A stretch of 64,000 nucleotides of DNA from Lysobacteraceae bacterium (lineage in GTDB: Bacteria > Bdellovibrionota > UBA1018 > JAGTJX01). The notes under the pieces were generated by a model, which was given only the letters and a program-made list of their open reading frames with translations, searched no databases and had not been told where the DNA came from. The stretch's first letter is position 1; each line of letters opens with the position of its first letter. The stretch lies in assembly GCA_023657465.1 (NCBI GenBank), contig JAGTJX010000001.1:834358-898357 (forward strand). The letters run 5' to 3'. Shown here piece after piece: positions 1 to 64,000 of this stretch. Made by a program: the position numbers and the translations under genes.

Positions 1-810
1 ACAGCTCAAGAGAGTTTGGCAGAAAGCTCTGGCCGTAAGGCTAGTCACTTCCTGATCAAGTCTCTGCGTCCTGTTTACAGTCAGTACATTGCTCCGCTCA
101 TCATCAAAAAACCTCGCTGGGATAAACAGCGAGAGAAGTATAAACAAATGATTGCTTCGGCAGGAATCAAAGATGAGATCACTCCTGATGAATTCATTGC
201 GTTCAAATTCACCATGGTGATTGTGCTCCCACTCTTTCTAGGTTTGATGAAAACTCAAGATGTAGATATTCCACCGATTGCAATTTGGCTCAGTGGTCCA
301 CTGGGTTGGTTAGTTCCAGACCAAATTGCAAAAGGCTTAATCGAAGCAAGACAAAAAGCAATCAAAAGAGCAATGCCATTTATCATTGATCTGCTCGCAC
401 TCTCAACAGAAGCAGGATTAGATTTTGCAGGAGCAATCGGCAAGGTGGTTGAAAAAGCAAACCCAAGTCCGCTCATCGAAGAGTTTGGACAAGTTTTAAG
501 AGAAGTAAGAGTGGGTTCCTCTCGCTCGGATGCATTACGAGAGATGGGAAATCGAATTAACATGATTGAAATCGGTTCTTTCGTAGCCATATTGATCTCC
601 TCAGATCAAATGGGTGCATCTATCGGAAAAACTCTTAGACAACAATCTGAGCAAATCAGATCGCAAAGAACTCTCGAAGCGGAAAAAGCAGGTGCAACAG
701 CAGCATCTAAGCTCATGTTTCCTACCATTGGTCTAGGCATGCCTGCGGTGATGATCATGGTGTTAGGTCCTACAATTGTTCAATGGCTCAGTGGAGGATC
801 AGGACTCTGA
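1..810 (+). CDS. tadC: TadC-type Flp pilus inner-membrane platform protein, 5' end outside window
   Basis: This is a T2SSF-family integral membrane protein of the Tad (Flp pilus) assembly machine, expected to pair with TadB as the platform driven by the TadA/CpaF ATPase. The frame is open to base 1, so the TTG at 16 need not be the start and the N-terminus is probably outside. Numbering from that TTG, hydrophobic segments lie near residues 65-100 and 230-262. Between them is the helical T2SSF core with 'LLALSTEAGLDFAGAIGKV' and 'SDQMGASIGKTLRQQSEQIR', which is TadC-like rather than TadB-like. Its TGA overlaps the next ATG (TGATG). TadB lies 12.5 kb downstream, beyond the pilin genes, so tadB and tadC are not adjacent as in the classical locus. 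Confidence 0.85.
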   Translation, partial: TAQESLAESSGRKASHFLIKSLRPVYSQYIAPLIIKKPRWDKQREKYKQMIASAGIKDEITPDEFIAFKFTMVIVLPLFLGLMKTQDVDIPPIAIWLSGPLGWLVPDQIAKGLIEARQKAIKRAMPFIIDLLALSTEAGLDFAGAIGKVVEKANPSPLIEEFGQVLREVRVGSSRSDALREMGNRINMIEIGSFVAILISSDQMGASIGKTLRQQSEQIRSQRTLEAEKAGATAASKLMFPTIGLGMPAVMIMVLGPTIVQWLSGGSGL

Positions 811-1175
811 TGACTTATGAATTTGTAAATCAAAAAAATTCAAAGAGTCTCGCATCTCGCGCAAAGAAGGCGTCGAGTTATGCCCAGAGGTTGCTCGGTC
901 TCATGGGTAAGAAGGATTTGCCACAGGGTGAAGGTCTCTGGTTTCCGAAGTGCAATAGCATCCATATGTGGTTCATGAAAATTCCAATCGACGCTGTGTT
1001 TATTAAAAAAGAAGGCAACGATTACAGAGTGATTAAGTGTTTTTCAAGATTGAAGCCATGGAGAGTGTTCCCTGCGATGAGTTTGAATGCAACTGACGTG
1101 ATCGAACTTCCAGTAGGAGTCATCGACTCAGCAGAAGTGAGAGAGGGGGATCTACTATGTATAAACTCAAAATAG
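810..1175 (+). CDS. DUF192 family protein
   Basis: This 121-residue protein belongs to DUF192 (YwlB/TTHA-type), a small beta-rich family of unknown biochemical role, often exported but here without an obvious signal peptide. The family core is visible: 'SIHMWFMKIPIDAVFI' near residues 50-65, followed by 'PWRVFPAMSL' and 'VIELPVGVIDSAEVREGD'. The ATG at 810 is chosen because it overlaps the tadC stop (TGATG) and is preceded by GGAGG at 793-797; an upstream in-frame ATG at 783 lies inside tadC. The 3' end overlaps the next FHA gene by 19 bases, so it is translationally coupled within the pilus operon. Its link to pilus assembly is positional only. Confidence 0.8.
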   Translation: MTYEFVNQKNSKSLASRAKKASSYAQRLLGLMGKKDLPQGEGLWFPKCNSIHMWFMKIPIDAVFIKKEGNDYRVIKCFSRLKPWRVFPAMSLNATDVIELPVGVIDSAEVREGDLLCINSK

Positions 1176-2740
1176 TAGCTGGCCCTAATCGCGGTGCAAC
1201 GTTTGAAGTGCAGGAAGGTGAGACTTCTATTGGGAGAAATCCTGATAACGTGATCATTCTTCCATCAAATAGAATTTCTAAGAAACATTGCAGCCTCTAC
1301 TTACTCAACGGTGAACCTACAGTTCAAGATCATGGAAGTTCAAATGGAACATTCGTGAATGGTTCACTCTCTAAGAATAAAAAAATTAAATCAGGTGATC
1401 GTATCAGTGTGGGTGAGTTCATTCTCGAGTTCACTGATACATCGAGTAAGAGAAAATCTCTGAGTGTCCAAGGAATGGATAATGTTCTCCAGTTTCCTAC
1501 GTCTCAATCTCAGCAATCAGTAGCGGTGGTCAATCAAGATGGCCCACCTAAGAATTATCAAGAGAAAGCCAAGTGGTATGTTGAAAAAGGCTTGCTTCCA
1601 TTCTTCTATGGTCTCTTGCTCAAGTATGACTGGAAAATCATTACTGCAGGGTTAATGGCAATCCTACTTACCGTGGGTCTACTCGTCTCAATTCAACCAC
1701 TCATCGACTCTCATCAAGATACAGTTGTAAGAGAATCTGAGAAAAGAGCCGCTGCTCTTGCCAGACAAATAGTTGAAAAGAATGCCATTGCAATTGCGAA
1801 CCAAGCTGAAACTAAAACAGATATTGGAATTATTGAACGCGAAGATGGAGTGGATTCTGCTGTACTGATTGATCTTAAAGCCAGAATTATTTCTCCACCT
1901 GAGAAAATGAATCAGTACTTCACAAAGGGTAACTCTGCTGTTGTAGCAATTGAAGCTTTGAGAATGTATGAGCGTGGTAAACGCGAAGCTGGATATGTCA
2001 AACGTACGGATGATCTTGTTGTGGCAATTGAGCCCCTTAAAGTGTTTGATCCGACTCTATCTAAAAACACAATTCGAGCTGTGGCAGTAGTGGGTATCGA
2101 TATCACTCAGGCAGCTATGGCAGTAGGAGAGATTGGTCTCTACTATTCAGAATCACTTGTTGTGGTGGGAGTGGTCGCCTTACTCGTATTTTATATATTG
2201 CTTCGTATCACTCTAAAACCATTTGAAGTACTGAACGAAGACCTAGATAAAATCTTAAGGGGTGAGATGTCTCAAATCACTCACGAGTTCAAATTCGACG
2301 AGCTTAACTCACTCTGGGAAGTATTGGGATCTGTGATCCAAAGAATCCCCAAGGCAGGTGGAGACAGCGGAATGGCTGGCGGATCGCCGGGTGCTTCAGT
2401 AGATGAATTCATTCAAACAATGAGAAGTTTAGGTGAACTAGGATTTGTAGGTGTCGTGATCTGCGATGGCGAACACAAGTTACTCTATGCAAACAAGAAT
2501 TTCGAGGATGTCACAGGCATTAGAATGGATGCTGCTGCAGGTAAGTCATTACCTGAGTTAGCAAGAGACCAAGCCTTCACTATGTTTGTAAAAGAAATAT
2601 TTGCCAAAGCAGCTTCGGGCGCTAAGCCAGTGGAAGATCTTGAGTTTTCAGGCGTGGCATATAAGGCAATGGCAAGTCACCAAATGGCTAGCGGAGCGCA
2701 TGCCTATGCTCTCGTTATATCGAAAAAGGAAACTAGCTGA
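1157..2740 (+). CDS. Membrane protein with FHA, periplasmic sensor-like and PAS-like regions
   Basis: The 527-residue protein has an N-terminal FHA domain (about 1-95), a phosphothreonine-binding fold, with 'TSIGRNPDN', 'RISKKHCS' and 'GSSNGTFVNG' supplying the conserved Gly, Arg, Ser, His and Asn positions. A first membrane helix lies near 165-185 and a second near 327-350. The 140 residues between them are probably periplasmic and sensor-like. A PAS-like region follows around 420-500 ('LLYANKNFEDVTGIRMD'). The ATG at 1157 follows a strong GAGAGGGGGA ribosome site and overlaps the DUF192 gene. The layout suggests a membrane signalling or scaffold protein of the pilus machine; no kinase or other output domain is visible. 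Confidence 0.8.
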   Translation: MYKLKIVAGPNRGATFEVQEGETSIGRNPDNVIILPSNRISKKHCSLYLLNGEPTVQDHGSSNGTFVNGSLSKNKKIKSGDRISVGEFILEFTDTSSKRKSLSVQGMDNVLQFPTSQSQQSVAVVNQDGPPKNYQEKAKWYVEKGLLPFFYGLLLKYDWKIITAGLMAILLTVGLLVSIQPLIDSHQDTVVRESEKRAAALARQIVEKNAIAIANQAETKTDIGIIEREDGVDSAVLIDLKARIISPPEKMNQYFTKGNSAVVAIEALRMYERGKREAGYVKRTDDLVVAIEPLKVFDPTLSKNTIRAVAVVGIDITQAAMAVGEIGLYYSESLVVVGVVALLVFYILLRITLKPFEVLNEDLDKILRGEMSQITHEFKFDELNSLWEVLGSVIQRIPKAGGDSGMAGGSPGASVDEFIQTMRSLGELGFVGVVICDGEHKLLYANKNFEDVTGIRMDAAAGKSLPELARDQAFTMFVKEIFAKAASGAKPVEDLEFSGVAYKAMASHQMASGAHAYALVISKKETS

Positions 2741-3735
2741 TGAAGTCTGCAAAGAAGTTTAAGACACATCAGGTTGCAAGACAGAAAGGCGAGAAGGCTA
2801 GACTGAAGGTCGTCTCTGGTCCTGATCAGGGAACAATCTATGTTCTCTACGGTGTTAAGGCGATCATTGGTAGAGGTGAAGAGGCTGATGTATTCATCAG
2901 TGATCTAAGAGCCTCGCGAGCTCATGCAGAGATTCAATGGAATGGTAAGGGTTGGATTGCTACAGATAGTAATAGTGCTAACGGGATATTGATCAATGGA
3001 AATAAACTGAAGACATCTCCTATTCAAATTGGTGATACAATTTCATTGGGAGATACAGTACTGGAGTTTGTCTCTCAAGATGCTTCAACTCTGCTTCTCA
3101 TGTCACCGGCTCGTAACATGGGGCAATTACAGCTTGAGAGAAAAACTTACAAAGAACAAATCAACCGAATTCGATCCATGGGTACTCTGGATGGTTTAGG
3201 TGAGCATAAGCAAACAGCAATATTGATATTGGCTGGCCTTGGTTTTGGATTGTTTATGTTTCTTTCTCCAAACACAGACTTGATTACAGCTGAAGCAATT
3301 AAGAAGAAAGCTCCTCCAACTGATCAGAAGAAGTTGGCTGCGTTTCTGCCTGAGATTGAAAATATTGATATGAAGAAAGCTTCTGAGAAGTTTTTCAGAG
3401 AAGGCACTCGTGAATACCTCATGCAGAACTATGGAAGAGCCCAGGGGTTATTCCAAACTGCTCTTCAAGTGAATCCTGGTCACTCGCAAGCTAGACTCTA
3501 TCTTGAGCTCTGTAAAGCAGCAGTCGATGAAGAGGCTTCCAAGACTCTGATGCTTGCACGTAGAGCACTTGGACTTGGGAAAATAAGACAATCTGAAAAC
3601 TACTTTGAAAATATTCTTAAACTTTATCAGCGTGATCAATCCGCTCCACAATATGTTGAAGCTTGGGAACAGCTCCAGGCCATTAGAAAGCCTGCAGCTA
3701 AAAAACCTGAAGAACCAGGAGGGACGGCTCTATGA
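2740..3735 (+). CDS. FHA-TM-TPR protein of the Flp pilus cluster
   Basis: The 331-residue protein has an FHA domain at about residues 20-110 ('AIIGRGEEADVFISD', 'RASRAHAEI', 'NSANGILING'), one membrane helix near 158-178, and a C-terminal TPR-like helical part about 210-320 ('NYGRAQGLFQTALQVNPG'). It is probably a bitopic protein with a cytoplasmic phosphopeptide reader and a periplasmic protein-interaction domain. The start overlaps the preceding stop (TGATG at 2738-2742) and its own stop overlaps the next ATG (ATGA), so three FHA genes are translated in series. No FHA ligand is identifiable here. Confidence 0.8.
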   Translation: MKSAKKFKTHQVARQKGEKARLKVVSGPDQGTIYVLYGVKAIIGRGEEADVFISDLRASRAHAEIQWNGKGWIATDSNSANGILINGNKLKTSPIQIGDTISLGDTVLEFVSQDASTLLLMSPARNMGQLQLERKTYKEQINRIRSMGTLDGLGEHKQTAILILAGLGFGLFMFLSPNTDLITAEAIKKKAPPTDQKKLAAFLPEIENIDMKKASEKFFREGTREYLMQNYGRAQGLFQTALQVNPGHSQARLYLELCKAAVDEEASKTLMLARRALGLGKIRQSENYFENILKLYQRDQSAPQYVEAWEQLQAIRKPAAKKPEEPGGTAL

Positions 3736-6167
3736 GCGCTCTTCCAATTCTCACTATATTAAAAAACGGAGAAAAACTTTCTGAACATGAAATCGAAAGA
3801 GATTCTTCTATTGGTCGTGACGAGGGCTGTGTCATCCGATTGGAAGATAGAGCTATTTCGAGAAACCATGCTCAATTAAGAGTAGTCACTGAAGGTATTC
3901 AGATTGAAAAGAAAAGTCAGTTTGGAAGTCTCAGTATCAATGGCGAAGAAAAAACTTCAGCTGTCATTAAAACAGGGGATTTGATTGCCTTAGGTCCTTA
4001 CTTGATCAAAGTCCAAATGCCTGAAGCTAAGAAAGTTGAAGAACCAAAAGTTGAAATAGCACCAGTAGCTCAACCTGTAACGCCATCTACAGATAGTTCA
4101 CTGGGTGAAGAGTTAACTAGTAGTAATCCTGAGGCTGAATCTCCACCTGTAGAAGCTGAACCAGGAGATTCTCCTCCACAGGAGGAGTTACCTCAAGATG
4201 CCACTCCACCGTTAGAAACTGCAGAAGTTCCAGCAGCAGAATCAGCTCCACAAGAAGATCTCATTGCACCACAAGAGTTAGCACCCTCTGGAGAGAACCC
4301 ATTCGAAGATAATTCTGATGGAAAAACGCGAGTACTCAGTCAGTCTAGTACTGTCTTAGGACGATTGGTTTTTGAAGATGGATTCGGAAATCAAAAAGAA
4401 TTCATCATTGATCGAGATGAAATCAGTATTGGCAGAGCAAGAGATTGTGATCTTCCTATTGATGACAAACGTTTATCAAGAAAACACATTCTCATTCAAA
4501 GAATGGGAATTAAATTCATTCTTAAAGATCTCCAATCTGCAAATGGGACTTTTATTAATGATATCCAAATTCAAGAACAAGAATTAGAGAGTGGAAATAC
4601 GATTAGAATAGGTGACACTCAGCTGCTCTTTGAGGCCATTAGCTCTGATTATCAAAGTACACCAGCTTCAGAAGAATCATTTGAATCTGAAAATTTTGCT
4701 GGTGAAGTAGAGCAACAACCTCAAGGATCATTGCCTTATTTGGGTGCAACACCAGAGCATACACAAAGCATCGTAGGTATCTCAAGTGGTAAGTCAGCAG
4801 GCAAAGGCACTTTGATCGAACAGTTCAAAGCTCTACCACCTAAGAAGAGGATGATTTATGGCGCAGTAGTGCTGATGTTTATCTTTTTCATCATGGATCA
4901 AGAACCAGAAGAGGCTAAGAAAAGAGTTCCAGCTTCAAAGCAGGGTGTAGGTCAAAAGGTCGCTCCAACCTTCGAGAAACTTAGCAAAAAAGATAAAACA
5001 TTCGTGAGTACACAGTATCAACTCGCGTTCGATCTTTATACTTCTAAGCAATATGATAAAGCGATTTATGAAGTGACTAAGATTTTTGATCTGATTCCAG
5101 ATTATAAAGATGCAAGAGATATTCAAAGATACGCTGAAGAAGGAAAGCGTCGTCTTGCTGCAATGGAAGCTGAAAACAAAAAACGTGAAGAAGAGAATAA
5201 AATCAGACAAAAAGTTGCTGAGTTGGAAGAGGAGATCAGTAAACTCATCATCAGTAAGAAGTACGAGAGAGCTGTTGAGCTATTCCCGCAAGTGATAGAG
5301 TTAGATCCAGAAAATGTGAACGTCGAAAAATGGCAGTCACAAGTCGATGAGTATTTGGCTAAGAAGAAACAGGAAGAAATAAAAAAACAACTCATTGCAA
5401 GACTCACAGAACAAGCTAAGGGTATTCGTGAAGACGCTCAAGCATTTTTCGCCAAGAAGTCTTATCGTATTGCCATCACTAAGATGAATGAAGCTTTAAA
5501 GCTCTCTCCTATTGAAGAAAAACTAAAAACTCAACTCACCACTGAAACTGAAGAAATGATTGCAGCTCTTGCTGATGAAATGAACCCACTCATGGCTGAT
5601 GCTAAAGAGAAGGAAGAGGCTAAGGAGTTTACAGCAGCATATAAACTCTATGATCAAGCGATTGCACTCGATCCAGAAGATCAAAGCCCAAAAGAAGGGA
5701 TTGAGCGAATTAGGGATACTCTTCACATCAAGGCAAAAGGGCTATATACGGAAGGTCTACTCAGTGAGAGCTATTCTGACTTCGAGACGGCTAAGAATAA
5801 ATACCAAGACGCAAAAGAAACTGCTCCTGCAGATGATGAGTACTTCACTAAAGCTACAAACAAGCTGAAGAAGTTTGAAATACTGAATTTAGCGTTTCCT
5901 ACAGCTCCTAGACAACCAGCTAGTGCAGGTCCTCCTGAGTTTAGTTCAGCAGATTTGGCACCTGGTGCAACCCCAGGTGTTCCAACTGAAAAACAACTAG
6001 GAGTAGCACCAGCAGGTGGTAGTCCTGGTTACAAGGAGCAGCAGCCTGCAGATCCAGGAGCCGATGCCCCACCTCAAATGCCAGATTTCTCTCAATTACT
6101 ACAAGGTATCGGAGGAGGCTCTGGAGCGGGCGCACCCCCTCCTGCAGATACTGGAGGAGCTCCATGA
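3732..6167 (+). CDS. Large double-FHA, single-TM, TPR/coiled-coil protein
   Basis: The 811-residue protein carries two FHA domains. The first (about 18-90) has 'SSIGRDEGCVIRL' and 'AISRNHAQL'; the second (about 210-300) has 'ISIGRARDCDLPID', 'RLSRKHILI' and 'SANGTFINDIQ'. An acidic Pro/Glu-rich linker separates them. A single membrane helix lies near 375-388. The rest is a long Lys/Glu-rich helical region with TPR-like repeats (about 415-720, e.g. 'AYKLYDQAIALDPEDQ') and a Pro/Gly/Ala-rich tail. It starts on an ATGA overlap. The topology resembles FHA assembly proteins of other secretion and pilus systems. It probably scaffolds the pilus base, which is inference. Confidence 0.8.
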   Translation: MSALPILTILKNGEKLSEHEIERDSSIGRDEGCVIRLEDRAISRNHAQLRVVTEGIQIEKKSQFGSLSINGEEKTSAVIKTGDLIALGPYLIKVQMPEAKKVEEPKVEIAPVAQPVTPSTDSSLGEELTSSNPEAESPPVEAEPGDSPPQEELPQDATPPLETAEVPAAESAPQEDLIAPQELAPSGENPFEDNSDGKTRVLSQSSTVLGRLVFEDGFGNQKEFIIDRDEISIGRARDCDLPIDDKRLSRKHILIQRMGIKFILKDLQSANGTFINDIQIQEQELESGNTIRIGDTQLLFEAISSDYQSTPASEESFESENFAGEVEQQPQGSLPYLGATPEHTQSIVGISSGKSAGKGTLIEQFKALPPKKRMIYGAVVLMFIFFIMDQEPEEAKKRVPASKQGVGQKVAPTFEKLSKKDKTFVSTQYQLAFDLYTSKQYDKAIYEVTKIFDLIPDYKDARDIQRYAEEGKRRLAAMEAENKKREEENKIRQKVAELEEEISKLIISKKYERAVELFPQVIELDPENVNVEKWQSQVDEYLAKKKQEEIKKQLIARLTEQAKGIREDAQAFFAKKSYRIAITKMNEALKLSPIEEKLKTQLTTETEEMIAALADEMNPLMADAKEKEEAKEFTAAYKLYDQAIALDPEDQSPKEGIERIRDTLHIKAKGLYTEGLLSESYSDFETAKNKYQDAKETAPADDEYFTKATNKLKKFEILNLAFPTAPRQPASAGPPEFSSADLAPGATPGVPTEKQLGVAPAGGSPGYKEQQPADPGADAPPQMPDFSQLLQGIGGGSGAGAPPPADTGGAP

Positions 6168-6877
6168 AGATTCGCAGTTGGTTAGGTTACTCAGGAAAAG
6201 GTGAAGTTTTTGTCAATGAGAAAAAAGGAATCTTCATAGTTGCTAAAGGTTTTGGTGATGGTCTCGGTACAGGGGAAGTCGAAAAGAAAGTCATCGGGTT
6301 TATTCGAGAGTTCTTGGAAAAAGAAGCAGGAGATCTAGAAGCAACTTTACCCTTCATTCTCAGGCATTATTATTCACTCGCTGGAAATGTGATTTATAAC
6401 TCCATACTGAATGCGAATAAAAAATTGTTTTTAGAAAACAAATCAAAACCGCTTCAAGAGCGAATGGGGTGCTCTGTATTAGTAGGTCTTGCTGATCAAG
6501 ACATCGTCGCTGTGGCAAACGCAGGGTCTACTTCTCTTTGGCTCATGAGAGATCAGCAGATCAAGGAGATATCTACACCTAAAACTTATTCGAGAATGGT
6601 TCACCCATTTGAAGGAGACTGTGTTTCTGGAAAAGACGCTCCTCTCATTGCACTCGGTATGAATGAGGAGTTAGAACCTGAGATTTCTGAATATAAAATT
6701 TATCATGGAGATGCAGTTTGGATGCAAACCACTGGGTTTAAGGAAAACATACGCTCACAGATCCAAAGCTCGATCACCCTACAGCCTACTGTCGTAGACT
6801 CTGTTAAAAACACTCAGAGCCTTTTTAATTCATTGCCCTATTCGATTGAGGGAGCAGGGGCTTTAATATTATTTTGA
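6164..6877 (+). CDS. Degenerate PP2C-like protein (probable pseudophosphatase)
   Basis: The 237-residue protein follows the PP2C Ser/Thr phosphatase fold. A first block 'GIFIVAKGFGDGLGTGEV' sits where family members carry the DGMGGH metal motif, and a later block 'MGCSVLVGLADQDIVAVANA' matches the usual GtT...vGDS segment. The metal-binding Asp of the first motif is Lys-Gly here and the GDS motif is replaced by 'NAGSTS', so metal catalysis is unlikely. The ATG overlaps the double-FHA gene stop, and the gene is last in this transcript before the pilin promoter. A FHA set next to a PP2C-like protein suggests a phosphosignalling module in which this acts as a binder or regulator. No Ser/Thr kinase is present in the window. 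Confidence 0.65.
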   Translation: MKIRSWLGYSGKGEVFVNEKKGIFIVAKGFGDGLGTGEVEKKVIGFIREFLEKEAGDLEATLPFILRHYYSLAGNVIYNSILNANKKLFLENKSKPLQERMGCSVLVGLADQDIVAVANAGSTSLWLMRDQQIKEISTPKTYSRMVHPFEGDCVSGKDAPLIALGMNEELEPEISEYKIYHGDAVWMQTTGFKENIRSQIQSSITLQPTVVDSVKNTQSLFNSLPYSIEGAGALILF

Positions 6878-6881
6878 GAGA

Positions 6882-6897
6882 GTGTCCCGAGTGACAC
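6882..6897. promoter_or_regulatory. Small inverted repeat before the pilin promoter
   Basis: GTGTC (6882-6886) and GACAC (6893-6897) are inverted around a 6-nt spacer, immediately upstream of the -35 box at 6900. There is no T tract, so it reads better as an operator half-site pair than as a terminator. Either role is inference. Confidence 0.3.
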
Positions 6898-6899
6898 AA

Positions 6900-6929
6900 T
6901 TGACGGATCTGTGACTGAAACCCTATTAT
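6900..6929 (+). promoter_or_regulatory. Sigma-70-type promoter for the pilin operon
   Basis: TTGACG (6900-6905) and TATTAT (6924-6929) are separated by 18 bases. The predicted start leaves a leader of about 70 nt before the first pilin ATG at 7008. The leader contains TAGGACT twice (6944-6950, 6975-6981), 31 bp apart. The promoter sits in the only real gap (6878-7007) of the Tad cluster, so pilins can be expressed apart from the FHA genes. Confidence 0.65.
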
Positions 6930-7007
6930 ATAAGTAATAAAGGTAGGACTAAACCTTAGGGCTATTTTTGACGATAGGACTGAGAGAGGACAGGGAGGCA
7001 TACTTGT

Positions 7008-7199
7008 ATGAACATTTTACAAAAGATTAGAAAAAGATACTTGAAGAATGAACTAGGTCAGTCGACTGTGGAATACATTTTGATTTTGGCTGCTGTGGTT
7101 ATGGTGGCATCAAAGTTCAGAGGTCCACTTCAGAATCTTGTGAATACAGTCATGGGTAAGACTACAGCTAATATTGAAAAAGATTTAGGCAGTGAATGA
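7008..7199 (+). CDS. flp: Flp-type major pilin candidate
   Basis: This is a 63-residue class IVb prepilin: a short basic leader ending in Gly, then 'LGQSTVEYILILAAVVMVA', matching the Flp processing and assembly motif G|QxxxEY with Glu at mature position 5. Its size fits Flp pilins. It is first behind the promoter at 6900-6929 with GGGAGG upstream, consistent with high expression. It should be cleaved by a TadV/CpaA-type peptidase, which is not in this window, and polymerised by the Tad machine. Its TGA overlaps the next ATG. Confidence 0.85.
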   Translation: MNILQKIRKRYLKNELGQSTVEYILILAAVVMVASKFRGPLQNLVNTVMGKTTANIEKDLGSE

Positions 7200-7411
7200 A
7201 CGATCTCAGCATAACTGAGAAAGAAGAAAATAACGAAAGCGGACAAGCAGTAGTTGAATACGTCGTCATTTTGGCCGTGGCCGTGTCGATCGCTCTCCCT
7301 CTCAGTAAGCAACTCCTAGGATTCATCGATGGAACCGTAGCTAGGCTCGGATCAACGCTTGAGCGCAAGCTCTACACAGGTAGGACACCTGTCAACGTAT
7401 GGAGAAGGTAA
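7196..7411 (+). CDS. Second Flp-like prepilin
   Basis: This 71-residue protein has the same signature as the preceding pilin ('SGQAVVEYVVILAVAV'), with a longer acidic leader and a basic C-terminus ending '...NVWRR'. It starts on an ATGA overlap and ends 13 bases inside the third pilin gene. Such second copies in Tad loci are usually minor pilins or alternative subunits; which applies here cannot be told from sequence. Confidence 0.75.
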   Translation: MNDLSITEKEENNESGQAVVEYVVILAVAVSIALPLSKQLLGFIDGTVARLGSTLERKLYTGRTPVNVWRR

Positions 7412-7701
7412 ATCGCTCACAAGAATCAGGTCAGGCTTCAGTAGAGTACATCGTGCTGCTTGCGATGGTTGTTCTCATGTTCATCTCTCTCCAAGCAGGA
7501 CTCAAAAGTTTCAAATTAGGCGACAAAATTAAGACAGTATTGTTCGAAAAGTTCTCGAACGCTTACCGATATGGTCACCCATCGGCGCGTGCAAATGTTG
7601 ACGGTACAGGTGGATATGACCGTCAAGCAAGATTCTCAAATAATCCCACCGGAAACGACAGTCAAAACTTTAGAATTTTTGTGAATCCTTCGAAAAGGTA
7701 G
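7399..7701 (+). CDS. Third Flp-like prepilin with extended polar tail
   Basis: The 100-residue protein begins with a short leader and 'SGQASVEYIVLLAMVVLMF', the Flp motif with Tyr after Glu5. It then has about 60 extra polar residues rich in Asn, Gly, Tyr and Arg ('GHPSARANVDGTGGYDRQ'). Flp pilins rarely carry so long a tail, so this may be a tip or surface-decorating subunit. It overlaps the preceding gene by 13 bases; the gap to the next gene holds a strong GAGGAGGA site. Confidence 0.75.
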   Translation: MEKVNRSQESGQASVEYIVLLAMVVLMFISLQAGLKSFKLGDKIKTVLFEKFSNAYRYGHPSARANVDGTGGYDRQARFSNNPTGNDSQNFRIFVNPSKR

Positions 7702-7717
7702 TGAGGAGGATTCTCTT

Positions 7718-8266
7718 GTGCAACTGGGCTCCAAGCTCTTGCGCTCTAAGTCGGGCCAAGCCGTAATCGAATTTGTTCTATCACTCATGTTTCTCATGGG
7801 GCTAGTCGTGTTCATTATTCATCTCTCGATGAGTATGGCGATTGGGAACTACATTCATTATGCCACATTCATGTCTGCACGTGCATTGCTTTCATCAGCA
7901 TTGAACGAAGCTGCACAAAAAGAGAACGCCGAAGAAGTCATCTCGAAAATGTTAAAAAACGGAACCAGGTTTTCTGGTTGGATTGAGCCAAGTCTTGCAG
8001 GTGGCGGACGATTCCCAGGAGCAAAAATTATTACCAATCCTTCCAGCTGGAGTGGTGTGAATAATCACAGGGCATCTAGTTGGATGTCTGGGGTTCTGTA
8101 TCAGTTCAATATGAAAGTTTTTATGGGACCAATAAGTGGATCAGCAGGTTCTAAGATTTCGCTTACTTCAGAAAGTTGGTTGGGTAGAGAAACGAGTTCT
8201 GCAGAGTGCGCTCAAAAAGTTCGTGCATTACAACAAGGGGAGGTATTCATTGATAACGGTTGTTAA
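7718..8266 (+). CDS. TadE-like pseudopilin
   Basis: This 182-residue protein has the TadE/TadF N-terminus: a short basic leader, 'SGQAVIEFVLSLMFLMGLVV' with Gly before the cleavage site and Glu at +5, then a roughly 140-residue globular part with a lone Cys near each end region. The GTG at 7718 is chosen because GAGGAGGA (7703-7710) lies 7 nt upstream. TadE proteins are minor pseudopilins needed for Flp pilus formation in other bacteria. It overlaps the start of the next TadE-like gene. Confidence 0.75.
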   Translation: MQLGSKLLRSKSGQAVIEFVLSLMFLMGLVVFIIHLSMSMAIGNYIHYATFMSARALLSSALNEAAQKENAEEVISKMLKNGTRFSGWIEPSLAGGGRFPGAKIITNPSSWSGVNNHRASSWMSGVLYQFNMKVFMGPISGSAGSKISLTSESWLGRETSSAECAQKVRALQQGEVFIDNGC

Positions 8267-8732
8267 AATTGGCAATGAAGGCCAAAGTATATTAGAATTG
8301 ATGTTTTCGCTCCCAGTATTCGTTGGGTTCATTTGGATATTTTTTCAGGTGAATACTGCTATTCAAGTTTCAATTAATAACCAGCAACACTCGAGAGCGC
8401 AGATGTTGCATCTTGCTTTTAATAGCCCTATCTTCCCAGAACTCAAGTTTAGAGATGATATGATATCGGGAATGGTAGCGACTGGGACTCCAGATCAATT
8501 CACCGCAGGTACTTCTGATGAGTTAGTTGATGCTTCGAATTCTGCAACCGTGACACCTACGATTATTTCATTCGCTAGAGATCCATCTAAAGTAAAAGGT
8601 GAAGTCGATCAAGTCCTACCTGCAGCTGGATCTGAAAGAACTAATGTTCGCATTAGAGATACAGTAACAATTTGTACACAACAAAACCCAACATCGGAGC
8701 GTCCGGTTCAAGGAAAGGGATATTGTAGATGA
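8250..8732 (+). CDS. Second TadE-like pseudopilin
   Basis: The real N-terminus is taken as the TTG at 8250, because GGGGAGG (8237-8243) lies 6 nt upstream and the frame before it is only read-through of the neighbour. The product is about 160 residues. 'EGQSILELMFSLPVFVGFIW' supplies the prepilin Gly, Glu5 and hydrophobic stem, followed by a globular domain with two Cys close to the C-terminus (a possible disulfide). It overlaps the preceding stop and the following cpaB start, so expression is coupled. Confidence 0.75.
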   Translation: MITVVKIGNEGQSILELMFSLPVFVGFIWIFFQVNTAIQVSINNQQHSRAQMLHLAFNSPIFPELKFRDDMISGMVATGTPDQFTAGTSDELVDASNSATVTPTIISFARDPSKVKGEVDQVLPAAGSERTNVRIRDTVTICTQQNPTSERPVQGKGYCR

Positions 8733-9574
8733 ATAACCGTGCGGTAACGATTTCATTACTGATGGCGATTGTGGCTGTTTTCTTCGTGAATAGTTATGTG
8801 ACGAATTTAGAAGAAGAAGCCAAGAAAAAATATGGCGAAGACACAATGGTGATTGTGGCTAAAGAAGACATCTCGGAGTTACAAACACTCAATCGCAATA
8901 TGTTAGATATCGCGATGGTGCCTTCGAGATTCAAGCAACCTGGAGCTATTGGCTACACTAAAGGCGAAAGCAAAGACGATGGTTTATCTGATTTTAAAAA
9001 CTTAGAAGGAACTGTTGCTCTTATTCCTATTAAAAAAGGTGAGCAAATCACCTTCAGTAAGATCAGTGAGCCAGGTGTAAGAACTGGCCTATCATCTCAA
9101 ATCACTCCTGGAAAAAGAGCAGTTGCGATACCTGTTTCTGATTCGAATGCAGCTGGCAGATTGATTAAGCCAGGAGACCGAGTAGACATTCTTCTCACTA
9201 TGCATACGGGTGGCGATCCACTCAACCGAGTAGCTAGGGCTATTGCTCAAGATGTCACAGTGCTCGCTACTGGAAGATCCATTGTGAATAACGTTCCAAG
9301 AACAGTCGAAGAAACAGGTGGTGGTGGAAAAGAAAAAGTAAGATCACTCTCCAGTCAGAACGACTTCGGCAGCCTTATTGTAGAAGTAGAACCGCAGCTC
9401 GTGCCAGCTATTGCGCTTGCAGCTTCTATGGGACCAACTTCCATTCAGATTGTTTTAAGAACTACGGATGATAACGAAAAAGTTAATTTGCAGGATGTGA
9501 AGCTCATGACGGTCATGGGTATCACAGATTCAAGATTGCCTGCTGCACAGGGACCTAAGGGAGCGACCAAGTGA
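8729..9574 (+). CDS. cpaB: CpaB/RcpC Flp pilus assembly protein
   Basis: The 281-residue protein has an N-terminal membrane anchor (about 5-24) and an SAF domain with 'VIVAKEDISELQTLNRNML' and 'IPIKKGEQIT'. The conserved 'RAVAIPVSDSNAAGRLIKPG' block follows, then 'GDRVDIL'. CpaB/RcpC proteins sit in the periplasm beside the secretin, and SAF domains are thought to contact glycan or peptidoglycan. The gene overlaps its neighbours by 4 bases on both sides (ATGA and GTGA), typical of a cpaB-cpaC pair. Confidence 0.85.
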   Translation: MNNRAVTISLLMAIVAVFFVNSYVTNLEEEAKKKYGEDTMVIVAKEDISELQTLNRNMLDIAMVPSRFKQPGAIGYTKGESKDDGLSDFKNLEGTVALIPIKKGEQITFSKISEPGVRTGLSSQITPGKRAVAIPVSDSNAAGRLIKPGDRVDILLTMHTGGDPLNRVARAIAQDVTVLATGRSIVNNVPRTVEETGGGGKEKVRSLSSQNDFGSLIVEVEPQLVPAIALAASMGPTSIQIVLRTTDDNEKVNLQDVKLMTVMGITDSRLPAAQGPKGATK

Positions 9575-11154
9575 AACACTTAAAATATACATTATGGATA
9601 ATGTTATTTTCTCTCAGTAGCAATGCGGTCCCAGTACCAGCTGAAGGATCGCGCCTCACGGGAGATCAAACTGAGTTACAGGCAGATAAACGCCAACTCA
9701 CAATCTATCCTGGTGAAGAGAAGATCATCGATATCAAGTTCAAACTCGATGACATGAAGTTTGTAAAAGTGGGTAACCCAAAAATTCTTGGTGTCGATCT
9801 CATCATGGGAGCAGACAATAAAAGACAGCTTATTTTTAAGCCTACTGACAAGGGTGAGTGCAGAGTTATTGTAAGAGATGATCAACTCAATACAAAAATT
9901 ATTTTTGATGTTCGAATAGTAGATGCAGACTTAAACCGTCTCATTGCAGATTTGAAGGAATTACTCAAAGACATTGAAGGCGTCAATCTCTCGATTAAAT
10001 TTGGGAAAATTGTAGTCGATGGCGATGTGGTAGTTCCAGCTGACTACGGCAGGTTGAATGCTATTCTTTCAGACGGTACACTTAAGTCTCGAGTGATTAA
10101 TATGGTGACCCTCTCGCCGCTCGCGCTTCAATTCTTAGCTAAGCGTATTCAAGAAGATATTAATAAGACATTCGGTCCAGCTCTCACCACTCGAGTTGTG
10201 AACAGTCAAATTTGGTTAGAAGGAACTGTAAAGACAGATCCAGATGCGCAGCGAGCCTATAAGACCGCACTTCTCTATCTTCCAGAAACAAAAGTTCCTA
10301 CAAATCTAGCTGAGAAAGATCCAACGATTGCAAAAGTCGATCCAAAGGATCATCCGCTAGTGAGATCATTCCTTACAGTCTTCGATCCAGATGCAGCGAA
10401 TGCAAATATACCACCCCCTCCGCCACCACCACCTTCGATGATTCGAGTAACAGCTCATTTTGTAGAGCTCACGAAAGATTATATTAAAGACTTCGGATTC
10501 AAGTGGAAGCCTGCATTCACCTCTAATCCTCAAATCAACATGGGAACCGGTGGAGCAGCTAGCAGCACATTTTCTGCAACCTTAAGCTCCCTGATCCCTA
10601 AGCTCTGGAGTTTTCAAAAAGCAGGGTTTGGTAAAGTTCTTAAAACAGTAAGTGTCATCACTAAGAGTGGAGCTGCAGGCACCGTCGACAATACTGTGAA
10701 TATTCCAATCCCTGGTCCATCAGGAGCAGTTCAGTACACTCCTGTGACTTTGAGTATGAATATTACTCCTACTGTGAATGGAGAGCTGATTGAACTTGAT
10801 GGTAGCGTGAAGCTCTCAAACGTTATTGGTAATAATAACGGAAGTCCGATTAACTCAGAAAATAATATTTCAACTAAGGTTGATGTGAAGTCTGGCGAAA
10901 GTGTTGCCATCGGAAATATCGATTCGATGAGTCTCACAACAAACTTCAATCCAGGTCAGGGAACTGATGCTGCACAAGCTGCAACAGGTGCTGTTGCAGG
11001 AGGCGAGACACAAGCTTTATTCGATCTTGAGCGTTCAAGAAAGCTTGGAAAATTAAACTCAGAGTTTGTAGTTTTCCTCACTCCAGAGACATTCGATGAT
11101 GCTGCAAAAGCGACCGAATCGCAGACTAAAAACTTCAGAGTAAGGGTAAAATAA
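9571..11154 (+). CDS. cpaC: CpaC/RcpA Flp pilus outer-membrane secretin
   Basis: The 527-residue secretin begins with a GTG overlapping the cpaB stop, then a signal peptide (about 1-20). An N-terminal pilus/secretin domain (about 35-115) and a BON-like domain (about 185-235, 'RVVNSQIWLEGTVKTD') follow, then an eight-proline linker near residue 280, then the C-terminal secretin barrel (about 290-520) with 'VTAHFVELTKDYIKDFGFKW' and 'TPTVNGELIELDGSV'. It forms the outer-membrane channel of the Flp pilus. Length fits the family. The polyproline tract before the barrel is a distinctive hinge. Confidence 0.88.
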   Translation: MKHLKYTLWIMLFSLSSNAVPVPAEGSRLTGDQTELQADKRQLTIYPGEEKIIDIKFKLDDMKFVKVGNPKILGVDLIMGADNKRQLIFKPTDKGECRVIVRDDQLNTKIIFDVRIVDADLNRLIADLKELLKDIEGVNLSIKFGKIVVDGDVVVPADYGRLNAILSDGTLKSRVINMVTLSPLALQFLAKRIQEDINKTFGPALTTRVVNSQIWLEGTVKTDPDAQRAYKTALLYLPETKVPTNLAEKDPTIAKVDPKDHPLVRSFLTVFDPDAANANIPPPPPPPPSMIRVTAHFVELTKDYIKDFGFKWKPAFTSNPQINMGTGGAASSTFSATLSSLIPKLWSFQKAGFGKVLKTVSVITKSGAAGTVDNTVNIPIPGPSGAVQYTPVTLSMNITPTVNGELIELDGSVKLSNVIGNNNGSPINSENNISTKVDVKSGESVAIGNIDSMSLTTNFNPGQGTDAAQAATGAVAGGETQALFDLERSRKLGKLNSEFVVFLTPETFDDAAKATESQTKNFRVRVK

Positions 11155-11156
11155 TT

Positions 11157-13334
11157 ATGGCAGGACATATAGTCGCAGTTGTAGGTGGTAAAGGAGGAGT
11201 GGGCAAAAGCGTTTTTGCTGCCAACTTCGCTATTGCCTACTTGCAGAACTTCAAGCTGCGACCCCTCATCATTGACTTAGACTTCAATAGTTTGGGTGAC
11301 CAAAATATAATTTTGGGTCAAAACCCTGCAAAAACAATTGTAGACCTGAGTAAGGTTCAAATTCCTCAGCTAGATGCTAAGTCATTGGCTCCTTTCGTCG
11401 TCAATGCTCAGCAAGGGTATAGCTTCATTGGTTCACCTAGAGAAACAGCATTTGCTAAGGATATTGATGTTGAAGGTCTGGGTCGTGCATTGAAGCAACT
11501 CACGAACTTGTTTCCCATCATCGTCATAGATTGTGGAAGTCAAATGGATCCACACGTATTGAAGGCACTTGAGCTTTCCAGTGCCATCTTCTGTGTAACG
11601 ACTCCGGATATTATTGTTGTAAATCAGACGAGACGTGTCCTTGCAAAAATTCAAGAGCTTCTCTTCCCTCCTGAAATGGTTCAAATCATTGTGAATAAGT
11701 ACAATCCAAATAACATCATTAATCCTCAGATCATTCAGAAGAATCTGAACAGACAAATCTTCGGAGCGATTCCTGATGAACCTCAAACTTCGGATGGTGC
11801 TCTTGCTAAGGGCATGCCAATCGTTCTCTCTGCACCTAATGCCCCTGTCACTCGTGCGTACAGTGATTTGGTCAGAAAAATCCAGCAAGTGAATCTGTTT
11901 GATACTCTTGCCAAGCTCAACAAACCTCAGAACGTCGCACAGAAGGCACTCGCTGCTAAAGGTGCAGAAGGTGCTGCAGCGGCAGCAGGTGGAGAAACGG
12001 GTGCGCCTGGTGTCACCGTAAGATCTAAGAACGGTGAGATTGATGTATGGACATCGATGAAGCTTCGTATTCATAAGTTCCTAGTGGAAAAAATGGATAT
12101 TAAGAAAATGACTGGGGATCAGAATGATCCGAAAACTAAACTGGTTCTCAGAGAGAAGACATCTAAAACTGTATTAGATGTTTTAGCAACCTTGCCACCG
12201 GAAGATATTAATCAAGTCATGGGTACTCGTGAACTCAAGGCTCAGATGCTCAAAGAAGTTTTGGACGAAGCGCTTGGTCTTGGACCTTTAGAAGATTTAC
12301 TTGCGGATGATGATGTAACTGAAATCATGGTCAATGCTCGTGACCAAATCTATGTTGAGAAAAAAGGTAAACCAGGCCTATCCAAAGTTACATTCTCTAG
12401 CGAGCAACAGATGATGAACGTGATTGAACGTATTGTGACTCCACTAGGTCGTCGTTGCGATGAAAAGACTCCTTACGTAGATGCCCGTCTTGCTGATGGT
12501 AGCAGGGTGCATATTATTATTCCTCCTCTAGCTCTGCGTGGTCCTACAATCACTATTCGTAAATTCCCTAAAAAACGCATCACTGAAAAGGAACTCGTCG
12601 CATTCGGAGCAATGACTACTGAGATCGCTGATTTCTTGAAAGCTTGTGTTGAAGGTAAACTCAACATTGTCGTGAGCGGTGGTACTGGCTCTGGTAAAAC
12701 CACTCTACTGAATGTTCTTTCTAACTTCATTCCTGCTTCTGAGAGAATCATTACTGTAGAAGATGCTGCAGAATTGCAATTAGGTCAGGAGCACGTCGTG
12801 AGACTTGAGTCTCGCCCTAAGAATATCGAAGGAGAAGGCGAAGTCAGTATTCGTGATCTTATCAAATGTTGTCTCCGTATGCGTCCTGATAGAATCATCG
12901 TCGGAGAGTGTCGTTCTGGAGAGGCAATGGACATGTTGCAAGCGATGAATACCGGTCACTCGGGATCACTCACTACTCTGCATGCGAATAACCCAAGAGA
13001 AGCGCTCGGTCGTCTTGAAACTCTTGTCATGATGGCAGGACTGGGATTACCACTGAAGGCAATTAAAGAAACCATCGCTTCAGCAGTGAACTTGATCGTT
13101 CAGCAATCTCGTCTCACCGATGGATCACGTCGTGTAACTTATATTTCTGAAGTTGTGGGTATGCAAGGTGAAGTGATTACACTTCAAGATATTTTCGTAT
13201 TCAAACAAGAAGGACTAGATAAGAACAGAAAAATTATTGGAAGATTCGTTCCAACAGGTTTTATTCCAAAATTCGTAGAGGAAATGGAAGCCAAAGGAAT
13301 GAAGATTTCAAGAGGATTGTTTTCAGCTAAATAA
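11157..13334 (+). CDS. CpaE/TadZ-CpaF/TadA fusion: localisation ATPase joined to pilus motor ATPase
   Basis: The 725-residue protein joins two Tad proteins that are normally separate. Residues 1-255 are a ParA/MinD-type ATPase with deviant Walker A 'GGKGGVGKS' (10-18) and 'IVIDCGS', as in CpaE/TadZ, which places the machine at the pole. An Ala/Gly-rich linker follows (about 255-295). Residues 300-725 are a CpaF/TadA secretion ATPase: '[20 protein letters not shown]', Walker A 'GGTGSGKTT' (508-516), '[11 protein letters not shown]' and '[15 protein letters not shown]'. There is no frameshift or internal restart at the joint. It lies 2 bases after cpaC and 17 before tadB. The typical CpaE receiver-like N-terminus is missing. 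Confidence 0.88.
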
Positions 13335-13351
13335 GGAGAGGGTCAGACAAC

Positions 13352-14212
13352 ATGAAATGGTTATCGCTATTAATGTTAGGAGTATCAGTATTCATGATCT
13401 CCTTCGTCTACAGCAAGCGAATCATGGAGTGGCTACGTTATCAGTCTCTGGGTACACGAGATTACGTGGTCGAGCGACTTGCGCTCATGTTCATCGAAGT
13501 CTCTCCTAATAAAATATTGATGGCTCAACTGATTGGCAGTGTGGGTTTAGGAACACTGGTTTTCATTCTCATGATTCCACAATGGTTTCCTGCAACACTC
13601 TTTGCAATCATGGTCACTGTCTTGGGTTGGAAACTCCCTAAGCCGATTGTTGATTTTATGTATCAGCAGCGTGTGGATCAATTCACTAACCAAATGATCG
13701 ATGGTCTCGCTCTCATGGCTAATGGAATGAAGTCTGGTCTCTCAGTTGTGCAGGCAATGGGAGTCGTGACACAGGAATTACCTGACCCCATTAAACAAGA
13801 ATTTACCATGGTACTCAACGAGAATAAACTTGGTGTTTCTGTAGAAGAAGCGTTCATCAATCTCTCACGAAGAATTGTATCAGATGACGTAGAGATGTTT
13901 GTGACTTCAGTCAACATCTTGAAAGAAACTGGCGGTAACTTAGCTGAAACATTTGACACTATTGTCACGACTATCCGTGAGCGTATTAAGATTCAAAACA
14001 AGATTAAGTCCATGACAGCAGCTGCGTTCTTACAGGGTATGACAGTTCTTGCTGTTCCACCTGTTTTAGGGATAATGTTTTATCTACAAGATCCAGATTA
14101 CATGAAACCCATGTTTGAAACCACGGTAGGTTGGGTATTGATCTTCACAGTTTTTTTAATTGAAATTGTCGCTTTTTTTGTAATTATGAAGTTAGTCAAA
14201 ATCGAGGTCTAA
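13352..14212 (+). CDS. tadB: TadB-type Flp pilus inner-membrane platform protein
   Basis: The 286-residue T2SSF protein has hydrophobic segments near 3-20, 55-100, 225-245 and 260-282, and the TadB core 'MIDGLALMANGMKSGLSVVQ', 'LGVSVEEAFINLSRR' and 'ILKETGGNLAETFD'. It should partner TadC in the membrane, driven by the ATPase encoded 17 bases upstream; AAGGAGAGGG (13333-13342) supplies the ribosome site. A tadC would normally follow directly, but here the next gene (3 bases on) is an exported YD-repeat protein and tadC is far upstream. Confidence 0.85.
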   Translation: MKWLSLLMLGVSVFMISFVYSKRIMEWLRYQSLGTRDYVVERLALMFIEVSPNKILMAQLIGSVGLGTLVFILMIPQWFPATLFAIMVTVLGWKLPKPIVDFMYQQRVDQFTNQMIDGLALMANGMKSGLSVVQAMGVVTQELPDPIKQEFTMVLNENKLGVSVEEAFINLSRRIVSDDVEMFVTSVNILKETGGNLAETFDTIVTTIRERIKIQNKIKSMTAAAFLQGMTVLAVPPVLGIMFYLQDPDYMKPMFETTVGWVLIFTVFLIEIVAFFVIMKLVKIEV

Positions 14213-14215
14213 GCA

Positions 14216-15868
14216 ATGAGAAAGTTAGGATTGGCTTTAGTTTTTGCTTTACTCACGAGTGCACAACTCCAAGCGAACGTCAGCCTGAAGAATGGTAACT
14301 TCTTCATTGGATACACAGACGTCATCTTCGTCGGTGGTTATGAACCTAAGGTAGAGCGTGTTTATAATTCTAAAACTTCATTCAAAGGAATCTTCGGTCA
14401 TGGCTGGGGCACAGAGATTGAAGGCCAGCTCATCATCTCAGCTGATGGTAGCTTGCTCATCAATGAATACGGCGGTGGAGCAGAGAATAGATTCATTCCT
14501 GTAGGTCAGAAGCCAGAGGATATTGCAAAAGTCATCACGACACTCGTAACACTTGCACAAAGTGGTGGCTTCAATAGTCCAAGTTACAAGGACAAACTGA
14601 AGTCAGACATCGAATTCAGAAACGCGGAATGGGAACGTTGGGTAAGAGCTGGCAAGCTGAAGCGTGTCGAAATCAAAGTAGGAACTCAGTTCAAATCCAA
14701 TAAGTTTAGCTATCAGTATATTACTAAAACTGCACAGAACTACATTCGTGTATTCGATAACGGTAAGCAAGAGGTTTACAATCTCGATGGAAGGTTAGTA
14801 AAAGTCCAAGAGAAGTCTGGTAACTTCATTTCTCTTACCTATAAGAACGGACTTCTTGAGAAGCTCATCGATAATCAAAACCGTAAAATGTTTTTCAGCT
14901 TCAATGCTAAGAAGCTTGTCGAAAAAATCGAATTAGAAGGTTCAGGCTCTTCAGCTTATAAGTATAATCCTCAAGATGAGCTCATCAGCTCTAAGGACAT
15001 GCAAGGGAATGCCTATACTTATGCCTACTCGCCCGATGCGAGGCATAATTTAACTGAGATTGGCTACTCTGATGGGACGAAGATGCTGATTTCTTACTAC
15101 GGTAAGGATCTCTACGAAAACGTGAAGTCCATCAAAGACAAAGACGGATCTTCTACGGATTATCAATATGTTTTCAAAAACGGAAAGTTTCAGTTCATTG
15201 TCACTGTCACCTTGAAAGACAAAAAAGGAAAAGCCTACGCGAATCAGTCTTATGAGTATTGGATTGCGATTAATTCAACAGGCGAAGAGTACACACAGAA
15301 GCTGATCCAAATCATAGATGGCGATAAAACAGAAACCACTTACCATGCTGAGTTCGGTCTTCCTCTTTCGATCAAACGCCAAGATGAGGAGAGTAAGTTT
15401 GAGTACGATCAGAAAGGTAGAATCACATACAAGGAAACAGGATCTGATATCACTCGCTTAGCCTATGATCAGACAGTAGGTAAAATTTCAAAAGTCAGCA
15501 GAAAATCAAAGGGCACTGGCAAAGAGCTAGGTTGGTCGACTTTTGCTTACGATGGAAAAACAGGGAATCTCACTTCAGCTCTCAACTCACAGAAACAATC
15601 TGTTCGTCTCGGCTACGATCGCTTGGGACGTATTGCGACTATGCTCGATCAGGATAATCGTAGGATCGATTTTACCTACAACGCTCAATCGAAACCTATT
15701 GAGATTAAGGATGCTAAGAAGGGTTCTATAAAAATCAAATACGGCGCTAAGGGAGAGATCCAGGGCGTCGATAGTCCACTTGGCCCAAAGGTAGCTATGG
15801 AAGTTACGACTGCGTTTAATAACCTGCTTGAGATTATCCGTCCTGCAGGCGTATCCCTGTCACTTTAG
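14216..15868 (+). CDS. Exported Rhs-like YD-repeat protein
   Basis: The 550-residue protein has a signal peptide (about 1-20, cleavage near 'LQA-NVS'), then an Rhs-type entry motif 'LKNGNFFIGYTDVIF' and 'YNSKTSFKGIFGHGWG'. YD-like repeats run to the C-terminus ('LTYKNGLLEKLIDNQNRKMF', 'GYDRLGRIATMLDQDNRRID'). It is far shorter than toxin-bearing Rhs proteins and ends without an RHSxDP-type core boundary or a variable toxin tail. It begins 3 bases after tadB and ends at the operon terminator, so it is expressed with the pilus. A pilus-associated adhesin or surface shell is a reasonable inference. Confidence 0.75.
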   Translation: MRKLGLALVFALLTSAQLQANVSLKNGNFFIGYTDVIFVGGYEPKVERVYNSKTSFKGIFGHGWGTEIEGQLIISADGSLLINEYGGGAENRFIPVGQKPEDIAKVITTLVTLAQSGGFNSPSYKDKLKSDIEFRNAEWERWVRAGKLKRVEIKVGTQFKSNKFSYQYITKTAQNYIRVFDNGKQEVYNLDGRLVKVQEKSGNFISLTYKNGLLEKLIDNQNRKMFFSFNAKKLVEKIELEGSGSSAYKYNPQDELISSKDMQGNAYTYAYSPDARHNLTEIGYSDGTKMLISYYGKDLYENVKSIKDKDGSSTDYQYVFKNGKFQFIVTVTLKDKKGKAYANQSYEYWIAINSTGEEYTQKLIQIIDGDKTETTYHAEFGLPLSIKRQDEESKFEYDQKGRITYKETGSDITRLAYDQTVGKISKVSRKSKGTGKELGWSTFAYDGKTGNLTSALNSQKQSVRLGYDRLGRIATMLDQDNRRIDFTYNAQSKPIEIKDAKKGSIKIKYGAKGEIQGVDSPLGPKVAMEVTTAFNNLLEIIRPAGVSLSL

Positions 15869-15927
15869 ACACACTGATCTCTCTATTGATAGTTGTCTAA
15901 ACCTTGGTCAGTTTGTGTCTCTTTTTT
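15867..15927 (+). terminator. Intrinsic terminator of the Tad operon
   Basis: AGACACA plus CTGA (15867-15877) pairs with TCAG plus TGTGTCT (15908-15920), with a small bulge, and is followed by T6 (15922-15927). It begins inside the stop codon of the YD-repeat gene. Confidence 0.65.
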
Positions 15928-15981
15928 AAACAATAAATACATATAACTCATTGAAATCATTAGGTCTTCGTTTTGGCCTAG

Positions 15982-15998
15982 TTGGCATCCTCCTTGCT
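15982..15998 (+). promoter_or_regulatory. Sigma-54 (-24/-12) type promoter
   Basis: TTGGCATCCTCCTTGCT matches the RpoN consensus: GG at 15984-15985 and GC at 15996-15997, exactly 12 bp apart. The predicted start near 16009 leaves a short leader containing GAGAGG before the ATG at 16025. This implies that the two tiny exported proteins need an enhancer-binding activator. The motif match is directly visible; activity is inference. Confidence 0.65.
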
Positions 15999-16024
15999 TT
16001 AAATCATACCAAGAGAGGTTCACT

Positions 16025-16216
16025 ATGAAATACTTAATGGCTTTGAGTTTGTTGGTGTCAGGCATAGCACTCGCTGATTCCAGTGTTCCGCAACTCGGTG
16101 AGTGGTCTAAGGACAAACCACCTTGTACCTGTATATCCGCAGAAGCGTGGGCGAAGAAATCTGAAGCAGAGAAGACCATGGTGAGAGCTCAGTTCAATGT
16201 AAAGAAGGGGAATTAA
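16025..16216 (+). CDS. Tiny exported protein with CxC motif
   Basis: The 63-residue protein has a signal peptide (about 1-17, 'LVSGIALA-DSS'), leaving a mature part of about 46 residues with 'PPCTCISAEAWAKKSEAEK'. No family is recognised. The CTC pair could bind metal or form a disulfide. A GAGAGG ribosome site precedes the ATG, and the gene is first behind the sigma-54-type promoter. It shares only the short string ISAEA with the next small protein. Secretion to the periplasm or outside is likely; its function is unknown. Confidence 0.65.
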   Translation: MKYLMALSLLVSGIALADSSVPQLGEWSKDKPPCTCISAEAWAKKSEAEKTMVRAQFNVKKGN

Positions 16217-16217
16217 T

Positions 16218-16430
16218 ATGAATATCATATTAATTACGTTTTTTTTGTTGGTTGCATCTCAGTCAGCTATTGCTGAAGTGAAGGTCGGTGATCAAGCTCA
16301 AGTCAAATTGGGCGAGAATCGTAGAGGAATCTCTGCTGAAGCGGCTCACTGTAAAGTAGCACAGCTGAAGAGGCTTCAAGATCAAAATGATGACTTGGTG
16401 AACGGCTCTAAAGCTCGCGCAGCTAGATAA
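16218..16430 (+). CDS. Tiny exported protein
   Basis: The 70-residue protein has a clear signal peptide (about 1-19, 'ASQSAIA-EVK') and a basic, polar mature part with 'RRGISAEAAHCKVAQLKRLQ' and one Cys. It starts 1 base after the preceding small gene's stop, with AAGGGG as ribosome site, so the two are co-translated. No family is recognised. The ISAEA string shared with its neighbour is the only sequence link. A role at the envelope beside the Flp pilus is suggested by position only. Confidence 0.6.
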   Translation: MNIILITFFLLVASQSAIAEVKVGDQAQVKLGENRRGISAEAAHCKVAQLKRLQDQNDDLVNGSKARAAR

Positions 16431-16515
16431 GTATTCTTGCTCGTATAGCCAAAGAATATAAATCTAAGGTGTGCTCGCAAAACATTGGGTTTATTGAGCG
16501 GGAGAATATGAAGTT

Positions 16516-17274
16516 ATGAAATATGCATTATTCGCTTTAACATCGGTTTTTTTATCGAATTCATCATTCGCTCAAAGCTCAGGCGAGCTTCTCAGCGTTA
16601 TTAGTAAAAAAGAGAATGCACTCAAACGCGTTTGTATGGGCACATCCGAAGACCAACAAGCTCATGTAAAGCTTGCTATTGCCATTCCTAACGACCTCAC
16701 CAAAAGAGACGAACTTAGAGCTAAGCATATAAAAAATATAAAAGATTTAGATCAGTATGAGGTCAACCTGAATGAAGCGATCCAAAGAAACAACGAACAA
16801 ACCGAAACAATGAAATCTGAGATAGAGCGACTAAAAAAACTGAGCATCAATACAGAAGACTTACAGAAGAGTTACGCCAATCTCATAGAAATAAATGATA
16901 CGCAGTCTTGGCTATGTCGAAAAAGCTTAAAACGAATACCCGGACGAAGAGCAGAGAAGTTCATCGTTGATCGCACAGAAGTAGATGACAAAGACAGCTT
17001 TGAACTTGCCTTTGAAGTTACCTCTTCAAGCAGCTCATTATCAGGTCCAGTGATTGCATCCTCAAGTGCTTCTCGATCTGTTGATTTTAAGCCAGGAAAA
17101 TGGAACGACGATCGCACAGAAGTGAATGTTTGGAATATCACCATCATGGCTCCTTGGTTATTCTTGAAAGAAGGCGAAGAAAATAAGCCAATGCTCAAAA
17201 TCGTAGACGGAGAAGGCAGCTTGTTTTTTTATGATGGTCAGACCATTCCGCTCAACTGCAGAGATCTTGAATAG
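16516..17274 (+). CDS. Exported coiled-coil protein of unknown function
   Basis: The 252-residue protein has a signal peptide (about 1-19, 'SNSSFA-QSS'), a charged helical stretch about 60-125 that reads as a coiled coil ('NEQTETMKSEIERLKKLS'), and a C-terminal half that looks beta-rich. Cys residues occur near 40, 137 and at the C-terminus. It is not a family I recognise. The stop codon is directly followed by the ATG of the astacin-like protease, so the two form a pair and this could be an inhibitor, chaperone or substrate; that is inference. The upstream gap 16431-16515 shows no clear promoter. Confidence 0.6.
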   Translation: MKYALFALTSVFLSNSSFAQSSGELLSVISKKENALKRVCMGTSEDQQAHVKLAIAIPNDLTKRDELRAKHIKNIKDLDQYEVNLNEAIQRNNEQTETMKSEIERLKKLSINTEDLQKSYANLIEINDTQSWLCRKSLKRIPGRRAEKFIVDRTEVDDKDSFELAFEVTSSSSSLSGPVIASSSASRSVDFKPGKWNDDRTEVNVWNITIMAPWLFLKEGEENKPMLKIVDGEGSLFFYDGQTIPLNCRDLE

Positions 17275-18378
17275 ATGTTAAGGGTTCTGACCGGAATCAT
17301 CTCTCTTCTGACGATGTCTAGTCATTCCCACGCAGGTGTTATTTCAAAAAATCATCTTTGGCAAAAAAACAGATTAAAAGTCTGTTTTGCACAGAAGCTA
17401 AAAGATCTCAAAGATGTAAAACTGCCCGTAAATCTTGAGTCACTATCTAAAACATTCACACCATTCCCAGATAACATTGCTGACCTAGCAATTGAAGCAG
17501 TGAAGGAATCTTTCTCAATTCCACTGACCGCTGTTGAGTTCTACGGATTTCAAGACTGTGGTCGACATTCAGATTTTGATGTTGCACTTGTATATTTGGA
17601 CGAACCCGAAGCTTTACTTACCGCAGGTAGTATCGGAGATCCTCACTCTAAAACATCTATCCTTATTCGCTCAGGGTTCATAGATTTCTTCAGAAAAGAC
17701 TGGCAATTGTTTCAGGGTTTCCTTATTCAGAATGAATTATCAAACAAGAGTGCATTTCAGAATGGAGATGCTTTTTCAAATGATGTTTTAAAAAGAGCGA
17801 TCGTTCATGAGTTTGGTCATGTCTTAGGTCTTTTTCATGAACATTCTAGACAAGATGTTCCTCGTTTTGCGAGGCTTCCTCTCTTTGATGATTTCAGCAA
17901 AAACATTGAAAGAATGCATTTGGATCTAGAGAATAGCTCCTATAGTTCTCATGAAGTTTCACATTTCAATATTAATGCTACGATGGGATATTATTGGTTT
18001 ACTTTCATGAGGCTCAAACTGAGACTCGACGCAATCTGCTCTTCATCGATTTCATTTGATGACAATAGATTTCATTCGTTCTTAAATGACTTTGCAGGAA
18101 AACTTTTATTCCTTGATCCTAAACAATATAAAAATATATTCAGTCAACGTTCTTTTGATTCAAGAGCGTTATGTACAACCATTGAGCCCATCCTGAATCT
18201 ATTCACTCATCACGGAGATTCCCTTTACTTAGAAGGTTCTGATATCGAAGCGCTGAAGTTTGGGTATCTTGGTGATACCACTGAGTCAGCTCCATCTAGA
18301 CCTTCGCAAAACTTAAATGAATTGAATGAGATATTTTTTGAATCTGTTTCTAGTTATATTCAGTTATTTTCAATTTAA
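17275..18378 (+). CDS. Exported astacin-like zinc metalloprotease
   Basis: The 367-residue protein has a signal peptide (about 1-20, 'SSHSHA-GVI') and a metzincin zinc site 'HEFGHVLGLFHEHSRQD' (from His178), matching the astacin HExxHxxGFxHExxRxD pattern, with His178, His182 and His188 as ligands and Glu179 as base. A likely Met-turn 'ATMGYY' follows about 45 residues later. Several Cys in the C-terminal half could form disulfides. It starts immediately after the preceding exported protein's stop. In a predatory or lytic lifestyle it could degrade prey or matrix proteins, which is inference. No clear terminator follows. Confidence 0.75.
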   Translation: MLRVLTGIISLLTMSSHSHAGVISKNHLWQKNRLKVCFAQKLKDLKDVKLPVNLESLSKTFTPFPDNIADLAIEAVKESFSIPLTAVEFYGFQDCGRHSDFDVALVYLDEPEALLTAGSIGDPHSKTSILIRSGFIDFFRKDWQLFQGFLIQNELSNKSAFQNGDAFSNDVLKRAIVHEFGHVLGLFHEHSRQDVPRFARLPLFDDFSKNIERMHLDLENSSYSSHEVSHFNINATMGYYWFTFMRLKLRLDAICSSSISFDDNRFHSFLNDFAGKLLFLDPKQYKNIFSQRSFDSRALCTTIEPILNLFTHHGDSLYLEGSDIEALKFGYLGDTTESAPSRPSQNLNELNEIFFESVSSYIQLFSI

Positions 18379-18538
18379 ACTGGTTAATAGTCAAAGCTCA
18401 CAAAGCAAAAGTATATTTTTTCCTACGCAGGCAAGTTAAGTCACTTTCGTGTGTTTTCATTTCTATTAAATAACGCCACCAATTCCCCACACCAGCCTCT
18501 ATTCAATATTGTCCATTTAATCCGGTAGACCAGTTGTC

Positions 18539-18566
18539 TTGACGACCTTTATTCTACGATGATAAT
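18539..18566 (+). promoter_or_regulatory. Promoter for the alpha-CTD-like gene, near-leaderless
   Basis: TTGACG (18539-18544) and GATAAT (18561-18566) are 16 bp apart. The predicted transcript start is within a few bases of the ATG at 18576, leaving little or no leader. The 197-base gap 18379-18575 otherwise shows only AACTGGT (18378-18384) and its inverted copy ACCAGTT (18529-18535). Confidence 0.55.
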
Positions 18567-18575
18567 TGGAAGCCT

Positions 18576-18827
18576 ATGCCGAGAAACTCTCCGAGATTCG
18601 TCCCCCAGAAAGTGATCGACTTTGATTACTCGAAACTCAGTCCGGAATTCGCAAGTCTATCCAAGCCCGCTCAAAGGGCGCTGATCAACAATGGAGTTTA
18701 CACCCCAAACCGTCTTGCGGGCCACACACTGATAGAGGTGCGTAAGTTTCACGGGCTTGGTCCGGCCTCGATTCCCATCCTGAGTAAGGTTCTTCGGAAA
18801 AACAAGCTGAAGTTCAAGGACGTTTAA
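18576..18827 (+). CDS. Stand-alone RNA polymerase alpha-CTD-like DNA-binding protein
   Basis: The 83-residue protein matches the helix-hairpin-helix fold of the RNA polymerase alpha-subunit C-terminal domain. 'LSKPAQRALINNGVYTPNRL' aligns with the LSVRAYNCLKRAGI... block, and 'LIEVRKFHGLGPASIPILSK' with the L.k.rNlGkkSleEi block. It lacks any N-terminal dimerisation domain, so it is not RpoA. The N-terminal 25 residues are basic. GC and codon choice look higher than in its neighbours, suggesting transfer. It could bind DNA or compete with alpha-CTD at promoters (inference). A structured RNA directly follows. Confidence 0.7.
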   Translation: MPRNSPRFVPQKVIDFDYSKLSPEFASLSKPAQRALINNGVYTPNRLAGHTLIEVRKFHGLGPASIPILSKVLRKNKLKFKDV

Positions 18828-18835
18828 TCCTAATC

Positions 18836-18946
18836 CTTAGTTCGTGTCACGCGCACTAAAGTAAAAGATTAAATCGCAAAACCTACGAAATCCGGTTTTG
18901 CAAAGAATAACGAAGGATTTCGAAACAAGATTAGGAAACTAATCTT
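18836..18946 (+). ncRNA. Structured RNA: H-type pseudoknot plus GNRA-capped hairpin
   Basis: Stem 1 pairs 18876-18883 (GCAAAACC) with 18894-18901 (GGTTTTGC). Its loop contains CGAAATCC (18886-18893), the exact complement of GGATTTCG at 18915-18922. Together they make an H-type pseudoknot with loop 1 of 2 nt, no inter-stem gap and a 13-nt A-rich loop 3 (18902-18914). A separate hairpin AAGATTAG-GAAA-CTAATCTT (18927-18946) has 8 perfect pairs and a GNRA tetraloop. A weaker stem CTTAGT/ACT(A)AAG lies at about 18836-18861. There is no T tract, so this is not a simple terminator. It could be a 3' UTR element, a processed small RNA or a leader of the next gene. Confidence 0.55.
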
Positions 18947-19031
18947 TGAATTGGTATCAACAAGTAATTCGCAGAATGAACGCTATTGCCTGGTTCTTAT
19001 TTTCAATATATCCTATTCCTGGATTGGTATA

Positions 19032-19592
19032 ATGATGAAAGCCTGCTTTTTACTTATTTTGATGTTTGCTATTTTAACCTCAGGGACTTCTTTTGGATTC
19101 ATTAAAGTAGTGGGTGTTCCTTTGAAACAGGCCGAAATTTTAGGTCTTTGGCCAGACTACAAGCTTAAGCTCCTCTCAAATCATGAGCTGGTAATAACGA
19201 GTGCAGAACGAGAAATCCTCAAAAATTTTTGGTCAATTCTTGCTGTAGATGGCGTAGGTCGCAATTTGATTTTTGATTCTGAATATATAGCAAAAATTTC
19301 CACTCAGCTGATTGAGGCTAGAAAATCAGACATCCACAAAAATACCCTTTCTTCCGAACTCGACGCTATTTTTGAAATAGCCAAACAAAAAGACTCAGAG
19401 TTTAATTGTAGTTTTGATGCTACTCAAGGCTCGGTTAAATGCGTGTTTCGTGGTCCTATGGGTAGTGGGTGTTTCTATTCAGGGATGCTTTCCATCCTCG
19501 TTGATCCGAAGACAAAAAAAGCGACCGGAGTTTATCGAAGCACCCTAGATTCTCAAGAATCTTATCAATTTTCAAAGAATTGCCCTGGCTGA
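19032..19592 (+). CDS. Exported protein of unknown function
   Basis: The frame is open from 18951, but the ATG at 19032 (or 19035) is preferred because it begins a proper signal peptide (Lys, then 'ACFLLILMFAILTSGTSFG'). The product is about 186 residues. The mature part has three Cys in the C-terminal third ('FNCSFDATQGSVKCVFRGP', 'GSGCFYSG'), suggesting a disulfide-stabilised periplasmic fold. No family is recognised. The gene lies between the pseudoknot RNA and the IS element, in a region that looks acquired. Confidence 0.55.
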   Translation: MMKACFLLILMFAILTSGTSFGFIKVVGVPLKQAEILGLWPDYKLKLLSNHELVITSAEREILKNFWSILAVDGVGRNLIFDSEYIAKISTQLIEARKSDIHKNTLSSELDAIFEIAKQKDSEFNCSFDATQGSVKCVFRGPMGSGCFYSGMLSILVDPKTKKATGVYRSTLDSQESYQFSKNCPG

Positions 19593-19658
19593 CCACAGAT
19601 TAAAAACTCAAGTTAGATGGCCATTAACAGCATTTAAATCTAGAGTTAACGCACAATA

Positions 19659-19674
19659 TCTTGGTTAACCAAGA
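19659..19674. repeat. Perfect 16-bp palindrome beside the IS end
   Basis: TCTTGGTTAACCAAGA is a perfect palindrome centred on GTTAAC. It lies 6 bp outside the proposed left end of the IS3-type element. It may be a protein-binding site or an insertion target; nothing distinguishes these. The 8-bp palindrome ATGGCCAT lies 35 bp further left. Confidence 0.5.
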
Positions 19675-19703
19675 AGCCCGTCAACCCCCAAATTACGAAC
19701 CAC

Positions 19704-20642
19704 TCAGGCTGAGATTCTGATCGCAGAAATGAGTCCATTTGTATGGTCCTCAAGGAACTGTTTTGGAGATTTGTAACCAATTGAACCATGGATTCTGCGA
19801 TTGTTGTAAAACTCAATGAACCTAGTCACGCTCGAATAAACATCCGCGTAAGTAAAAAAATATTTTGGAACAATGAGCTCAGCCTCTAAAATCGAGAAAA
19901 ATGATTTAATGTAGGCATTACGGTTCGGAGTTCGCGGTGGAATGAACTCGTGTTTTAGTTTTTGTTCGAGGCGTTTTAAATAAAAATGAAACTTATTTGA
20001 GCTCATCTGGGACCCGTTGTCTGACCTAATAATTAGTCCATGTTCTGTTGTGATGTTTTCCTTCATCAGAGCCTGGTTCAGAGTAAAAATTAGGTCTCCT
20101 GATTTGATTGACTGACCTACAAAATAATTGATTACTTTTTTTGAGAACACATCAATGAATGCCAGTATAAAGCACCATCTGTTTTCCCCGTGAATCCAAA
20201 TGTATTTTAAATCAAACTGCCAGAGCTGAGTGGGTCTCGTCACGTCGTGATACCCGCATCGCTTTTTCTTAGGGCGCGATCTTGAATCATGTTCTCTAAA
20301 AAGCAATAAATTCTTATCCCTGCAAATACGGTAAATCTTTTTATGATTAATATACATTCCGTAGTCAATTATTAGGTATTTGGAGAGTTTTTTGACTCCT
20401 CCACCATTCGTGTATTCGAGTTGCGCTCGGTAATATTTTAATCGATCCACGATCACGTGATCGTCAATTCTTACTCCATCACGATTGATAGTGAATCCAG
20501 GCGGAGGGCGTCCTACTTTTTTAATCTCGGGATTCTTTTTATGAACATAGATCTGAGTACGACTAAGTTCAGTAATTTTGCACAGCACTCGCAGCGAACG
20601 TCTGCCACTAAACTCGACTACAGTTGATCTGCGTTCTGCCAA
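19704..20642 (-). CDS. IS3-family transposase OrfB (rve/DDE), catalytic Glu replaced
   Basis: The 312-residue integrase-core frame has an N-terminal HTH_21-like part and the DDE domain: 'LWQFDLKYIWIHGENRWCF' supplies the first Asp and 'IRSDNGSQMSSNKF' the second. The third block reads 'NRNAYIKSFFSILEAEL', where IS3 transposases have Glu before SFF (ESFF); here it is Lys (codon AAA). This substitution should abolish strand transfer. Normally OrfB is made as an OrfAB fusion by -1 frameshift on the A8 run at 20653-20660, so the ATG at 20642 may not be used. Confidence 0.85.
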   Translation of the reverse strand: MAERRSTVVEFSGRRSLRVLCKITELSRTQIYVHKKNPEIKKVGRPPPGFTINRDGVRIDDHVIVDRLKYYRAQLEYTNGGGVKKLSKYLIIDYGMYINHKKIYRICRDKNLLLFREHDSRSRPKKKRCGYHDVTRPTQLWQFDLKYIWIHGENRWCFILAFIDVFSKKVINYFVGQSIKSGDLIFTLNQALMKENITTEHGLIIRSDNGSQMSSNKFHFYLKRLEQKLKHEFIPPRTPNRNAYIKSFFSILEAELIVPKYFFTYADVYSSVTRFIEFYNNRRIHGSIGYKSPKQFLEDHTNGLISAIRISA

Positions 20643-20923
20643 CGTGGGTATGTTTTTTTTAACAGAGCGCGCAGGACTTCAACTTCAAATTCCGCATTTT
20701 TCAATTGTTTGGTGAGTTCACGTACTTTCTTCGCTTCACCAATCTGATCTTTATTTTTTTCGCCGTGTAGCCAATTATGAATGGTTTTTGATGAGATTCC
20801 GTATCGCTTACCGACCGTAGTCACCATTCCTACTTCTTGAACTTCTTTTAATATCTGTGCTTTTAACTCCACAGACACTCGTCCTCTGATTCTTGTTACT
20901 GACTGTTCCATTTGATTCTCCAC
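20618..20923 (-). CDS. IS3-family OrfA (HTH protein)
   Basis: The 101-residue protein has an N-terminal helix-turn-helix ('GKRYGISSKTIHNWLHGEKN', about 37-56) and a Leu-rich C-terminal helix ('RELTKQLKNAEFEVEVLRAL') typical of IS3 OrfA oligomerisation. It overlaps orfB by 25 bases in the -1 frame. It binds the IS ends and, alone, usually inhibits transposition. Confidence 0.85.
   Translation of the reverse strand: MENQMEQSVTRIRGRVSVELKAQILKEVQEVGMVTTVGKRYGISSKTIHNWLHGEKNKDQIGEAKKVRELTKQLKNAEFEVEVLRALLKKTYPRWQNADQL
20653..20660 (-). other. Programmed -1 frameshift slippery run (A8 on coding strand)
   Basis: Read on the minus strand, the zero-frame codons TTA AAA AAA ACA contain eight A's. 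Slipping back one base continues from OrfA into OrfB as ...KKNIPTLAERR, giving the full OrfAB transposase. This matches the A-run slippery sites known for IS3 elements. Confidence 0.7.
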
Positions 20924-21013
20924 TTTCCGAGACTATGACACAGATAGTCCCTTGTTTATAGTGGTTCGCTTATATACGGGGTCAGGAGGGAAGCATGGCG
21001 TAACATTCTCTCT

Positions 21014-21503
21014 ATGGCACTCTCATCAAACGTCACAGAAGGGGGACGAAGCACCTGGGTTCAAACTACAAGACGAAAAAGGTGAATGGCTCACTTTGGG
21101 CTCACTCACAACCAAAGGCCCAGCAGTTCTCGTGTTCTACCCCGGTGATTTTAGAATGGTTTGTACCCAACAGCTCTGCTCCTATCAAGATGCAATGAAT
21201 GAATTCAAAAAATTCGGAGTACAAATCGTAGGCATCAGCGCCAACCCTCCTTCCGAACACCTTCAGTTTTAACAAAAATATGGTTTTGAGTTTCCGCTCC
21301 TCACAGACACTAATCGATTGGTTTCTAAACTCTATGGAGAAGTATCGCTATTGTTCTTAGGTGGAATCAGTCGTTCTGTGTTTATTGTGAATTCGAAGGG
21401 CAGGATAATTTACCGATATGTAGAGCCGACTCCACTCTAGCGCCGAAGGCCAGATGAGCTACTCAAGGCAGTGTTAGACTTGAAAACAAAGAATCAGCTC
21501 TGA
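21014..21503 (+). pseudogene. Decayed peroxiredoxin (AhpC/TSA, Bcp-like)
   Basis: From the ATG at 21014 the reading runs MALSSNVTEG, then shifts at the G5 run 21041-21045. Removing one G restores 'GDEAPGFKLQDEKGEWLTL', a standard peroxiredoxin N-terminus. The active-site block reads 'FYPGDFRMVCTQQLCSYQ', where the usual Thr before the peroxidatic Cys is Arg. The same frame then meets TAA at 21270-21272 and TAG at 21438-21440, yet homology continues between and beyond ('FEFPLLTDTNRLVSKLYGEV', 'SRSVFIVNSKGRIIYRY') to TGA at 21501-21503. With one frameshift, two stops and a lost Thr, it is not functional. The IS lies 30 bases upstream and probably removed its promoter. Confidence 0.85.
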
Positions 21504-21509
21504 TATCTA

Positions 21510-22679
21510 TCAACTGAAGTAATGCAAAGGCAAAACTCCAATGCCTGATTTTGGAATATCTATAGTGTCTGTAGGTCCTATGAGGAAACCTTTTTTGACT
21601 TTAAGATGTTTCATAGCAGACAAAAGAGGTTTTTCTTCCCAGCCACGTTGTCTTGTTATTCCAGATACAGATGGAACTACTTTGCAAGGAATGTCATCGA
21701 TCAAGAAGTCTACTATGCCACTACGCGCTGTTTTAAAATATTGTCGGATAAATCGTTCACCTCTGAACCCATGATGTGCTGATAGCTCATTCATCAGAAA
21801 ATGCCGAGAGAGTGAAAGGCTCGCACCCTCACTCTGGGTATTTCTCATGAGATAAGCGAGTAATCCTGAATCAAATAAATACCATACTTCTTTTCCAACT
21901 CCTGTTTCATGGCAGTGGAACTTTTTGACAAGAAAAATTTCAGACATTGCATCGAGGTATTGTCTTACTTTACGAGCTGGCTGCAGGAAATGCTTCAAAG
22001 TAGGAAGTTCACCGTCTAAAAATACTTTGATCATCCTGCTTAGAATGGAATAAGCCAAATCAGGGTCATAGCTTCTCGGAATAAAAGCAGCTAGATCTCT
22101 ATATAGAGTTGTTTCGAGCCAAGATTGCCAATAGCTGTTTCTCTCTTCTTGGTTTCGCATAAATGCAGGTACAGGCATTCCTCCATACATCATTCGTTTT
22201 AGAAAAGTTTCAATCTCATAGTTACTCTTTTTATTGACAAAAAATGACTGAGCTTTGTGTGCATTCTGCTCTAACTCCGAGAGGGTCATCGGATGCAATT
22301 CGAATAGCCCAATTCGTCCCGTCAGACTTTCTCTTACTCCAATTTTGCTAGAGAAGGCTGATGACCCTGTTAAATAGTAAGTCCCAGGTCTTTTATTTTT
22401 ATCAACGTCGTACTTGATGGCATCAAATAATGGAGGTGCTTTCTGGGCCTCGTCTATGACGAGGGGTTTAGAGAGTTTGGAAAGAAACACCTTGGGAGAG
22501 TGATTGGCTTCATTTTTGGTTTCCAGGTCATCTAAGGAAATAGAGTTTGGAATTCCGAGGAGTTTAGTAAAAAGAGTGGTCTTTCCAGACTGTCTGGAGC
22601 CTAGTAGGCCTAAGATTGGCCAGAGTTTCGAAGCTTTTTGGATTCGTGAGAGTAGGTGTCTGGCGCGCTCATAGGGCAT
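21510..22679 (-). CDS. AAA ATPase with DUF4143 domain
   Basis: The 389-residue protein is of the AAA_14/DUF4143 type. The N-terminal ATPase has Walker A 'GLLGSRQSGKTTLFTKLL' (about 24-41), Walker B 'PLVIDEAQKAP' and 'GTYYLTGSSAF'. The C-terminal DUF4143 part begins near residue 190 and has the conserved 'KVWYLFDSG'-type block (here 'KEVWYLFDSGLLAYLM') and an 'FIRQYFK' nuclease-like segment. These ATPases are common accessory genes of unclear role. It ends 6 bases from the peroxiredoxin pseudogene, tail to tail. Its promoter lies inside a palindrome (22691-22736) with a -10 6-9 nt before the ATG, so it is probably leaderless and autoregulated. Confidence 0.8.
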   Translation of the reverse strand: MPYERARHLLSRIQKASKLWPILGLLGSRQSGKTTLFTKLLGIPNSISLDDLETKNEANHSPKVFLSKLSKPLVIDEAQKAPPLFDAIKYDVDKNKRPGTYYLTGSSAFSSKIGVRESLTGRIGLFELHPMTLSELEQNAHKAQSFFVNKKSNYEIETFLKRMMYGGMPVPAFMRNQEERNSYWQSWLETTLYRDLAAFIPRSYDPDLAYSILSRMIKVFLDGELPTLKHFLQPARKVRQYLDAMSEIFLVKKFHCHETGVGKEVWYLFDSGLLAYLMRNTQSEGASLSLSRHFLMNELSAHHGFRGERFIRQYFKTARSGIVDFLIDDIPCKVVPSVSGITRQRGWEEKPLLSAMKHLKVKKGFLIGPTDTIDIPKSGIGVLPLHYFS

Positions 22680-22690
22680 GATTTACTTAT

Positions 22691-22736
22691 AATAGTGTAT
22701 ATATATGTACATGTAAAGTCGTTTATATACACTATT
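22691..22736. promoter_or_regulatory. 13-bp-arm inverted repeat overlapping the ATPase gene promoter
   Basis: AATAGTGTATATA (22691-22703) and TATATACACTATT (22724-22736) are perfect inverted repeats around a 20-bp spacer that contains TGTACA. On the minus strand TTTACA and TATAAG, 18 bp apart, lie within or beside it, so a bound protein would occlude the promoter. The right arm also overlaps the stop codon of the upstream gene. It could alternatively act as a hairpin terminator, but no T tract follows. Confidence 0.55.
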
Positions 22737-23034
22737 TTCTGTGTTTAATAGACTGCTTGCGAAGGATCGTCTTCAACTCAATCTGATCTTCTGGAGCGAC
22801 TTCTTCATCTGCCGCTGGATCTCTGAACTTCTCAATCTTATTAATAGGATTGGTAGTGATCTGGTGAGCCCATCTCTGAACATCACGCGTGACTGGCGCT
22901 GACTTCGAGCGATCTGCAATACGACGGATATGATCTGAAATCGTGCTTCCATCGATCGTGATGAAATTCGCGAGAAAAACTGAAACAACTCCAATCAAAG
23001 ACATTTTGAGTGTGAAGAAGATAAACTTAAGCAT
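22732..23034 (-). CDS. Small membrane-anchored protein of unknown function
   Basis: The 100-residue protein has one N-terminal hydrophobic helix (about 3-25) followed by a charged, probably periplasmic tail rich in Asp, Glu, Lys and Arg. No family is recognised. It overlaps the upstream unknown gene by 8 bases and closes the minus-strand run that begins with the CheY-like gene, so it is likely co-expressed with it. Its stop codon sits inside the palindrome at 22691-22736. Confidence 0.6.
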   Translation of the reverse strand: MLKFIFFTLKMSLIGVVSVFLANFITIDGSTISDHIRRIADRSKSAPVTRDVQRWAHQITTNPINKIEKFRDPAADEEVAPEDQIELKTILRKQSIKHRK

Positions 23035-23464
23035 TGCCGCTCAATCCTGTAGGGCTATTGAATGTGCAGAACACCATTCTATGAATCTCTTCATTGGTTG
23101 AAAATGTGAAACGCTGAATGATAGATGTATTCTTCTCAAGGAGTATCTCTAAAGTAGAAGTCGTTTTCAGCTCTACAGGAGCAGTGATGAATCGATCTTC
23201 GATCTGAGAGGCGATCTGGCTCATGACGACGTTGCCGATTTCCTTAGCAAGGTCAGTGTCGAGAGTATTCGCATAGTAGAAATATCCATACTGAGAATTG
23301 ACCGATACAGGGTCATTCATGTCGAAGACTTTGAAACCCAAGACATTGTAGTCGAGGAGTTCGAGATACAAATCTTGCGGAGTGAGGTTGTCGGTCTCTA
23401 TCAGAGTGATCTGACCTTCTTCATAGAAACGGATGGATCTTGGGTAATGCTCGTTTTGAATCAT
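23027..23464 (-). CDS. Unknown protein downstream of a CheY-like regulator
   Basis: The 145-residue cytosolic protein has no signal peptide or membrane helix. The N-terminal half looks beta-rich ('RSIRFYEEGQITLIETDNLT'), with a helix around 'DLAKEIGNVVMSQIASQIED'. I do not recognise a family. A CheX/CheC-like or FliY-like partner of the response regulator is possible given the neighbour and the helix pattern, but signature residues are not visible. ATGA overlap with the cheY-like stop indicates coupled translation. Confidence 0.6.
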   Translation of the reverse strand: MIQNEHYPRSIRFYEEGQITLIETDNLTPQDLYLELLDYNVLGFKVFDMNDPVSVNSQYGYFYYANTLDTDLAKEIGNVVMSQIASQIEDRFITAPVELKTTSTLEILLEKNTSIIQRFTFSTNEEIHRMVFCTFNSPTGLSGNA

Positions 23465-23871
23465 TTGAACTGCTCCTGACGTTTGGACCTTTCGGTTACT
23501 TTTTCTTCACTGAATAAACAATGCTCTACTGCCTTCAGAATATCAGCAGTCTTAAAAGGCTTGAGTACGTAGTCTCTTGCTCCTGCATTGATGGAGTCCA
23601 TGATAAGGTTTTCTTGGCTCATGGCAGAGATCATGATGATCTTGGCTTCGGTATCAATCTTAGAAATGGCACGTGCAGCTTCAATCCCACTCATCTCGGG
23701 CATCACGACATCCATGGTGATGAGATCCGGTTTGAGCTTACGGAATAGCTCGACTGCTTCTTTTCCGTTTTGGCCTTCACCAACCACATCGTAGAGTGCA
23801 GCTCTGAGAATATTTACTAGGATTTTTCTTACATAGGGAACATCATCTACAACAACAATACGTTTCGACAT
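23461..23871 (-). CDS. CheY-like single-domain response regulator
   Basis: The 136-residue receiver domain has the full phosphoryl site: Asp9-Asp10 ('VVVDDVPYVRKIL'), phosphoacceptor Asp54 ('DLITMDVVMPEMSG'), Ser82 ('IIMISAMSQE') and Lys104 ('YVLKPF'). A short charged tail replaces any output domain, so signalling is through protein contact. The associated histidine kinase is not in the window. It lies 12 bases after the CNNM/CBS gene and overlaps the next gene by 4, so the trio (regulator, unknown, membrane protein) forms a unit at the end of the lon transcript. Confidence 0.85.
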   Translation of the reverse strand: MSKRIVVVDDVPYVRKILVNILRAALYDVVGEGQNGKEAVELFRKLKPDLITMDVVMPEMSGIEAARAISKIDTEAKIIMISAMSQENLIMDSINAGARDYVLKPFKTADILKAVEHCLFSEEKVTERSKRQEQFK

Positions 23872-23883
23872 CGCATGATTAGT

Positions 23884-25146
23884 TTAGACTTCCTGGATGT
23901 TTTTTTCTACTTCCACAGTAAGAATTCTTCTGTCTGTCGAAGATTTGACGGTGAAGCGAAGGCTTCCTTCTGGAGTATCGAAGTAAAGCTCCTCACCACC
24001 GTTAGGAATGTGACCAAACTGTAAAAGAAGGAATCCAGCAAGAGTTCCATATTCACCTTCTGGGATTTCGAGTCTTAATTGTTCATTAATCTGAGCTATT
24101 TCGATTTTGGCTTCGACGATCCAGTGATTGTCTTGGATGGTTTTGAAGAGCGACTGCTCTACATCGTATTCATCCTGAATCTCGCCTACGAGTTCTTCCA
24201 AGATGTCTTCGAGAGTGAGCACACCTACTGCACCACCGTATTCATCGACGACAACCATCATTTCATTCACGGGGTCTCTCATCATGGAGAGGAGATCATC
24301 TAGTCCTTGTGTTTCTGCAACGTATTGAGCCTGCGTAATGAGCTTAATGATAGGTGGTCTCACTTGGAGGTGTTGCATGAGATCGTTGATCCTGAGAATA
24401 CCTACAATGTTATCAATACGATTCTTATATACTGGAATTCTGGAATGGAGGTGCTGCCTGAAGATCGCAAGAGCTTCATCAAACGTAGCATTCTCAGAAA
24501 TCGCATCTACTTTCACGAGTGGAATGAGTGCGTGCTTAGCTTCCGTGTCCTTGAAATCAAAGATACGCTTAATCATCTTACGTTCCGAAGTACTGATGTC
24601 TGCTTCCTTCTTTCCTTGAGTGATGAGTGAGTGAAGCTCATCGCGGGTCGTGTGCTTCTTGGGTGAGAAGAAAGTCTCTAATGTACGACTGAGTTTCGTG
24701 ATCCTGCTTGAGTAGAACGAAAGAATAAAAGTAAACGGATAGAAGATCCAAAAACAAAATTGAATGAGATAAGAAACAATGGGTGCAAGTCGGCTAGCGT
24801 GCTTCTGTGCGATAGACTTAGGAATCAACTCACCTATTAATACGATGAGAGGTGAGGAGACCAAAATCGCTAGAATCTCACCGTGCTCAGGATAGCGATT
24901 GAGAAAATAAATGGTGAAGAGAGAAGAAAGTGCGATCACGCAAAAGCTATTCACTAAAAGAGTGGTAGAGAAAATACGTTCAGGATGAGCGAGCAGGCTC
25001 TGAGCGATCTTGGCTCCTGAGTGACCCTTCTTTGCGAGTTGCTGGAGCTTCAACCTATCAGAAGAAAGAAGTGCAATCTCAGCACCTGAGAAACAACCTT
25101 CAATGAGGAGTAGCGGAATGGCAAAGAGTAGTTCCATTGCATTCAT
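23884..25146 (-). CDS. CNNM/CBS-pair membrane protein (HlyC/CorC family)
   Basis: The 420-residue protein has an N-terminal DUF21/CNNM membrane domain (about 1-180, 'IEGCFSGAEIALLSSDRLKL'), a CBS pair (about 200-320; 'RIPVYKNRIDNIVGILRIND', 'VVDEYGGAVGVLTLEDILEE') and a C-terminal CorC_HlyC domain (about 340-418; 'EYGTLAGFLLLQFGHIP'). Family members transport or regulate Mg2+ and related ions. It is paired with a close relative upstream, overlapping by 4 bases; this copy is the longer one and has the complete C-terminal domain. Confidence 0.85.
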   Translation of the reverse strand: MNAMELLFAIPLLLIEGCFSGAEIALLSSDRLKLQQLAKKGHSGAKIAQSLLAHPERIFSTTLLVNSFCVIALSSLFTIYFLNRYPEHGEILAILVSSPLIVLIGELIPKSIAQKHASRLAPIVSYLIQFCFWIFYPFTFILSFYSSRITKLSRTLETFFSPKKHTTRDELHSLITQGKKEADISTSERKMIKRIFDFKDTEAKHALIPLVKVDAISENATFDEALAIFRQHLHSRIPVYKNRIDNIVGILRINDLMQHLQVRPPIIKLITQAQYVAETQGLDDLLSMMRDPVNEMMVVVDEYGGAVGVLTLEDILEELVGEIQDEYDVEQSLFKTIQDNHWIVEAKIEIAQINEQLRLEIPEGEYGTLAGFLLLQFGHIPNGGEELYFDTPEGSLRFTVKSSTDRRILTVEVEKNIQEV

Positions 25147-26156
25147 GACAGAATATCCTCAAACAATTCTGTGAGAACGTCTTTCATTGTGACGATGCCA
25201 ATCGTTTTGTTTTGGCTCACATCTTTCACTACAGCCATGTGGGTTTTGGACTGCCTCAACTGTCTGAAGAGAGTGTTGATCTGCATGTCAGGCGCAACAG
25301 TGAGTGGAGAGCGCATCCATCCTGTGATGGGTTGTTTGCTGCTGGTTTGAAACTCAGGATTGAGAAGTAAGTCCTTCTTGTAAACAATTCCCACAATGTC
25401 CTTGCCAGAGACGACAGGAATTCTGGAGTAGGATGAGTTCAGAATCTGCTGAACTGCTTCACCTAGTGTTATCTCTGATGAAAGCGTAAAAGTCTTCGCT
25501 ATTGGGATGGATATTTCTGAAACAGTGGTGTCATCGAGTTCAAACACATTCTTAATGAGTTCTAGCTCCGCTTTCTCGATGCTTCCTTCTTCATGCCCCT
25601 GTTCAACGAGAGTTAAAAACTCATCTTCTCTAATGACGTGCTTCTCTTTCTTACTAGGAGCGCTATCTCGCTTAGGGAAGAGCATCCATCTCAGTGGTTT
25701 CATGAATTGATAGAGAGAGTAAAGTGGGTGAGTCACCAGTGGTGCAACTAAGAAGTTGAGCTTAGCGCCTAGTGCCTTAGGCGTCATCTCGCAGAGAAGA
25801 AGAACGATAGGGCCAGTGATGAGTACGCCTTCTGCGAGTTGAATGAACCAAATGGGGTAGCTTGCGGCTAGAGTCATAGGAAGAATACTCTCATGCATCG
25901 TCCATCTATGAGCGACGTTCTCAGCAATGATAGCGGAGAGAGTGATGTTAACGAGTTCGTTAGTCAGGAGAAGAGACAAGAGCAGTCCTGGTGGATCAGA
26001 TAAGAGTTCTCTTACCTTCCGATGAGCGGACTTGTACTTGTCTTTTAAGGTTCTCAGTTGGAATCGCGAAAGACTGAACAGCGCGACTTCTGAGCCTGAT
26101 AAAAAACCAGAAATACTAATGAGAATAATGCAAATACCTAATTGGAATGCATTCAC
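25143..26156 (-). CDS. CNNM/CBS membrane protein lacking the CorC_HlyC domain
   Basis: The 337-residue protein starts with GTG at 26156. It has the DUF21/CNNM membrane domain ('ISGFLSGSEVALFSLSRFQL' near 15-34, further helices to about 155) and a CBS pair ('SRIPVVSGKDIVGIVYKKDL', 'MAVVKDVSQNKTIGIVTMKD'), but ends after the CBS pair without the C-terminal CorC_HlyC domain present in its neighbour. The two may form a heteromeric transporter. It lies 15 bases after the lon stop, so it is probably in the lon transcript. Confidence 0.85.
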   Translation of the reverse strand: MNAFQLGICIILISISGFLSGSEVALFSLSRFQLRTLKDKYKSAHRKVRELLSDPPGLLLSLLLTNELVNITLSAIIAENVAHRWTMHESILPMTLAASYPIWFIQLAEGVLITGPIVLLLCEMTPKALGAKLNFLVAPLVTHPLYSLYQFMKPLRWMLFPKRDSAPSKKEKHVIREDEFLTLVEQGHEEGSIEKAELELIKNVFELDDTTVSEISIPIAKTFTLSSEITLGEAVQQILNSSYSRIPVVSGKDIVGIVYKKDLLLNPEFQTSSKQPITGWMRSPLTVAPDMQINTLFRQLRQSKTHMAVVKDVSQNKTIGIVTMKDVLTELFEDILS

Positions 26157-26171
26157 AATTGTAGAATCAGT

Positions 26172-28634
26172 TTACGCTTTTTTGAGTGCTTTTGCAGCAA
26201 CTGGATTTCCAGCTCCTGCAGCAAGACCCCCGCGTCTTCGGCCGGTACGAGGTGTTCCGCTACCTTTGGTCTTGTTACCATTGGTATCCAGCTTATGAGA
26301 GAGCGCTACTTCTAGTACTTCATCAATTGTTTTTACAGGGACGAAAGTAAGAGCGTTTCTTACTTCTTCTGGGATGTCTTCGAGTTCCTTCTTGTTCTTG
26401 TCAGGAATGATAATGGTTTTGATGCCATGTCTCATTGCTGCAAGGGACTTCTCCTTCAATCCGCCGATCGGGAGCACGCGTCCGGTGAGAGTGATCTCGC
26501 CAGTCATTGCAACGTCTTTGCGAATCGCGATTCCAGTCAGCTTCGAAATCATCGCTGTCGCCATGGTGATACCTGCCGAAGGACCATCTTTTGGGACAGC
26601 GCCTGCTGGAAAGTGAACATGGATATCGGTATTAGAGAACACATCGTCATTGATACCAAAGTCAGCAGAACGAGACTTAATGAGACCGAGAGCTGCTTGT
26701 GCAGATTCCTTCATCACATCTCCGAGTTGTCCTGTGAGAATGATGCCACCTTTGCCTTTCATCGTTGTTGTCTCCACGTAGAGAATTTCTCCACCTACAG
26801 AAGTCCAAGCTAGACCGGTAGCGATTCCGATTTCGTCATGCTCTTGTTCTTCCTCACGACTGTAAGGAGCTGGGCCTAAGAATTTGAAAACCATATCAGG
26901 AGTGACTGTAGTTTTCACAGTTTTGCCTTCAGCTACTTGGCGAGCAGTTTTTCTGCAAACCGTTGCAACTAAACGCTCCAAGTTTCTGAGACCCGCTTCA
27001 CGAGTATACTGAGACACTATTGTTTTAGTTGCTTCTGGTTGAATTTCTATTTGTTCGTTCTTCAAACCGTTTTCAACTATTTGCTTTGGAATCAAATATT
27101 TGTTCGTGATGAAAAACTTCTCTTCTTCTGTGTATCCAGAGAGTTGAATGATCTCCATACGATCTCTTAATGCAGATGGAATCGTGTCGAGATTATTACA
27201 AGTCGCGATGAACATGATGTTTGAAAGATCAAACGGTAAGTTCAAGTAGTGATCGCGGAAAGAAAAATTCTGCTCTGGATCGAGAACTTCAAGGAGAGCT
27301 GCAGAAGGATCGCCTCTGAAGTCATTACCAAGTTTATCGATTTCGTCGAGAACGAATACAGGATTGTTTGTTCCTGCTTGTTTCAATCCTTGAGCCACAC
27401 GTCCTGGCATCGCACCGACGTAGGTACGTCTGTGACCACGGATTTCTGCTTCGTCTTTGACACCGCCTAGTGAAATTCTGACAAATTCTCGCCCCATGGC
27501 TCTCGCAATAGAGCGCCCGAGAGAGGTTTTACCCACACCTGGAGGACCTGCGAAACAAAGGATTGGACCCTTCATTTTGTCTTTCAATTTTCTAACTGCC
27601 AAATATTCTAAGATACGCTCTTTGATTTTGAGAAGATTGTAATGATCTTCATCCAAAATCTTCTTAGCGTGTGTGAGGTCGAGGCTGTCTGGAGTTGATT
27701 TGCTCCAAGGCATATCGACTAACCAATCAATATATGTACGGAGCATGGAAGCTTCTGAAGCTTCTGGATGCATGCGCTCCAAACGTGTCAGTTGCTTGAG
27801 AGCTTCGGTTTCAACTTCCGGTGGCATTTTTGCGTTAGCAAGCTTGCCGCGAAGATCTTCCATCTCTTCGCCTTTAGGATCTTGATCACCTAATTCACTC
27901 TTAATGGCGCGGATCTGTTCACGGAGGTAATACTCCTTCTGAGACTTAGTCATCTCATCTTTTGCTTGTGAACGAATCTTTGCTTGGAGTGAGAGTACTT
28001 CGATTTCTTTCTGTAAGAATTCTTGTACTTTCTTCAAACGAGAAATCGGGTCGAGAGTTTCCAGAATATCTTGTGCATCCGAAACTTTGAGTCCGATATT
28101 AGAAGCAACGAGATCAGCTAATCTGCCACACTCATTGATATCATCTAGAACCATTAGAATATCGGGTGAGAGGACTTTTCCTAGAGCGATGACTTTTTCA
28201 AGCATCTCTCTTGTCATTCTCATCATTGCTTCTGTTTCTGGATTCTTAGTTTCTGATAAATCTTCAATACGTTCAACACGAGCTGTGAAATACGGAGTAG
28301 TTTGTGTGAACTCTTTGATACGTGCTTTGCATAAACCTTGGGTTAGAATTTTCACGCGACCGTCTGGGAGCTTTCTCATTCGCAAAATCATCGCTACGGT
28401 GCCAGTTTCATAAATAGCTTCTGGTGCAGGATGTTCGTCTCGGATGTCTTTCTGGCTCGCCAATAAAATCAAACGATCTGTGTTGCCTAAACTTTCCTCT
28501 ACACTGCGGATAGAAGTGTCTCTACCTACAAATAATGGAATTATCATGTATGGAAATACGACTATGTCCCGAACCGGGAGCATGGGGAGAACTTCTGGTA
28601 TTTCAATCTGTTCGCCTTCGTAGTTAGTTACCAT
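26172..28634 (-). CDS. lon: ATP-dependent protease Lon (LonA)
   Basis: The 820-residue LonA has an N-terminal substrate-binding domain (about 10-210, 'LPMLPVRDIVVFPYMIIPLF'), AAA+ module with Walker A 'GPPGVGKT' (363-370) and 'FVLDEIDKLGNDFRGDPSA', and a protease domain with catalytic Ser686 in 'KDGPSAG' and Lys729 in 'GGLKEK'. Spacing matches E. coli Ser679/Lys722. A basic Gly/Arg/Ala-rich tail of about 35 residues extends the usual C-terminus. GGAGG precedes the ATG. It degrades misfolded and regulatory proteins in the cytosol. An 80-base gap (28635-28714) separates it from pgeF and may hold its own promoter; none is clear. Confidence 0.95.
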   Translation of the reverse strand: MVTNYEGEQIEIPEVLPMLPVRDIVVFPYMIIPLFVGRDTSIRSVEESLGNTDRLILLASQKDIRDEHPAPEAIYETGTVAMILRMRKLPDGRVKILTQGLCKARIKEFTQTTPYFTARVERIEDLSETKNPETEAMMRMTREMLEKVIALGKVLSPDILMVLDDINECGRLADLVASNIGLKVSDAQDILETLDPISRLKKVQEFLQKEIEVLSLQAKIRSQAKDEMTKSQKEYYLREQIRAIKSELGDQDPKGEEMEDLRGKLANAKMPPEVETEALKQLTRLERMHPEASEASMLRTYIDWLVDMPWSKSTPDSLDLTHAKKILDEDHYNLLKIKERILEYLAVRKLKDKMKGPILCFAGPPGVGKTSLGRSIARAMGREFVRISLGGVKDEAEIRGHRRTYVGAMPGRVAQGLKQAGTNNPVFVLDEIDKLGNDFRGDPSAALLEVLDPEQNFSFRDHYLNLPFDLSNIMFIATCNNLDTIPSALRDRMEIIQLSGYTEEEKFFITNKYLIPKQIVENGLKNEQIEIQPEATKTIVSQYTREAGLRNLERLVATVCRKTARQVAEGKTVKTTVTPDMVFKFLGPAPYSREEEQEHDEIGIATGLAWTSVGGEILYVETTTMKGKGGIILTGQLGDVMKESAQAALGLIKSRSADFGINDDVFSNTDIHVHFPAGAVPKDGPSAGITMATAMISKLTGIAIRKDVAMTGEITLTGRVLPIGGLKEKSLAAMRHGIKTIIIPDKNKKELEDIPEEVRNALTFVPVKTIDEVLEVALSHKLDTNGNKTKGSGTPRTGRRRGGLAAGAGNPVAAKALKKA

Positions 28635-28714
28635 TCCGCGTCTGCCTCCAAATGTTGCTATTGAACTGATCGGAGCTATGAGAGGACGTCTTGAGGGATT
28701 TCTCTTACCCTAAG

Positions 28715-29377
28715 CTATTGATTCTGCAGTTGAATGAGAGTGTACTGTCTGACACCCGTTCCATCGCGTCTATATGAGGCGTATTTCCAATTTTTTGACT
28801 CATTGTTAAGAGTGCATTTCGTACACTCACGGATGATTTCTACAGCGGAAAATCCCAGTTTTTCAAGCTCGAGTGCATGAATTTTTTGCAAATCGAGATG
28901 ACGGTGAGTAGGCGTAATTATTTTTTTTGGTAGTTCACTAAATGTGGATTGAAAATCGTAAAATAAATCTTCGCCTACCTCATAACAGCATGGGCCAATG
29001 GCAGGACCGATCCATGCTTTGAGTTCCTGCGGCTGTATTTTGTATTCGCGAGTCAGTGTGGACTGGATCCAACTCGATAGAATCCTAGCTTTCGTCCCTT
29101 TCCAGCCTGCGTGAAAAGCGCCAATGAATTGACGTGTCTCTGATCCAATGAGAATCGGAACGCAATCTGCGGTCACTACTCCGATAGGAATTCCCAGTTG
29201 AGTAGTGACGAGTCCGTCCGTGTCGCCGCAGTTTTGATTCTGAGAATCAACCCTGACTACATTCACACCGTGAGTTTGTTTCCATGTTGGTTTGAGCGCA
29301 TCCCAAATTGTCTTGAAGGGAGCAGGTATGGGATCTGTGAGAGTACCAAATCCAGTAATGAGCTTAGCCTGAGACAT
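28715..29377 (-). CDS. pgeF: Peptidoglycan editing factor PgeF (YfiH/LACC1 family)
   Basis: The 220-residue protein has the Cu-oxidase_4/YfiH signature blocks 'GDTDGLVTTQLGIPIGVV' with 'TADCVPILIG', 'GAFHAGWKGTKARI' and 'WIGPAIGPCCYEVGED', carrying the conserved Cys and His metal/active residues. In E. coli PgeF keeps non-alanine residues out of peptidoglycan precursors; relatives have purine nucleoside activities. It overlaps rluD by 14 bases, a conserved rluD-pgeF arrangement in many bacteria, which supports the call. Confidence 0.88.
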   Translation of the reverse strand: MSQAKLITGFGTLTDPIPAPFKTIWDALKPTWKQTHGVNVVRVDSQNQNCGDTDGLVTTQLGIPIGVVTADCVPILIGSETRQFIGAFHAGWKGTKARILSSWIQSTLTREYKIQPQELKAWIGPAIGPCCYEVGEDLFYDFQSTFSELPKKIITPTHRHLDLQKIHALELEKLGFSAVEIIRECTKCTLNNESKNWKYASYRRDGTGVRQYTLIQLQNQ

Positions 29378-30371
29378 AGTGTGTTTTTAATTCTAATAGC
29401 AAATCTCTAAAATGTTGATGGGGTTCTGCATCAATTTTAATCGAAACTCCCGTAATGGGGTGTGCGAATCCAATAGTACGAGCATGAAGGGCTTGTCCTG
29501 TGAGGTTTCGGACTTTCTCTAAGATCCTGGGTGGAACCGCTCTCGGTGTGCCATAAACTTGATCGCCCATGATGGGAAGCTTGAGGTGATTCAGATGCAC
29601 ACGCACTTGATGTGTTCGTCCTGTCTCGAGACGACATTCCATCCATGAACCAAAAGGTGACTTACCAGGCTCAGCATATCTTTGTTTTGATTGAGCATAG
29701 GTGGTAGCAGTTTTTCCACCAGTGGGTAGAACTGCAATTTTTTTTCTGTCAGCGGGATGTCGTCCTAGCTGAGTTTGGATTTTCATCATATCCGTTTGAA
29801 TAGGTGCTCCGTAGCAAATAGCCCAGTAGACACGTTCGATATCATGCTTGGCAAAAACTTCTGCAAGCTTCTGGTGTGCTTGATCGGTTTTCGTAATGAC
29901 GAGACTTCCTGAAGTGTACTTGTCGAGTCGATGAATGATTCCTGGTCTGTAGACTCCGCCAATCTGACTGAGCTTGCCGAAATGGTGAAGGAGTCCATGT
30001 ACAAGTGTAGGTCCCGTATCCGTATCGCTGGGGTGAACACTGATTCCAGGAGGCTTATTGATGATCGCTAGATGCTCATCCTCATAGAGAATCTCTAAGT
30101 TCATCGGAATGGGAGAGAGACTCATCTCACGACTTGGCGGAATAAAGATTTCAATTGTATCTCCTGCCGAAACTTTTACAGACGATCTAGCTACCTCACC
30201 ATTTACTTTCACGAGGCCTTCATCGATCCAGTTCTGGAAGCGACTTCGCGTGATGGGAATTCCTGGGTTCTGTTCAGTGAAGAGTTTAGGAACTATGTGA
30301 TCAAGTCTAGATTCATGCTCGTCACGATCGAGAGTGTGTTTCCAGGAGGAGCTCAAAATTTTTCCGGACAA
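29364..30371 (-). CDS. rluD: RluD-type 23S rRNA pseudouridine synthase
   Basis: The 335-residue protein has an N-terminal S4 RNA-binding domain (about 18-80, 'RLDHIVPKL', 'VKVNGEVARSSVKVSAGD') and a PseudoU_synth_2 catalytic domain with 'GIIHRLDKYTSGSLVITKTD', where Asp in HRLD is the catalytic residue, plus 'RLETGRTHQVRVHLNHL'. It probably modifies helix 69 of 23S rRNA, as RluD does. It overlaps the J-like/RodZ-like gene at its 5' side by 19 bases and pgeF at its 3' side. Confidence 0.92.
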   Translation of the reverse strand: MSGKILSSSWKHTLDRDEHESRLDHIVPKLFTEQNPGIPITRSRFQNWIDEGLVKVNGEVARSSVKVSAGDTIEIFIPPSREMSLSPIPMNLEILYEDEHLAIINKPPGISVHPSDTDTGPTLVHGLLHHFGKLSQIGGVYRPGIIHRLDKYTSGSLVITKTDQAHQKLAEVFAKHDIERVYWAICYGAPIQTDMMKIQTQLGRHPADRKKIAVLPTGGKTATTYAQSKQRYAEPGKSPFGSWMECRLETGRTHQVRVHLNHLKLPIMGDQVYGTPRAVPPRILEKVRNLTGQALHARTIGFAHPITGVSIKIDAEPHQHFRDLLLELKTHYVSG

Positions 30372-31168
30372 GTCGTTTTATAGCGATCTAAGTAGGCGCT
30401 AATGACTCTCTCGTGAGGAAGTTTGAGCTTGCGACAGATCTGCATGAGGAAGCCTCTCAAGAACACAGGCGCTGGTAACTTCTTAAATAGATCGCTCTCA
30501 ATTGCCACAATGTAGGGTTTACTCACTCTGCTAAATGCCGCTAATTCATCAATGGAGATGCCTAGAGTTTCTCTTGTTCTACGAATGAAATCACCCGACC
30601 ATTCAGTCTCTCTTTCGAGTTCAAGTTGAAAGTTGGCTATGTCGATGACAGAGTGAATATTCTTGTCGTAATGGGGAGGAGAGACCTTCACTTGTGTAGG
30701 TACATCCAAGAAGTTCTGAGGAGTTGGCGCTTCCGATGATGAAGTCCCCAATGTTGCAGTCCCCAATGTTGCAGTCATAGACGGCAATTCGAAATGAGTA
30801 GGTGGAGCGATGAGAAGATCGTCTGTAGTCTCTGAAATATCCATTGGAGGAACACGGTCAATCGAAACCACTTTAGATTCTGAAGATGGGTGAGTCGAGG
30901 GAGAAGAAAGATCTAAAGTAGCTGGAATGAGACCATTCTCAAGATCGTACTGACGTTTTTTCTCAGGGTTTGAAAGGATCTCGAGACCTTCTTCTAGGCG
31001 CTTGAGTAGAAACTCAACATCTTCTTGGCTAACAATAGAATAAGTGGCCACGCTGTCTTTGCTGTAAGCGTCTTTCATTCTCAAATAAGCTCTTTTGATT
31101 TCTGTCGTAGAGGCAGAGGGGCTTATTTCTAAAAGATCGTAATAAGTTTGTTGTTCAGTGAGAAACAT
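30353..31168 (-). CDS. J-like domain (no HPD) fused to RodZ-like HTH
   Basis: The 271-residue protein starts with a DnaJ-like helical domain (about 5-78: 'TYYDLLEISPSASTTEIKRA', 'LSNPEKKRQYDLENG') in which the Hsp70-activating HPD motif is absent; the loop reads 'KDAYSKDSVATYS'. A Ser/Thr/Pro-rich linker (about 80-175) carries a duplicated ATLGT from a 15-bp tandem repeat at 30743-30772. The C-terminus (about 190-265) is a HTH_25/RodZ-type domain ('TRETLGISIDELAAFSRVSK'). No membrane helix is present, unlike RodZ. It follows the FlhG/MinD-like ATPase by 12 bases. It is probably a cytosolic adaptor or regulator. Confidence 0.7.
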   Translation of the reverse strand: MFLTEQQTYYDLLEISPSASTTEIKRAYLRMKDAYSKDSVATYSIVSQEDVEFLLKRLEEGLEILSNPEKKRQYDLENGLIPATLDLSSPSTHPSSESKVVSIDRVPPMDISETTDDLLIAPPTHFELPSMTATLGTATLGTSSSEAPTPQNFLDVPTQVKVSPPHYDKNIHSVIDIANFQLELERETEWSGDFIRRTRETLGISIDELAAFSRVSKPYIVAIESDLFKKLPAPVFLRGFLMQICRKLKLPHERVISAYLDRYKTTCPEKF

Positions 31169-31180
31169 TTGCTCATCATA

Positions 31181-32203
31181 TTAAGCCAAAAAAGACGGGA
31201 CTTGTCTACGGTTGTTGAGCAAGTAGTGTGTCATACGCTCTATACTCGCAACTAACCTGGAATGAGGGAATTCTGTCACTAGAGGTTTCTTCTTACGGAT
31301 AGCTTGCCAGACCGTATTGTCGTGATCTAAGTAGCCGACGTAATCCAAATCGATTCCGAAATATTTTTTACACACTGACTTAATCGAGAATCCAATATCA
31401 ATATCAGACTGAGTTCTTGACTGGTTGACTATGAGTTTGGGTGTGAATCTTTCGATTTCTTCTTTGAGTCGGGTCGCTGCTTCTGGATTCTTCTTACTCA
31501 CTTCTCTGAATAAGTCTGAAGGAGTACGGATCATACCATTCGGATTAGACTCCATGGCCATTTGAACAAGTGGAGTGATGTCTTTCAAGTGTGGGGACAT
31601 GAGGAGTCTGCGGTAGTATGAGCTCTTAATGAAACGGTATGCGTTTTCAATCGAAGTAGGTTCGGGTAGCAAGCAGACGATCCCCACATCAGCACATACA
31701 AAAAAATCTAGAGTATGGAATGTGGTACCTGCTCCTAAATCCAATACGACATAATCCGCATCGATCTGCCGAATTTGATTTACGAGATTTTGTTTCTTGG
31801 AGTCTTCAAGGTTTGCTACGTGAACAGCATCTTGGGCACCACTGATGATTTCTAAATTCGGGATTCCTGTTTTCACTAAACATTCATTGAGATGAGTTTG
31901 TCTTCCATTGAAGAAGTCACTGAGACTGAGCTTCGGCAAATCTATTCCAAGAAGTGTGTGTAAGTTTGCAGCACCAAGATCGAGGTCGAGAGCTGCTACT
32001 TTGTTTCCAGTTTTTGCTAGAGAAACTGCGAGACTTGAGGAGAGCATACTTTTACCAACGCCACCCTTACCGCCGCCGACTGCCCAGACTTGTTTGACTC
32101 TTGAGAATGAAGGTTTTGGAGTGCCATAGAACGGGTTGAAATCAGAGTGTTCGTCTGTTTGAATGGAAGGTTCTTGTCTGTCTGAAAAAGAATAGTGATC
32201 CAT
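31181..32203 (-). CDS. FlhG/MinD-type P-loop ATPase
   Basis: The 340-residue ParA-superfamily protein has deviant Walker A 'KGGVGKS' (46-52), 'VAALDLDLGAANLHTLLGI' and 'YVVLDLGAGTT'. It lacks the chromosome-partition context, and the ~40-residue N-terminal extension and the 'GAANLHTLLG' block resemble FlhG/YlxH, which sets flagellar number or position; MinD is the alternative. No flagellar genes are in the window. The upstream region to 32262 is shared with a divergent kinase-like gene; GAGGAC sits just before the ATG. Confidence 0.8.
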   Translation of the reverse strand: MDHYSFSDRQEPSIQTDEHSDFNPFYGTPKPSFSRVKQVWAVGGGKGGVGKSMLSSSLAVSLAKTGNKVAALDLDLGAANLHTLLGIDLPKLSLSDFFNGRQTHLNECLVKTGIPNLEIISGAQDAVHVANLEDSKKQNLVNQIRQIDADYVVLDLGAGTTFHTLDFFVCADVGIVCLLPEPTSIENAYRFIKSSYYRRLLMSPHLKDITPLVQMAMESNPNGMIRTPSDLFREVSKKNPEAATRLKEEIERFTPKLIVNQSRTQSDIDIGFSIKSVCKKYFGIDLDYVGYLDHDNTVWQAIRKKKPLVTEFPHSRLVASIERMTHYLLNNRRQVPSFLA

Positions 32204-32227
32204 GTCCTCATACTAGGATCATGATAT

Positions 32228-32256
32228 TTGGAATAATCGTCAAGTAGGCATATAAT
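32228..32256 (+). promoter_or_regulatory. Strong promoter, apparently leaderless
   Basis: TTGGAA (32228-32233) and TATAAT (32251-32256) are 17 bp apart. The expected start falls on or next to the A of the ATG at 32263, six bases after the -10, and no ribosome site is present. Confidence 0.7.
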
Positions 32257-32262
32257 GCTTTC

Positions 32263-32901
32263 ATGACCTTACATGTCAGGCATGAGCTCCATCTCACGAG
32301 AAAAGCATGGCATTTCTCAATGGGCGCTCTCATGGCGAATATTTATTACAACGGCATGAGTCGTGAGAATGCATTCAGTATTCTCACTCTTGCTTTCTCA
32401 GCTATTGTTTTCCTCGAGTGGTTCAGACTCAATGTGCCTCAGTTTAACGATTGGGCGATAAGATTATGGCGCCCTTTCATGAGGACTAATGAGATCGATC
32501 ATGTGAGTGGCACGCCATGGTACATTGCTTCTGCAGCAATTGTGATCGTGGTGTTCCCAAAGGAAATCGCACTTCTCACGATGCTCTACCTTGCATGCGG
32601 TGATCCCACTTCATCCATCATAGGAATCAAATACGGAAGCTACGGCCCAAGGTTTAAAGACGGTAAGTCGTGGATTGGAACCCTAGGTGGTGTTTTAGTT
32701 TGTGTATTGATTGGCTTATTTTTCTTCAGACACCTCTCGCATCATCTGACAACTTGGCTAGTGCTTTCGATCGGAAGTGGAATTTCAGGCGGAGCTGCGG
32801 AGCTTTTGCCACTTGATGTGGATGATAACTTTTCGATCCCACTGGTATCGGGCTTAGTGACTTGGATTTTGGCTGTGATTCTGGGAGTGTCAATCTTTTA
32901 G
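32263..32901 (+). CDS. Dolichol/phytol/diacylglycerol kinase-like CTP-dependent membrane enzyme
   Basis: The 212-residue polytopic protein resembles the SEC59/DGK1/phytol-kinase group. It has 'RKAWHFSMGALMANIYY' near the N-terminus and the nucleotide site 'LACGDPTSSIIGIKYG' then 'GKSWIGTLGGVLVC', corresponding to the GD.aAs..G....gKS.eG pattern. About six membrane helices are predicted by eye. It would phosphorylate a lipid alcohol using CTP; the substrate cannot be told. It is transcribed from its own leaderless-type promoter, divergent from the FlhG/MinD-like gene. Confidence 0.75.
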   Translation: MTLHVRHELHLTRKAWHFSMGALMANIYYNGMSRENAFSILTLAFSAIVFLEWFRLNVPQFNDWAIRLWRPFMRTNEIDHVSGTPWYIASAAIVIVVFPKEIALLTMLYLACGDPTSSIIGIKYGSYGPRFKDGKSWIGTLGGVLVCVLIGLFFFRHLSHHLTTWLVLSIGSGISGGAAELLPLDVDDNFSIPLVSGLVTWILAVILGVSIF

Positions 32902-32908
32902 ACACCCC
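32883..32908 (+). terminator. Hairpin over the stop codon of the kinase-like gene
   Basis: GGG-A-GTGTC (32883-32891) pairs with GACACCCC (32901-32908) around a 9-nt loop. It spans the TAG at 32899-32901. No T tract follows, so termination would be weak; it could instead protect the mRNA 3' end. Confidence 0.4.
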
Positions 32909-32978
32909 TGTCAGTATTTCAACATCTAGCGTCAATAACACCAATTAAATAGCATGTATTGATTTATAGCCCTCGGAG

Positions 32979-32995
32979 TTGGTACGCCGATTGCT
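32979..32995 (+). promoter_or_regulatory. Sigma-54-like (-24/-12) motif
   Basis: TTGGTACGCCGATTGCT has GG (32981-32982) and GC (32993-32994) with exact 12-bp spacing and a good consensus fit apart from T for C after GG. The predicted start near 33006 is only about 5 nt before the ATG at 33011, which leaves no ribosome site and lowers confidence. Confidence 0.5.
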
Positions 32996-33010
32996 TTACA
33001 CTCAGGTGTG

Positions 33011-34030
33011 ATGTTGTTGATTTTTTTATCTATTTTTGCAGTACATGCGGATGCAAGAGCGCCTCATTCTATTCGTAAACTTAGACCCAATTGGGTGAAG
33101 CCCCACTCATGGGTGACTAGCGTGAACCGCTCTTATCTGGATTGCTTCAAATGTGATCTAAAAAAACAAATGCCGAAGTCATTCGTCGAGTCGATGCTCG
33201 ATCCTCAGTTAGTCGAGGGCTATCGCGCTGACTTCTATGTCTATCAAAACCAAATCGAGCAGAAACAAAACTTTGGACTTCTGAATTCACCAAAACTCTA
33301 TAACCAGATCGAGCTAGCAAAGTTTGATCCCAATGGAGCAAAAGTCGTAAACATCTACGACCGTAATCAATCCCTCACTCAAACGATTAAAGACAGAGCG
33401 CTTGACGATGGAATGGAATCACAAATTCAAGACATTCAAAACGGCCCTGCAGCTCGAGCGGTTGATGAGACAGCATCGAGTTTGGGAAAAGTGATTAAAT
33501 CGATGAATCAAGGACAGCCTGTAGTGGCAAAAGCAGAAAATCCATTCATCGCTCGTCGTGCCGGGGCTGCAAAATCTGTATCCTCTAGAACATCAAACCC
33601 TGCAGTCCTCACACCTAAAAAGGTAGATTGGATCGATGCTCAGTTTGGAGCCAAGTCAGACTTCGAAGGAATGCGTGGACAGGTGTTTATGAAATCCAAG
33701 CTTGTGAATACCGAAGTAGACGTAGTAGCTCATAGGCCACTCACTGAATCACTAAACGTCGGATACCTCGGTAGTAAAATTGTTTCCAAAATGAACTTAG
33801 GGAATGGCCTCGATAGACAAAATGCAGAAACGGCAAGATTCAGACTTTATCGAAATATTCCACTTATCGAAGTACACGCTTCTTGGATGTATGGTTTGAG
33901 TTCAAACACAATGACATCCTCTATCTCAAAACAATTCACTGCGTTCTTAAGAGCGGAGCTTACTCGTGTTGATCATTTTAATGGCACGCCTGATCAGAGG
34001 GCTGGCCTTTTCCTAGAGCGCACGTTTTAG
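33011..34030 (+). CDS. Exported protein of unknown function
   Basis: The protein is about 339 residues and begins with a signal peptide (about 1-17, 'FLSIFAVHADARA'). A GTG three bases upstream is an alternative start. The mature part contains one CxxC ('YLDCFKCDLKKQMP'), an Ala/Ser/Lys-rich middle and a C-terminal region of alternating hydrophobic residues ('NVGYLGSKIVSKMNLGNGL') that could be a small beta-barrel or periplasmic sandwich. No family is recognised. It stands alone between a hairpin and convergent hairpins, behind a sigma-54-like motif. Confidence 0.65.
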   Translation: MLLIFLSIFAVHADARAPHSIRKLRPNWVKPHSWVTSVNRSYLDCFKCDLKKQMPKSFVESMLDPQLVEGYRADFYVYQNQIEQKQNFGLLNSPKLYNQIELAKFDPNGAKVVNIYDRNQSLTQTIKDRALDDGMESQIQDIQNGPAARAVDETASSLGKVIKSMNQGQPVVAKAENPFIARRAGAAKSVSSRTSNPAVLTPKKVDWIDAQFGAKSDFEGMRGQVFMKSKLVNTEVDVVAHRPLTESLNVGYLGSKIVSKMNLGNGLDRQNAETARFRLYRNIPLIEVHASWMYGLSSNTMTSSISKQFTAFLRAELTRVDHFNGTPDQRAGLFLERTF

Positions 34031-34068
34031 AACTTACATACTGATTAAGCTTCGAGAGTGGATAGATG

Positions 34069-34118
34069 CAAACAGCTTTGCTGTTTGACTAGAGCGTAGT
34101 TTCTAAATCGCTTTGCGA
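34069..34118. terminator. Two TTT-loop hairpins between convergent genes
   Basis: CAAACAGC-TTT-GCTGTTTG (34069-34087, 8 bp) and TCGC-TTT-GCGA (34108-34118) lie between convergent genes. The second is followed on the plus strand by a T-rich stretch and so could end the plus-strand transcript. Both lack a long T tract. Confidence 0.45.
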
Positions 34119-34119
34119 A

Positions 34120-34584
34120 TTAATTTCTTTTAACTTTAAAACTTTGAGATTTGGATTGAATAGGCGACTTGAACTTCACTTCCACGTTCATCTGATCTTC
34201 GATGGAGATTCCAGAGAAAGAGTAAGTCTTGGACATAGTATCGATTGCGCCTGCGATTGTTTTGCCATTCACAACGGCTTCAACTTGAGTCGTTGTCAGT
34301 TCGCAGAGATCTCCAGTAAGTGTCATGTTTTTGACATTAGACTTCACTCGGATCATTTCTTCTTTGCCTGAACAGCCTAATACGGTCTGAATTTCTTCAG
34401 GTACAGACACAGAGGCAATCGTACGAATCGGGCTTCTTCTCAGCACTAAGCGTTCTGGACTAGGGATTCCATCACCGCTATAGAGCAATTGAAACACTGA
34501 GTGACCGAAAATACCTAGTACAGCTACTAGGATTACGATTTCAGCAGGATTAAACTTTCTCGAAGACGCGCCTTGGTCAGCCAT
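34120..34584 (-). CDS. Small single-pass membrane protein, unknown function
   Basis: The 154-residue protein has a short cytoplasmic N-terminus, one membrane helix (about 14-34, 'IVILVAVLGIFGHSVFQLLY') and a beta-rich, probably periplasmic domain with two Cys ('TVLGCSGKEE', 'TGDLCELTT') likely forming a disulfide. I recognise no family. The region upstream (34585-34632) separates it from the dehydrogenase gene on the same strand. Bases 34031-34119 hold only the two hairpins. Confidence 0.65.
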   Translation of the reverse strand: MADQGASSRKFNPAEIVILVAVLGIFGHSVFQLLYSGDGIPSPERLVLRRSPIRTIASVSVPEEIQTVLGCSGKEEMIRVKSNVKNMTLTGDLCELTTTQVEAVVNGKTIAGAIDTMSKTYSFSGISIEDQMNVEVKFKSPIQSKSQSFKVKRN

Positions 34585-34632
34585 TCCATAAGCTAATCGA
34601 CGCGACGGTTATGAAACTTTAACTGTTTTTAC

Positions 34633-35943
34633 TTACGGGAATAAACCACGTAGCAACATGGCTTTAGACATACGGTCTACAGCGGAAATAAGTGCAGCAG
34701 TCTTCATACCGCATTTGTACTGCTCTTTAAGAGCAACCACTTTGTTGAAAGCGCTCTCAAGTACATCTGCAAGCTTCTGGTTCACTTCTTCTTCAGACCA
34801 GAAAAACTGTTGAAGTCCTTGTACCCATTCGAAGTACGAAACGATCACGCCGCCAGCGTTACAGAGAACATCTGGAATAATAAATACACCACAATCTTCT
34901 AACTCATTCATTGCTTCTGGGCTTACAGGACCGTTTGCACCTTCAGCGATGATTTTTGCTTTGATGTTTTTCACGTTCTTAGATGTGATCGCACCTTCCA
35001 TCGCCGCAGGAGTGAGTACGTCCACATTGAGCTCAAGGAGGTCAGCATTTGTTATTGGTTCTGAACCAGGGAAGCCAGCAAGCACACGGTTGAGTGCTAA
35101 GTATTCCATGACTTTTCCAATATCGAGGCCATTCTTATTATAGATACCGCCAGAGACATCGCTGACTGCGACTACTTTCATGCCTTTTTGCCAGTAATCA
35201 TATGCAGCGATTGATCCGACATTTCCAAAACCTTGAACGGCAACTGTGGTGCTAGAATCCATCTTGAGTTTGGATTTGCCTTTTTTCTCGAGATATTTCA
35301 TTGCGTGTTCGGTTGTGTAAACCACTCCACGTCCAGTACTTTCGGCGCGACCAAGAGAGCCACCGACATCAACGGGTTTACCTGTGACTACACCTGGAAC
35401 AGGATAGCCTTTGGCCATCGAGTAAGTGTCCATCATCCAGGCCATGGTTTGTGCATTCGTTCCCACGTCTGGAGCTGGAATATCTTTCTCAGGTCCAATG
35501 ATGTTGATGATTTCCATGGTGTATCTACGAATCAGAGCTTGATGTTCAGCGCGCGAGAGTTGGGTAGCGTCAACACGGATACCACCTTTACCGCCGCCCA
35601 GTGGAAGTCCTACGAGTGAACATTTGAATGACATGAGCATCGCAAGTCCTGCGACTTCAGATAAGTTCACGTCATGGTGAAAACGGATACCGCCCTTGGC
35701 AGGTCCTAAGGTGATGTTGTGTTGAACTCGGAAGCCTTCGAAACATTTGACTGAACCGTCATCCATACGCACAGGAACCGTTACAATCATGGCGCGTTTT
35801 GGAACGCGGAGTCTCTCGGTGAGGTTTGGATCCAAGTTCATAGTCTTGGTTGCTGATTCTAATTGGGTAACTGCATCTCTATAGAGTTCGCTTGAATCCC
35901 AAAGGTGTGAGGAGAAGTCTTTGTTTTTTGAAATGTTGCTCAT
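34633..35943 (-). CDS. Glu/Leu/Phe/Val dehydrogenase family (probable glutamate dehydrogenase)
   Basis: The 436-residue enzyme carries 'FRVQHNITLGPAKGGIRFHH', the catalytic block 'PLGGGKGGIRVD', 'PAPDVGTNAQTMAWMMDTY' and the Rossmann motif 'VAVQGFGNVGSIAAYD'. It interconverts glutamate and 2-oxoglutarate with NAD(P), consistent with growth on amino acids. A TTG at 35979 extends the frame by 12 residues, but the ATG at 35943 is preferred because a promoter (-35 at 35974-35979, -10 at 35951-35956) lies inside that extension and predicts a start about 1 nt before this ATG. Confidence 0.88.
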   Translation of the reverse strand: MSNISKNKDFSSHLWDSSELYRDAVTQLESATKTMNLDPNLTERLRVPKRAMIVTVPVRMDDGSVKCFEGFRVQHNITLGPAKGGIRFHHDVNLSEVAGLAMLMSFKCSLVGLPLGGGKGGIRVDATQLSRAEHQALIRRYTMEIINIIGPEKDIPAPDVGTNAQTMAWMMDTYSMAKGYPVPGVVTGKPVDVGGSLGRAESTGRGVVYTTEHAMKYLEKKGKSKLKMDSSTTVAVQGFGNVGSIAAYDYWQKGMKVVAVSDVSGGIYNKNGLDIGKVMEYLALNRVLAGFPGSEPITNADLLELNVDVLTPAAMEGAITSKNVKNIKAKIIAEGANGPVSPEAMNELEDCGVFIIPDVLCNAGGVIVSYFEWVQGLQQFFWSEEEVNQKLADVLESAFNKVVALKEQYKCGMKTAALISAVDRMSKAMLLRGLFP

Positions 35944-35950
35944 GGAAGGC

Positions 35951-35979
35951 ACTATAGGTGGCTTTTTTTGATGAATCAA
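35951..35979 (-). promoter_or_regulatory. Leaderless-type promoter of the dehydrogenase gene
   Basis: On the minus strand TTGATT (35979-35974) and TATAGT (35956-35951) are 17 bp apart. The expected start is at about 35944, next to the ATG at 35943. No ribosome site is visible. Confidence 0.6.
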
Positions 35980-35994
35980 GGCTCGAGTATCGAG

Positions 35995-36000
35995 TAGAAT
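35995..36000 (+). promoter_or_regulatory. Candidate -10 box of ddl
   Basis: TAGAAT lies 7 nt before the ATG at 36008, again predicting a leaderless mRNA. No good -35 is seen. CTCGAGTATCGAG just upstream is an imperfect palindrome that could be an operator shared with the divergent dehydrogenase gene. Confidence 0.4.
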
Positions 36001-36007
36001 AGTGAGT

Positions 36008-37135
36008 ATGAGTGTTGCAAGGAAGCTGCGCGTCGCTGTTGTCTATGGTGGAAAATCCGGAGAGCATGAAATATCTCTTATTTCTGCTGCATCCGTAATC
36101 AGGAATCTAGATTCATCCAGGTTTGAGATCATTCCAATAGCCGTAACTAAAGAAGGAAAGTGGCTGGAGCAGGATTTATCAGCCGCGTTACCTTCGGGCA
36201 CAAAATCTCTCAAAATCGTGACGAGTGGTGCTAAGGCTTGTCAGTTTAAAATCGGCGAAAAATTTTCTGTTACAAGTGGTGGGGTGGATGTTGTGTTCCC
36301 CGTCATGCATGGACCCCTATGCGAAGATGGAACGATTCAAGGTTTCTTCGAAATCTCAGATATGCCCTACGTCGGATGCAACACTCTCTCATCTGCAGTG
36401 GGTATGGACAAGGACATCGCAAAACGCCTCGCTGTGTCTGAAGGAATCAAAGTCGTTCCTTGGGTGACCATGAAAAAAGCGGCTTGGAAAAAAGATTCCG
36501 CTGCATTCATGACCCAAATCGAGCATGAGCTTGAATTCCCTTGTTTCATCAAACCTGCGAATATGGGTTCCTCAGTCGGAGTTCACAAAGTGAAGAAGCG
36601 CGAAGATCTGAGTGCGGCAATCGAAGATGCGTTCAGATACGATCTCAAAGTCATCGCAGAGAAGGGAATCCGTGCGCGAGAGATTGAACTGTCTGCGCTC
36701 GAGTCTCTAGAAGAAAACGGTGAAACGCTCGTCAGTATTCCTGGAGAAATCACTCCTACGCATGAATTTTATTCTTATGAGTCCAAGTACCTCGATGAGA
36801 ATGGCGCTGAACTCATGATTCCTGCGCATCTTAGTGCAACGCATGTTCAGTTTGCTCAAGACACTGCGAGGAAAGTTTTCCAAGTGCTTGAGTGTGAAGG
36901 CATGGCACGAGTGGACTTCTTCTTGGATCAAGATTCAGGTGAGTTCTACCTCAATGAGATTAATACGATTCCTGGTTTCACTCAGATCTCGATGTATCCA
37001 AAGCTCTGGGAAGCGTCTGGAATCTCCTACAAAGAGTTACTCTCACGCTTAGTCGATCTTGCGCTCAAACGCTCACGCATTCGCAGCGGGCTGTTACGTG
37101 AGTGGCACGCGGCTGAGTGTGTGAACGGGAAATAA
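36008..37135 (+). CDS. ddl: D-alanine-D-alanine ligase
   Basis: The enzyme is about 375 residues and joins two D-Ala for peptidoglycan precursors. ATP-grasp and Ddl signatures are present: 'VVYGGKSGEHEISLISA' near the start, 'VFPVMHGPLCEDGTIQGF', 'FPCFIKPANMGSSVGVHKVK' and the metal-binding 'YLNEINTIPGFTQISMYPKL'. GTG at 36002 is an alternative start. Its last 19 bases overlap a possible Cys-rich small protein. It is transcribed divergently from the dehydrogenase. Confidence 0.93.
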   Translation: MSVARKLRVAVVYGGKSGEHEISLISAASVIRNLDSSRFEIIPIAVTKEGKWLEQDLSAALPSGTKSLKIVTSGAKACQFKIGEKFSVTSGGVDVVFPVMHGPLCEDGTIQGFFEISDMPYVGCNTLSSAVGMDKDIAKRLAVSEGIKVVPWVTMKKAAWKKDSAAFMTQIEHELEFPCFIKPANMGSSVGVHKVKKREDLSAAIEDAFRYDLKVIAEKGIRAREIELSALESLEENGETLVSIPGEITPTHEFYSYESKYLDENGAELMIPAHLSATHVQFAQDTARKVFQVLECEGMARVDFFLDQDSGEFYLNEINTIPGFTQISMYPKLWEASGISYKELLSRLVDLALKRSRIRSGLLREWHAAECVNGK

Positions 37136-37380
37136 CGTTTGAGCAAACAGAAAAGAATATTTCAGGCGAAGACCACCACTCCATAGAATTAGCTCCTGAT
37201 GGGGACTGGGGAGGATTTTTTCGATATCTCCAATTGGCGCAGTTCATAATCACAGCACCCTGTAGCGGCGGAGTTTATGTGACCTATGGTGATCAATGTC
37301 AAAGCCAAGGCTTCACTTGGGATTTATCTAGTTGCTGTTGTAAAGGTGCTGGCGCTGGCGGTAGCGATATCTGCATCTAA
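37117..37380 (+). CDS. Possible small Cys-rich protein
   Basis: This 87-codon frame opens with GTG inside the end of ddl. The N-terminal half is acidic and polar without a signal peptide. The C-terminal half is Gly/Cys-rich with Cys at 49, 61, 73-75 and 86, i.e. steps of 12, 12 and 11 ('APCSGGVYVTYGDQC', 'DLSSCCCKGAGAGGSDICI'). This looks like a leader plus Cys-rich core, but no maturation enzyme is nearby. No family is recognised. It lies just upstream of another Cys-containing peptide and a clan-CD peptidase. Whether it is translated is uncertain. Confidence 0.4.
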   Translation: MCEREITFEQTEKNISGEDHHSIELAPDGDWGGFFRYLQLAQFIITAPCSGGVYVTYGDQCQSQGFTWDLSSCCCKGAGAGGSDICI

Positions 37381-37416
37381 AGTTTCAATGTCCTAGATTG
37401 CGACTAGAATATTCTT

Positions 37417-37536
37417 ATGAACCTATTCTTGTTGCTCGCAAGCCTTCAGGCTATATCTGCCAATCCACAGTTGCCTTCAGGAACCACTGACTGCTGCGAC
37501 AATTCGCTGACACTGTCTAAACGATTTAGAACTTAA
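37417..37536 (+). CDS. Tiny exported peptide with CC motif
   Basis: The 39-codon gene has a good signal peptide (about 1-15, 'LFLLLASLQAISA') and a mature part of about 24 residues with 'PSGTTDCCDNSLTLSK'. TAGAAT at 37405-37410 lies 6 nt before the ATG (leaderless type). In the +1 frame, protein-like coding 'ELKLELTSEWLGNYISVTLL' follows to 37592, so it may be a frameshifted remnant of a longer exported protein. The gap 37537-37622 is otherwise empty. Confidence 0.4.
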   Translation: MNLFLLLASLQAISANPQLPSGTTDCCDNSLTLSKRFRT

Positions 37537-37622
37537 GCTCGAACTGACGTCAGAATGGCTTGGTAACTACATCAGTGTAACACTCCTTTAAGCCAGTATG
37601 ATGATTCTTCGATAAGGTGGAG

Positions 37623-39341
37623 ATGGGCTTTGTACGATTATTCATCTTCATTATTCTGCTTCTCACAGAGGTTTCCCTTGCGCGTGAGCCTGTCACTCAT
37701 GTGATTCTCTTCGGAGGTGAAGACGGAAGTGATTATTATAATCAGTTTTATAAAGATTTTGATGAGATCGCTAAATCCTTTTCACCTCAAATAAAACTTT
37801 ATCTTCATTACGGTGGAGAAAAAACAAAACGAATTTTCGTATCAGAAACTTGGAAACGAAAAAACTTGGAAAGAAGTATTGGGTTAAAGGAAGGATCAAT
37901 TAAAGATGCAACACTTACCCAGCTCAAGTTGACTCTGCTTGAGATCTATCAAACCATTCAACCTGATGACCAGGTTTTGTTAATCGTTGAAACACATGGA
38001 AGTTGTAGCTTGGATGGAGGGAGACATCTGTGGAGAAGTTCAGAAAAAAATAGCTTAGTAAATAATATTGATCCAAAAGAAATCTATGTGTTTTTTGAAA
38101 ACATTCAAAAGAAAAAAGGAAAAATCGCTATCATAGATGGAAGTTGCTATGGGGGTGAATCCATTAATTACTTTGGTGATGTGGCCTGTGTTCTCTCTGA
38201 AACAACAAAGAATCTTACGACTTGTTCTACTGAGTTTTTAAGTATTTGGAATTCTCTGGCGAGGTCTAAGACTAAGCAATTACCCGTTACAGAGCTCTAT
38301 AAAAAAATGTCTGAGCTTACAGCATTCAGCTTAAAAGACTGCGAAAGCCAACCGGTTATTTCTGGTTATCCTGATCATTCCGATTACTGGTATTCGTGGT
38401 TAATGAAAGTAATAGATGAATCTAATAAAAACATTCCTGATTTTCCAACTGATTTTAATGATGGTGAAAGAGTCTGTAAATCCGAAGAATCTCCTTCTCA
38501 AGTCAATCAATGGATTTCGAGAATGAAAAATGAAAAAGGATCACCTCTTTACTTTAAAAATGAGCTTCTTGATAGAATGAAGCCTTATATGAATTCAAAG
38601 AATAAATCAGATGTGCTGAGAAATGAATATTTAAAAACCCAATCTGATTTGTTGGCAGCAATAAGAAATCTGAGTCCTATTCTCTTTGAAAAAAACTACC
38701 CAACAACTTTATTTGATTTTGGTGATGATCATACAAGTTTAAATATTGCTCAGTTAGAAAAAGTATTAACTTTGGATTACTCTGGAGATGGTGATTCAAG
38801 ACCACTGAAAACGCCTTTAACTCAAACTTCAAAAGTCAGTTATCAGAGAATGAAGCAATCTAAAAATTCGCTAATGGGAGAAGTGTATCAAGTCAGTATT
38901 CCGATTTTTCCTAATGAAAAACTTTTTTCCAATGCATCATTCAGTCATACTCGAGTTCATAGTAATCAATATCCATCTGAAAAAATAAGATTAAGCTATG
39001 ATGTGCTCCTGTCAGATATTCGGAAGTTCGTGGATGATTCTTATCCGTCGCATATTCTCGGTCTTAAAAAAAACAGAGATCTTGCAGAGGAAAAAATTAA
39101 AATCTTCAAATCGGGTGGGGGAAGTTTCAATAATAACGCAAGAAAAGAGGCTAACAAACTGATCACTGAGCACGAAGATATCTTACGAAATATAATGTCA
39201 GAGATTCAGGTTTGGGAATATGGCCTGCACGTAAAAGATCTTAAATGGAAAAAAGAAAATAAAAAGTTAACCGAAATTGAGAGCAAACAGCTGGAGCAGA
39301 TCAAGCGCTGTGAAGAGTTTAAGCTAGATTTTGGAAAGTAG
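37623..39341 (+). CDS. Exported clan-CD (caspase/legumain-like) cysteine peptidase
   Basis: The protein is about 572 residues, with the ATG at 37623 chosen because AAGGTGGAG precedes it and it starts the signal peptide (about 1-20, 'FIIILLLTEVSLA-type'). The clan-CD dyad is visible: a beta-strand ending in His125-Gly ('VLLIVETHGS') and a second ending in Cys175 ('KIAIIDGSCYGGES'), 50 residues apart as in C13/C14-type folds. The C-terminal 300 residues are Lys/Glu-rich and helical and unassigned. AT content is higher than its surroundings. It is tail to tail with the SDR gene with no gap. It likely cleaves proteins in the periplasm or outside the cell. Confidence 0.6.
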   Translation: MGFVRLFIFIILLLTEVSLAREPVTHVILFGGEDGSDYYNQFYKDFDEIAKSFSPQIKLYLHYGGEKTKRIFVSETWKRKNLERSIGLKEGSIKDATLTQLKLTLLEIYQTIQPDDQVLLIVETHGSCSLDGGRHLWRSSEKNSLVNNIDPKEIYVFFENIQKKKGKIAIIDGSCYGGESINYFGDVACVLSETTKNLTTCSTEFLSIWNSLARSKTKQLPVTELYKKMSELTAFSLKDCESQPVISGYPDHSDYWYSWLMKVIDESNKNIPDFPTDFNDGERVCKSEESPSQVNQWISRMKNEKGSPLYFKNELLDRMKPYMNSKNKSDVLRNEYLKTQSDLLAAIRNLSPILFEKNYPTTLFDFGDDHTSLNIAQLEKVLTLDYSGDGDSRPLKTPLTQTSKVSYQRMKQSKNSLMGEVYQVSIPIFPNEKLFSNASFSHTRVHSNQYPSEKIRLSYDVLLSDIRKFVDDSYPSHILGLKKNRDLAEEKIKIFKSGGGSFNNNARKEANKLITEHEDILRNIMSEIQVWEYGLHVKDLKWKKENKKLTEIESKQLEQIKRCEEFKLDFGK

Positions 39342-39944
39342 CTAAATCCTAAACACTGCTCCCGTTTGAACGCCGTAGACAGACTTGATGAATGACTGAG
39401 CGACAGCAGATCCAGGAGTCGTAGCGAATCCCGGGAAGTATCCTTCATAATCAGCAACTGATTCTGTAAGGAGATTAGGGCTCACAAGATTAAGTCTCAC
39501 GCCTCGAGGTAACTCACGTGATGCTGACATCACAAATCCTTCGAGCGCCTTGTTCACAACAGATGCAGGAGTTCCTGCTGCAATCGGTTCATCTGCAAGC
39601 ACTCCTGAAACGAGCGTGAATGATCCTTTGTCTTTGATGTAAGGAATGCCGAGCTGAACGAGTCTGATTTGTCCCATGAGCTTGCTGTTCAAGCTCTTAG
39701 ACCAGTCTTTCTCGCTTAACTTATCGAGGGGAGAAAATGCGACTTCGCCAGCGGCTGAGATGAGTGCGTCGAATGATCCCACAATCTTGAAGAAGTTCTC
39801 AATGCTCTCAGGAGATTCCATGTCGATCTTAAAATCTCCTGTAGTGCGACCGACTTTTATGATCTCGACTTCTTTCTTATTAGAGAGTGCTTTCGCGATG
39901 TTTTGGCCAATGGTGCCTGCAGCGCCTACTAAAATGATTTTCAT
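39342..39944 (-). CDS. Short-chain dehydrogenase/reductase
   Basis: The 200-residue SDR has the NAD(P) motif 'VGAAGTIGQNIAKAL' at the N-terminus, 'ALISAAGEVAFSPL' (NNAG-like strand) and 'GSFTLVSGVLADEP' for the catalytic Ser. The usual YxxxK is replaced by 'ASVVNKALEGFV', with Val at the Tyr position, as in a subgroup of short SDRs annotated as oxidoreductases. The start is taken at ATG 39944; an upstream ATG (39977) lies within the preceding gene. Substrate unknown. Confidence 0.75.
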   Translation of the reverse strand: MKIILVGAAGTIGQNIAKALSNKKEVEIIKVGRTTGDFKIDMESPESIENFFKIVGSFDALISAAGEVAFSPLDKLSEKDWSKSLNSKLMGQIRLVQLGIPYIKDKGSFTLVSGVLADEPIAAGTPASVVNKALEGFVMSASRELPRGVRLNLVSPNLLTESVADYEGYFPGFATTPGSAVAQSFIKSVYGVQTGAVFRI

Positions 39945-39951
39945 AAATGAC

Positions 39952-40344
39952 TTATTGCCTGTCTGGGTAACAGCCATCAGGAGCGTAATCTTTAGGTTTA
40001 CGGTTGATACTTTGCAACTCGTTCTTCTTGTTAAAATACAAAATCATTGTTTTTGTTTGAATTTCGTAAGAATTATAGTGATACGGGCCATTGAGAGAAA
40101 CTTTTGTTTGATCTAGTTTTTCAACATAGTTATATTCAGCTGCTGAGTCAGTAGTATCGAAATTCACACTGAGGGTCATTTTTCTATTATCAATGTGGAA
40201 CTTACAGCCGTGAGTAAAAGCTCCTTCAATATTATGTCCGATATATTTTCCAGCATTTTTATTAATAAGGTGTGAAAAATGAGTTGTTTTGGCAAACGAA
40301 GTGCTTCCGATAAACAACAAACAAATCAAAGTAATTTTTTTCAT
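39952..40344 (-). CDS. Small exported protein of unknown function
   Basis: The 130-residue protein has a signal peptide (about 1-18, 'LLFIGSTSFA-KTT') and a beta-rich mature part with two Cys ('THGCKFHIDNRK' and 'DGCYPD'), probably a disulfide. GGGAGGG precedes the ATG. No family is recognised. The stop lies 7 bases before the SDR start, so the two may be co-transcribed. Confidence 0.65.
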   Translation of the reverse strand: MKKITLICLLFIGSTSFAKTTHFSHLINKNAGKYIGHNIEGAFTHGCKFHIDNRKMTLSVNFDTTDSAAEYNYVEKLDQTKVSLNGPYHYNSYEIQTKTMILYFNKKNELQSINRKPKDYAPDGCYPDRQ

Positions 40345-40424
40345 ACATACCCTCCCAGGCTTAGAGGAGCTAATACGTGCTTGGAAAGTGAAAGTCTATA
40401 TGTTTTTTATATGTATCAAGTGTG

Positions 40425-40446
40425 AAAAAACAGTGTTAACGCACTG
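40425..40446 (-). terminator. Intrinsic terminator of the deo operon
   Basis: On the minus strand CAGTG, a 6-nt loop and CACTG are followed by T6 (40430-40425). It lies 19 bases after the last deo gene. Confidence 0.7.
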
Positions 40447-40464
40447 CAATTTTTTGCTATTTGC

Positions 40465-41766
40465 TTAGAGGGTGTTTCTTTTTGTATAAACCATCTTCCC
40501 ATCGACCATCGTCCACATCACATGTTCGCGACCTGAAGCATAGACTACGGATGAAGCAATCGATTCAAAGGTAGGAAGTGACTTTCCAATCACGCCCACA
40601 ACAGCATTCTCAACTGTATTCAAATCCAATGAAATCAAATCCGCGCGCTTGCCTATCTCAATGCTGCCGATTTCCTTATCCCACTTCAGGGACTTTGCGC
40701 CTTCGATCGTAGCCATCGCTAGACACTCGTGTGCAGGCATCGCTGTAGGTCCGTGGATGGGTTTCTGGATGAGAGCTGCAAGCTTCATCTCTTGAAACAT
40801 ATTGAGTGAATTATTGCAGGCGGCACCATCAGCACCCAAACTTACAGTGATTCCCATTTTTCTTAATTTTGGAATTTCTGCAATTCCTGAAGCAAGCTTG
40901 AGATTGGAGGTAGGGCAGTGAGAGACTGCGACATTGCGATCACAAAGGATTTTCTTCTGGGATTCATCGACCCATACACAGTGCGCGAGCACGAGTGGTG
41001 CCTTCGTCACTCCTACTTTGTCGAGATACGAAATATTATCGAGACCAGTAAGTTGTTTCACCATCTGAAGCTCTCCACGATTCTCAGATGCGTGGGTATG
41101 AATGAGGGCGTCTTGGTCTCTTGCTATCTCTGCTACTCTTTTCAATAATTCATCTGTGCAGGAAATCGCAAAACGGGGGGCATAAGAAATTCTGATTCTT
41201 CCACCTGCACGACCATTCCATTTCTTGTGAATGCGTATTGCTTCTGCAATGGCCTTGGCTGTTTCTTCAATCAGTCCTTTAGGTGATGTCTCAGCTCTGT
41301 CCATGAGGCACTTGCCGACTGAAGCTCGAATGCCTGATTCTTCGATAACTTCGAGTACGGCTTCTGTGTGTCTGACAGTTGCCATGTCTAAGATGCAAGT
41401 CGTACCTGAGGAGAGGAGTTCTTGCACCCCGATCTCTGCCGAGAGTCTCAATGACTTAGCTGTGTGTGAGGATTCTAGAGGCCAGATTTTTTCTTTTAAC
41501 CAATCGAGTAGCTCGAGATCGTCTGCGTGGTTTCTAAATAAAGTCTGACAAAGGTGAACGTGTGTTTGAATGAATCCAGGGAGAATGAACGTTCCATCAG
41601 CGTCGATGACGTTTTTACTTTTGATAGTGAGACCTTTTGGGAGCTTGTCCAGCCACTGGGTGATCACGCCGTCTTCAATAAAGAGAGATCCGCTTCTCAC
41701 CGTGCGCTTCTCATCCATTGTCACGAAAACAGCGTTCGTGATCCAAAAGTTCTTAGTCTTGCTCAT
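40465..41766 (-). CDS. Amidohydrolase, MTA/SAH-deaminase-like
   Basis: The 433-residue protein is a metal-dependent amidohydrolase of the 5-methylthioadenosine/S-adenosylhomocysteine deaminase and chlorohydrolase group. It has 'GFIQTHVHLCQTLFRNHADD' with the HxH metal pair, 'LIHTHASENRGE', 'LAHCVWVD' and 'VSLGADGAACNNSLNMFQEM' with the metal Asp. Guanine or 8-oxoguanine deaminases are the main alternatives. It overlaps the cytidine deaminase gene by 4 bases and is last in the nucleoside operon, which supports deamination of a purine nucleoside or base. Confidence 0.8.
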   Translation of the reverse strand: MSKTKNFWITNAVFVTMDEKRTVRSGSLFIEDGVITQWLDKLPKGLTIKSKNVIDADGTFILPGFIQTHVHLCQTLFRNHADDLELLDWLKEKIWPLESSHTAKSLRLSAEIGVQELLSSGTTCILDMATVRHTEAVLEVIEESGIRASVGKCLMDRAETSPKGLIEETAKAIAEAIRIHKKWNGRAGGRIRISYAPRFAISCTDELLKRVAEIARDQDALIHTHASENRGELQMVKQLTGLDNISYLDKVGVTKAPLVLAHCVWVDESQKKILCDRNVAVSHCPTSNLKLASGIAEIPKLRKMGITVSLGADGAACNNSLNMFQEMKLAALIQKPIHGPTAMPAHECLAMATIEGAKSLKWDKEIGSIEIGKRADLISLDLNTVENAVVGVIGKSLPTFESIASSVVYASGREHVMWTMVDGKMVYTKRNTL

Positions 41767-42173
41767 TTTTTCTTTTTAGATTTTTTGGATAAATGTTCAG
41801 GGAGAAATGCGTAAGGCATGAGGTCTTTGAGCTTCAGTGATTCCTTCACACCAGAAAGATTAGCTAAGTGTACTTTGACATTTCCGTCACCAAACTCAGT
41901 GAGTGTCTGTCTGCAAAGCCCACAAGGTGGCCAAGGTGGAGTGGCATCTGTCACTACGCAGATCTCGGCTATTTCATTGGAGCCTTGAGCGATAGCACTT
42001 AAGATTGCAGTTCGCTCTGCACAAACGGTTGCACCATAAGTAGAGTTCTCTACATTGCATCCCCCGAAGATAGATCCATCTTTCATGAGTACTGCTGCGC
42101 CTACTTTGTAATTGCTATACGGGCTGTAGGAATTGAGTCTGGCCTTCTTCGCGGCTTCAAATAGTTTGTTCAT
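41763..42173 (-). CDS. cdd: Cytidine deaminase
   Basis: The 136-residue homotetrameric-type enzyme has 'GGCNVENSTYGATVCAERTA' with the catalytic Cys-Ala-Glu and 'PPCGLCRQTLTEFG' with the two other zinc Cys. It deaminates cytidine and deoxycytidine to uridine forms. A Lys/Ser-rich tail (about 10 residues) extends the usual end. It lies 16 bases after punA and overlaps the amidohydrolase start by 4. Confidence 0.93.
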   Translation of the reverse strand: MNKLFEAAKKARLNSYSPYSNYKVGAAVLMKDGSIFGGCNVENSTYGATVCAERTAILSAIAQGSNEIAEICVVTDATPPWPPCGLCRQTLTEFGDGNVKVHLANLSGVKESLKLKDLMPYAFLPEHLSKKSKKKK

Positions 42174-42189
42174 GTGCTTGCTCCAGAAA

Positions 42190-43044
42190 TCATACAGTGT
42201 CAGCCCCAGAAAACAGTGGAAGGCTGTGTGACAAGATCGCTTCTACATTTTTTAGACTGTTCTTAGAGTTCTCAACGATGTCCGTACGAGAGACGGGCTT
42301 ATTCGATAATCCAGCTGCAAGATTCGTGATGGAGCAAATTCCTGCAACACGGACTCCCAAGTGATGAGCTGCAATGGTCTCGTGCACAGTGGACATTCCT
42401 ACGACATCGGCTCCCATCGCGCGTAACATGCGTACTTCGGCGGGAGTCTCGTAAGTGGGTCCCAGCATTCCCGCGTAGACTCCTTCGTGAAACGATATAT
42501 CAAGCTGAGTTGCTTGGGATTCTAAAACTCTTCTGCAGTCAAAGGAGTAAGCCTGAGACATGTCTGGATACTGAGGTCCAAGCTCCTTCATCTGAGCGCC
42601 ACGAAGGGGATTGTCTCCCATGAGGTTCAGATGATCTTCGATGAACATCAGATCACCGCTTCGGTACTTAGGATTGATTGCACCTACTGCATTCGTAATC
42701 ATGAGAGTGTGAATTCCTAGTGAGCAGAGCACTCGCGTAGGAAGTACGCAGTCTTCCATCGGATAACCTTCATAGAGATGGAATCTTCCATTCAACATTG
42801 CAACCGGTGTAGTTCCAAACGTTCCCAGCTTGATTGATCCAGCATGCCCTTCAACTGAAACGCCATGAAAGTGTGGAATCTCAGAGTAGGGGATCGTTCC
42901 AATAGGAGTGAACTCCGGAGAGTCCATGAGTCCAGAAAACCCAGAGCCTAAGATCACGCCCACTTCAGGTTTGAACCCTTGGAAACGAGTTTGAATGAGT
43001 TCGGCTGCATCTTTGATTTTAGAGTAAACTGATTGTGACTTCAT
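42190..43044 (-). CDS. punA: Purine nucleoside phosphorylase
   Basis: The 284-residue class I (trimeric) PNP shows 'VGVILGSGFSGLMD', 'IPHFHGVSVEGHAG' with the phosphate-site His, 'MITNAVGAINPKYRSGDLM', 'GPTYETPAEVRMLRAMGAD' and 'GMSTVHETIAAHH'. It cleaves (deoxy)guanosine and inosine to base and pentose-1-phosphate. The start overlaps the deoA stop (ATGA). Confidence 0.93.
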   Translation of the reverse strand: MKSQSVYSKIKDAAELIQTRFQGFKPEVGVILGSGFSGLMDSPEFTPIGTIPYSEIPHFHGVSVEGHAGSIKLGTFGTTPVAMLNGRFHLYEGYPMEDCVLPTRVLCSLGIHTLMITNAVGAINPKYRSGDLMFIEDHLNLMGDNPLRGAQMKELGPQYPDMSQAYSFDCRRVLESQATQLDISFHEGVYAGMLGPTYETPAEVRMLRAMGADVVGMSTVHETIAAHHLGVRVAGICSITNLAAGLSNKPVSRTDIVENSKNSLKNVEAILSHSLPLFSGADTV

Positions 43045-44381
43045 TTGATCCCTGCATCTAAGATCAGTTTCGGAGCAGCATGACGGCCAGCTGAAATAAC
43101 AATAGATCTAAAAAACTGTGCTTCTAATTCTTTCACTTTGCCATCGCTGATGTTCTCAGGAAGATAAGTGATAACGAGTGTTTCCTTAGGTGAAACAGAT
43201 GACCCCACTTTCTTCTTAAATACAAACCCAGTTCCAAAATCAATTTTCTGACTCGTGACTTTTCTCCCGCCTCCCATTTCAATGAGAAGCTCCCCAATCG
43301 CTTTGGTGTTGATGGACTTAATGTAGCCCTTCTTAGAGCTCTTCCATTCTACAATACGTTTTGAGATTGGAAGTTGTGAAGGATCATCAATAGAGGAAAC
43401 GAGTCCACCTTGAGCTTTGACCATTTGGCGGAAGACTTCCCATGCTGAGCCATCTTGGAGTTTAGCTAGCGCAAGTTTTCTACCATCTTGGTGCTTCTTC
43501 ACTATACGTCCCATCTCGAGCATCTGAGCACAGAGATGAATAGTGAGTTCTTTAAGATCAATACAAGAGCTATCAAACGGCTTTTCGTTTCGAAGTACTG
43601 CGATCGATTCGATGACTTCCAGAGTATTACCGACTGCGCAACCCAAGGGTTGATCCATCTGAGTGAGAGCTGCTCTACAGTTGAGTCCTAACTTCTTCGC
43701 TACTTGGACGAGGGTCTTAGCGAGTTTCCTCGCAGCGCCCAGGTTTTGCATAAACGCACCGTTACCAACTTTCACATCTAAGATGAGGCCTTCGGTACCT
43801 TCAGCTAGTTTCTTAGAGAGAATCGAACCTACGATCAGAGGCACACAAGGCACAGTCGCTGTTACATCTCTGAGGGCATAAAGTTTCTTGTCTGCTGGAG
43901 CTATTTTGCTGGTTTGTCCAATGATTGCAGTTCCTACATCTTTGAGAATGCGTTTGAATTCTTCTGGAGAGAGAGCGGTGTTGAATCCTGGAATCGCTTC
44001 AAGCTTATCGATCGTTCCGCCTGAGTGGCCTAATCCACGTCCCGCCATCATGGGTACTTTTAATCCACAAGCAACAGCAAGTGGAGCGAGAATGAGAGAG
44101 ACTTTGTCGCCAACGCCACCTGTCGAGTGTTTGTCGATTTTGACTCCTGGGATTCCACTCAGATCAAAGCGATCTCCACTCTCTAGCATCGCGCGTGTGA
44201 GTGAAACAGTTTCATCAAGAGTCATACCTTTGAAGAAAATCGCCATGAGGAGCGCGGTCGCTTGGTAATCAGGTATTTCGCCTGAAGTGATTCCTTGGAT
44301 GAATCCTTGAATCTCGGAGTCCGAAAGCACATCACCGTTACGCTTCTTCTCAATAACAAATGCGGGAGTAATATTGCTCAT
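43041..44381 (-). CDS. deoA: Thymidine/pyrimidine-nucleoside phosphorylase
   Basis: The 446-residue enzyme carries the family signature '[19 protein letters not shown]', '[18 protein letters not shown]' and a C-terminal PYNP domain. It phosphorolyses thymidine, deoxyuridine or uridine. It overlaps deoB by 4 bases upstream and punA by 4 downstream. Whether it prefers thymidine (DeoA) or is broad (Pdp) cannot be read from sequence; length fits either. Confidence 0.9.
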
Positions 44382-45595
44382 AATCCTAGTACCTCTTTGA
44401 GAAAAGATTGGCCTGCGATTTTTTTGTGACTGGGCTCACCTGTGAGAGCGTGAAACATAGTCGCACCCATATCACCGAAGGAGTTCATCACGCCGAGATC
44501 TTGTTTTGCACTCTCCGCTGCTCCTGGGGCATAGAAAAACACGGGAGCATATTCACGAGTATGATCTGTGCCTCTATAGGTAGGATCGTTACCGTGATCT
44601 GCAGTCATCACAAGGAGATCGCGGTCATTCAACAGTGGTAGAAGTTTTCCTAGGACAATATCGAATTCCTCTAATGCTAAGCCGAAGCCCTTCACGTCTC
44701 TGCGATGTCCATAGAGCATGTCGAAGTCGATGAGATTGCAGAAGAGAAGTCCATGTTTGAATTCACCCATCTGCTCAAGAAGAACACGGAGTCCATCCGT
44801 GTTGCCTTTGGTGTCGATGTTCTCCGCGATACCTTGGCCAGCGTAAATGTTTGAAATCTTGCCAATTCCCAGCGTTGGAATTTTTTGATCAAGAAGATAA
44901 TCGAGGTAAGTTTTCCTAGAAGGCAATTTAGCCAAGTCTTTGCGGTTGTAGGTGCGTTTAAAATCTTTTTTGTTTGTGCCTACGAAGGGACGCGCGATTA
45001 CGCGAGAAATCTGAAGTTCATCGCAGATTTTGCGAGCTGACTTACAAACAGAGTACAGTTTTTCTAGACCAAATGACTCTTCGTGAGCAGCAACTTGCCA
45101 TACACTGTCAGCGCTCGTGTAGACGATGGGCTTACCTGTGCGTATGTGCTCTTCGCCGAGCTCTTCAATGATCTCTGTTCCAGAAGCTGTGCAGTTTCCT
45201 AAGATTCCTGGGAGATTGTTCTCCTTGACCCAGCGAGTGATGACTTCGTCAGAGAATCCATTAGGGTAGGTGGCGAACGCCTTATCTACTACGAGGCCCA
45301 TCATCTCCCAATGTCCAGAGGTCGTGTCCTTACCGAGAGATTGCTCAAGAGCTCGACCGTAAGAACCCATTTTATAACCAGAGGTTTTTACACCATCGAC
45401 TGATGTGATTCCGCCTAGTCCGAGTTTCTCGAGGTTGGGAAGCTTCAATGAGCGTCCTTCTTTTTTCTTAAATGCATCAGCGCAGTTTCTTAAGGTGTTA
45501 GAACCTAGGTCACCGTATGCTTTTGCGTCGGGAAGTTCACCTGCGCCAACGCCATCGAGTACAATCCAAATCACGCGATCAATTGGATTTTTCAT
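44378..45595 (-). CDS. deoB: Phosphopentomutase
   Basis: The 405-residue alkaline-phosphatase-superfamily enzyme has '[20 protein letters not shown]' at the N-terminus, the nucleophile Thr in '[15 protein letters not shown]', and metal residues in '[20 protein letters not shown]'. It converts (deoxy)ribose-1-phosphate to the 5-phosphate, feeding DeoC. It overlaps deoC by 17 bases. Confidence 0.95.
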
Positions 45596-46238
45596 AAGCC
45601 TCCGAGATTGAGATGCTAGAAGAAGTTCCGATTCGATTAGCTCCTGCTTCGATCATCTTCATAGCATCTTCTAAAGTTTTGATTCCGCCGGAAGCTTTCA
45701 CTCCGATGTCAGGTCCTACTGTTTTCCTCATCAGCGAGACGTGTTCTGGTTTTGCGCCACCGGGACCGAATCCAGTAGAGGTCTTCACAAACGCAGCACC
45801 TGCACGGCGTGCGCAAAGACAAGCACGAACGATTTCATTATCGGAGAGCATGGCAGATTCGATGATGACTTTGACTGGAATTTTGTCTGCTGCTTCGACG
45901 ACTCTACGAATATCTGTTTCTACGTAGAAATCATCTTCGGATTTTAGTTTTCCGAGAGAGATGACCATGTCGATTTCGAGTGCACCGTCTTTGATAGCTG
46001 AGAGAGTTTCTGAGACTTTCTGATCAGTAGTAGTAGCTCCCAGTGGGAAGCCAACAACTGTAATGGGAAGTACGTTTGATCCTTTGAGAGATTCAGAAGC
46101 TATTTTTACATAAATAGGGTTTACACACACTGTGGCAAAGTGGTGTGTTTTTGCCTCTCTGCAAATTTGTTCTATTTGCGCAGGTGTGGCTTCTGGTTTC
46201 AGGAGCGTGTGGTCAATGATTTCGTTGATCGACTTCAT
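45579..46238 (-). CDS. deoC: Deoxyribose-phosphate aldolase
   Basis: The 219-residue class I aldolase has '[20 protein letters not shown]', '[14 protein letters not shown]' and the Schiff-base Lys in '[15 protein letters not shown]'. It splits deoxyribose-5-phosphate to glyceraldehyde-3-phosphate and acetaldehyde. It is the first gene of the deo operon. On the minus strand a TTGACA (46289-46284) within an inverted repeat lies about 45 bases upstream of the ATG, but no good -10 is seen. Confidence 0.95.
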
Positions 46239-46275
46239 CTGGTTTTTCCAAGAACCTCAGGTTTCCCAGGTTTAG

Positions 46276-46291
46276 GCTTGTACTGTCAAGC
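46276..46291. promoter_or_regulatory. Inverted repeat overlapping a -35-like box upstream of deoC
   Basis: GCTTG (46276-46280) and CAAGC (46287-46291) are inverted and enclose TTGACA on the minus strand. The 8-bp palindrome TTAGCTAA lies just beyond (46296-46303). This is a possible operator for nucleoside control; no regulator gene is nearby. Confidence 0.35.
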
Positions 46292-46331
46292 TAGATTAGC
46301 TAAGTTAGAGTGAGAGACCAGGGCGCATAGT

Positions 46332-46648
46332 GATTCTCAAAGAAGAGAGTCGAGCCAACATGAACGGATTCATCACCTGTTCTCTGTTTTTTTAAATAAA
46401 ATTTTTAAGGAAAAACTAATTAAAGGGTGATCGAAACTCAAAGAGTTTGATCGAAAACAAAGCGGAAAATCCGCTGACTATAAAGGTTTAATTCGATACC
46501 GTGATGTTACACACAATTAGCTCATCACTACTGAGAATCAAGATCTTGTTGCACCGAGTGCAACTGTCAGGGATAGCCTCGTTTGTTTCCGATTTAACCA
46601 CCTAAAAAAGTTTCGTGACCTCTAAAAATAACGGCTGATAAAGCAGCC
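46332..46648 (+). promoter_or_regulatory. Structured RNase E leader and intergenic region
   Basis: The 424-base gap between deoC and rne holds a series of hairpins on the rne strand: 46332-46351 (7 bp), 46429-46452 (GATC plus AAACTC stem, AAA loop), 46461-46475 (AGCGGA/TCCGCT), 46501-46528 (GTGATG/CATCAC), 46548-46564 (GTTGCAC/GTGCAAC) and 46633-46648 (GGCTG/CAGCC), the last just before AAGGAG. E. coli rne has a long structured leader through which RNase E controls its own mRNA; this could act likewise. I cannot place the promoter with confidence, so the upstream hairpins may lie outside the mRNA. Confidence 0.5.
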
Positions 46649-46662
46649 AAGGAGAGTCATAT

Positions 46663-49488
46663 ATGAGTAAAGAGTTAATTGTTAATGCGTCGCTTCCTGA
46701 AATTCGCATAGCATTGTTGGAAGATGGTAAAGTTCAAGAAATTTTGACGGAGCGCCCCTCAGATAAGGGCATTGTCGGTAATATCTATAAAGGTCGCGTG
46801 ACCCGCGTCCTTCCAGGAATGCAGGCTGCATTCGTGGATATTGGATTAGAGAAGGCAGCATTTCTCTACGTAGACGACATCTACCTCCACCCAGCGAAGT
46901 TTGATGAAGATGCAGTACCTAGTGTTCAAGCTGCGGGAGCTCCAGAAGTTTCTGATGAAGAAGGCAGCGAGCCTTCGGCTGAAGCACAAGAGTCCACTGA
47001 ATCAACAGAATCTGAAGTGATGAATGATGAAGAATCAGAGGACTCGTCTGAATCTGAATCTGAAGATGAGATGAACGCGTCTGATGCTCAAGCAGACGCT
47101 GAAGCTCAAGTTGCAGAAGTACAATCACAAAGTGAAGCTCAGCAAGCTGAAGGTGGAACTTCTGCAGAGGCTCAGTCTGATGCTCAACCAACTGATTCAC
47201 AACCGAATGCAGACAGCGCACAACCCGTTCAAGCTCCTAGCCAAAATAACGATCGCAATAAACGCGGCCGTAATCAACGTGGCCGCGGTAGACGTGGAAA
47301 CGCTCCTCAGCACTTACAAAAAGCATTCACTAATATTCAGAGCTTACCTAAGGAATACAGTAACGAAATCAAAGACGAAGGAAGTTTTCAATCCGACAGA
47401 GCTGCAATGGATACAGCTTCTGACCCTGAAACCAACATTGAACATCTGAGCCAAGATCAAAAGAAAGTCGACTCTGCTGGTAACTTAGTGAAGACACGTC
47501 CTGAATACAATCAGCCACGAAATCGCAGTAGACAGATTAGACCTAAGAGCAATCACTTCCGTAAACCACAAGTGAACATCGATGACCTTCTTAAAGAAGG
47601 CCAAGAAGTTCTCGTTCAAGTAGCAAAGGAGCCGATTGCAACTAAGGGAGCACGTCTCACTTGTCATATCAGTCTTGCTGGCCGTCACCTCGTGTGTATG
47701 CCAACAGTCGATCACGTCGGAGTCTCTCGCAGAATTGAGCGCGATGACGAGCGTAGACGTCTACGTGACTTTGTCGAACGTAATCGTACGAAGAAGTTAG
47801 GATTCATCATTCGTACTGCAAGCGGTGGGAAAGATCCTGAAGAGTCCATCAAACAAGACATCGATTATCTCACGGATATTTGGACACAAGTTCAAACCAA
47901 AGTAGACACCGTGTCTGCTCCTGCAATGGTCTATGAAGATCTCAATCCTGTACTTCGCGCTGTACGTGACTGGGTGAATGAAGACATTGATAAGATCATC
48001 ATCGACTCTCGCTACTTTTATAATGATACCGCTGAATTCGTGGCTAAGTTTATGCCAGCGATCAAGGATCATGTAGAGCAGTATCAGGGCGATCTTCCGA
48101 TATTCGATGCTTATGGAATCTCAACAGAACTCCATAGAGCACTTGAGCGCAAGGTCTGGCTAAAGTCAGGTGGATACATCATCATCGATCAAGCAGAAGC
48201 TCTGGTTGCAATCGATGTGAATACTGGACGATTCGTAGGTAAGAAGAATCTAGAAGACACGATCTTAAAAACAAACTTAGAGGCAGTCGAAGAAATTGCT
48301 TACCAGTTGCGCTTAAGGAATTGCGGCGGAATCATCATTCTCGATCTCATCGACATGGAGAAAGAAGAAAACAAGCAACGCGTTTATCGTGCACTCGACG
48401 AAGCAATAAAAAAAGACCGTGCAAGACCTACGATTCTGAAAATTTCAGATCTAGGACTAGTTGAGATGACGAGAAGAAGAACTCGCGACACCATGGTGCG
48501 TGCGCTCTGCGAGCCATGTACTCATTGCGAAGGCAAAGGTTTCGTGAAGTCCAAGCGTACAGTCGCTTACGAAATTCTCCGCGAAATGGAACGTGAAGGT
48601 AATGAGCGCGATGCTAAGAAAATCTTGGTTGAAGCTCATCCCGATGTCATCGATATCTTGGCAATTGACGAACGTGATACGCTCGATCAACTCGAGCGTC
48701 GCTATAGGAAGCAAATCTATCTCCAAGCAGTGATGGATTCTCATCCTGAACAATACGAAGTGACGAATGATCGCAGTCTGATCAAACAAGCTCCGCAAAT
48801 CAGTACAAAATCTGATGAACGAAGACTTCGTCCTCATCATCGTAACGAAAATAATAATAGCAACCGTAATAACAATAATAACCGTGGTGGTGGTAGAGAT
48901 AGAAATCGCGATAGAAACCAAAATCAAAACCAAAACTCGCGTCACGAACAGCAAGTTTCTGCTCCAATTCAGCAACAGGCTCAGCCGCATTTTGCTCCTC
49001 CAGTTTTAGATGTCGACTCAGTCGGAAATGCAGCTCCGCAAGGGGGTGCTTATGTTCCAAGAGTTCAGCAGCAAGTGAATGACGATAACTTCGGAAATCG
49101 TGCGCCTATTCAGCAAGTTTCTTCAGCACCGAAGACTCAGCAAGAACAGGATGCAGAGGATGACAGATTAGCTTTCCTCCGTGCTCAAGCAGCTCAAGAT
49201 GCAGCGATTGCTGGAGTAGCTAACGGCAACGTCGCAGGTAATTCTTACGGCGGTCAGAATAGAGGCCCTCGCCCACCAGGCGGCGGTGGTCAGAATCGAA
49301 ACTACCGTTTCGGTGGCAGAAATAACAATAATAGAAACAATCGTGGTGGACCTCGTCCACACAACAACCGCGGTGGATCAGGCGGTCAGCAAGGTTTCCC
49401 TCGTCGTAATGGACCTGTCGGAGGCGGTTCAGGCGGCAATGGTAACGGTAACGGCCCTGTTGGAGGCGGAGAAGGTTCAGAGTCTTGA
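46663..49488 (+). CDS. rne: Ribonuclease E/G with S1-domain insert and disordered Asn/Gly-rich tail
   Basis: The 941-residue endoribonuclease starts 'KELIVNASLPEIRIALLEDG', then the first half of the S1 domain (38-75). An acidic, Gln/Ser-rich insertion of about 225 residues (80-305) follows, with an Arg-rich patch near 200. The S1 domain then resumes at 'LLKEGQEVLVQVAKEP' (about 309). DNase I-like catalysis is in 'ALVAIDVNTGRFVGKKNLED' and 'GGIIILDLIDMEKEENK'. The Zn-link is 'CEPCTHCEGKG' (from 616). The tail (about 730-941) is low-complexity, Asn/Arg/Gly-rich, probably disordered, for RNA binding and degradosome assembly. AAGGAG precedes the ATG. It shares its stop with the prmA start. Confidence 0.92.
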   Translation: MSKELIVNASLPEIRIALLEDGKVQEILTERPSDKGIVGNIYKGRVTRVLPGMQAAFVDIGLEKAAFLYVDDIYLHPAKFDEDAVPSVQAAGAPEVSDEEGSEPSAEAQESTESTESEVMNDEESEDSSESESEDEMNASDAQADAEAQVAEVQSQSEAQQAEGGTSAEAQSDAQPTDSQPNADSAQPVQAPSQNNDRNKRGRNQRGRGRRGNAPQHLQKAFTNIQSLPKEYSNEIKDEGSFQSDRAAMDTASDPETNIEHLSQDQKKVDSAGNLVKTRPEYNQPRNRSRQIRPKSNHFRKPQVNIDDLLKEGQEVLVQVAKEPIATKGARLTCHISLAGRHLVCMPTVDHVGVSRRIERDDERRRLRDFVERNRTKKLGFIIRTASGGKDPEESIKQDIDYLTDIWTQVQTKVDTVSAPAMVYEDLNPVLRAVRDWVNEDIDKIIIDSRYFYNDTAEFVAKFMPAIKDHVEQYQGDLPIFDAYGISTELHRALERKVWLKSGGYIIIDQAEALVAIDVNTGRFVGKKNLEDTILKTNLEAVEEIAYQLRLRNCGGIIILDLIDMEKEENKQRVYRALDEAIKKDRARPTILKISDLGLVEMTRRRTRDTMVRALCEPCTHCEGKGFVKSKRTVAYEILREMEREGNERDAKKILVEAHPDVIDILAIDERDTLDQLERRYRKQIYLQAVMDSHPEQYEVTNDRSLIKQAPQISTKSDERRLRPHHRNENNNSNRNNNNNRGGGRDRNRDRNQNQNQNSRHEQQVSAPIQQQAQPHFAPPVLDVDSVGNAAPQGGAYVPRVQQQVNDDNFGNRAPIQQVSSAPKTQQEQDAEDDRLAFLRAQAAQDAAIAGVANGNVAGNSYGGQNRGPRPPGGGGQNRNYRFGGRNNNNRNNRGGPRPHNNRGGSGGQQGFPRRNGPVGGGSGGNGNGNGPVGGGEGSES

Positions 49489-50480
49489 GCCCTATTGCTA
49501 AGCCGACTTTCAAGTGGGTGATTGAATTACCTAAAACGATTGATCGAGATGAGATCATTGGTTGGATTTGGAATGAATTTGGCTCTCGTGGGCTCTTAGG
49601 GATTCACGAAGGCACCATTCTTACCGATCAAGCTGTAGCTCATGGTTTTGAAACAGAGCCTTGGATCTTCGATCAAGGCCTTGCGCCTGAAAATCGAGAT
49701 TGGGTGTCAGAACTCAGTACAGCTCAAGTTGAGATACACTCCGATACAAAAGATCATGCTGTTTTCATCCGCAGTAGCATTCTCCAAATCCATCCGGATT
49801 TGTTTCAATCAGAAATTGAAGAATTAGAAGCACTAGATTGGGATGCAGAGTGGAAAAAAAACTTTCAGGGAATCGAGCTTGCTCCTAATTGGTGGGTCAT
49901 TCCCCCTTGGAGGGCAGACGAACCCGAAGTCAAAAAAACTAAACGAAGGCTTCTCTTGGTTAATCCAGGTGCTGGATTCGGGACAGGCACTCATCCTACG
50001 ACTCAACTCTGCTTAGAAACTTTGACTCATCATTGGGATGAGATTGAGTCACACGCTCAAGTTAAGCCTTTGAAGGTGCTCGACTTTGGAAGTGGTTCTG
50101 GAATCTTGAGTATCGCAGCGGCACTGCTCGGGGGAATAGTTTTAGGCTGCGAAATTGATGAACTAGCCAATGATAACGCGAGAGAGAATTCAAAACTCAA
50201 TGGTGTTTCTGACCTCGTACAGTTCCAAGTAGAGTTTCCGCAGAAGAACGCAAAGTTTGATCTCATTATCGCCAATATTTTGAAGCCTATTTTAATTGAG
50301 TACTGTGATGAGCTAATTTCTCGCTTAAACAAAGGAGCGACTGTTGTTTTATCGGGGCTTATTGAGCCTGATCTTAAAGCGATTATTCCACTCTATCAAA
50401 CCAAGCTTGGTATAGAATATCAGTATCAAATCCATGAGCGTGATGAATGGCGATCTGTTTATTGTTGGAGGAAAGCATAA
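49485..50480 (+). CDS. prmA: Ribosomal protein L11 methyltransferase
   Basis: The 331-residue enzyme starts with TTG overlapping the rne stop. It has the PrmA signature 'LLVNPGAGFGTGTHPTTQLC', SAM motif 'VLDFGSGSGILSIAAALLG', 'GCEIDELANDNARENSKLN' and the 'DLIIANILKPIL' motif (NxxxPIL in place of the usual N-I-L-ANP). The N-terminal ~120 residues correspond to the substrate-recognition domain. It trimethylates L11. Confidence 0.9.
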   Translation: MSPIAKPTFKWVIELPKTIDRDEIIGWIWNEFGSRGLLGIHEGTILTDQAVAHGFETEPWIFDQGLAPENRDWVSELSTAQVEIHSDTKDHAVFIRSSILQIHPDLFQSEIEELEALDWDAEWKKNFQGIELAPNWWVIPPWRADEPEVKKTKRRLLLVNPGAGFGTGTHPTTQLCLETLTHHWDEIESHAQVKPLKVLDFGSGSGILSIAAALLGGIVLGCEIDELANDNARENSKLNGVSDLVQFQVEFPQKNAKFDLIIANILKPILIEYCDELISRLNKGATVVLSGLIEPDLKAIIPLYQTKLGIEYQYQIHERDEWRSVYCWRKA

Positions 50481-50486
50481 CGACTC

Positions 50487-51422
50487 ATGAGTGAGCAGTT
50501 TATTAGCATCAGTCTCAAAGATGTTTTAGTCGGCGAAGAGCTCCCGTGTACCCTTTATGTTTATATTAGTTTTAGATTCATCACACTCAGAGCCAAGGGT
50601 GACATCGTCGATCGTGCAACTTATGATCGACTCGACTTCAAAAAAGTTCATACACTCTTCATCTCAGATCAAGAGCGCGTCGTATGGGAAAAATGGATTC
50701 AGGCCAATCCCATTGATGGCAAGATACCGCCTCTTGCTCCTGAGAATCAAGGATTCACAAGAGTGCGTGAAGACATTCACCGTAAGACGATGGATATCTT
50801 CCACTCTGAACATCCGAGTAAAATTGTTAAATCCACTCTCGAATCCAGTAAGAAACTCGTCGATGAAGTCATGAAGTTTCCTTATGCGGTACAAACTCTT
50901 TCTCAATTGCAGCGCTATTCACGCGGTACAGTCGATCACTCGGTCAACGTGAGTGTCCTCTCAACCTATCTTGCCATGCAGATGGGGTATTCACACACTC
51001 TGATTCTTCAGCATGTCGGTATGGGTGGCCTCCTCCATGATATCGGTAAAACTCTTGTTAAAATTATTGACGAAGACAATGATGAACAAATCGCCCAGAA
51101 AATGGTCGAGCATCCTAGTTTAGGTAGCAAAATGTTAGAGGAGCACAAGAGTGTTCCAAACGAAGTGAAGATGATCGTCGCTCAACACCACGAAAACTAC
51201 GATGGTACCGGACATCCTGCAGGTCTCAGAGGTACTCAGATCTATGACTTGGCAAGGATCGTATCTATCGCAAATCGCTTTGATGATTTGGTAGGTAACG
51301 GTAAGGGGTCTCTGAAAGATCGTCAGCGTAAGGCGCTCGATGATATGGAAAATGTTTATTATAGAATTTTCGATCCTAATAAGCTCACAAAAGCGATCAA
51401 GATTCTCAAACAAGGCGTTTAA
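50487..51422 (+). CDS. HD-GYP-type protein with GHP in place of GYP
   Basis: The 311-residue protein has an uncharacterised N-terminal domain (about 1-120) and an HD-GYP domain. 'DHSVNVSVLSTYLAMQMG' carries the first His, 'GGLLHDIGKTLVKI' the HD pair, and 'VAQHHENYDGTGHPAGLRG' the signature loop, where GYP is GHP. Metal ligands appear intact. In B. bacteriovorus a similar HD-GYP protein without the Tyr (Bd1817, from memory) was structurally studied, and its c-di-GMP activity was uncertain; this looks like its counterpart. It lies 6 bases after prmA, last in the rne transcript, and ends 6 bases from a convergent gene. Confidence 0.85.
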   Translation: MSEQFISISLKDVLVGEELPCTLYVYISFRFITLRAKGDIVDRATYDRLDFKKVHTLFISDQERVVWEKWIQANPIDGKIPPLAPENQGFTRVREDIHRKTMDIFHSEHPSKIVKSTLESSKKLVDEVMKFPYAVQTLSQLQRYSRGTVDHSVNVSVLSTYLAMQMGYSHTLILQHVGMGGLLHDIGKTLVKIIDEDNDEQIAQKMVEHPSLGSKMLEEHKSVPNEVKMIVAQHHENYDGTGHPAGLRGTQIYDLARIVSIANRFDDLVGNGKGSLKDRQRKALDDMENVYYRIFDPNKLTKAIKILKQGV

Positions 51423-51428
51423 TTTCAA

Positions 51429-53726
51429 TTAATTAAACATATTAGGATCGATGGCAGCACGCTGCTGTGGTGTCATGTTCTGTATCTCTGCTAATTGATC
51501 ATCCGAGAGTAAAGAGGATTTCTCAGAGCCAGTAGGAGGAGATCCCATGAGTACGGGAACAATTGCGTATATATCTCCTCTGTCTGCATTGATTTTCCAA
51601 AAAGGACGACCAATCATCCAAGCGAAGAAGTGAATCTTTCTCCAGATGCTTTCTTCAGGAGAGTGCCCAAACTTTACAACATAAGTGAAGATTGCTTCTA
51701 GCATACCTGTATTGCTTTCTTCTTGTTTAGCAGCTACGGCGAGAAGCTTTTTAAAGTTAGGAAACATTTTTAGGAGTTCTTTTTTGTTAAATGTCTGACT
51801 TTGGTCATCATCGAACTTGAGGAAGATCGCTTCAATGTAGTGGAGATAGCCTGTCATGGCTTGTACATCATAACTTGCAATAGGAACTTCTGAGTTACCA
51901 CTGAGGCGATAACCTTTTTCCATATTATTAAATAGTTTTCTCTGATCACTAATACTGAGACGATTGAAATAGTTTTTTAACATAGGAAACATTCTCAAAT
52001 AGGTTTCCAATCCATCTGAAATTTTTCCACGGAAACAATTGATGTCCATCCAATTCCATTCCAACTTGTCCTTAGATCCATCGCTTAAAGCGCACTCGTT
52101 CTCAGTATCTGATTTAATTTTTCGAGAGAGTGTAAAACTTGATGCAATGACAGCGAGATAATTCGTCGCTTCATCTACATCAACGAATTGATTGCCGTTA
52201 CTAGCAAATGTGAAGAGATCGGCTTCGCGGAAGCGCTTGAGGTAGAGGTTAGGAAAGGTGACATCGATCAGATTTAGTTGGCCTGCAATTGGACCGAAAT
52301 CATCGAAAATCTCTTTGAAATTATCAGCGGTGACTCCGTTGGGGTTGATTGCTTTATTCTTAGAGAGTGCATAGCACTTCATCATGTGGTTAGAGAGAAG
52401 ATTGAAGAGCACCATCTTCTTCATGTGATTCAATGAAAGTTGTACTCCGGTTTGAAATCGGATTTCGCTTTCACCGGGTTCAAACAAAGGGCGATACTTC
52501 TGAGAGACTTCAATCACTTTTCTGACAGAATTCTGATCAAGAATTGAATCCATTTTGTTTAAGTAAACTAAGGCTTTCAGGTTGAATTCATTCTGAGTGA
52601 CAGTCGTCGTATAGGGGGGGAAGAGTTTGAAAATCGCTTCAGAGTGTCCATCTGCTCTCATCCAATCATCAAGGAAAAGAAACATCGTCTGGAAGGATCC
52701 TAAATCGAATCCATCTGTTGTAGTTGAGAAGAGAATGCGACTAGATACATTCTTAATGGTTTTCTTTAGGATCTCTCCATCAATTTTTTTCCATTCTTCT
52801 GGAAGCTGATCGATGATGTTATTGATTTTCTCGTGTTTAAGAGAGCCACCTTGCCAAGCGAGCACCTGAAACGTCATGTTCTCGTGAGCACGGATGAGAT
52901 CGGTGATGAGCTCCATTTTTGAATCGGGTGTGTAAGCTTTGAGAGCGAGAAGTGATCCAGCTCCAGTTCCTGCGATTTGGAACACCTTGCTCCAAGCAGA
53001 ACCTTCAATAGATTCTCCAGAGCCTGAAATAATTGTTTCTTTAGCAGCAAAGAGTGCATCTACGAGCTCAACAGGAATATTCCAGCCGAAAGTAGTTCTT
53101 AGTCCATCTAAGAGCGCTTTCATTTTTGCTTTTTGTAGAGTGTGAAGTGGCTTGCCTTCGAAGAAAGTGCTCATTCTTTTCCCACTGGCTTCTACGGCTT
53201 GGCTGAGTCTGACGAGATCAGCTTTGGAGTTACCGAGCTTTCTTGCTTTCATGAACGGAATCAGTGTCGTAGTTTCTTTCTTTACGAGAGCCAAGAGATC
53301 TCGAAGACGATTCACTTCTTTGTAGGAAAGGAGGTTTGGATTCCCGCCAATGAGTGCAGCCTTGAGTTCTAGATTAGATTCAACAAACGAATCGCTTACT
53401 GTTTTGTTCGTGAGAAGGAAGTTCTCAAGAAGCATCTTGATATCTGAGACAGTGAATCCTTCAATATCACTTCCTCGAGCAAAGGATTGAAACTGTGTAA
53501 GAGTCGAGTCGACGCAGTTCCAAGTAGTTTCCCATTCATTAGCTGACACATCACCGACTAAGTAGGTTTCAAACTGGTTACCGAATTGGTTTAAACATCC
53601 CGCTGAATTACTTTTGAAGAAAATGTTCTTATCGAATGCTTTGTTCTGACCCAGAATTCCGCAGCCCACAGAGAGAGCCGCTACACTCATGAGAGACCAT
53701 AGACTGAGTTTAGAAAGCATAAGCAA
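51429..53726 (-). CDS. Large lipoprotein with EF-hand-like motifs
   Basis: The 765-residue protein has a lipoprotein signal with Cys22 in 'AALSVGCGILG' (the Met at codon 3 is an alternative start). The body is helical with calcium-loop-like segments: 'LKFDDDQSQTFNKKELL' (a good EF-hand loop, near 640), 'VNPNGVTADNFKEIFDDFG' and 'FVDVDEATNYLAVI', reminiscent of repeated EF-hand pairs. It overlaps the upstream barrel gene by 17 bases, so the pair is probably an outer-membrane lipoprotein plus porin-like partner. It has no recognised enzymatic domain. Confidence 0.7.
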   Translation of the reverse strand: MLMLSKLSLWSLMSVAALSVGCGILGQNKAFDKNIFFKSNSAGCLNQFGNQFETYLVGDVSANEWETTWNCVDSTLTQFQSFARGSDIEGFTVSDIKMLLENFLLTNKTVSDSFVESNLELKAALIGGNPNLLSYKEVNRLRDLLALVKKETTTLIPFMKARKLGNSKADLVRLSQAVEASGKRMSTFFEGKPLHTLQKAKMKALLDGLRTTFGWNIPVELVDALFAAKETIISGSGESIEGSAWSKVFQIAGTGAGSLLALKAYTPDSKMELITDLIRAHENMTFQVLAWQGGSLKHEKINNIIDQLPEEWKKIDGEILKKTIKNVSSRILFSTTTDGFDLGSFQTMFLFLDDWMRADGHSEAIFKLFPPYTTTVTQNEFNLKALVYLNKMDSILDQNSVRKVIEVSQKYRPLFEPGESEIRFQTGVQLSLNHMKKMVLFNLLSNHMMKCYALSKNKAINPNGVTADNFKEIFDDFGPIAGQLNLIDVTFPNLYLKRFREADLFTFASNGNQFVDVDEATNYLAVIASSFTLSRKIKSDTENECALSDGSKDKLEWNWMDINCFRGKISDGLETYLRMFPMLKNYFNRLSISDQRKLFNNMEKGYRLSGNSEVPIASYDVQAMTGYLHYIEAIFLKFDDDQSQTFNKKELLKMFPNFKKLLAVAAKQEESNTGMLEAIFTYVVKFGHSPEESIWRKIHFFAWMIGRPFWKINADRGDIYAIVPVLMGSPPTGSEKSSLLSDDQLAEIQNMTPQQRAAIDPNMFN

Positions 53727-55038
53727 TTCTTCCTCTCACTCTGTCATTACCAACGAATTGTCCGATGGTACCTGCACCTGTACTCGAAGTGAAAAAGTCT
53801 GTTCCCAATGAAACAGTAAGCGAACTGAGGGTTCCTGCCTTGTTTATATAAGGTCTAAAGCCTACATCTACTGAAATGAGCTGACTCACTTGTTCGATGT
53901 CATTGATCCAATTGGCTGTGTAGGTGAACTTAGAATCTGGGTTGCCGTACTGTGCTCCGATTTGGAATGCTCTTTTGTACCAGAAGCGGGAAGGAAGGCT
54001 AACTGCGAATGCACCACTCACTGGAGTCGTCGTCTCATCTACAGTGAGAACTGTTGTGGTGAGAGTCAGATTCTTGTTCATGAGATGGAAGTCAGCGCCT
54101 GTAGCAATGAGAGAGGCGGGTCCAATTGAATTTCTTATTGTTGTTGAGTCTGCGATGGAAGCAACATTGGGTGTTTGTCTTTGTGCTGAAAACCAAAGTG
54201 AAAATACATCTGCTTGGTAGCCTGCCTCTAGACCCATGAGTTCCTGCATATGGAATTGGGGCATAATTTTGGCGTCAATTCTTGATGTTGATGCGCTGAG
54301 TGTTGCATCCAAGAATATATCTGCTTGATGGATGGGAAGGTATCCATAATTTCCCGTGGCCCAAAGGCCATTGTCTGTACGAACTTTGAGTGATGCCATG
54401 CCATTGGGTCTGAAAATCATCTGTGAAGTAGGCGGCATCTGAATAGAGTAGTTGATGGGCGTTTGAGAGTTACCGATGATTCCTGTGATGAGATTCGGCA
54501 TAGGCTTCATCAGAGGTTGAGCAGAAATAAGCTGACCGTTTTCTACACTGAGAGAAGCACCCCTCTCAGGAATTGCAATGGGTGAGCCGTACGCTACAAA
54601 GCTCACGTACTTAGATTCGTAGGAGTAGAATCCTCCAGTAAGACCAATCGTTTCTGGATAAATCGGATCCCAAGTGAATCTCGGATTGTAAAGTCCCATT
54701 CGCCAGCGATCATCAAGCATACTCCAGGACATCCACTTACGACCCAAAGCGAATTGATGAAGCCCGCTCCATTTTTTGTTTGTAGAAATATAGGCTTGCG
54801 GCGCTTCAGCTGTGAAGGAAGAGTTCTGCGCTAGGAATGCAATCGCTTTTAGATCCAAAACAGAATCCATCCAAGAACCAGAGGATTCAAGTTTAGGTCC
54901 GAGACTCAAATAGGAGATTGTAGTGGTTCGATCAACTGAATTTCTTAAAAAACTAACAGCATTGAACTCAACTTGTCCTAGACCAAAAGCATTGGCACCG
55001 AATAGTAATGAGCTAAATAATAGAGTTCTACTGTACAA
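53710..55038 (-). CDS. Probable outer-membrane beta-barrel protein
   Basis: The 442-residue protein starts at TTG 55038, with AAGGGG 8 nt upstream, and has a signal peptide (about 1-18, 'LLFGANAFG'). The body alternates hydrophobic and polar residues with many aromatics and ends '...NDRVRGRIAYAF', i.e. a C-terminal Phe with the typical barrel-end pattern. It looks like a porin or carbohydrate/phosphate-type channel with long loops; specificity is unknown. It overlaps the EF-hand-like lipoprotein gene. The gap 55039-55169 contains TATAAT-like sequence on the minus strand (about 55064-55070) without a clear -35. Confidence 0.7.
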   Translation of the reverse strand: MYSRTLLFSSLLFGANAFGLGQVEFNAVSFLRNSVDRTTTISYLSLGPKLESSGSWMDSVLDLKAIAFLAQNSSFTAEAPQAYISTNKKWSGLHQFALGRKWMSWSMLDDRWRMGLYNPRFTWDPIYPETIGLTGGFYSYESKYVSFVAYGSPIAIPERGASLSVENGQLISAQPLMKPMPNLITGIIGNSQTPINYSIQMPPTSQMIFRPNGMASLKVRTDNGLWATGNYGYLPIHQADIFLDATLSASTSRIDAKIMPQFHMQELMGLEAGYQADVFSLWFSAQRQTPNVASIADSTTIRNSIGPASLIATGADFHLMNKNLTLTTTVLTVDETTTPVSGAFAVSLPSRFWYKRAFQIGAQYGNPDSKFTYTANWINDIEQVSQLISVDVGFRPYINKAGTLSSLTVSLGTDFFTSSTGAGTIGQFVGNDRVRGRIAYAF

Positions 55039-55169
55039 CGGTTTCCCCTTCCATGGGAGTCAATCAATCATGATTATATATAGGATAACTTAAAGATTAC
55101 AGATGAATCAACTAGGCAATCGATTACTCAAGTCATGCCGTCAATCCATTGACAGTGAGTTGTAGATAG

Positions 55170-56339
55170 TTAAAATGAGACCGTTCCGCCAACAGAAATT
55201 GTTTGTGAATTAGCAGTTCCACTCACGCTGTTTTGGTCAACAGTCGTAAGAGAAACCTTGGATAAGTCTAAGCCTACGGAATAGCCTAGTTTTTTGGTTC
55301 TTGGGAATTGGTAGTGGATTCCGAGAGCGATTTCGAAGTTGGTGAAACTCATCAATGTGAAGCCCTGCGATATAGGTGAGAATTTGAAGTAACTTAAGAA
55401 CGATCCACCGTTATTCAGAGAGTACCTCACAGTTGGGTAGAACTGTGGACCCGCGACGTTTGAGAATCCGAAGTTACCTGATGTTGACATCGTGAGGTAA
55501 TAGAGACCGCCTGAGAAAGTGAGCTCCCAAGGAGTCTTAAGCCAATCGAGTTTTTTGCCTGCTCTAAGGTTCAGTCCCAGAAACTTAAAATCAGTAGTGG
55601 CAGTCACTCCTGAGATCGGTAATACGTTCATGAACCCGACCAACCCTATCACCCAGTTTTTCTTTTGAATTCGGTAATCCGCTCCTATCTTCAGAGTTAC
55701 CATGATGGGATTGAGTGTTCCCACGTCAGTATTGGTCTGAGAGTAAGTGATCGTAGTGAGTGCAAGTCCAGGACTGAAGAAAAACTTTCTAGGATCTTCT
55801 TTCTTCCTAATATTCTCTCTACCTTGGGTGAGATTCCAGTCATTCACAGTGAGAGCGTAAGGATCTGCTTGCAGTGAGCCATCTTCTAGAATGACGTTTA
55901 TTTGAATTTCAGTCACAGCCTTGTCGACCTTGACCTTGTAGGTGAATGAACCATCCGGCTCCGTTTTTACTCGACGGAAGTTAACAATAAGAGACTTTTT
56001 GGGGTCAGAGAGATGACCTTTAAGTTCAGCTTCAAAGACAAACTTGTCATCAGGCGCAGCTTTTTCGACGACGTTTACTGTATTGCTATCCCAGATGATG
56101 AGAGTGACTGGAGCTGCGTCTTTACTCTGAAGTCTAGAAAGTACGCCATGAAGTGTGAGAAGTGCTTGATTCTCACCACTTCCTTCTCCGAAGGCATTGT
56201 ACTGCTCGAACTTTTTATCGCTAGGTGAGCCTGGAGTCGGAGTCGCAAGCGGCAATGGTGTAGAAGAAGGGGATGGCGTCTGAGCAAAGCTTGACTGTAC
56301 ACTGAGAGTCAGAAGGATAAATATCCATCTCATGGACAT
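55170..56339 (-). CDS. Exported protein with C-terminal barrel-like domain
   Basis: The 389-residue protein has a signal peptide (about 1-20, 'SVQSSFA-QTP'), a Pro/Ser/Thr-rich linker ('SPSSTPLPLATPTPGSP'), a mid-domain of about 130 residues with beta character ('VTLIIWDSNTVNVVEKAAPD'), and a C-terminal half of alternating strands ending in '...TISVGGTVSF'. The terminal Phe and strand pattern suggest an outer-membrane barrel of 8-10 strands. No family is recognised. The ATG overlaps the upstream small gene's stop. Confidence 0.65.
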   Translation of the reverse strand: MSMRWIFILLTLSVQSSFAQTPSPSSTPLPLATPTPGSPSDKKFEQYNAFGEGSGENQALLTLHGVLSRLQSKDAAPVTLIIWDSNTVNVVEKAAPDDKFVFEAELKGHLSDPKKSLIVNFRRVKTEPDGSFTYKVKVDKAVTEIQINVILEDGSLQADPYALTVNDWNLTQGRENIRKKEDPRKFFFSPGLALTTITYSQTNTDVGTLNPIMVTLKIGADYRIQKKNWVIGLVGFMNVLPISGVTATTDFKFLGLNLRAGKKLDWLKTPWELTFSGGLYYLTMSTSGNFGFSNVAGPQFYPTVRYSLNNGGSFLSYFKFSPISQGFTLMSFTNFEIALGIHYQFPRTKKLGYSVGLDLSKVSLTTVDQNSVSGTANSQTISVGGTVSF

Positions 56340-56533
56340 GCATCAGATCCAGCAAGTTTTTTGATGATGGGTAAATCGCAGTATTCTTTGTCTTGTGCGA
56401 CGAGTTCATTCGCTCGTTGCTTTGCTTCTGCTTCATTTGTATACTTTGATTTTTTCCTTTTATCTGACGCAATTTGGGTGTTTGAAGCTAAAACAAGAGC
56501 GAAGTTCTGGAAGAAAAAGGCAAGGAATCTCAT
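56330..56533 (-). CDS. Small exported protein
   Basis: The 67-residue protein has a hydrophobic N-terminus (about 1-17, 'FLAFFFQNFALVLA'), a basic Lys/Arg stretch and two Cys near the C-terminus ('KEYCDLPIIKKLAGSDACP'). It overlaps the barrel gene by 10 bases, supporting translation. No family is recognised; a disulfide-bonded periplasmic peptide is likely. Confidence 0.5.
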   Translation of the reverse strand: MRFLAFFFQNFALVLASNTQIASDKRKKSKYTNEAEAKQRANELVAQDKEYCDLPIIKKLAGSDACP

Positions 56534-56565
56534 TATTTACAGAATCTCAGCTTACTAAGTTAGTT

Positions 56566-57087
56566 TCAAGTAATTTTAACGTAAGAGAGGTAAACACACA
56601 GTTCGCGAATGGATTCGAGAATGTCGTCAATAGCCCGATGAGGATTCTTCTTTTCGACTTTGACTCCATAACGCTCTCTGAAAACTTCTTTGAAAGAGCT
56701 CACATCAATCATTCTGTAGTGAAGTTTTTTAGAGAAGTCATGCATGTAGAAGTCAATAAAGCGACGATCATTGGAGATTGAGTTCCCACAGAGAATGATT
56801 CTTTGATCGGATTTGAAATAGGGTTTTAAAAAATCGCAAAGTTCCTTTTCGACTTGTGGGAGTGGTGTTCCCGTTTTCACAGCTTCAGTGAGTCCGCTTC
56901 CCCCATGCGTTTTCACGCACCAGTCATCCATTAGGCCAAGTACTTCTGCTGGCTGATAGACGATTTTGTGAAACTGACTGAGAGGTTTGAACTCGACATC
57001 AGTGATGACTGCACCTAATTCTAGAATGTGGTGAGTTTTTTCATCTAATCCAGTCATTTCAAGATCTAACCAGAGGAAATTTTTCAT
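56566..57087 (-). CDS. orn: Oligoribonuclease
   Basis: The 173-residue DEDDh exonuclease shows 'FLWLDLEMTGLDEKTHHILE' (Asp8, Glu10), 'ILCGNSISNDRRFIDFYM' and 'HRAIDDILESI'. It degrades 2-5-nt RNAs and pGpG from c-di-GMP hydrolysis. Length is slightly below E. coli Orn (181). It overlaps the polyprenyl synthase gene by 4 bases, at the end of the gsp transcript. Confidence 0.93.
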   Translation of the reverse strand: MKNFLWLDLEMTGLDEKTHHILELGAVITDVEFKPLSQFHKIVYQPAEVLGLMDDWCVKTHGGSGLTEAVKTGTPLPQVEKELCDFLKPYFKSDQRIILCGNSISNDRRFIDFYMHDFSKKLHYRMIDVSSFKEVFRERYGVKVEKKNPHRAIDDILESIRELCVYLSYVKIT

Positions 57088-57881
57088 TGTGTGCTAGATC
57101 TTAACTTGTTCACTACTTCACGGCAAGCCGTACAAAGGAGCTCAGTGTTTCCTGGCCATATCGGCTCTTTAAACCATTTTTCATATCGATCTAAAGACTG
57201 ACTAAAATGTTTTATCATTTCTTGTGAAGAACGACGGGATGGAGTCTTGTCTTCAAGATCGTCCGCTGCTTGGAATGCTAGACCGAGACTTGTGCCAAAC
57301 TCTAATAGATTCTTGGAGAATTGAGCGTTGAGTGTAGGATGTAGGAAACTCGGAGCCGCTACAGAGAATCGAAAGAGAGCTGCTGTCTTCTGATCATGAA
57401 TCCTATGAATTTCTTTTTCAGTAGGCTGGGAGATAGTGAGCTCAATACTCTGACCTCCAATGACTCCAATGCCACCAGTTGACTCTTCAAAACAAGTCAT
57501 TAGTTCGTGAGACGACGAGAATCTATAGATCATTCTCATCGATTCATGGAGTAACCAATCACCAATCAGTATTGCTTGAGCTTCCCCAAACATACGGTGA
57601 ACTGTGGGTACGCCTCGTCTTAAATCATCATTATCAAGACCAGGAAGGTCATCATGAACAAGACTAAAAGTATGATAGAGCTCGATTGCAACAGCTAATG
57701 GGATCACTCGTTCAAGAGAGAGACCCAATGCTTGAGCAGAAGAGAGCATAAGCCTAGGCCTGATTCTTTTGCCACCACTGAACAGCGCGTACTCAGCGCC
57801 ACTGACTAAGAGTGTGGGAATATTTTTTTTCCTTTGAGTATTGATCCATTCGTGAAGAGTAGATTCGATGAGTGTAATCAT
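57084..57881 (-). CDS. Polyprenyl (farnesyl/geranylgeranyl) diphosphate synthase
   Basis: The 265-residue trans-prenyltransferase has 'SGGKRIRPRLMLSSA', the first Asp-rich motif 'LVHDDLPGLDNDDLRRG' (DDx4D, bacterial FPP type) and the second 'LAFQAADDLEDKTPSRR'. It makes C15 or C20 diphosphate for quinone and undecaprenyl pathways. It is shorter than typical IspA (~299), with the reduction mainly in the C-terminal part. It overlaps gspN by 4 bases. Confidence 0.85.
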   Translation of the reverse strand: MITLIESTLHEWINTQRKKNIPTLLVSGAEYALFSGGKRIRPRLMLSSAQALGLSLERVIPLAVAIELYHTFSLVHDDLPGLDNDDLRRGVPTVHRMFGEAQAILIGDWLLHESMRMIYRFSSSHELMTCFEESTGGIGVIGGQSIELTISQPTEKEIHRIHDQKTAALFRFSVAAPSFLHPTLNAQFSKNLLEFGTSLGLAFQAADDLEDKTPSRRSSQEMIKHFSQSLDRYEKWFKEPIWPGNTELLCTACREVVNKLRSSTQ

Positions 57882-58786
57882 TGTGTGAGTGGACTCGAAA
57901 GTGGTGCGATCACAGGAGATACTGCGATACCAGTAACAAGATATCCGTAACTACCGTCTGCTTGTTTAGATTGAGAGAGGATCGCTTCCAAAATCGTAAG
58001 TGAACTTGTGATTTTCTGAGAGAGTTTGAGAATGGCCTTTAGATTCACTTGGCTCTCATCCATTCGGTTTTGAAGTGTGAGGTCTCCACTCAGTAGAATG
58101 GCGATATCGTCTCCAATTTTACCGATGATTCCATCGACTATTTTGGCTTTACCACCCGTGAGGGTCACTTTGTTTTTCATTTCAGAGATACTCATGATCG
58201 GAAGTTCTATCCCCATAATATTTTGGGGTAAGATTGCAAGGTTTTTCCCGGTTACTGAGAGTTCTCCATTCCATGAAGGAGCAGTTTGCATGTCACCCGA
58301 AAGGAATAATTCTAGATTAAGTTGACCTTTGGTTTTGATTCCAGGGAAACCTGCTAGGGAGAAAATCTGACCAAGTTCAAGATTAGCTCCATCTACAGTT
58401 ATGGAAAAGTTTCTGCCACTGGTACCAAGAGTGGCATTGAATGATCCAGTGCCCATGGGAATGTAGATATCAGCTCCAATCTTACCTGTGAAAAGAGAAA
58501 GAATTGAAGGAGAAACTTTCACTGCTTCCAGCTGGAAAAATTGGCCTGTCATCGTATTTTGAATAGAGGCTTTTTTTAGTAAAGCATTCGGTTTAGGAAA
58601 CAATCCAATTTGAAACTCTTCTGAGTTTACCGAAAGACGTTGGGGGGCTAGGGCTTGATTGATGACCATTAGCGCCCAGTCCTTAACTACATTCTCAGAT
58701 ATTTTAGTGACCGTGAATAAGAGCAAGAGGACGAATACACCCATTGTTAGTGTAGAGTTCGAGAGAATTTTTTTCATTTTACTCAT
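57878..58786 (-). CDS. gspN: Type II secretion protein GspN-like
   Basis: The 302-residue protein has one N-terminal membrane helix (about 11-30) and a periplasmic AsmA-like/GspN domain of amphipathic strands ('MGTGSFNATLGTSGRNFSI', 'GTKGQLNLELFLSG'-type repeats). It matches the T2SS gspN type found in delta-proteobacterial lineages. It overlaps gspM by 4 bases. Its role in secretion is often dispensable elsewhere. Confidence 0.75.
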   Translation of the reverse strand: MSKMKKILSNSTLTMGVFVLLLLFTVTKISENVVKDWALMVINQALAPQRLSVNSEEFQIGLFPKPNALLKKASIQNTMTGQFFQLEAVKVSPSILSLFTGKIGADIYIPMGTGSFNATLGTSGRNFSITVDGANLELGQIFSLAGFPGIKTKGQLNLELFLSGDMQTAPSWNGELSVTGKNLAILPQNIMGIELPIMSISEMKNKVTLTGGKAKIVDGIIGKIGDDIAILLSGDLTLQNRMDESQVNLKAILKLSQKITSSLTILEAILSQSKQADGSYGYLVTGIAVSPVIAPLSSPLTQ

Positions 58787-59373
58787 GGTTTAACTTCGAA
58801 TCCAGATACGGCAAAACTCGCCATTACCTTACCTTTGTTTCTTGAGGAATCTACAATGAGTGATCGTACTTTTAAAGGGGGTTGATTTGTTTCTAAGATG
58901 ATACTGAGCTTGACGAGCTGTCTCAATTCAATTTCATTGAGTTTAAACTCTAACCAGGTCTCTAATTGACTTGGATTTTGAGAAGCAATACGTTTTTCGT
59001 CTTTCCATTCCAGTTGAGTAGGATTGATCATTTGTTGAGTGATCAGTGTCTCAATATGTTTTTTCCATTGAATGGTTTGAAATTTTGATGCGTTAGAATC
59101 AGACTCATTCGAGTTTGTTTTTATTTCTTCGTTTGCTTGAGAGAGGAGTTTGAGAAGTTCACGTTTATTCTTCAATTCATTTTTTAGACTGAGAGAGTTC
59201 AACCCGAAACTTAGAATGATTCCCACGACAGTCAGCATCGCTACAGCGGCAGATCCAAATTTGACTTTGGTTTGCTGAGAAGAATCGAGTTGTTCCCATT
59301 TTGACTTAAGCTCTTGGAACCAAACCTGAGAGGAGATAGCATCGGAAAATTTAGTCCAAACATTTTCTAGCAT
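58783..59373 (-). CDS. gspM: Type II secretion protein GspM-like
   Basis: The 196-residue protein has a short cytoplasmic N-terminus, one membrane helix (about 42-60) and a coiled coil (about 62-100) leading to a ferredoxin-like periplasmic domain. Size, topology and placement between gspL and gspN support GspM, which pairs with GspL in the inner-membrane platform. It starts 1 base after the gspL stop. Confidence 0.8.
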   Translation of the reverse strand: MLENVWTKFSDAISSQVWFQELKSKWEQLDSSQQTKVKFGSAAVAMLTVVGIILSFGLNSLSLKNELKNKRELLKLLSQANEEIKTNSNESDSNASKFQTIQWKKHIETLITQQMINPTQLEWKDEKRIASQNPSQLETWLEFKLNEIELRQLVKLSIILETNQPPLKVRSLIVDSSRNKGKVMASFAVSGFEVKP

Positions 59374-59374
59374 A

Positions 59375-61018
59375 TTATTTTACCTCCTTCGTTTTACCGG
59401 TGAAAGTAAACTTCCAGACTTGCGAAGAACTATCAGTAGCAAGAATTTCTTCAGGTGAGAGTTTTTGAACTCCAACCAGTGTCCGACCGATAATCTGACC
59501 TAACTTCTCTCCCATTTCTAAGCTCTTGACTTGGAATGCTACTTTTACTTCTTGAGTGACGTTGGGGATGAATGAACTCTGAGTGGATGAGCCTACTTGA
59601 AAATGAACAAGATCAGCTGCCATCGATCTGGGGAGCTGACCAGAAATATCTTTGAGATAATTGATGGGAGTCTGTGGATTGGGTGCAGAGAGTTTTGCAA
59701 GTTCTCTATTTAAGTTGATTTGTTTTTGAAGTTTGTTTTTTAATTCAACTGAGTTTGAAAGATAGGCTTTGATTTGGGTTCTGGTAACTGATCCATAGTA
59801 GTCTTTCAAGCTGCGTTCAAGTTTCATATCTAGGTCTTTGATTTGAGATTCGTAAGAGAAGATCTGTACGTTGAAACTAATGAATGCGGCTACCATTACT
59901 GAGAGCGCACTCCATGCAATAGTCTGATAAGCGCCCCAGTTAATCAGAGACTTGGCGCCAGCTTTTGCAAATTCCTTTTTACGGAATTGAATCGGCTTGA
60001 TTCGATCGAGGGCTACTAGACTGAGTGCTGCTCCAGCAGCAAGTGAGAGAGCTGCATCGGATTGTTCGTTGTAACTCACTCCTGAATTAGAGAGTCTGCT
60101 CAATGATTGGAGTGGAGTCGTTGGAACTTGAAACTCATTCTCGATGAAGGAGTTAAGCCCTGGAAGTTGTGATGGACCTCCAGAGAGATAAATTTGATGA
60201 GTAGATTGGTGGGTCACTCCTCTGATTGAGAAGAGTGTTTTCTTAATTTCCTGAATGAGTGATTCACATGACTTTACAATTTCGATTGAGAGCTCTCTTT
60301 GCTCAGGAGTTGCGGCTGCTTCTTGTTCTGCGTTTAACCAATACCCACTCGCTGTTTTAACTTGTTCGGCTTCTTCACGAGTGATCTGGTAGATCGCAGC
60401 TAGGTTCTTCGTGATCGTCTCTCCGCCCCATGCAATTTCTTTGCAGAAAACTGGCTGACCATTCCAATGACAGTAGAAGACAGTGCGTGTTTTTCCTGTA
60501 TGAATAAGAAGAACTGGTTTTTGTTGAGTTGCAGGATCGAGACTACGATTGAGGAGTGCACAGAACAACCAAGACTCACTTGTTACAGTGTCGGGATCAA
60601 ATTCTGTTTTATTGAGTCCATCTAAATAATGGGTCAGGTGCTCCTTGAGTGTAGCGGAAACATGGATCTGAGTGGAGTTGTTGTTGTGACTGAGAGTACA
60701 GAAATCATAAACTGCATTTTCTAAGTCAAAAGGAAGATCATCTTCGAGTTCAAAAGCAATACCTGCGATGATTGCTTTTCGATCTTTTGTAGGAAGAGAG
60801 AGATTCCTGGTGGTGACTAATCCAGAAGGCATAGCGGTGATGATTCTATCGGGCTTCTTCTGGATCTTTGTAGCCAATTGACCTAAGAGGTACTCATTTG
60901 AGACATCCTGTTGTCTCAAAATTTCATGATATTCATGCACTTCGTAACGATTGAACGCGCTATCGATTTCAACTGCTTTGAGTGAATGCTGTCCTAAGTC
61001 GATCGATAAGATTCTCAT
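59375..61018 (-). CDS. gspL: Type II secretion protein GspL (PilM-PilN-like fusion)
   Basis: The 547-residue protein has an actin-like/PilM cytoplasmic domain (about 1-330; 'ILSIDLGQHSLKAVEID', 'ILLIHTGKTRTVFYCHW', 'YLSGGPSQLPGLNSFIE'), one membrane helix (about 362-382) and a periplasmic PilN-like domain. This is the GspL layout; GspL links the GspE ATPase to GspM. It lies 10 bases after gspK, with GGAGACA as ribosome site. Confidence 0.85.
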   Translation of the reverse strand: MRILSIDLGQHSLKAVEIDSAFNRYEVHEYHEILRQQDVSNEYLLGQLATKIQKKPDRIITAMPSGLVTTRNLSLPTKDRKAIIAGIAFELEDDLPFDLENAVYDFCTLSHNNNSTQIHVSATLKEHLTHYLDGLNKTEFDPDTVTSESWLFCALLNRSLDPATQQKPVLLIHTGKTRTVFYCHWNGQPVFCKEIAWGGETITKNLAAIYQITREEAEQVKTASGYWLNAEQEAAATPEQRELSIEIVKSCESLIQEIKKTLFSIRGVTHQSTHQIYLSGGPSQLPGLNSFIENEFQVPTTPLQSLSRLSNSGVSYNEQSDAALSLAAGAALSLVALDRIKPIQFRKKEFAKAGAKSLINWGAYQTIAWSALSVMVAAFISFNVQIFSYESQIKDLDMKLERSLKDYYGSVTRTQIKAYLSNSVELKNKLQKQINLNRELAKLSAPNPQTPINYLKDISGQLPRSMAADLVHFQVGSSTQSSFIPNVTQEVKVAFQVKSLEMGEKLGQIIGRTLVGVQKLSPEEILATDSSSQVWKFTFTGKTKEVK

Positions 61019-61028
61019 AGTTTGTCTC

Positions 61029-62339
61029 CTAAAATACTCTCATAAAAGTTATTTTTAAACCAGATTGACCTCTGATGACGATTCCATCAGTACCTACAGG
61101 AAGTGTTCCTGAAGCTGAAGGTGTTGATGTGGGCGCTTTTGTGTCATTTTCACTGAGTTCCACCCAAGCTTGGATGATTCTTGAGGTTCCACCGATTTTA
61201 GCCGTCACTGTAATTCTGAAGGTTTTCTCTTCAATGAGAAGTTGAATGTTTCTTTTCTCAAAACTCTTCTTCAGCTCAGTCACTGCGCTCTCATTGCCTC
61301 TGAATGTGCCTGTATTGTCTTGTAACCATAGGTAGAAATCATCAGTATTCCTGAACTTATTGTCTTTATCAGTTGCATCTCTGAATTTAAAAAACTCTGC
61401 GACTTCTTCCTTGGTCAATTGAGGAACGAGTGAGCTCAGTGTCTCTGATCTCATTGTGTTGATGTGGACTCCTGGAGTGAGACTTGTTGTCAGTGCACCA
61501 CTGAGTAAGTCATAGAGTGCATCGTCAACTTCTGGGAGGAGTCTCAGCTCTGAGAGTGAATAAAACGGTGCTTTCTTAGGCGTGATGTCATCGCGTTTGG
61601 GTCTCCTTGATTCATAAGTAGTGTCTGCCCAATTCACAATGCTATCCATCAAGTCTTCAACCTTCAGCTCTCTGTAGAGATCAGCGAAGTCTCGGTCATC
61701 TCTAAACTTTGCGTAGAGGAGTTGAGCGAGATAATCTTGTAAACTCTGTCTAGCAGTCTCTACATTGAATGTCGGTGTGGGTGAAGGAGTTGGCTTCACG
61801 TTTGGATCTTGAGTGTCATTTTCGTTATTTGCTGAGCCTCCACCTGAGTTGTTAGGTGGGGAAGGTGAAGGGGTAGGTAGCGCGTACGCATAAGACTTTA
61901 AGATGGAGTTGAGATTATACTTAGATGATTCTCCTTCAACGAGCGCAGAGAAAGTTCCTTCTAGATTAGATTCTTTGGTGAATTTCTCGATGCTATCTTT
62001 TTGAGTAGCAGTTATTCCTGGAATGTCTGAGGGTATCGGATAGAAAAGCGGAAAGCTCCATACCTTGTCCGTTACTGAAGTCGGAACACTGTCTACTCCA
62101 TTCCCTTTTAAGTAAGCTTTAATGATCTGATAAGCTTTGAGTCTTAAAAGTGATATTTTAAAACCACTCTTAGCAAGGTAGTAAGCTTTCAATTGATCGA
62201 GACCTTCGTATGCGATGCGCTTATTTACTTGTCCTACATAAACGAATTCAGTCACTAGAACTGAGAGAATACTCATTGCAGCGAGAACAATGAAGAGTGC
62301 GACACCCGATTGTTTCTTACGTGCTTGGAAAGATGCCAT
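61029..62339 (-). CDS. gspK: Type II secretion minor pseudopilin GspK
   Basis: The 436-residue protein has a prepilin N-terminus 'KKQSGVALFIVLAAMSILS', cleaved after Gly and lacking Glu5, which is typical of GspK. The SAM-like helical insertion and large globular region follow. A Pro/Ser/Asn-rich loop (about 150-190, 'PSPSPPNNSGGGSANNEN') is unusual. GspK caps the pseudopilus tip with I and J. It overlaps gspJ by 23 bases. Confidence 0.88.
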   Translation of the reverse strand: MASFQARKKQSGVALFIVLAAMSILSVLVTEFVYVGQVNKRIAYEGLDQLKAYYLAKSGFKISLLRLKAYQIIKAYLKGNGVDSVPTSVTDKVWSFPLFYPIPSDIPGITATQKDSIEKFTKESNLEGTFSALVEGESSKYNLNSILKSYAYALPTPSPSPPNNSGGGSANNENDTQDPNVKPTPSPTPTFNVETARQSLQDYLAQLLYAKFRDDRDFADLYRELKVEDLMDSIVNWADTTYESRRPKRDDITPKKAPFYSLSELRLLPEVDDALYDLLSGALTTSLTPGVHINTMRSETLSSLVPQLTKEEVAEFFKFRDATDKDNKFRNTDDFYLWLQDNTGTFRGNESAVTELKKSFEKRNIQLLIEEKTFRITVTAKIGGTSRIIQAWVELSENDTKAPTSTPSASGTLPVGTDGIVIRGQSGLKITFMRVF

Positions 62340-63072
62340 GAATTGGTTCCTCCAAACGGTAATGATAGCGACCTTGGAAACTGAGTTGTCTTGGGCCTAC
62401 AACTTCAAGCAGTAGCTCTACGGTATCGGGGAAGTGGTTTTTGTATTCATTCGCTTCTGTGTCCCAAGAGCGCTGCCAAATGTCTTTGCCTCTTTGAAAG
62501 TATTTGAAGCTTCCTGATTTAATTCCTGAGAGGATTTTGTAAGTCTTGTCTGTCTTGCGTTCATCTCCATCTACTTCGAATGCATTGGTGTTCACGGTGC
62601 GAAAAAGAGCAAGTGTTCCTTCTTGTCCCTCAGCAGGCTTCGGATCAGGCTCTAAATTATAAGTGATTTTTGCGAAGAGAGATTCTCTAGAGTCCTTGTA
62701 AACTCGTTCATGTGAAGAAGTGATGAAGCTCATTTTCTTTTCTTGACCTTGGAATCTTGAGTTTCTGATTCCAGCTTCATCAAGGGCAGGACCCCAAAAA
62801 GGCCCTGGGTTAGGAGCGGATTGAGTGAATGGAGTTTGTCCCTCACCTGTTTTAGCTTTAATCATCATCATAAGTGGGGAGAAGACATGAGTGATGTCGC
62901 GCTCCACTACGTTCATCGCGAGTTTAATACCATTGTGGAATTCGCCTTCAACCGAGAGGTCTTCTCTGAGCTGGAAACTCTTTGTCGTCGTCTGAGTGAC
63001 CATGATGCTGATCAGTGCGAGGATCGCTATTGAGATCATGACTTCAATCAGAGAGAATCCTTTTCTATTCAT
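62317..63072 (-). CDS. gspJ: Type II secretion minor pseudopilin GspJ
   Basis: The 251-residue protein has the prepilin N-terminus 'RKGFSLIEVMISIAILALIS' with Glu5 and a long C-terminal beta-rich domain (E. coli-type GspJ is ~200, so this is slightly larger). It is placed between gspI and gspK with overlaps of 8 and 23 bases. Confidence 0.85.
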   Translation of the reverse strand: MNRKGFSLIEVMISIAILALISIMVTQTTTKSFQLREDLSVEGEFHNGIKLAMNVVERDITHVFSPLMMMIKAKTGEGQTPFTQSAPNPGPFWGPALDEAGIRNSRFQGQEKKMSFITSSHERVYKDSRESLFAKITYNLEPDPKPAEGQEGTLALFRTVNTNAFEVDGDERKTDKTYKILSGIKSGSFKYFQRGKDIWQRSWDTEANEYKNHFPDTVELLLEVVGPRQLSFQGRYHYRLEEPIHGIFPST

Positions 63073-63565
63073 TGATCGAGAACTCCTGATTGAGATTCAC
63101 CCAATAAGTAGAGAGAGAAACTTTGTATTCGTATTTTGAACCCCAAGCTACAGTCACGGTGACTTCTCGAATCGCTTGAGTGAGGAATTTCGTGATTAGT
63201 TTCGTTACTCTTTCAATCATTTGATTGCTCTGAGCTTGCTCTGGATCTGTTGAGTTCTGGCCGAAGGAGAGCTGAGGGAATTTAATTTCCTTGATCACAC
63301 GAGAACATTGATACTCTTCGTAGGGCTCTTGGCACTTACTTACTTTTTCCTTAGAGACCTCTGTGAAGGCTCGTCCTTCGAACTCATGCTCTGTATCAAT
63401 CATGTAGTTTTTGAGCAACATGGTGACGAGATTAGTTTCTTTAGATTGGCGGATCGCCTTGCTGCTGTCAGATTGAATTTGAAAAATAGAGGTAAACGCT
63501 ATCGTCATGATGGCAAGAGCGATCATGACTTCGATGAGAGTGAATCCTGAGTTACTTTTTGACAT
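63065..63565 (-). CDS. gspI: Type II secretion minor pseudopilin GspI
   Basis: The 166-residue protein has the prepilin motif 'SNSGFTLIEVMIALAIMTIA' with Glu5. 'NLVTMLLKNYMIDTE' matches the GspI 'A..LA.......' helix end. Two Cys ('KCQEPYEEYQC') lie in the middle, unusual for the family. It overlaps gspH by 14 and gspJ by 8 bases. Confidence 0.85.
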   Translation of the reverse strand: MSKSNSGFTLIEVMIALAIMTIAFTSIFQIQSDSSKAIRQSKETNLVTMLLKNYMIDTEHEFEGRAFTEVSKEKVSKCQEPYEEYQCSRVIKEIKFPQLSFGQNSTDPEQAQSNQMIERVTKLITKFLTQAIREVTVTVAWGSKYEYKVSLSTYWVNLNQEFSINE

Positions 63566-64000
63566 TGGGGAATACCTCTTGCAACTCTACATAGCGCTCA
63601 TCATATGTGGTTTTGCCAAGGAAAGTAGAAATGCTGAGACTCATTTTCTGATTCGAGCTGTTGGTCAAATGAATGAGTGTTTGCTCAGTCACTCCATGTG
63701 GGAAGAAGTGCGTATAGACTTTACCTTGAATGACGGGAGTCTTGTACTGCTCAGTAAAGACATCTTCAAACTTCACACCATTAGGGAGAGATTTTTTCTT
63801 CCTAGTGATTGTTTTCTCAATAGAAAATTGTGAAGGGGCTTCCTTTTCGTCCGTCTTTAGAAGCTTCTTTTTTCTTTCTTCTTTTTCTTTGGACTCACTT
63901 GTATCTAGGAGTGAGGTCTCGGGTCCTGATTCCACCCAGTATTCTTGGGAATCAAGATCATACACTAGTCTGTGTACTCTTCTCGTCACCACAGATGCAT
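63552..64000 (-). CDS. gspH: GspH-like pseudopilin, N-terminus outside window
   Basis: The frame is open to the window edge (base 64000), so the GTG at 63992 is not necessarily the start and the prepilin N-terminus is missing. The visible ~146 residues contain the GspH-type strands ('RLVYDLDSQEYWVESG', 'IHLTNSSNQKMSLSIST') and a Lys/Glu-rich loop of about 40 residues. It is assigned by position ahead of gspI-J-K; GspG is the other possibility, but its calcium-loop signature is absent. Confidence 0.6.
   Translation of the reverse strand, partial: ASVVTRRVHRLVYDLDSQEYWVESGPETSLLDTSESKEKEERKKKLLKTDEKEAPSQFSIEKTITRKKKSLPNGVKFEDVFTEQYKTPVIQGKVYTHFFPHGVTEQTLIHLTNSSNQKMSLSISTFLGKTTYDERYVELQEVFPNVKK

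Follow-up and report, generated by a model that had tools for sequence, protein, structure and literature searches.

A pseudoknot-plus-hairpin RNA element located before secreted-protein genes in Bdellovibrionota

The window analyzed here, a stretch of 64,000 nucleotides, carries one copy of a previously undescribed family of RNA elements that combine a pseudoknot with a hairpin and are absent from Rfam. The element recurs ahead of many unrelated small secreted-protein genes in a handful of uncultured bacteria related to the predatory Bdellovibrio. Our results showed that the element is a genuine RNA fold, conserved by compensatory base changes and located on the coding strand. The window copy probably represents a new mRNA element, leader or intercistronic in position, that acts in cis to control the translation or stability of secreted-protein genes and has spread together with them in arrays.

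Structure and covariation of the element

An earlier note on this DNA had placed an H-type pseudoknot and a GNRA hairpin at 18876-18946, and direct reading of the sequence bore this structure out to the single base. The element and its immediate neighbors, all on the + strand, are arranged as follows.

16025..18378, +: local gene array of four small/secreted genes (16025, 16218, 16516 and 17275, the last astacin-like)
18576..18827, +: upstream gene for an 83-aa alpha-CTD/PRK07758-like protein, with its stop codon immediately ahead of the 5' extension and no terminator between
18828..18872, +: 5' extension, defined by homology between copies; TCCTAATC, an imperfect hairpin (CTTAGT..ACTAAAG) and AAAAGATTA
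18876-18883, +: stem 1, 5' strand, GCAAAACC; read from the sequence, pairs changed on both sides among copies
18884-18885, +: loop 1, TA; read from the sequence
18886-18893, +: stem 2 (pseudoknot), 5' strand, CGAAATCC; read from the sequence, two-sided changes
18894-18901, +: stem 1, 3' strand, GGTTTTGC; read from the sequence, pairs changed on both sides
18902-18914, +: A-rich loop 3 of 13 nt, AAAGAATAACGAA; several A's nearly invariant by column conservation
18915-18922, +: stem 2 (pseudoknot), 3' strand, GGATTTCG; read from the sequence, two-sided changes
18927-18934 and 18939-18946, +: hairpin 3 with GAAA loop, AAGATTAG and CTAATCTT; two-sided changes
19032..19592, +: downstream gene, the presumed target; 186-aa secreted protein with signal peptide MMKACFLLILMFAILTSGTSFG and no Pfam match

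In the window copy, each of the three stems has 8 of 8 Watson-Crick pairs, and the inter-stem gap is 0. Stem 2 is effectively 7 bp long, its first pair being the least conserved, while hairpin 3 has a conserved 6-bp core (GATTAG/CTAATC) and loop 1 varies between 1 and 2 nt across copies. In H-type pseudoknots, a loop of 2 nt suits the deep groove of a 7-bp stem 2, and an A-rich loop 3 can line the minor groove of stem 1.

A scan for two perfect interlocked 8-bp stems with comparable loops found only the site at 18876-18946 in the 64-kb window, and the same scan found 0 perfect 8/8-bp interlocked sites on the other strand. A chance origin had been called unlikely, and in agreement with this, 60 dinucleotide-preserving shuffles of the 64 kb contained 0 such pseudoknots, with or without the GNRA hairpin. 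With the pseudoknot left out, the 125-nt region folded more stably than its shuffles (z = -3.0). A terminator scan of the window found none at the element, as expected from the earlier remark that it lacks a T tract; an intrinsic terminator (G+C-rich hairpin plus T tract) was therefore rejected, the hairpin being followed by TGAATTGG. We also dropped a CsrA-type GGA loop as a candidate feature, the loop reading AGGAAAC in the window vs. AGAAAT in the G020 copies.

Compensatory changes, which the earlier note had set as the decisive test, were found in both pseudoknot stems and in the hairpin among homologues collected with BLAST and a covariance model. In the first 13 copies, 11 of the 26 pairs changed on both sides, and the covariation score was 0.34 vs. 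0.20 in shuffled alignments (0/500), with slid versions reaching at most 0.11. Among 28 distinct copies, 16 pairs and 90 two-sided cells were observed vs. 29 cells when shuffled and at most 27 in slid controls; these pair counts carry no phylogeny correction, and the slid controls preserve relatedness. The covariance model with which the copies were collected and aligned did not include stem 2, so the two-sided changes in stem 2 (3 pairs, 15 cells; A-U to G-C and C-G to U-A) were not fitted. Variants of the helices include GTAAAGTT/AACTTTGT for stem 1 in L044, GGAGTCC/GGACTTC for stem 2 in L035, and GGTTCA/TGAATC for the hairpin in G020, where the window has GATTAG/CTAATC.

Wobble pairs identified the strand that folds. 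The core helices contain 58 G-U combinations vs. 6 A-C combinations (binomial p = 9e-12), and since A-C corresponds to G-U on the opposite strand, this excess indicates that the coding (mRNA) strand is the folding strand. Several unpaired bases are nearly invariant as well, namely A's in loop 3, the AAA linking stem 2 to the hairpin, the AAA within the tetraloop and the ATT immediately 3' of the hairpin.

The element is larger than the earlier note had said, as homology among own-genome copies starts ~45 nt upstream, in the CCTAATC..ACTAAAGTAAAAGATTA block at 18828-18872. This 5' extension is common to the own-genome copies and one distant copy (G154: CTGATC...TTAAAGCAAAAGTTTAAATCGC), and RNAalifold gave 0 pairs for its common fold. 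A CCTAATC/GATTAGG stem that would close the whole own-genome element is present in the minimum free energy structure of the window but cannot pair in the G020 copies, and we do not claim it. In four copies (L029, L030, L044 and L032) the stop codon of the upstream gene falls within the 5' CCCTRATC/CACTGATC motif, and in the first three of these the upstream protein ends KP* at CCCTRATC.

Distribution of the copies and their neighboring genes

BLAST and the covariance model together yielded ~30 copies. The window's own genome (G000, 2.83 Mb) has four full copies, including that of the window, and two degenerate ones; BLAST recovered the three further full copies and two sites with the 5' extension alone (L002-L006), and a covariance model made from 13 copies added the degenerate copies L031 and L032. 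Among relatives, the two methods found 13 copies in G020, 7 in G021, 1 in G029 and 2 in G002. Within the order, 5 of 55 genomes carry the element, the window's own included. Using covariance models whose calibration was short, a class-level survey beyond the order added 0 genomes and a phylum survey gave 7 positives among 369 genomes, the extra two (G154 and G163) being weaker matches; good copies occur in 5 genomes only. An exact/strict pattern run over 84,980 named genomes hit only 4 environmental MAGs, filed under Bdellovibrionales, Oligoflexia and Deltaproteobacteria, and no match was found in the phages, plasmids and viral contigs scanned.

A GGAG-like Shine-Dalgarno site and then an ATG follow most copies, the ATG usually 20-50 nt past the hairpin, and the copies are co-directional with the downstream gene wherever one exists. 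A signal-peptide gene follows 23 of 31 copies, as compared to 16 of 54 other window genes judged by the same crude rule; for L034, L043 and L055 the downstream protein also appears signal-peptide-like by eye. About a quarter of the copies are exceptions to the position before the start codon of a secreted gene, and no secreted gene directly follows L028, L030, L042, L050 and L077. Tyrosine recombinase genes (L085:7826-8776 and L084:4137-5259) lie near the two own-genome copies with no secreted gene after them, and the L084 copy also has an ISH6-family transposase gene behind it, on the opposite strand.

The downstream proteins resemble one another only in their first 18-28 residues, with the exception of L038/L043 (24% over 176 aa), and those of them that were scanned against Pfam gave no domain match. 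A leader and signal peptide common to otherwise unrelated proteins point to a 5' module that was shuffled or duplicated; the leader and signal-peptide start appear to have been copied and then fused to mature proteins of different kinds. Furthermore, solitary copies in G029, G002 and G021 (e.g. L035, L041 and L043) have a secreted gene downstream and none directly upstream, which ties the element to the gene that follows it.

The window copy is atypical in that its likely ATG (19032 or 19035) lies ~85 nt past the hairpin, and it has AATCTTT in place of the conserved AATCATT (ATT to TTT after the hairpin). No conserved pairing that masks the Shine-Dalgarno site was seen among the copies. Pairing of the 5' strand of stem 2 with the Shine-Dalgarno region (AGAATTT) fits some G020 copies by eye, but not L044 or those of other genomes, and was dropped. 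An IS3-type transposase pair (19704-20923, - strand) stands right after the downstream gene of the window.

The earlier note had suggested a link to the alpha-CTD-like protein encoded upstream. This 83-aa protein matches NCBIfam PRK07758 weakly (43 bits, cut-off 115) and matched no Pfam model. No other copy examined adjoins such a gene, the neighbors being mostly small secreted-protein genes; the alpha-CTD gene is a neighbor of the window copy alone and not a consistent partner of the element. Thus, of the earlier interpretation, the structured RNA and the option of a leader of the next gene stand, the latter because most copies lie just before a start codon, whereas the alpha-CTD link does not.

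Copies often occur within arrays of same-strand genes, the longest with about eleven members. On contig 15 of G020, about eleven consecutive same-strand genes, mostly secreted, have a copy in seven intergenic gaps (two of the seven weak), and the own-genome copies are found in shorter runs. The run near the window copy includes the astacin-like secreted metallopeptidase (17275-18378) and has an RHS-repeat protein gene beside it (14216-15868).

A probable cis-acting leader and the alternatives

A search of Rfam 15 at gathering and relaxed thresholds gave no family match, only sub-threshold eukaryotic miRNA/snoRNA noise, and we found no description of the element in the literature. Pseudoknots that serve as translational operators or riboswitches include the r-protein S15 and S4 operators, preQ1-I and SAM-II. 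The element resembles these in having an H-type pseudoknot close to the ribosome-binding site, but its Shine-Dalgarno site is outside the pseudoknot and it has no counterpart in Rfam. Its compensatory changes, coding-strand fold and consistent position before start codons are those expected of cis-regulatory leaders in general. Orphan cis-regulatory RNA motifs known from comparative genomics (PMC2864571, PMC6429828) are likewise intergenic, supported by covariation and located just before start codons; the present element differs from them in lying outside Rfam 15 and in having as targets unrelated secreted genes in arrays instead of one pathway. A structured RNA from the same phylum, merRNA of Bdellovibrio bacteriovorus, is a free RNA containing a c-di-GMP riboswitch (PMC3627812), in contrast to the element, which corresponds to no Rfam family.

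The coding-strand structure, the intercistronic position and the short offset from the start codon fit a cis-acting mRNA element. We propose that the element, which occupies the gap separating a stop codon from the Shine-Dalgarno site of the following small signal-peptide gene, would act in cis in an mRNA that is often polycistronic, where it may control translation initiation and/or shield the downstream cistron from decay. A shared trans factor, either a protein or a small molecule, would probably bind via two features, the A-rich loop 3 and the conserved AATCATT that immediately precedes the Shine-Dalgarno site, and through this factor the otherwise unrelated secreted proteins could behave as one regulon. 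The sharing of a pseudoknot leader suggests a common control of unrelated secreted genes at the RNA level, and if the leader does bind a trans factor, this factor would provide a new way of coordinating secretion. Genes of the TIGR02147/DUF4423 type, which are candidate regulators, were seen directly before the secreted-gene array in G021 (L017:4752-5630, - strand) and, in G154, with an element copy on one side and a secreted gene on the other (L079:927-1724, + strand).

The repeat might instead serve mainly for DNA recombination, as the site of an integron-like cassette system by which secreted-gene arrays are put together, its fold acting as single-stranded DNA, although we regard this as unlikely. 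Integron attC sites in cassette arrays also separate unrelated small same-strand genes and have a stop codon near the 5' side of the repeat, and the head-to-tail arrays seen here, the upstream stop codons inside or beside the repeat (KP* in L029, L030 and L044), the sporadic distribution and the two own-genome copies near tyrosine recombinase genes all fit such a system. However, no IntI integrase (TIGR02249) was found over the cut-off in G000, G020, G021, G029 or G002, the R'' RYYYAAC and R' GTTRRRY cores both flank the repeat in only 1 of 29 copies, and no palindromic whole-site fold is present. Moreover, attC recombines as a folded bottom strand, whereas it is the coding strand that folds here, into a pseudoknot, and the placement of the repeat follows the downstream gene and the distance to its start codon.

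Other readings of the fold were given less weight than a cis-acting leader. An H-type pseudoknot before the ribosome site, conserved unpaired A's and the use of a c-di-GMP riboswitch RNA by Bdellovibrio (PMC3627812) would suit a metabolite riboswitch with a pseudoknotted aptamer acting at translation, but this is quite unlikely given that no Rfam riboswitch matched, that the targets are unrelated secreted proteins outside any metabolic pathway, and that no conserved expression platform was seen. We consider it very unlikely that the element is a small RNA in its own right, or that it serves the mRNA of the upstream gene as its 3' end or as a processing element: many array copies do lie close behind the upstream stop codon, and stem 1 of the window starts 48 nt past the alpha-CTD gene, but the solitary copies have a downstream gene only and there is no terminator. 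That the structure arose by chance, or is a dispersed repeat with no function, might be argued from its multicopy nature and partly decayed copies (L031 and L054), but is scarcely credible when three helices covary, wobble is strand-specific, the position is before start codons and shuffling produced zero such structures.

A second repeated module and its implications

A second, unrelated repeated module, GATTGTTACAYAGCGAYTAGATTTTAAATATT, was found in the own genome just before the starts of four secreted-protein genes, at the following near-identical loci.

L081:5450-5481, -: module GATTGTTACAYAGCGAYTAGATTTTAAATATT
L081:4661-4692, -: module GATTGTTACAYAGCGAYTAGATTTTAAATATT
L082:7320-7351, +: module GATTGTTACAYAGCGAYTAGATTTTAAATATT
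L082:7695-7726, +: module GATTGTTACAYAGCGAYTAGATTTTAAATATT

This module is sometimes preceded by the same 5' extension as the pseudoknot element, and it is possible that it is a promoter or an alternative leader. It can be imagined, although we are rather doubtful of it, that these bacteria have a modular secretion-gene system in which recombination attached an RNA leader and signal-peptide start of interchangeable types (pseudoknot or GATTGTTACAYAGCGAYTAGATTTTAAATATT) to unrelated mature proteins and the resulting genes spread in arrays, the agent being either an unknown recombinase that uses the fold as its site or homologous recombination. If true, such a system would equip the cell with a set of secreted proteins that is co-regulated and can be enlarged, and if its units move, it would constitute a new kind of gene-array assembly. 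The element also offers a searchable RNA marker for otherwise unannotatable secreted proteins of uncultured Bdellovibrionota. Finally, a REP-like palindrome, GAAACAACGAAGTTGTTTC, was observed at L005:1577-1620 and in about seven more places in the own genome.

Follow-up and report, generated by a model that had tools for sequence, protein, structure and literature searches.

The J-HTH protein, as it is named here, is a 271-residue product of an ATG-initiated open reading frame at positions 30353-31168 (minus strand) of the window, i.e., the whole 64,000-nucleotide stretch that was analyzed. It joins a J-like domain without the HPD motif to a RodZ-type HTH_25 domain. Its gene is paired with that of an FlhG/MinD-type ATPase that is separate from flagellar FlhG, and the loop that stands in place of HPD is eroded in most homologues whose genomes do not have this ATPase. 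From these comparisons we lean toward the view that the J-HTH protein is a cytosolic adaptor of the ATPase, in which the J-like domain would be the dedicated partner of the enzyme and the HTH would bind a second target.

Architecture of the J-HTH protein

The protein and its parts are located as follows:

30353..31168, minus strand: J-HTH protein, with an HPD-less J-like domain, a linker, and a RodZ-type HTH_25 domain (open reading frame, Pfam, AlphaFold2, 97 homologues)
30938..31147, minus strand: J-like domain, residues 8-77, helices I-IV (Pfam DnaJ; structural Z up to 10.9)
31019..31063, minus strand: extended loop in place of HPD, residues 36-50, SKDSVATYSIVSQED (alignment; helix 40-45 in the model)
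30653..30937, minus strand: disordered linker rich in S, T, and P, residues 78-172 (pLDDT 51-69; composition)
30371..30595, minus strand: RodZ-type HTH_25 domain, residues 192-266 (Pfam 1.2e-15; RodZ 2wus, Z 13.0)

An earlier note, made from the letters alone, had described an N-terminal DnaJ-like fold with a replaced HPD, a Ser/Thr/Pro linker, a C-terminal HTH_25 domain, and no membrane helix, and this description is borne out in each part. Pfam DnaJ matches residues 8-75 (E 1.9e-8; 34.7 bits, cut-off 27.8), and HTH_25 matches residues 195-254 (E 1.2e-15). Serine, threonine, and proline make up 40% of residues 78-172, compared with 26% of the entire protein. The highest 19-residue Kyte-Doolittle mean is 1.01, and it does not exceed 1.52 across 59 homologues; no membrane-type stretch is found.

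The AlphaFold2 model is confident in both domains, with pLDDT values per ten-residue block of 80-97 in the J region (75 in its first block) and 90-98 in the HTH; the linker scores 51-69 (blocks 81-180), and the overall pTM is 0.42. Foldseek with the two-domain model gives E values no better than 5e-3. A second structural comparison matches residues ~5-84 to J domains, with Z up to 10.9, and residues 190-269 to RodZ of the MreB-RodZ complex (2wus; Z 13.0, rmsd 1.8 over 78 residues), so that structure prediction, which the earlier note had proposed as a check, returns a J fold and a RodZ fold. A profile of the 59 homologues matches J domains (E 7.8e-15) and RodZ (2wus, E 6.9e-10) in the PDB, which rules out a chance match. 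The J-domain match, which the earlier note had left open to refutation, is real by both Pfam and this profile.

The J-HTH protein is not a lone oddity, as 97 homologues can be aligned. An initial search covered 290 genomes of the phylum; 285 gave a match of any kind, ordinary DnaJ and RodZ included, and full-length relatives occur in many families. The 97 are the distinct homologues from all collected loci that cover both profile ends; exact copies, contig fragments, truncated proteins, a J-like protein from Zixibacteria, and the HTH-only proteins of family f19 (both described below) were dropped. Clustering at 95% identity leaves 96. Public genomes were also scanned for close relatives, which yielded only two ordinary DnaJ proteins with HPD.

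When the J-HTH protein is aligned with three DnaJ proteins, one of them from its own genome, SKD stands at the HPD position and is followed by a five-residue insertion; all three controls have HPD. The model places a short extra helix (residues 40-45) within this loop. The J fold is thus true, and the HPD motif of J-domain proteins (Hsp40) is absent. Retention of HPD in homologues would have spoken against the original description; none of the 97 keeps it at the loop position. One (L125) has HPQ, and in another (L019) the letters HPD occur further along, outside the loop. The loop has its own conserved core, D-S-x-A-x-Y-S, in which A41 and Y43 are each kept in 85 of the 86 homologues with an adjacent ATPase gene.

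J domains are textbook partners of Hsp70, which they activate using HPD and touch via the corresponding loop region and helix III. It is conceivable, given the true J fold, that the protein is a cryptic co-chaperone whose J-like domain serves DnaK via another surface, or acts as a holdase, with the HTH delivering it. This is highly improbable in view of the absence of HPD throughout the 97 homologues, the residues at position L29 (mostly L, Q, or E), which corresponds to K26 of E. coli DnaJ, and the conservation of the loop as something else.

The HTH most resembles RodZ (Z 13.0), followed by YmfM (11.8); DNA-binding HTHs, such as SinR and HigA, match more weakly (Z 8.3-9.3). RodZ-type HTH_25 domains serve protein binding, and the RodZ-like fold favors a protein as the target of this domain. 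The J-HTH protein is not itself RodZ. Although it shares the HTH_25 fold of the MreB-bound protein, it has neither a transmembrane helix nor a periplasmic domain, its HTH lies at the C-terminus, and a separate membrane-anchored RodZ is encoded in the same genome (maximum hydropathy 2.69 versus 1.01). An MreB family search matched 280 of 280 genomes and hence offers no contrast for the RodZ-like HTH.

Within the otherwise variable linker, residues 100-126 (window 30791-30871, minus strand) carry the motif (V/I)SIDRxPPM and, after it, a PPTxF-like stretch. SIDRxPPM is present in 16 of 24 linkers inspected, all from the order of the window; a stricter pattern is found in 13 of 97. At 30745-30774, the sequence that encodes the linker contains two tandem copies of the 15-base unit tccccaatgttgcag, which yield TATLGTATLG.

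The neighboring ATPase and its separation from flagellar FlhG

Three genes adjoin or follow J-HTH on the same strand:

31181..32203, minus strand: FlhG/MinD-type ATPase, 340 residues, deviant Walker A KGGVGKS, directly upstream of J-HTH, 12 bases apart
29364..30371, minus strand: RluD-type pseudouridine synthase, the next gene downstream of J-HTH (Pfam; conserved synteny)
28715..29377, minus strand: PgeF/YfiH-type protein, Pfam Cu-oxidase_4 (Pfam; conserved synteny only)

The pairing of the ATPase and J-HTH genes, whose conservation the earlier note had suggested checking, extends to 86 of the 97 homologues, in which the ATPase gene lies directly upstream (in one, L121, it was assigned by eye where the ORF caller had missed it); two homologues lie at contig ends, and nine are without the ATPase. 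Synteny was counted in 40 larger loci, picked because of a J-HTH hit. The ATPase gene immediately precedes J-HTH on the same strand in 39, and an RluD-type gene follows J-HTH in all 40, for which no functional link is claimed. A PgeF-type gene is downstream on the same strand in 25 and on the other strand in 4; it was not found at the threshold used in 11. TsaB is kept in the neighborhood in several families, and the genome G073 carries the ATPase, J-HTH, and RluD genes. No paper on this gene pair was found in the open-access literature searched, and neither DnaJ nor MinD occurs as a term in the main text of PMC12546842.

The ATPase is flanked by J-HTH and a CTP_transf-like gene, with no adjacent parB; the parA-parB pair of this genome sits elsewhere. 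Residues K46, K51, D73, D75, and D155 are kept in 55-56 of 56 window-type ATPases. Since these lysines and aspartates are those with which active MinD/ParA proteins carry out ATP-dependent dimerization and hydrolysis, the enzyme is likely to alternate between a dimer with bound ATP and an ADP state.

Among solved structures, those of FleN/FlhG are the closest in both sequence and fold, several of them complexed with FleQ. Together with the weaker matches of the HTH to SinR and HigA, this could indicate a transcription-regulating pair of the FleN-FleQ type, in which the HTH would bind DNA and be switched on or off by the ATPase via the J-like domain. The ranking of RodZ and YmfM above the DNA-binding HTHs and the protein-binding role of HTH_25 make such a pair an unlikely, though not negligible, alternative to an adaptor with a protein target.

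The ATPase is not the flagellar FlhG. Its locus is non-flagellar, and a tree separates 32 window-type ATPases from 15 flagellar FlhG proteins by a branch with 99/98 support, although its root is uncertain and it includes some long rows. A separate FlhG is encoded between FlhF and FliA in 15 of 20 flagellar loci examined; it is missing in four, all of the order of the window, and one locus is cut by a contig end. Among the 13 of these 15 genomes that were also examined for the window-type ATPase, both proteins occur in 11 and FlhG alone in 2. FlhA is absent in 34 of 280 genomes, yet the window-type ATPase persists in 19 of these (E 8.2e-51 or better). In 16 of the 19, a J-like gene adjoins it, including five genomes rated 98-99% complete (G014, G067, G093, G096, and G188); the other three are two GYF_2 fusions and one at a contig end. 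The remaining 15 FlhA-less genomes show only weaker ParA-like hits (3.7e-18 or worse). Because the ATPase persists without FlhA, the pair is proposed to position or switch something non-flagellar.

In the genome of the window, contig C1 holds flhA clustered with flhF-like and fliA-like genes, with neither flhG nor the window ATPase among them; the FlhF match reaches 151 bits, less than the curated threshold of 174. The other hits in this genome are an Mrp-type protein, a ParA beside ParB, and one more ParA-like protein, so that a second FlhG/MinD-like protein was not found. The flhA-flhF-fliA arrangement without flhG (locus L160, G000:C1:326000-341000) recurs in that flhG is also missing in three other genomes of the same order and present in two.

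Two further family features were compared. The N-terminal DQAxxLR motif, a feature of FlhG, is found in 0 of 56 window-type ATPases, yet also in only 2 of the 15 flagellar FlhG proteins of the phylum. MinD features a C-terminal amphipathic membrane helix; C-terminal 18-residue windows of the ATPase have moments of 0.36-0.50, and the maximum of 0.61 lies elsewhere in the protein.

Loop decay in ATPase-less genomes and partial forms of the pair

The nine J-HTH homologues in genomes without the window ATPase belong to families f22 (three), f23 (three, in two genera), and f13 (three, genus g42). The best ATPase hits of these genomes are partial (at most 108 bits), and eight of the nine are identified as flagellar FlhG by their position beside FlhA. 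The gene just before J-HTH is TsaB-like in all five of the larger loci without the ATPase; in relatives, the ATPase gene sits between the two.

The loop is less well kept in this set, with A41 in three and Y43 in two of the nine. The loop score minus the HTH score has a median of -0.01 in homologues with the ATPase versus values of -0.14 to -2.01 in the nine (p 5.9e-6). Helices III-IV minus HTH are also lower (p 1.9e-4), and helices I-II minus HTH are not (p 0.27); all of these p-values ignore kinship, with about three independent losses underlying the nine. General relaxation accounts for part of the decay, since lower scores are also seen for helices I-II (p 0.023) and for the HTH (p 0.032) when each is taken alone. 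The correspondence has exceptions on both sides. Some ATPase-bearing homologues have weak loops, with the lowest score, 0.28, in L125 (mean 2.12); conversely, L162, which is among the nine, has an intact loop (score 2.08), which either fits a recent loss of the ATPase or counts as a case against the correlation.

The genome of one of the two DnaJ proteins from the public scan led to a second form of the pair. A Zixibacteria MAG encodes a full-length ATPase of this family (8e-88) and, 24 bases on, a 125-residue J-like protein that is HPD-less, has the same kind of loop (YQKDSIAHYSLISEEER), and carries no HTH. The gene context of this pair differs from that in the phylum of the window. It is the only full-length match among the 80 genomes sampled from the Zixibacteria and could be due to transfer or a binning error. 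Because it has no HTH, the pair suggests that the J-like domain and the ATPase form the constant core, with HTH_25 as an addition.

Co-retention in one operon need not imply contact. The two could be old housekeeping genes that stay beside rluD although their products do not touch; the neighborhood also retains RluD, PgeF in many cases, and TsaB in several families, with no obvious link among them. Simple hitchhiking would leave unexplained why the J loop and helices III-IV decay far more than the HTH of the same protein when the ATPase is lost, and why a J-like gene and the ATPase gene are also paired in another context; we regard it as improbable, slightly more so than a FleN-FleQ-type pair. 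The same two observations lend support to the claim of the earlier note that the J-HTH protein acts with the upstream ATPase; the enzyme described there as FlhG/MinD-like is not flagellar FlhG.

Partial forms also occur within the phylum. In genus g69 of family f11, the ATPase has no adjacent J-HTH gene and is fused to an N-terminal GYF_2 domain. This form of the window-type ATPase, with no J-like gene adjacent, is encoded at L122 (1393-2643, minus strand) and L123 (1134-2420, plus strand); its neighbor in L122 is a gene for polysaccharide export (Pfam Poly_export). Two genomes of family f19 (93% and 89% complete) encode an HTH-only relative of 103-124 residues near pilM, and the window-type ATPase was not found in these two genomes. 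Profile scores suggest that the f19 proteins are remnants of J-HTH. Their genes, L205 4983-5294 and L206 6341-6715 (both minus strand), are divergent to pilM (Pfam PilM_2), which is the direct neighbor in L206 and one gene away in L205, with pilN next.

Proposed role, known systems, and other features of the window

In the favored reading, i.e., that of a cytosolic adaptor, the loop with its D-S-x-A-x-Y-S core and helices III-IV would form the docking face for the upstream ATPase, as their co-retention and co-decay with the enzyme suggest. By analogy with J domains on Hsp70, the J-like domain may read or drive the ATPase cycle, and the J-HTH protein could be a stimulator of ATP hydrolysis, a sensor of the nucleotide state, or cargo. 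The HTH, on its flexible linker, may bind a second target, more likely a protein scaffold, for example MreB or a polar or pilus structure, than DNA. A41, Y43, and the loop provide a concrete set of residues for testing.

A more specific proposal, which we advance tentatively and would not yet bet on, is that the J domain has switched ATPase: HPD and Hsp70 were lost, and the rebuilt loop binds and stimulates, or senses the nucleotide state of, an ATPase of the MinD/ParA family. Such a protein would resemble the ATPase-activating partners MinE and ParB but would use a J fold and interchangeable output domains, for which the candidates are HTH_25 in this phylum, none in the Zixibacteria MAG, and GYF_2 on the ATPase itself in genus g69. 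If true, the conserved association of a J domain with a MinD/FlhG-type ATPase would mean that the fold is transferable to another ATPase superfamily. The pair would also point to an uncharacterized positioning or switching system in these bacteria.

Several known systems share parts of this arrangement. Pam16-type J-like proteins of mitochondria have a degenerate HPD and use the J fold as a regulator. Both they and the J-HTH protein are without a functional HPD; however, the partner of Pam16 is the J protein Pam18 rather than a MinD-type ATPase. FlhG/FleN, a member of the MinD/ParA superfamily with the partners FleQ, FlhF, and HubP, has the same ATPase fold and catalytic residues as the window ATPase and likewise acts through partner proteins. 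In contrast, the window ATPase is encoded outside the flagellar operon, lies across the well-supported branch, and has a J-like protein as its putative partner.

A precedent for a J-domain protein in a process run by an FlhG-type ATPase is SflA of Vibrio (PMC7226244). SflA is a membrane DnaJ-domain protein with a periplasmic TPR/SLR-like domain, and its loss alters flagellation when FlhF and FlhG are absent; it is described there as Vibrio-specific and encoded outside the known polar flagellar gene clusters (PMC7226244). The J-HTH protein differs in being free of a membrane helix.

ParA-like ATPases that act outside chromosome segregation are known from this kind of bacterium. Bdellovibrio bacteriovorus has ParA1-3 (bd1326, bd2331, and bd3906), of which ParA2 affects gliding reversals (Milner et al. 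2020, PMC7186360). The respective gene neighbors are given as bd1327 plus a bolA-like gene; bd2329, which has no strong homologue of known function; and parB (PMC7186360). As these neighbors do not fit RluD, the window-type ATPase is unlikely to be any of the three, as far as that description goes. Two strong dnaJ homologues are named for Bdellovibrio in PMC2797640.

Elsewhere in the window, a gene at 11157-13334 (plus strand) encodes a 725-residue protein in which a ParA/CbiA domain at the N-terminus is combined with a T2SSE ATPase domain at the C-terminus. It lies between secretin and T2SSF genes, with an RcpC/CpaB gene upstream, and the region looks like a Tad-type pilus cluster with a CpaE-CpaF fusion. 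Ahead of this Tad-like cluster, at 1157-6167 (plus strand), are three consecutive genes for FHA-domain proteins, two of them with TPR repeats. An RHS-repeat/DUF6531 protein of 550 residues is encoded at 14216-15868 (plus strand), with an astacin-type peptidase nearby at 17275-18378 (plus strand). Finally, a 547-residue protein encoded at 59375-61018 (minus strand), amid genes on the same strand, matches PilM_2 and, more weakly, T2SSL.
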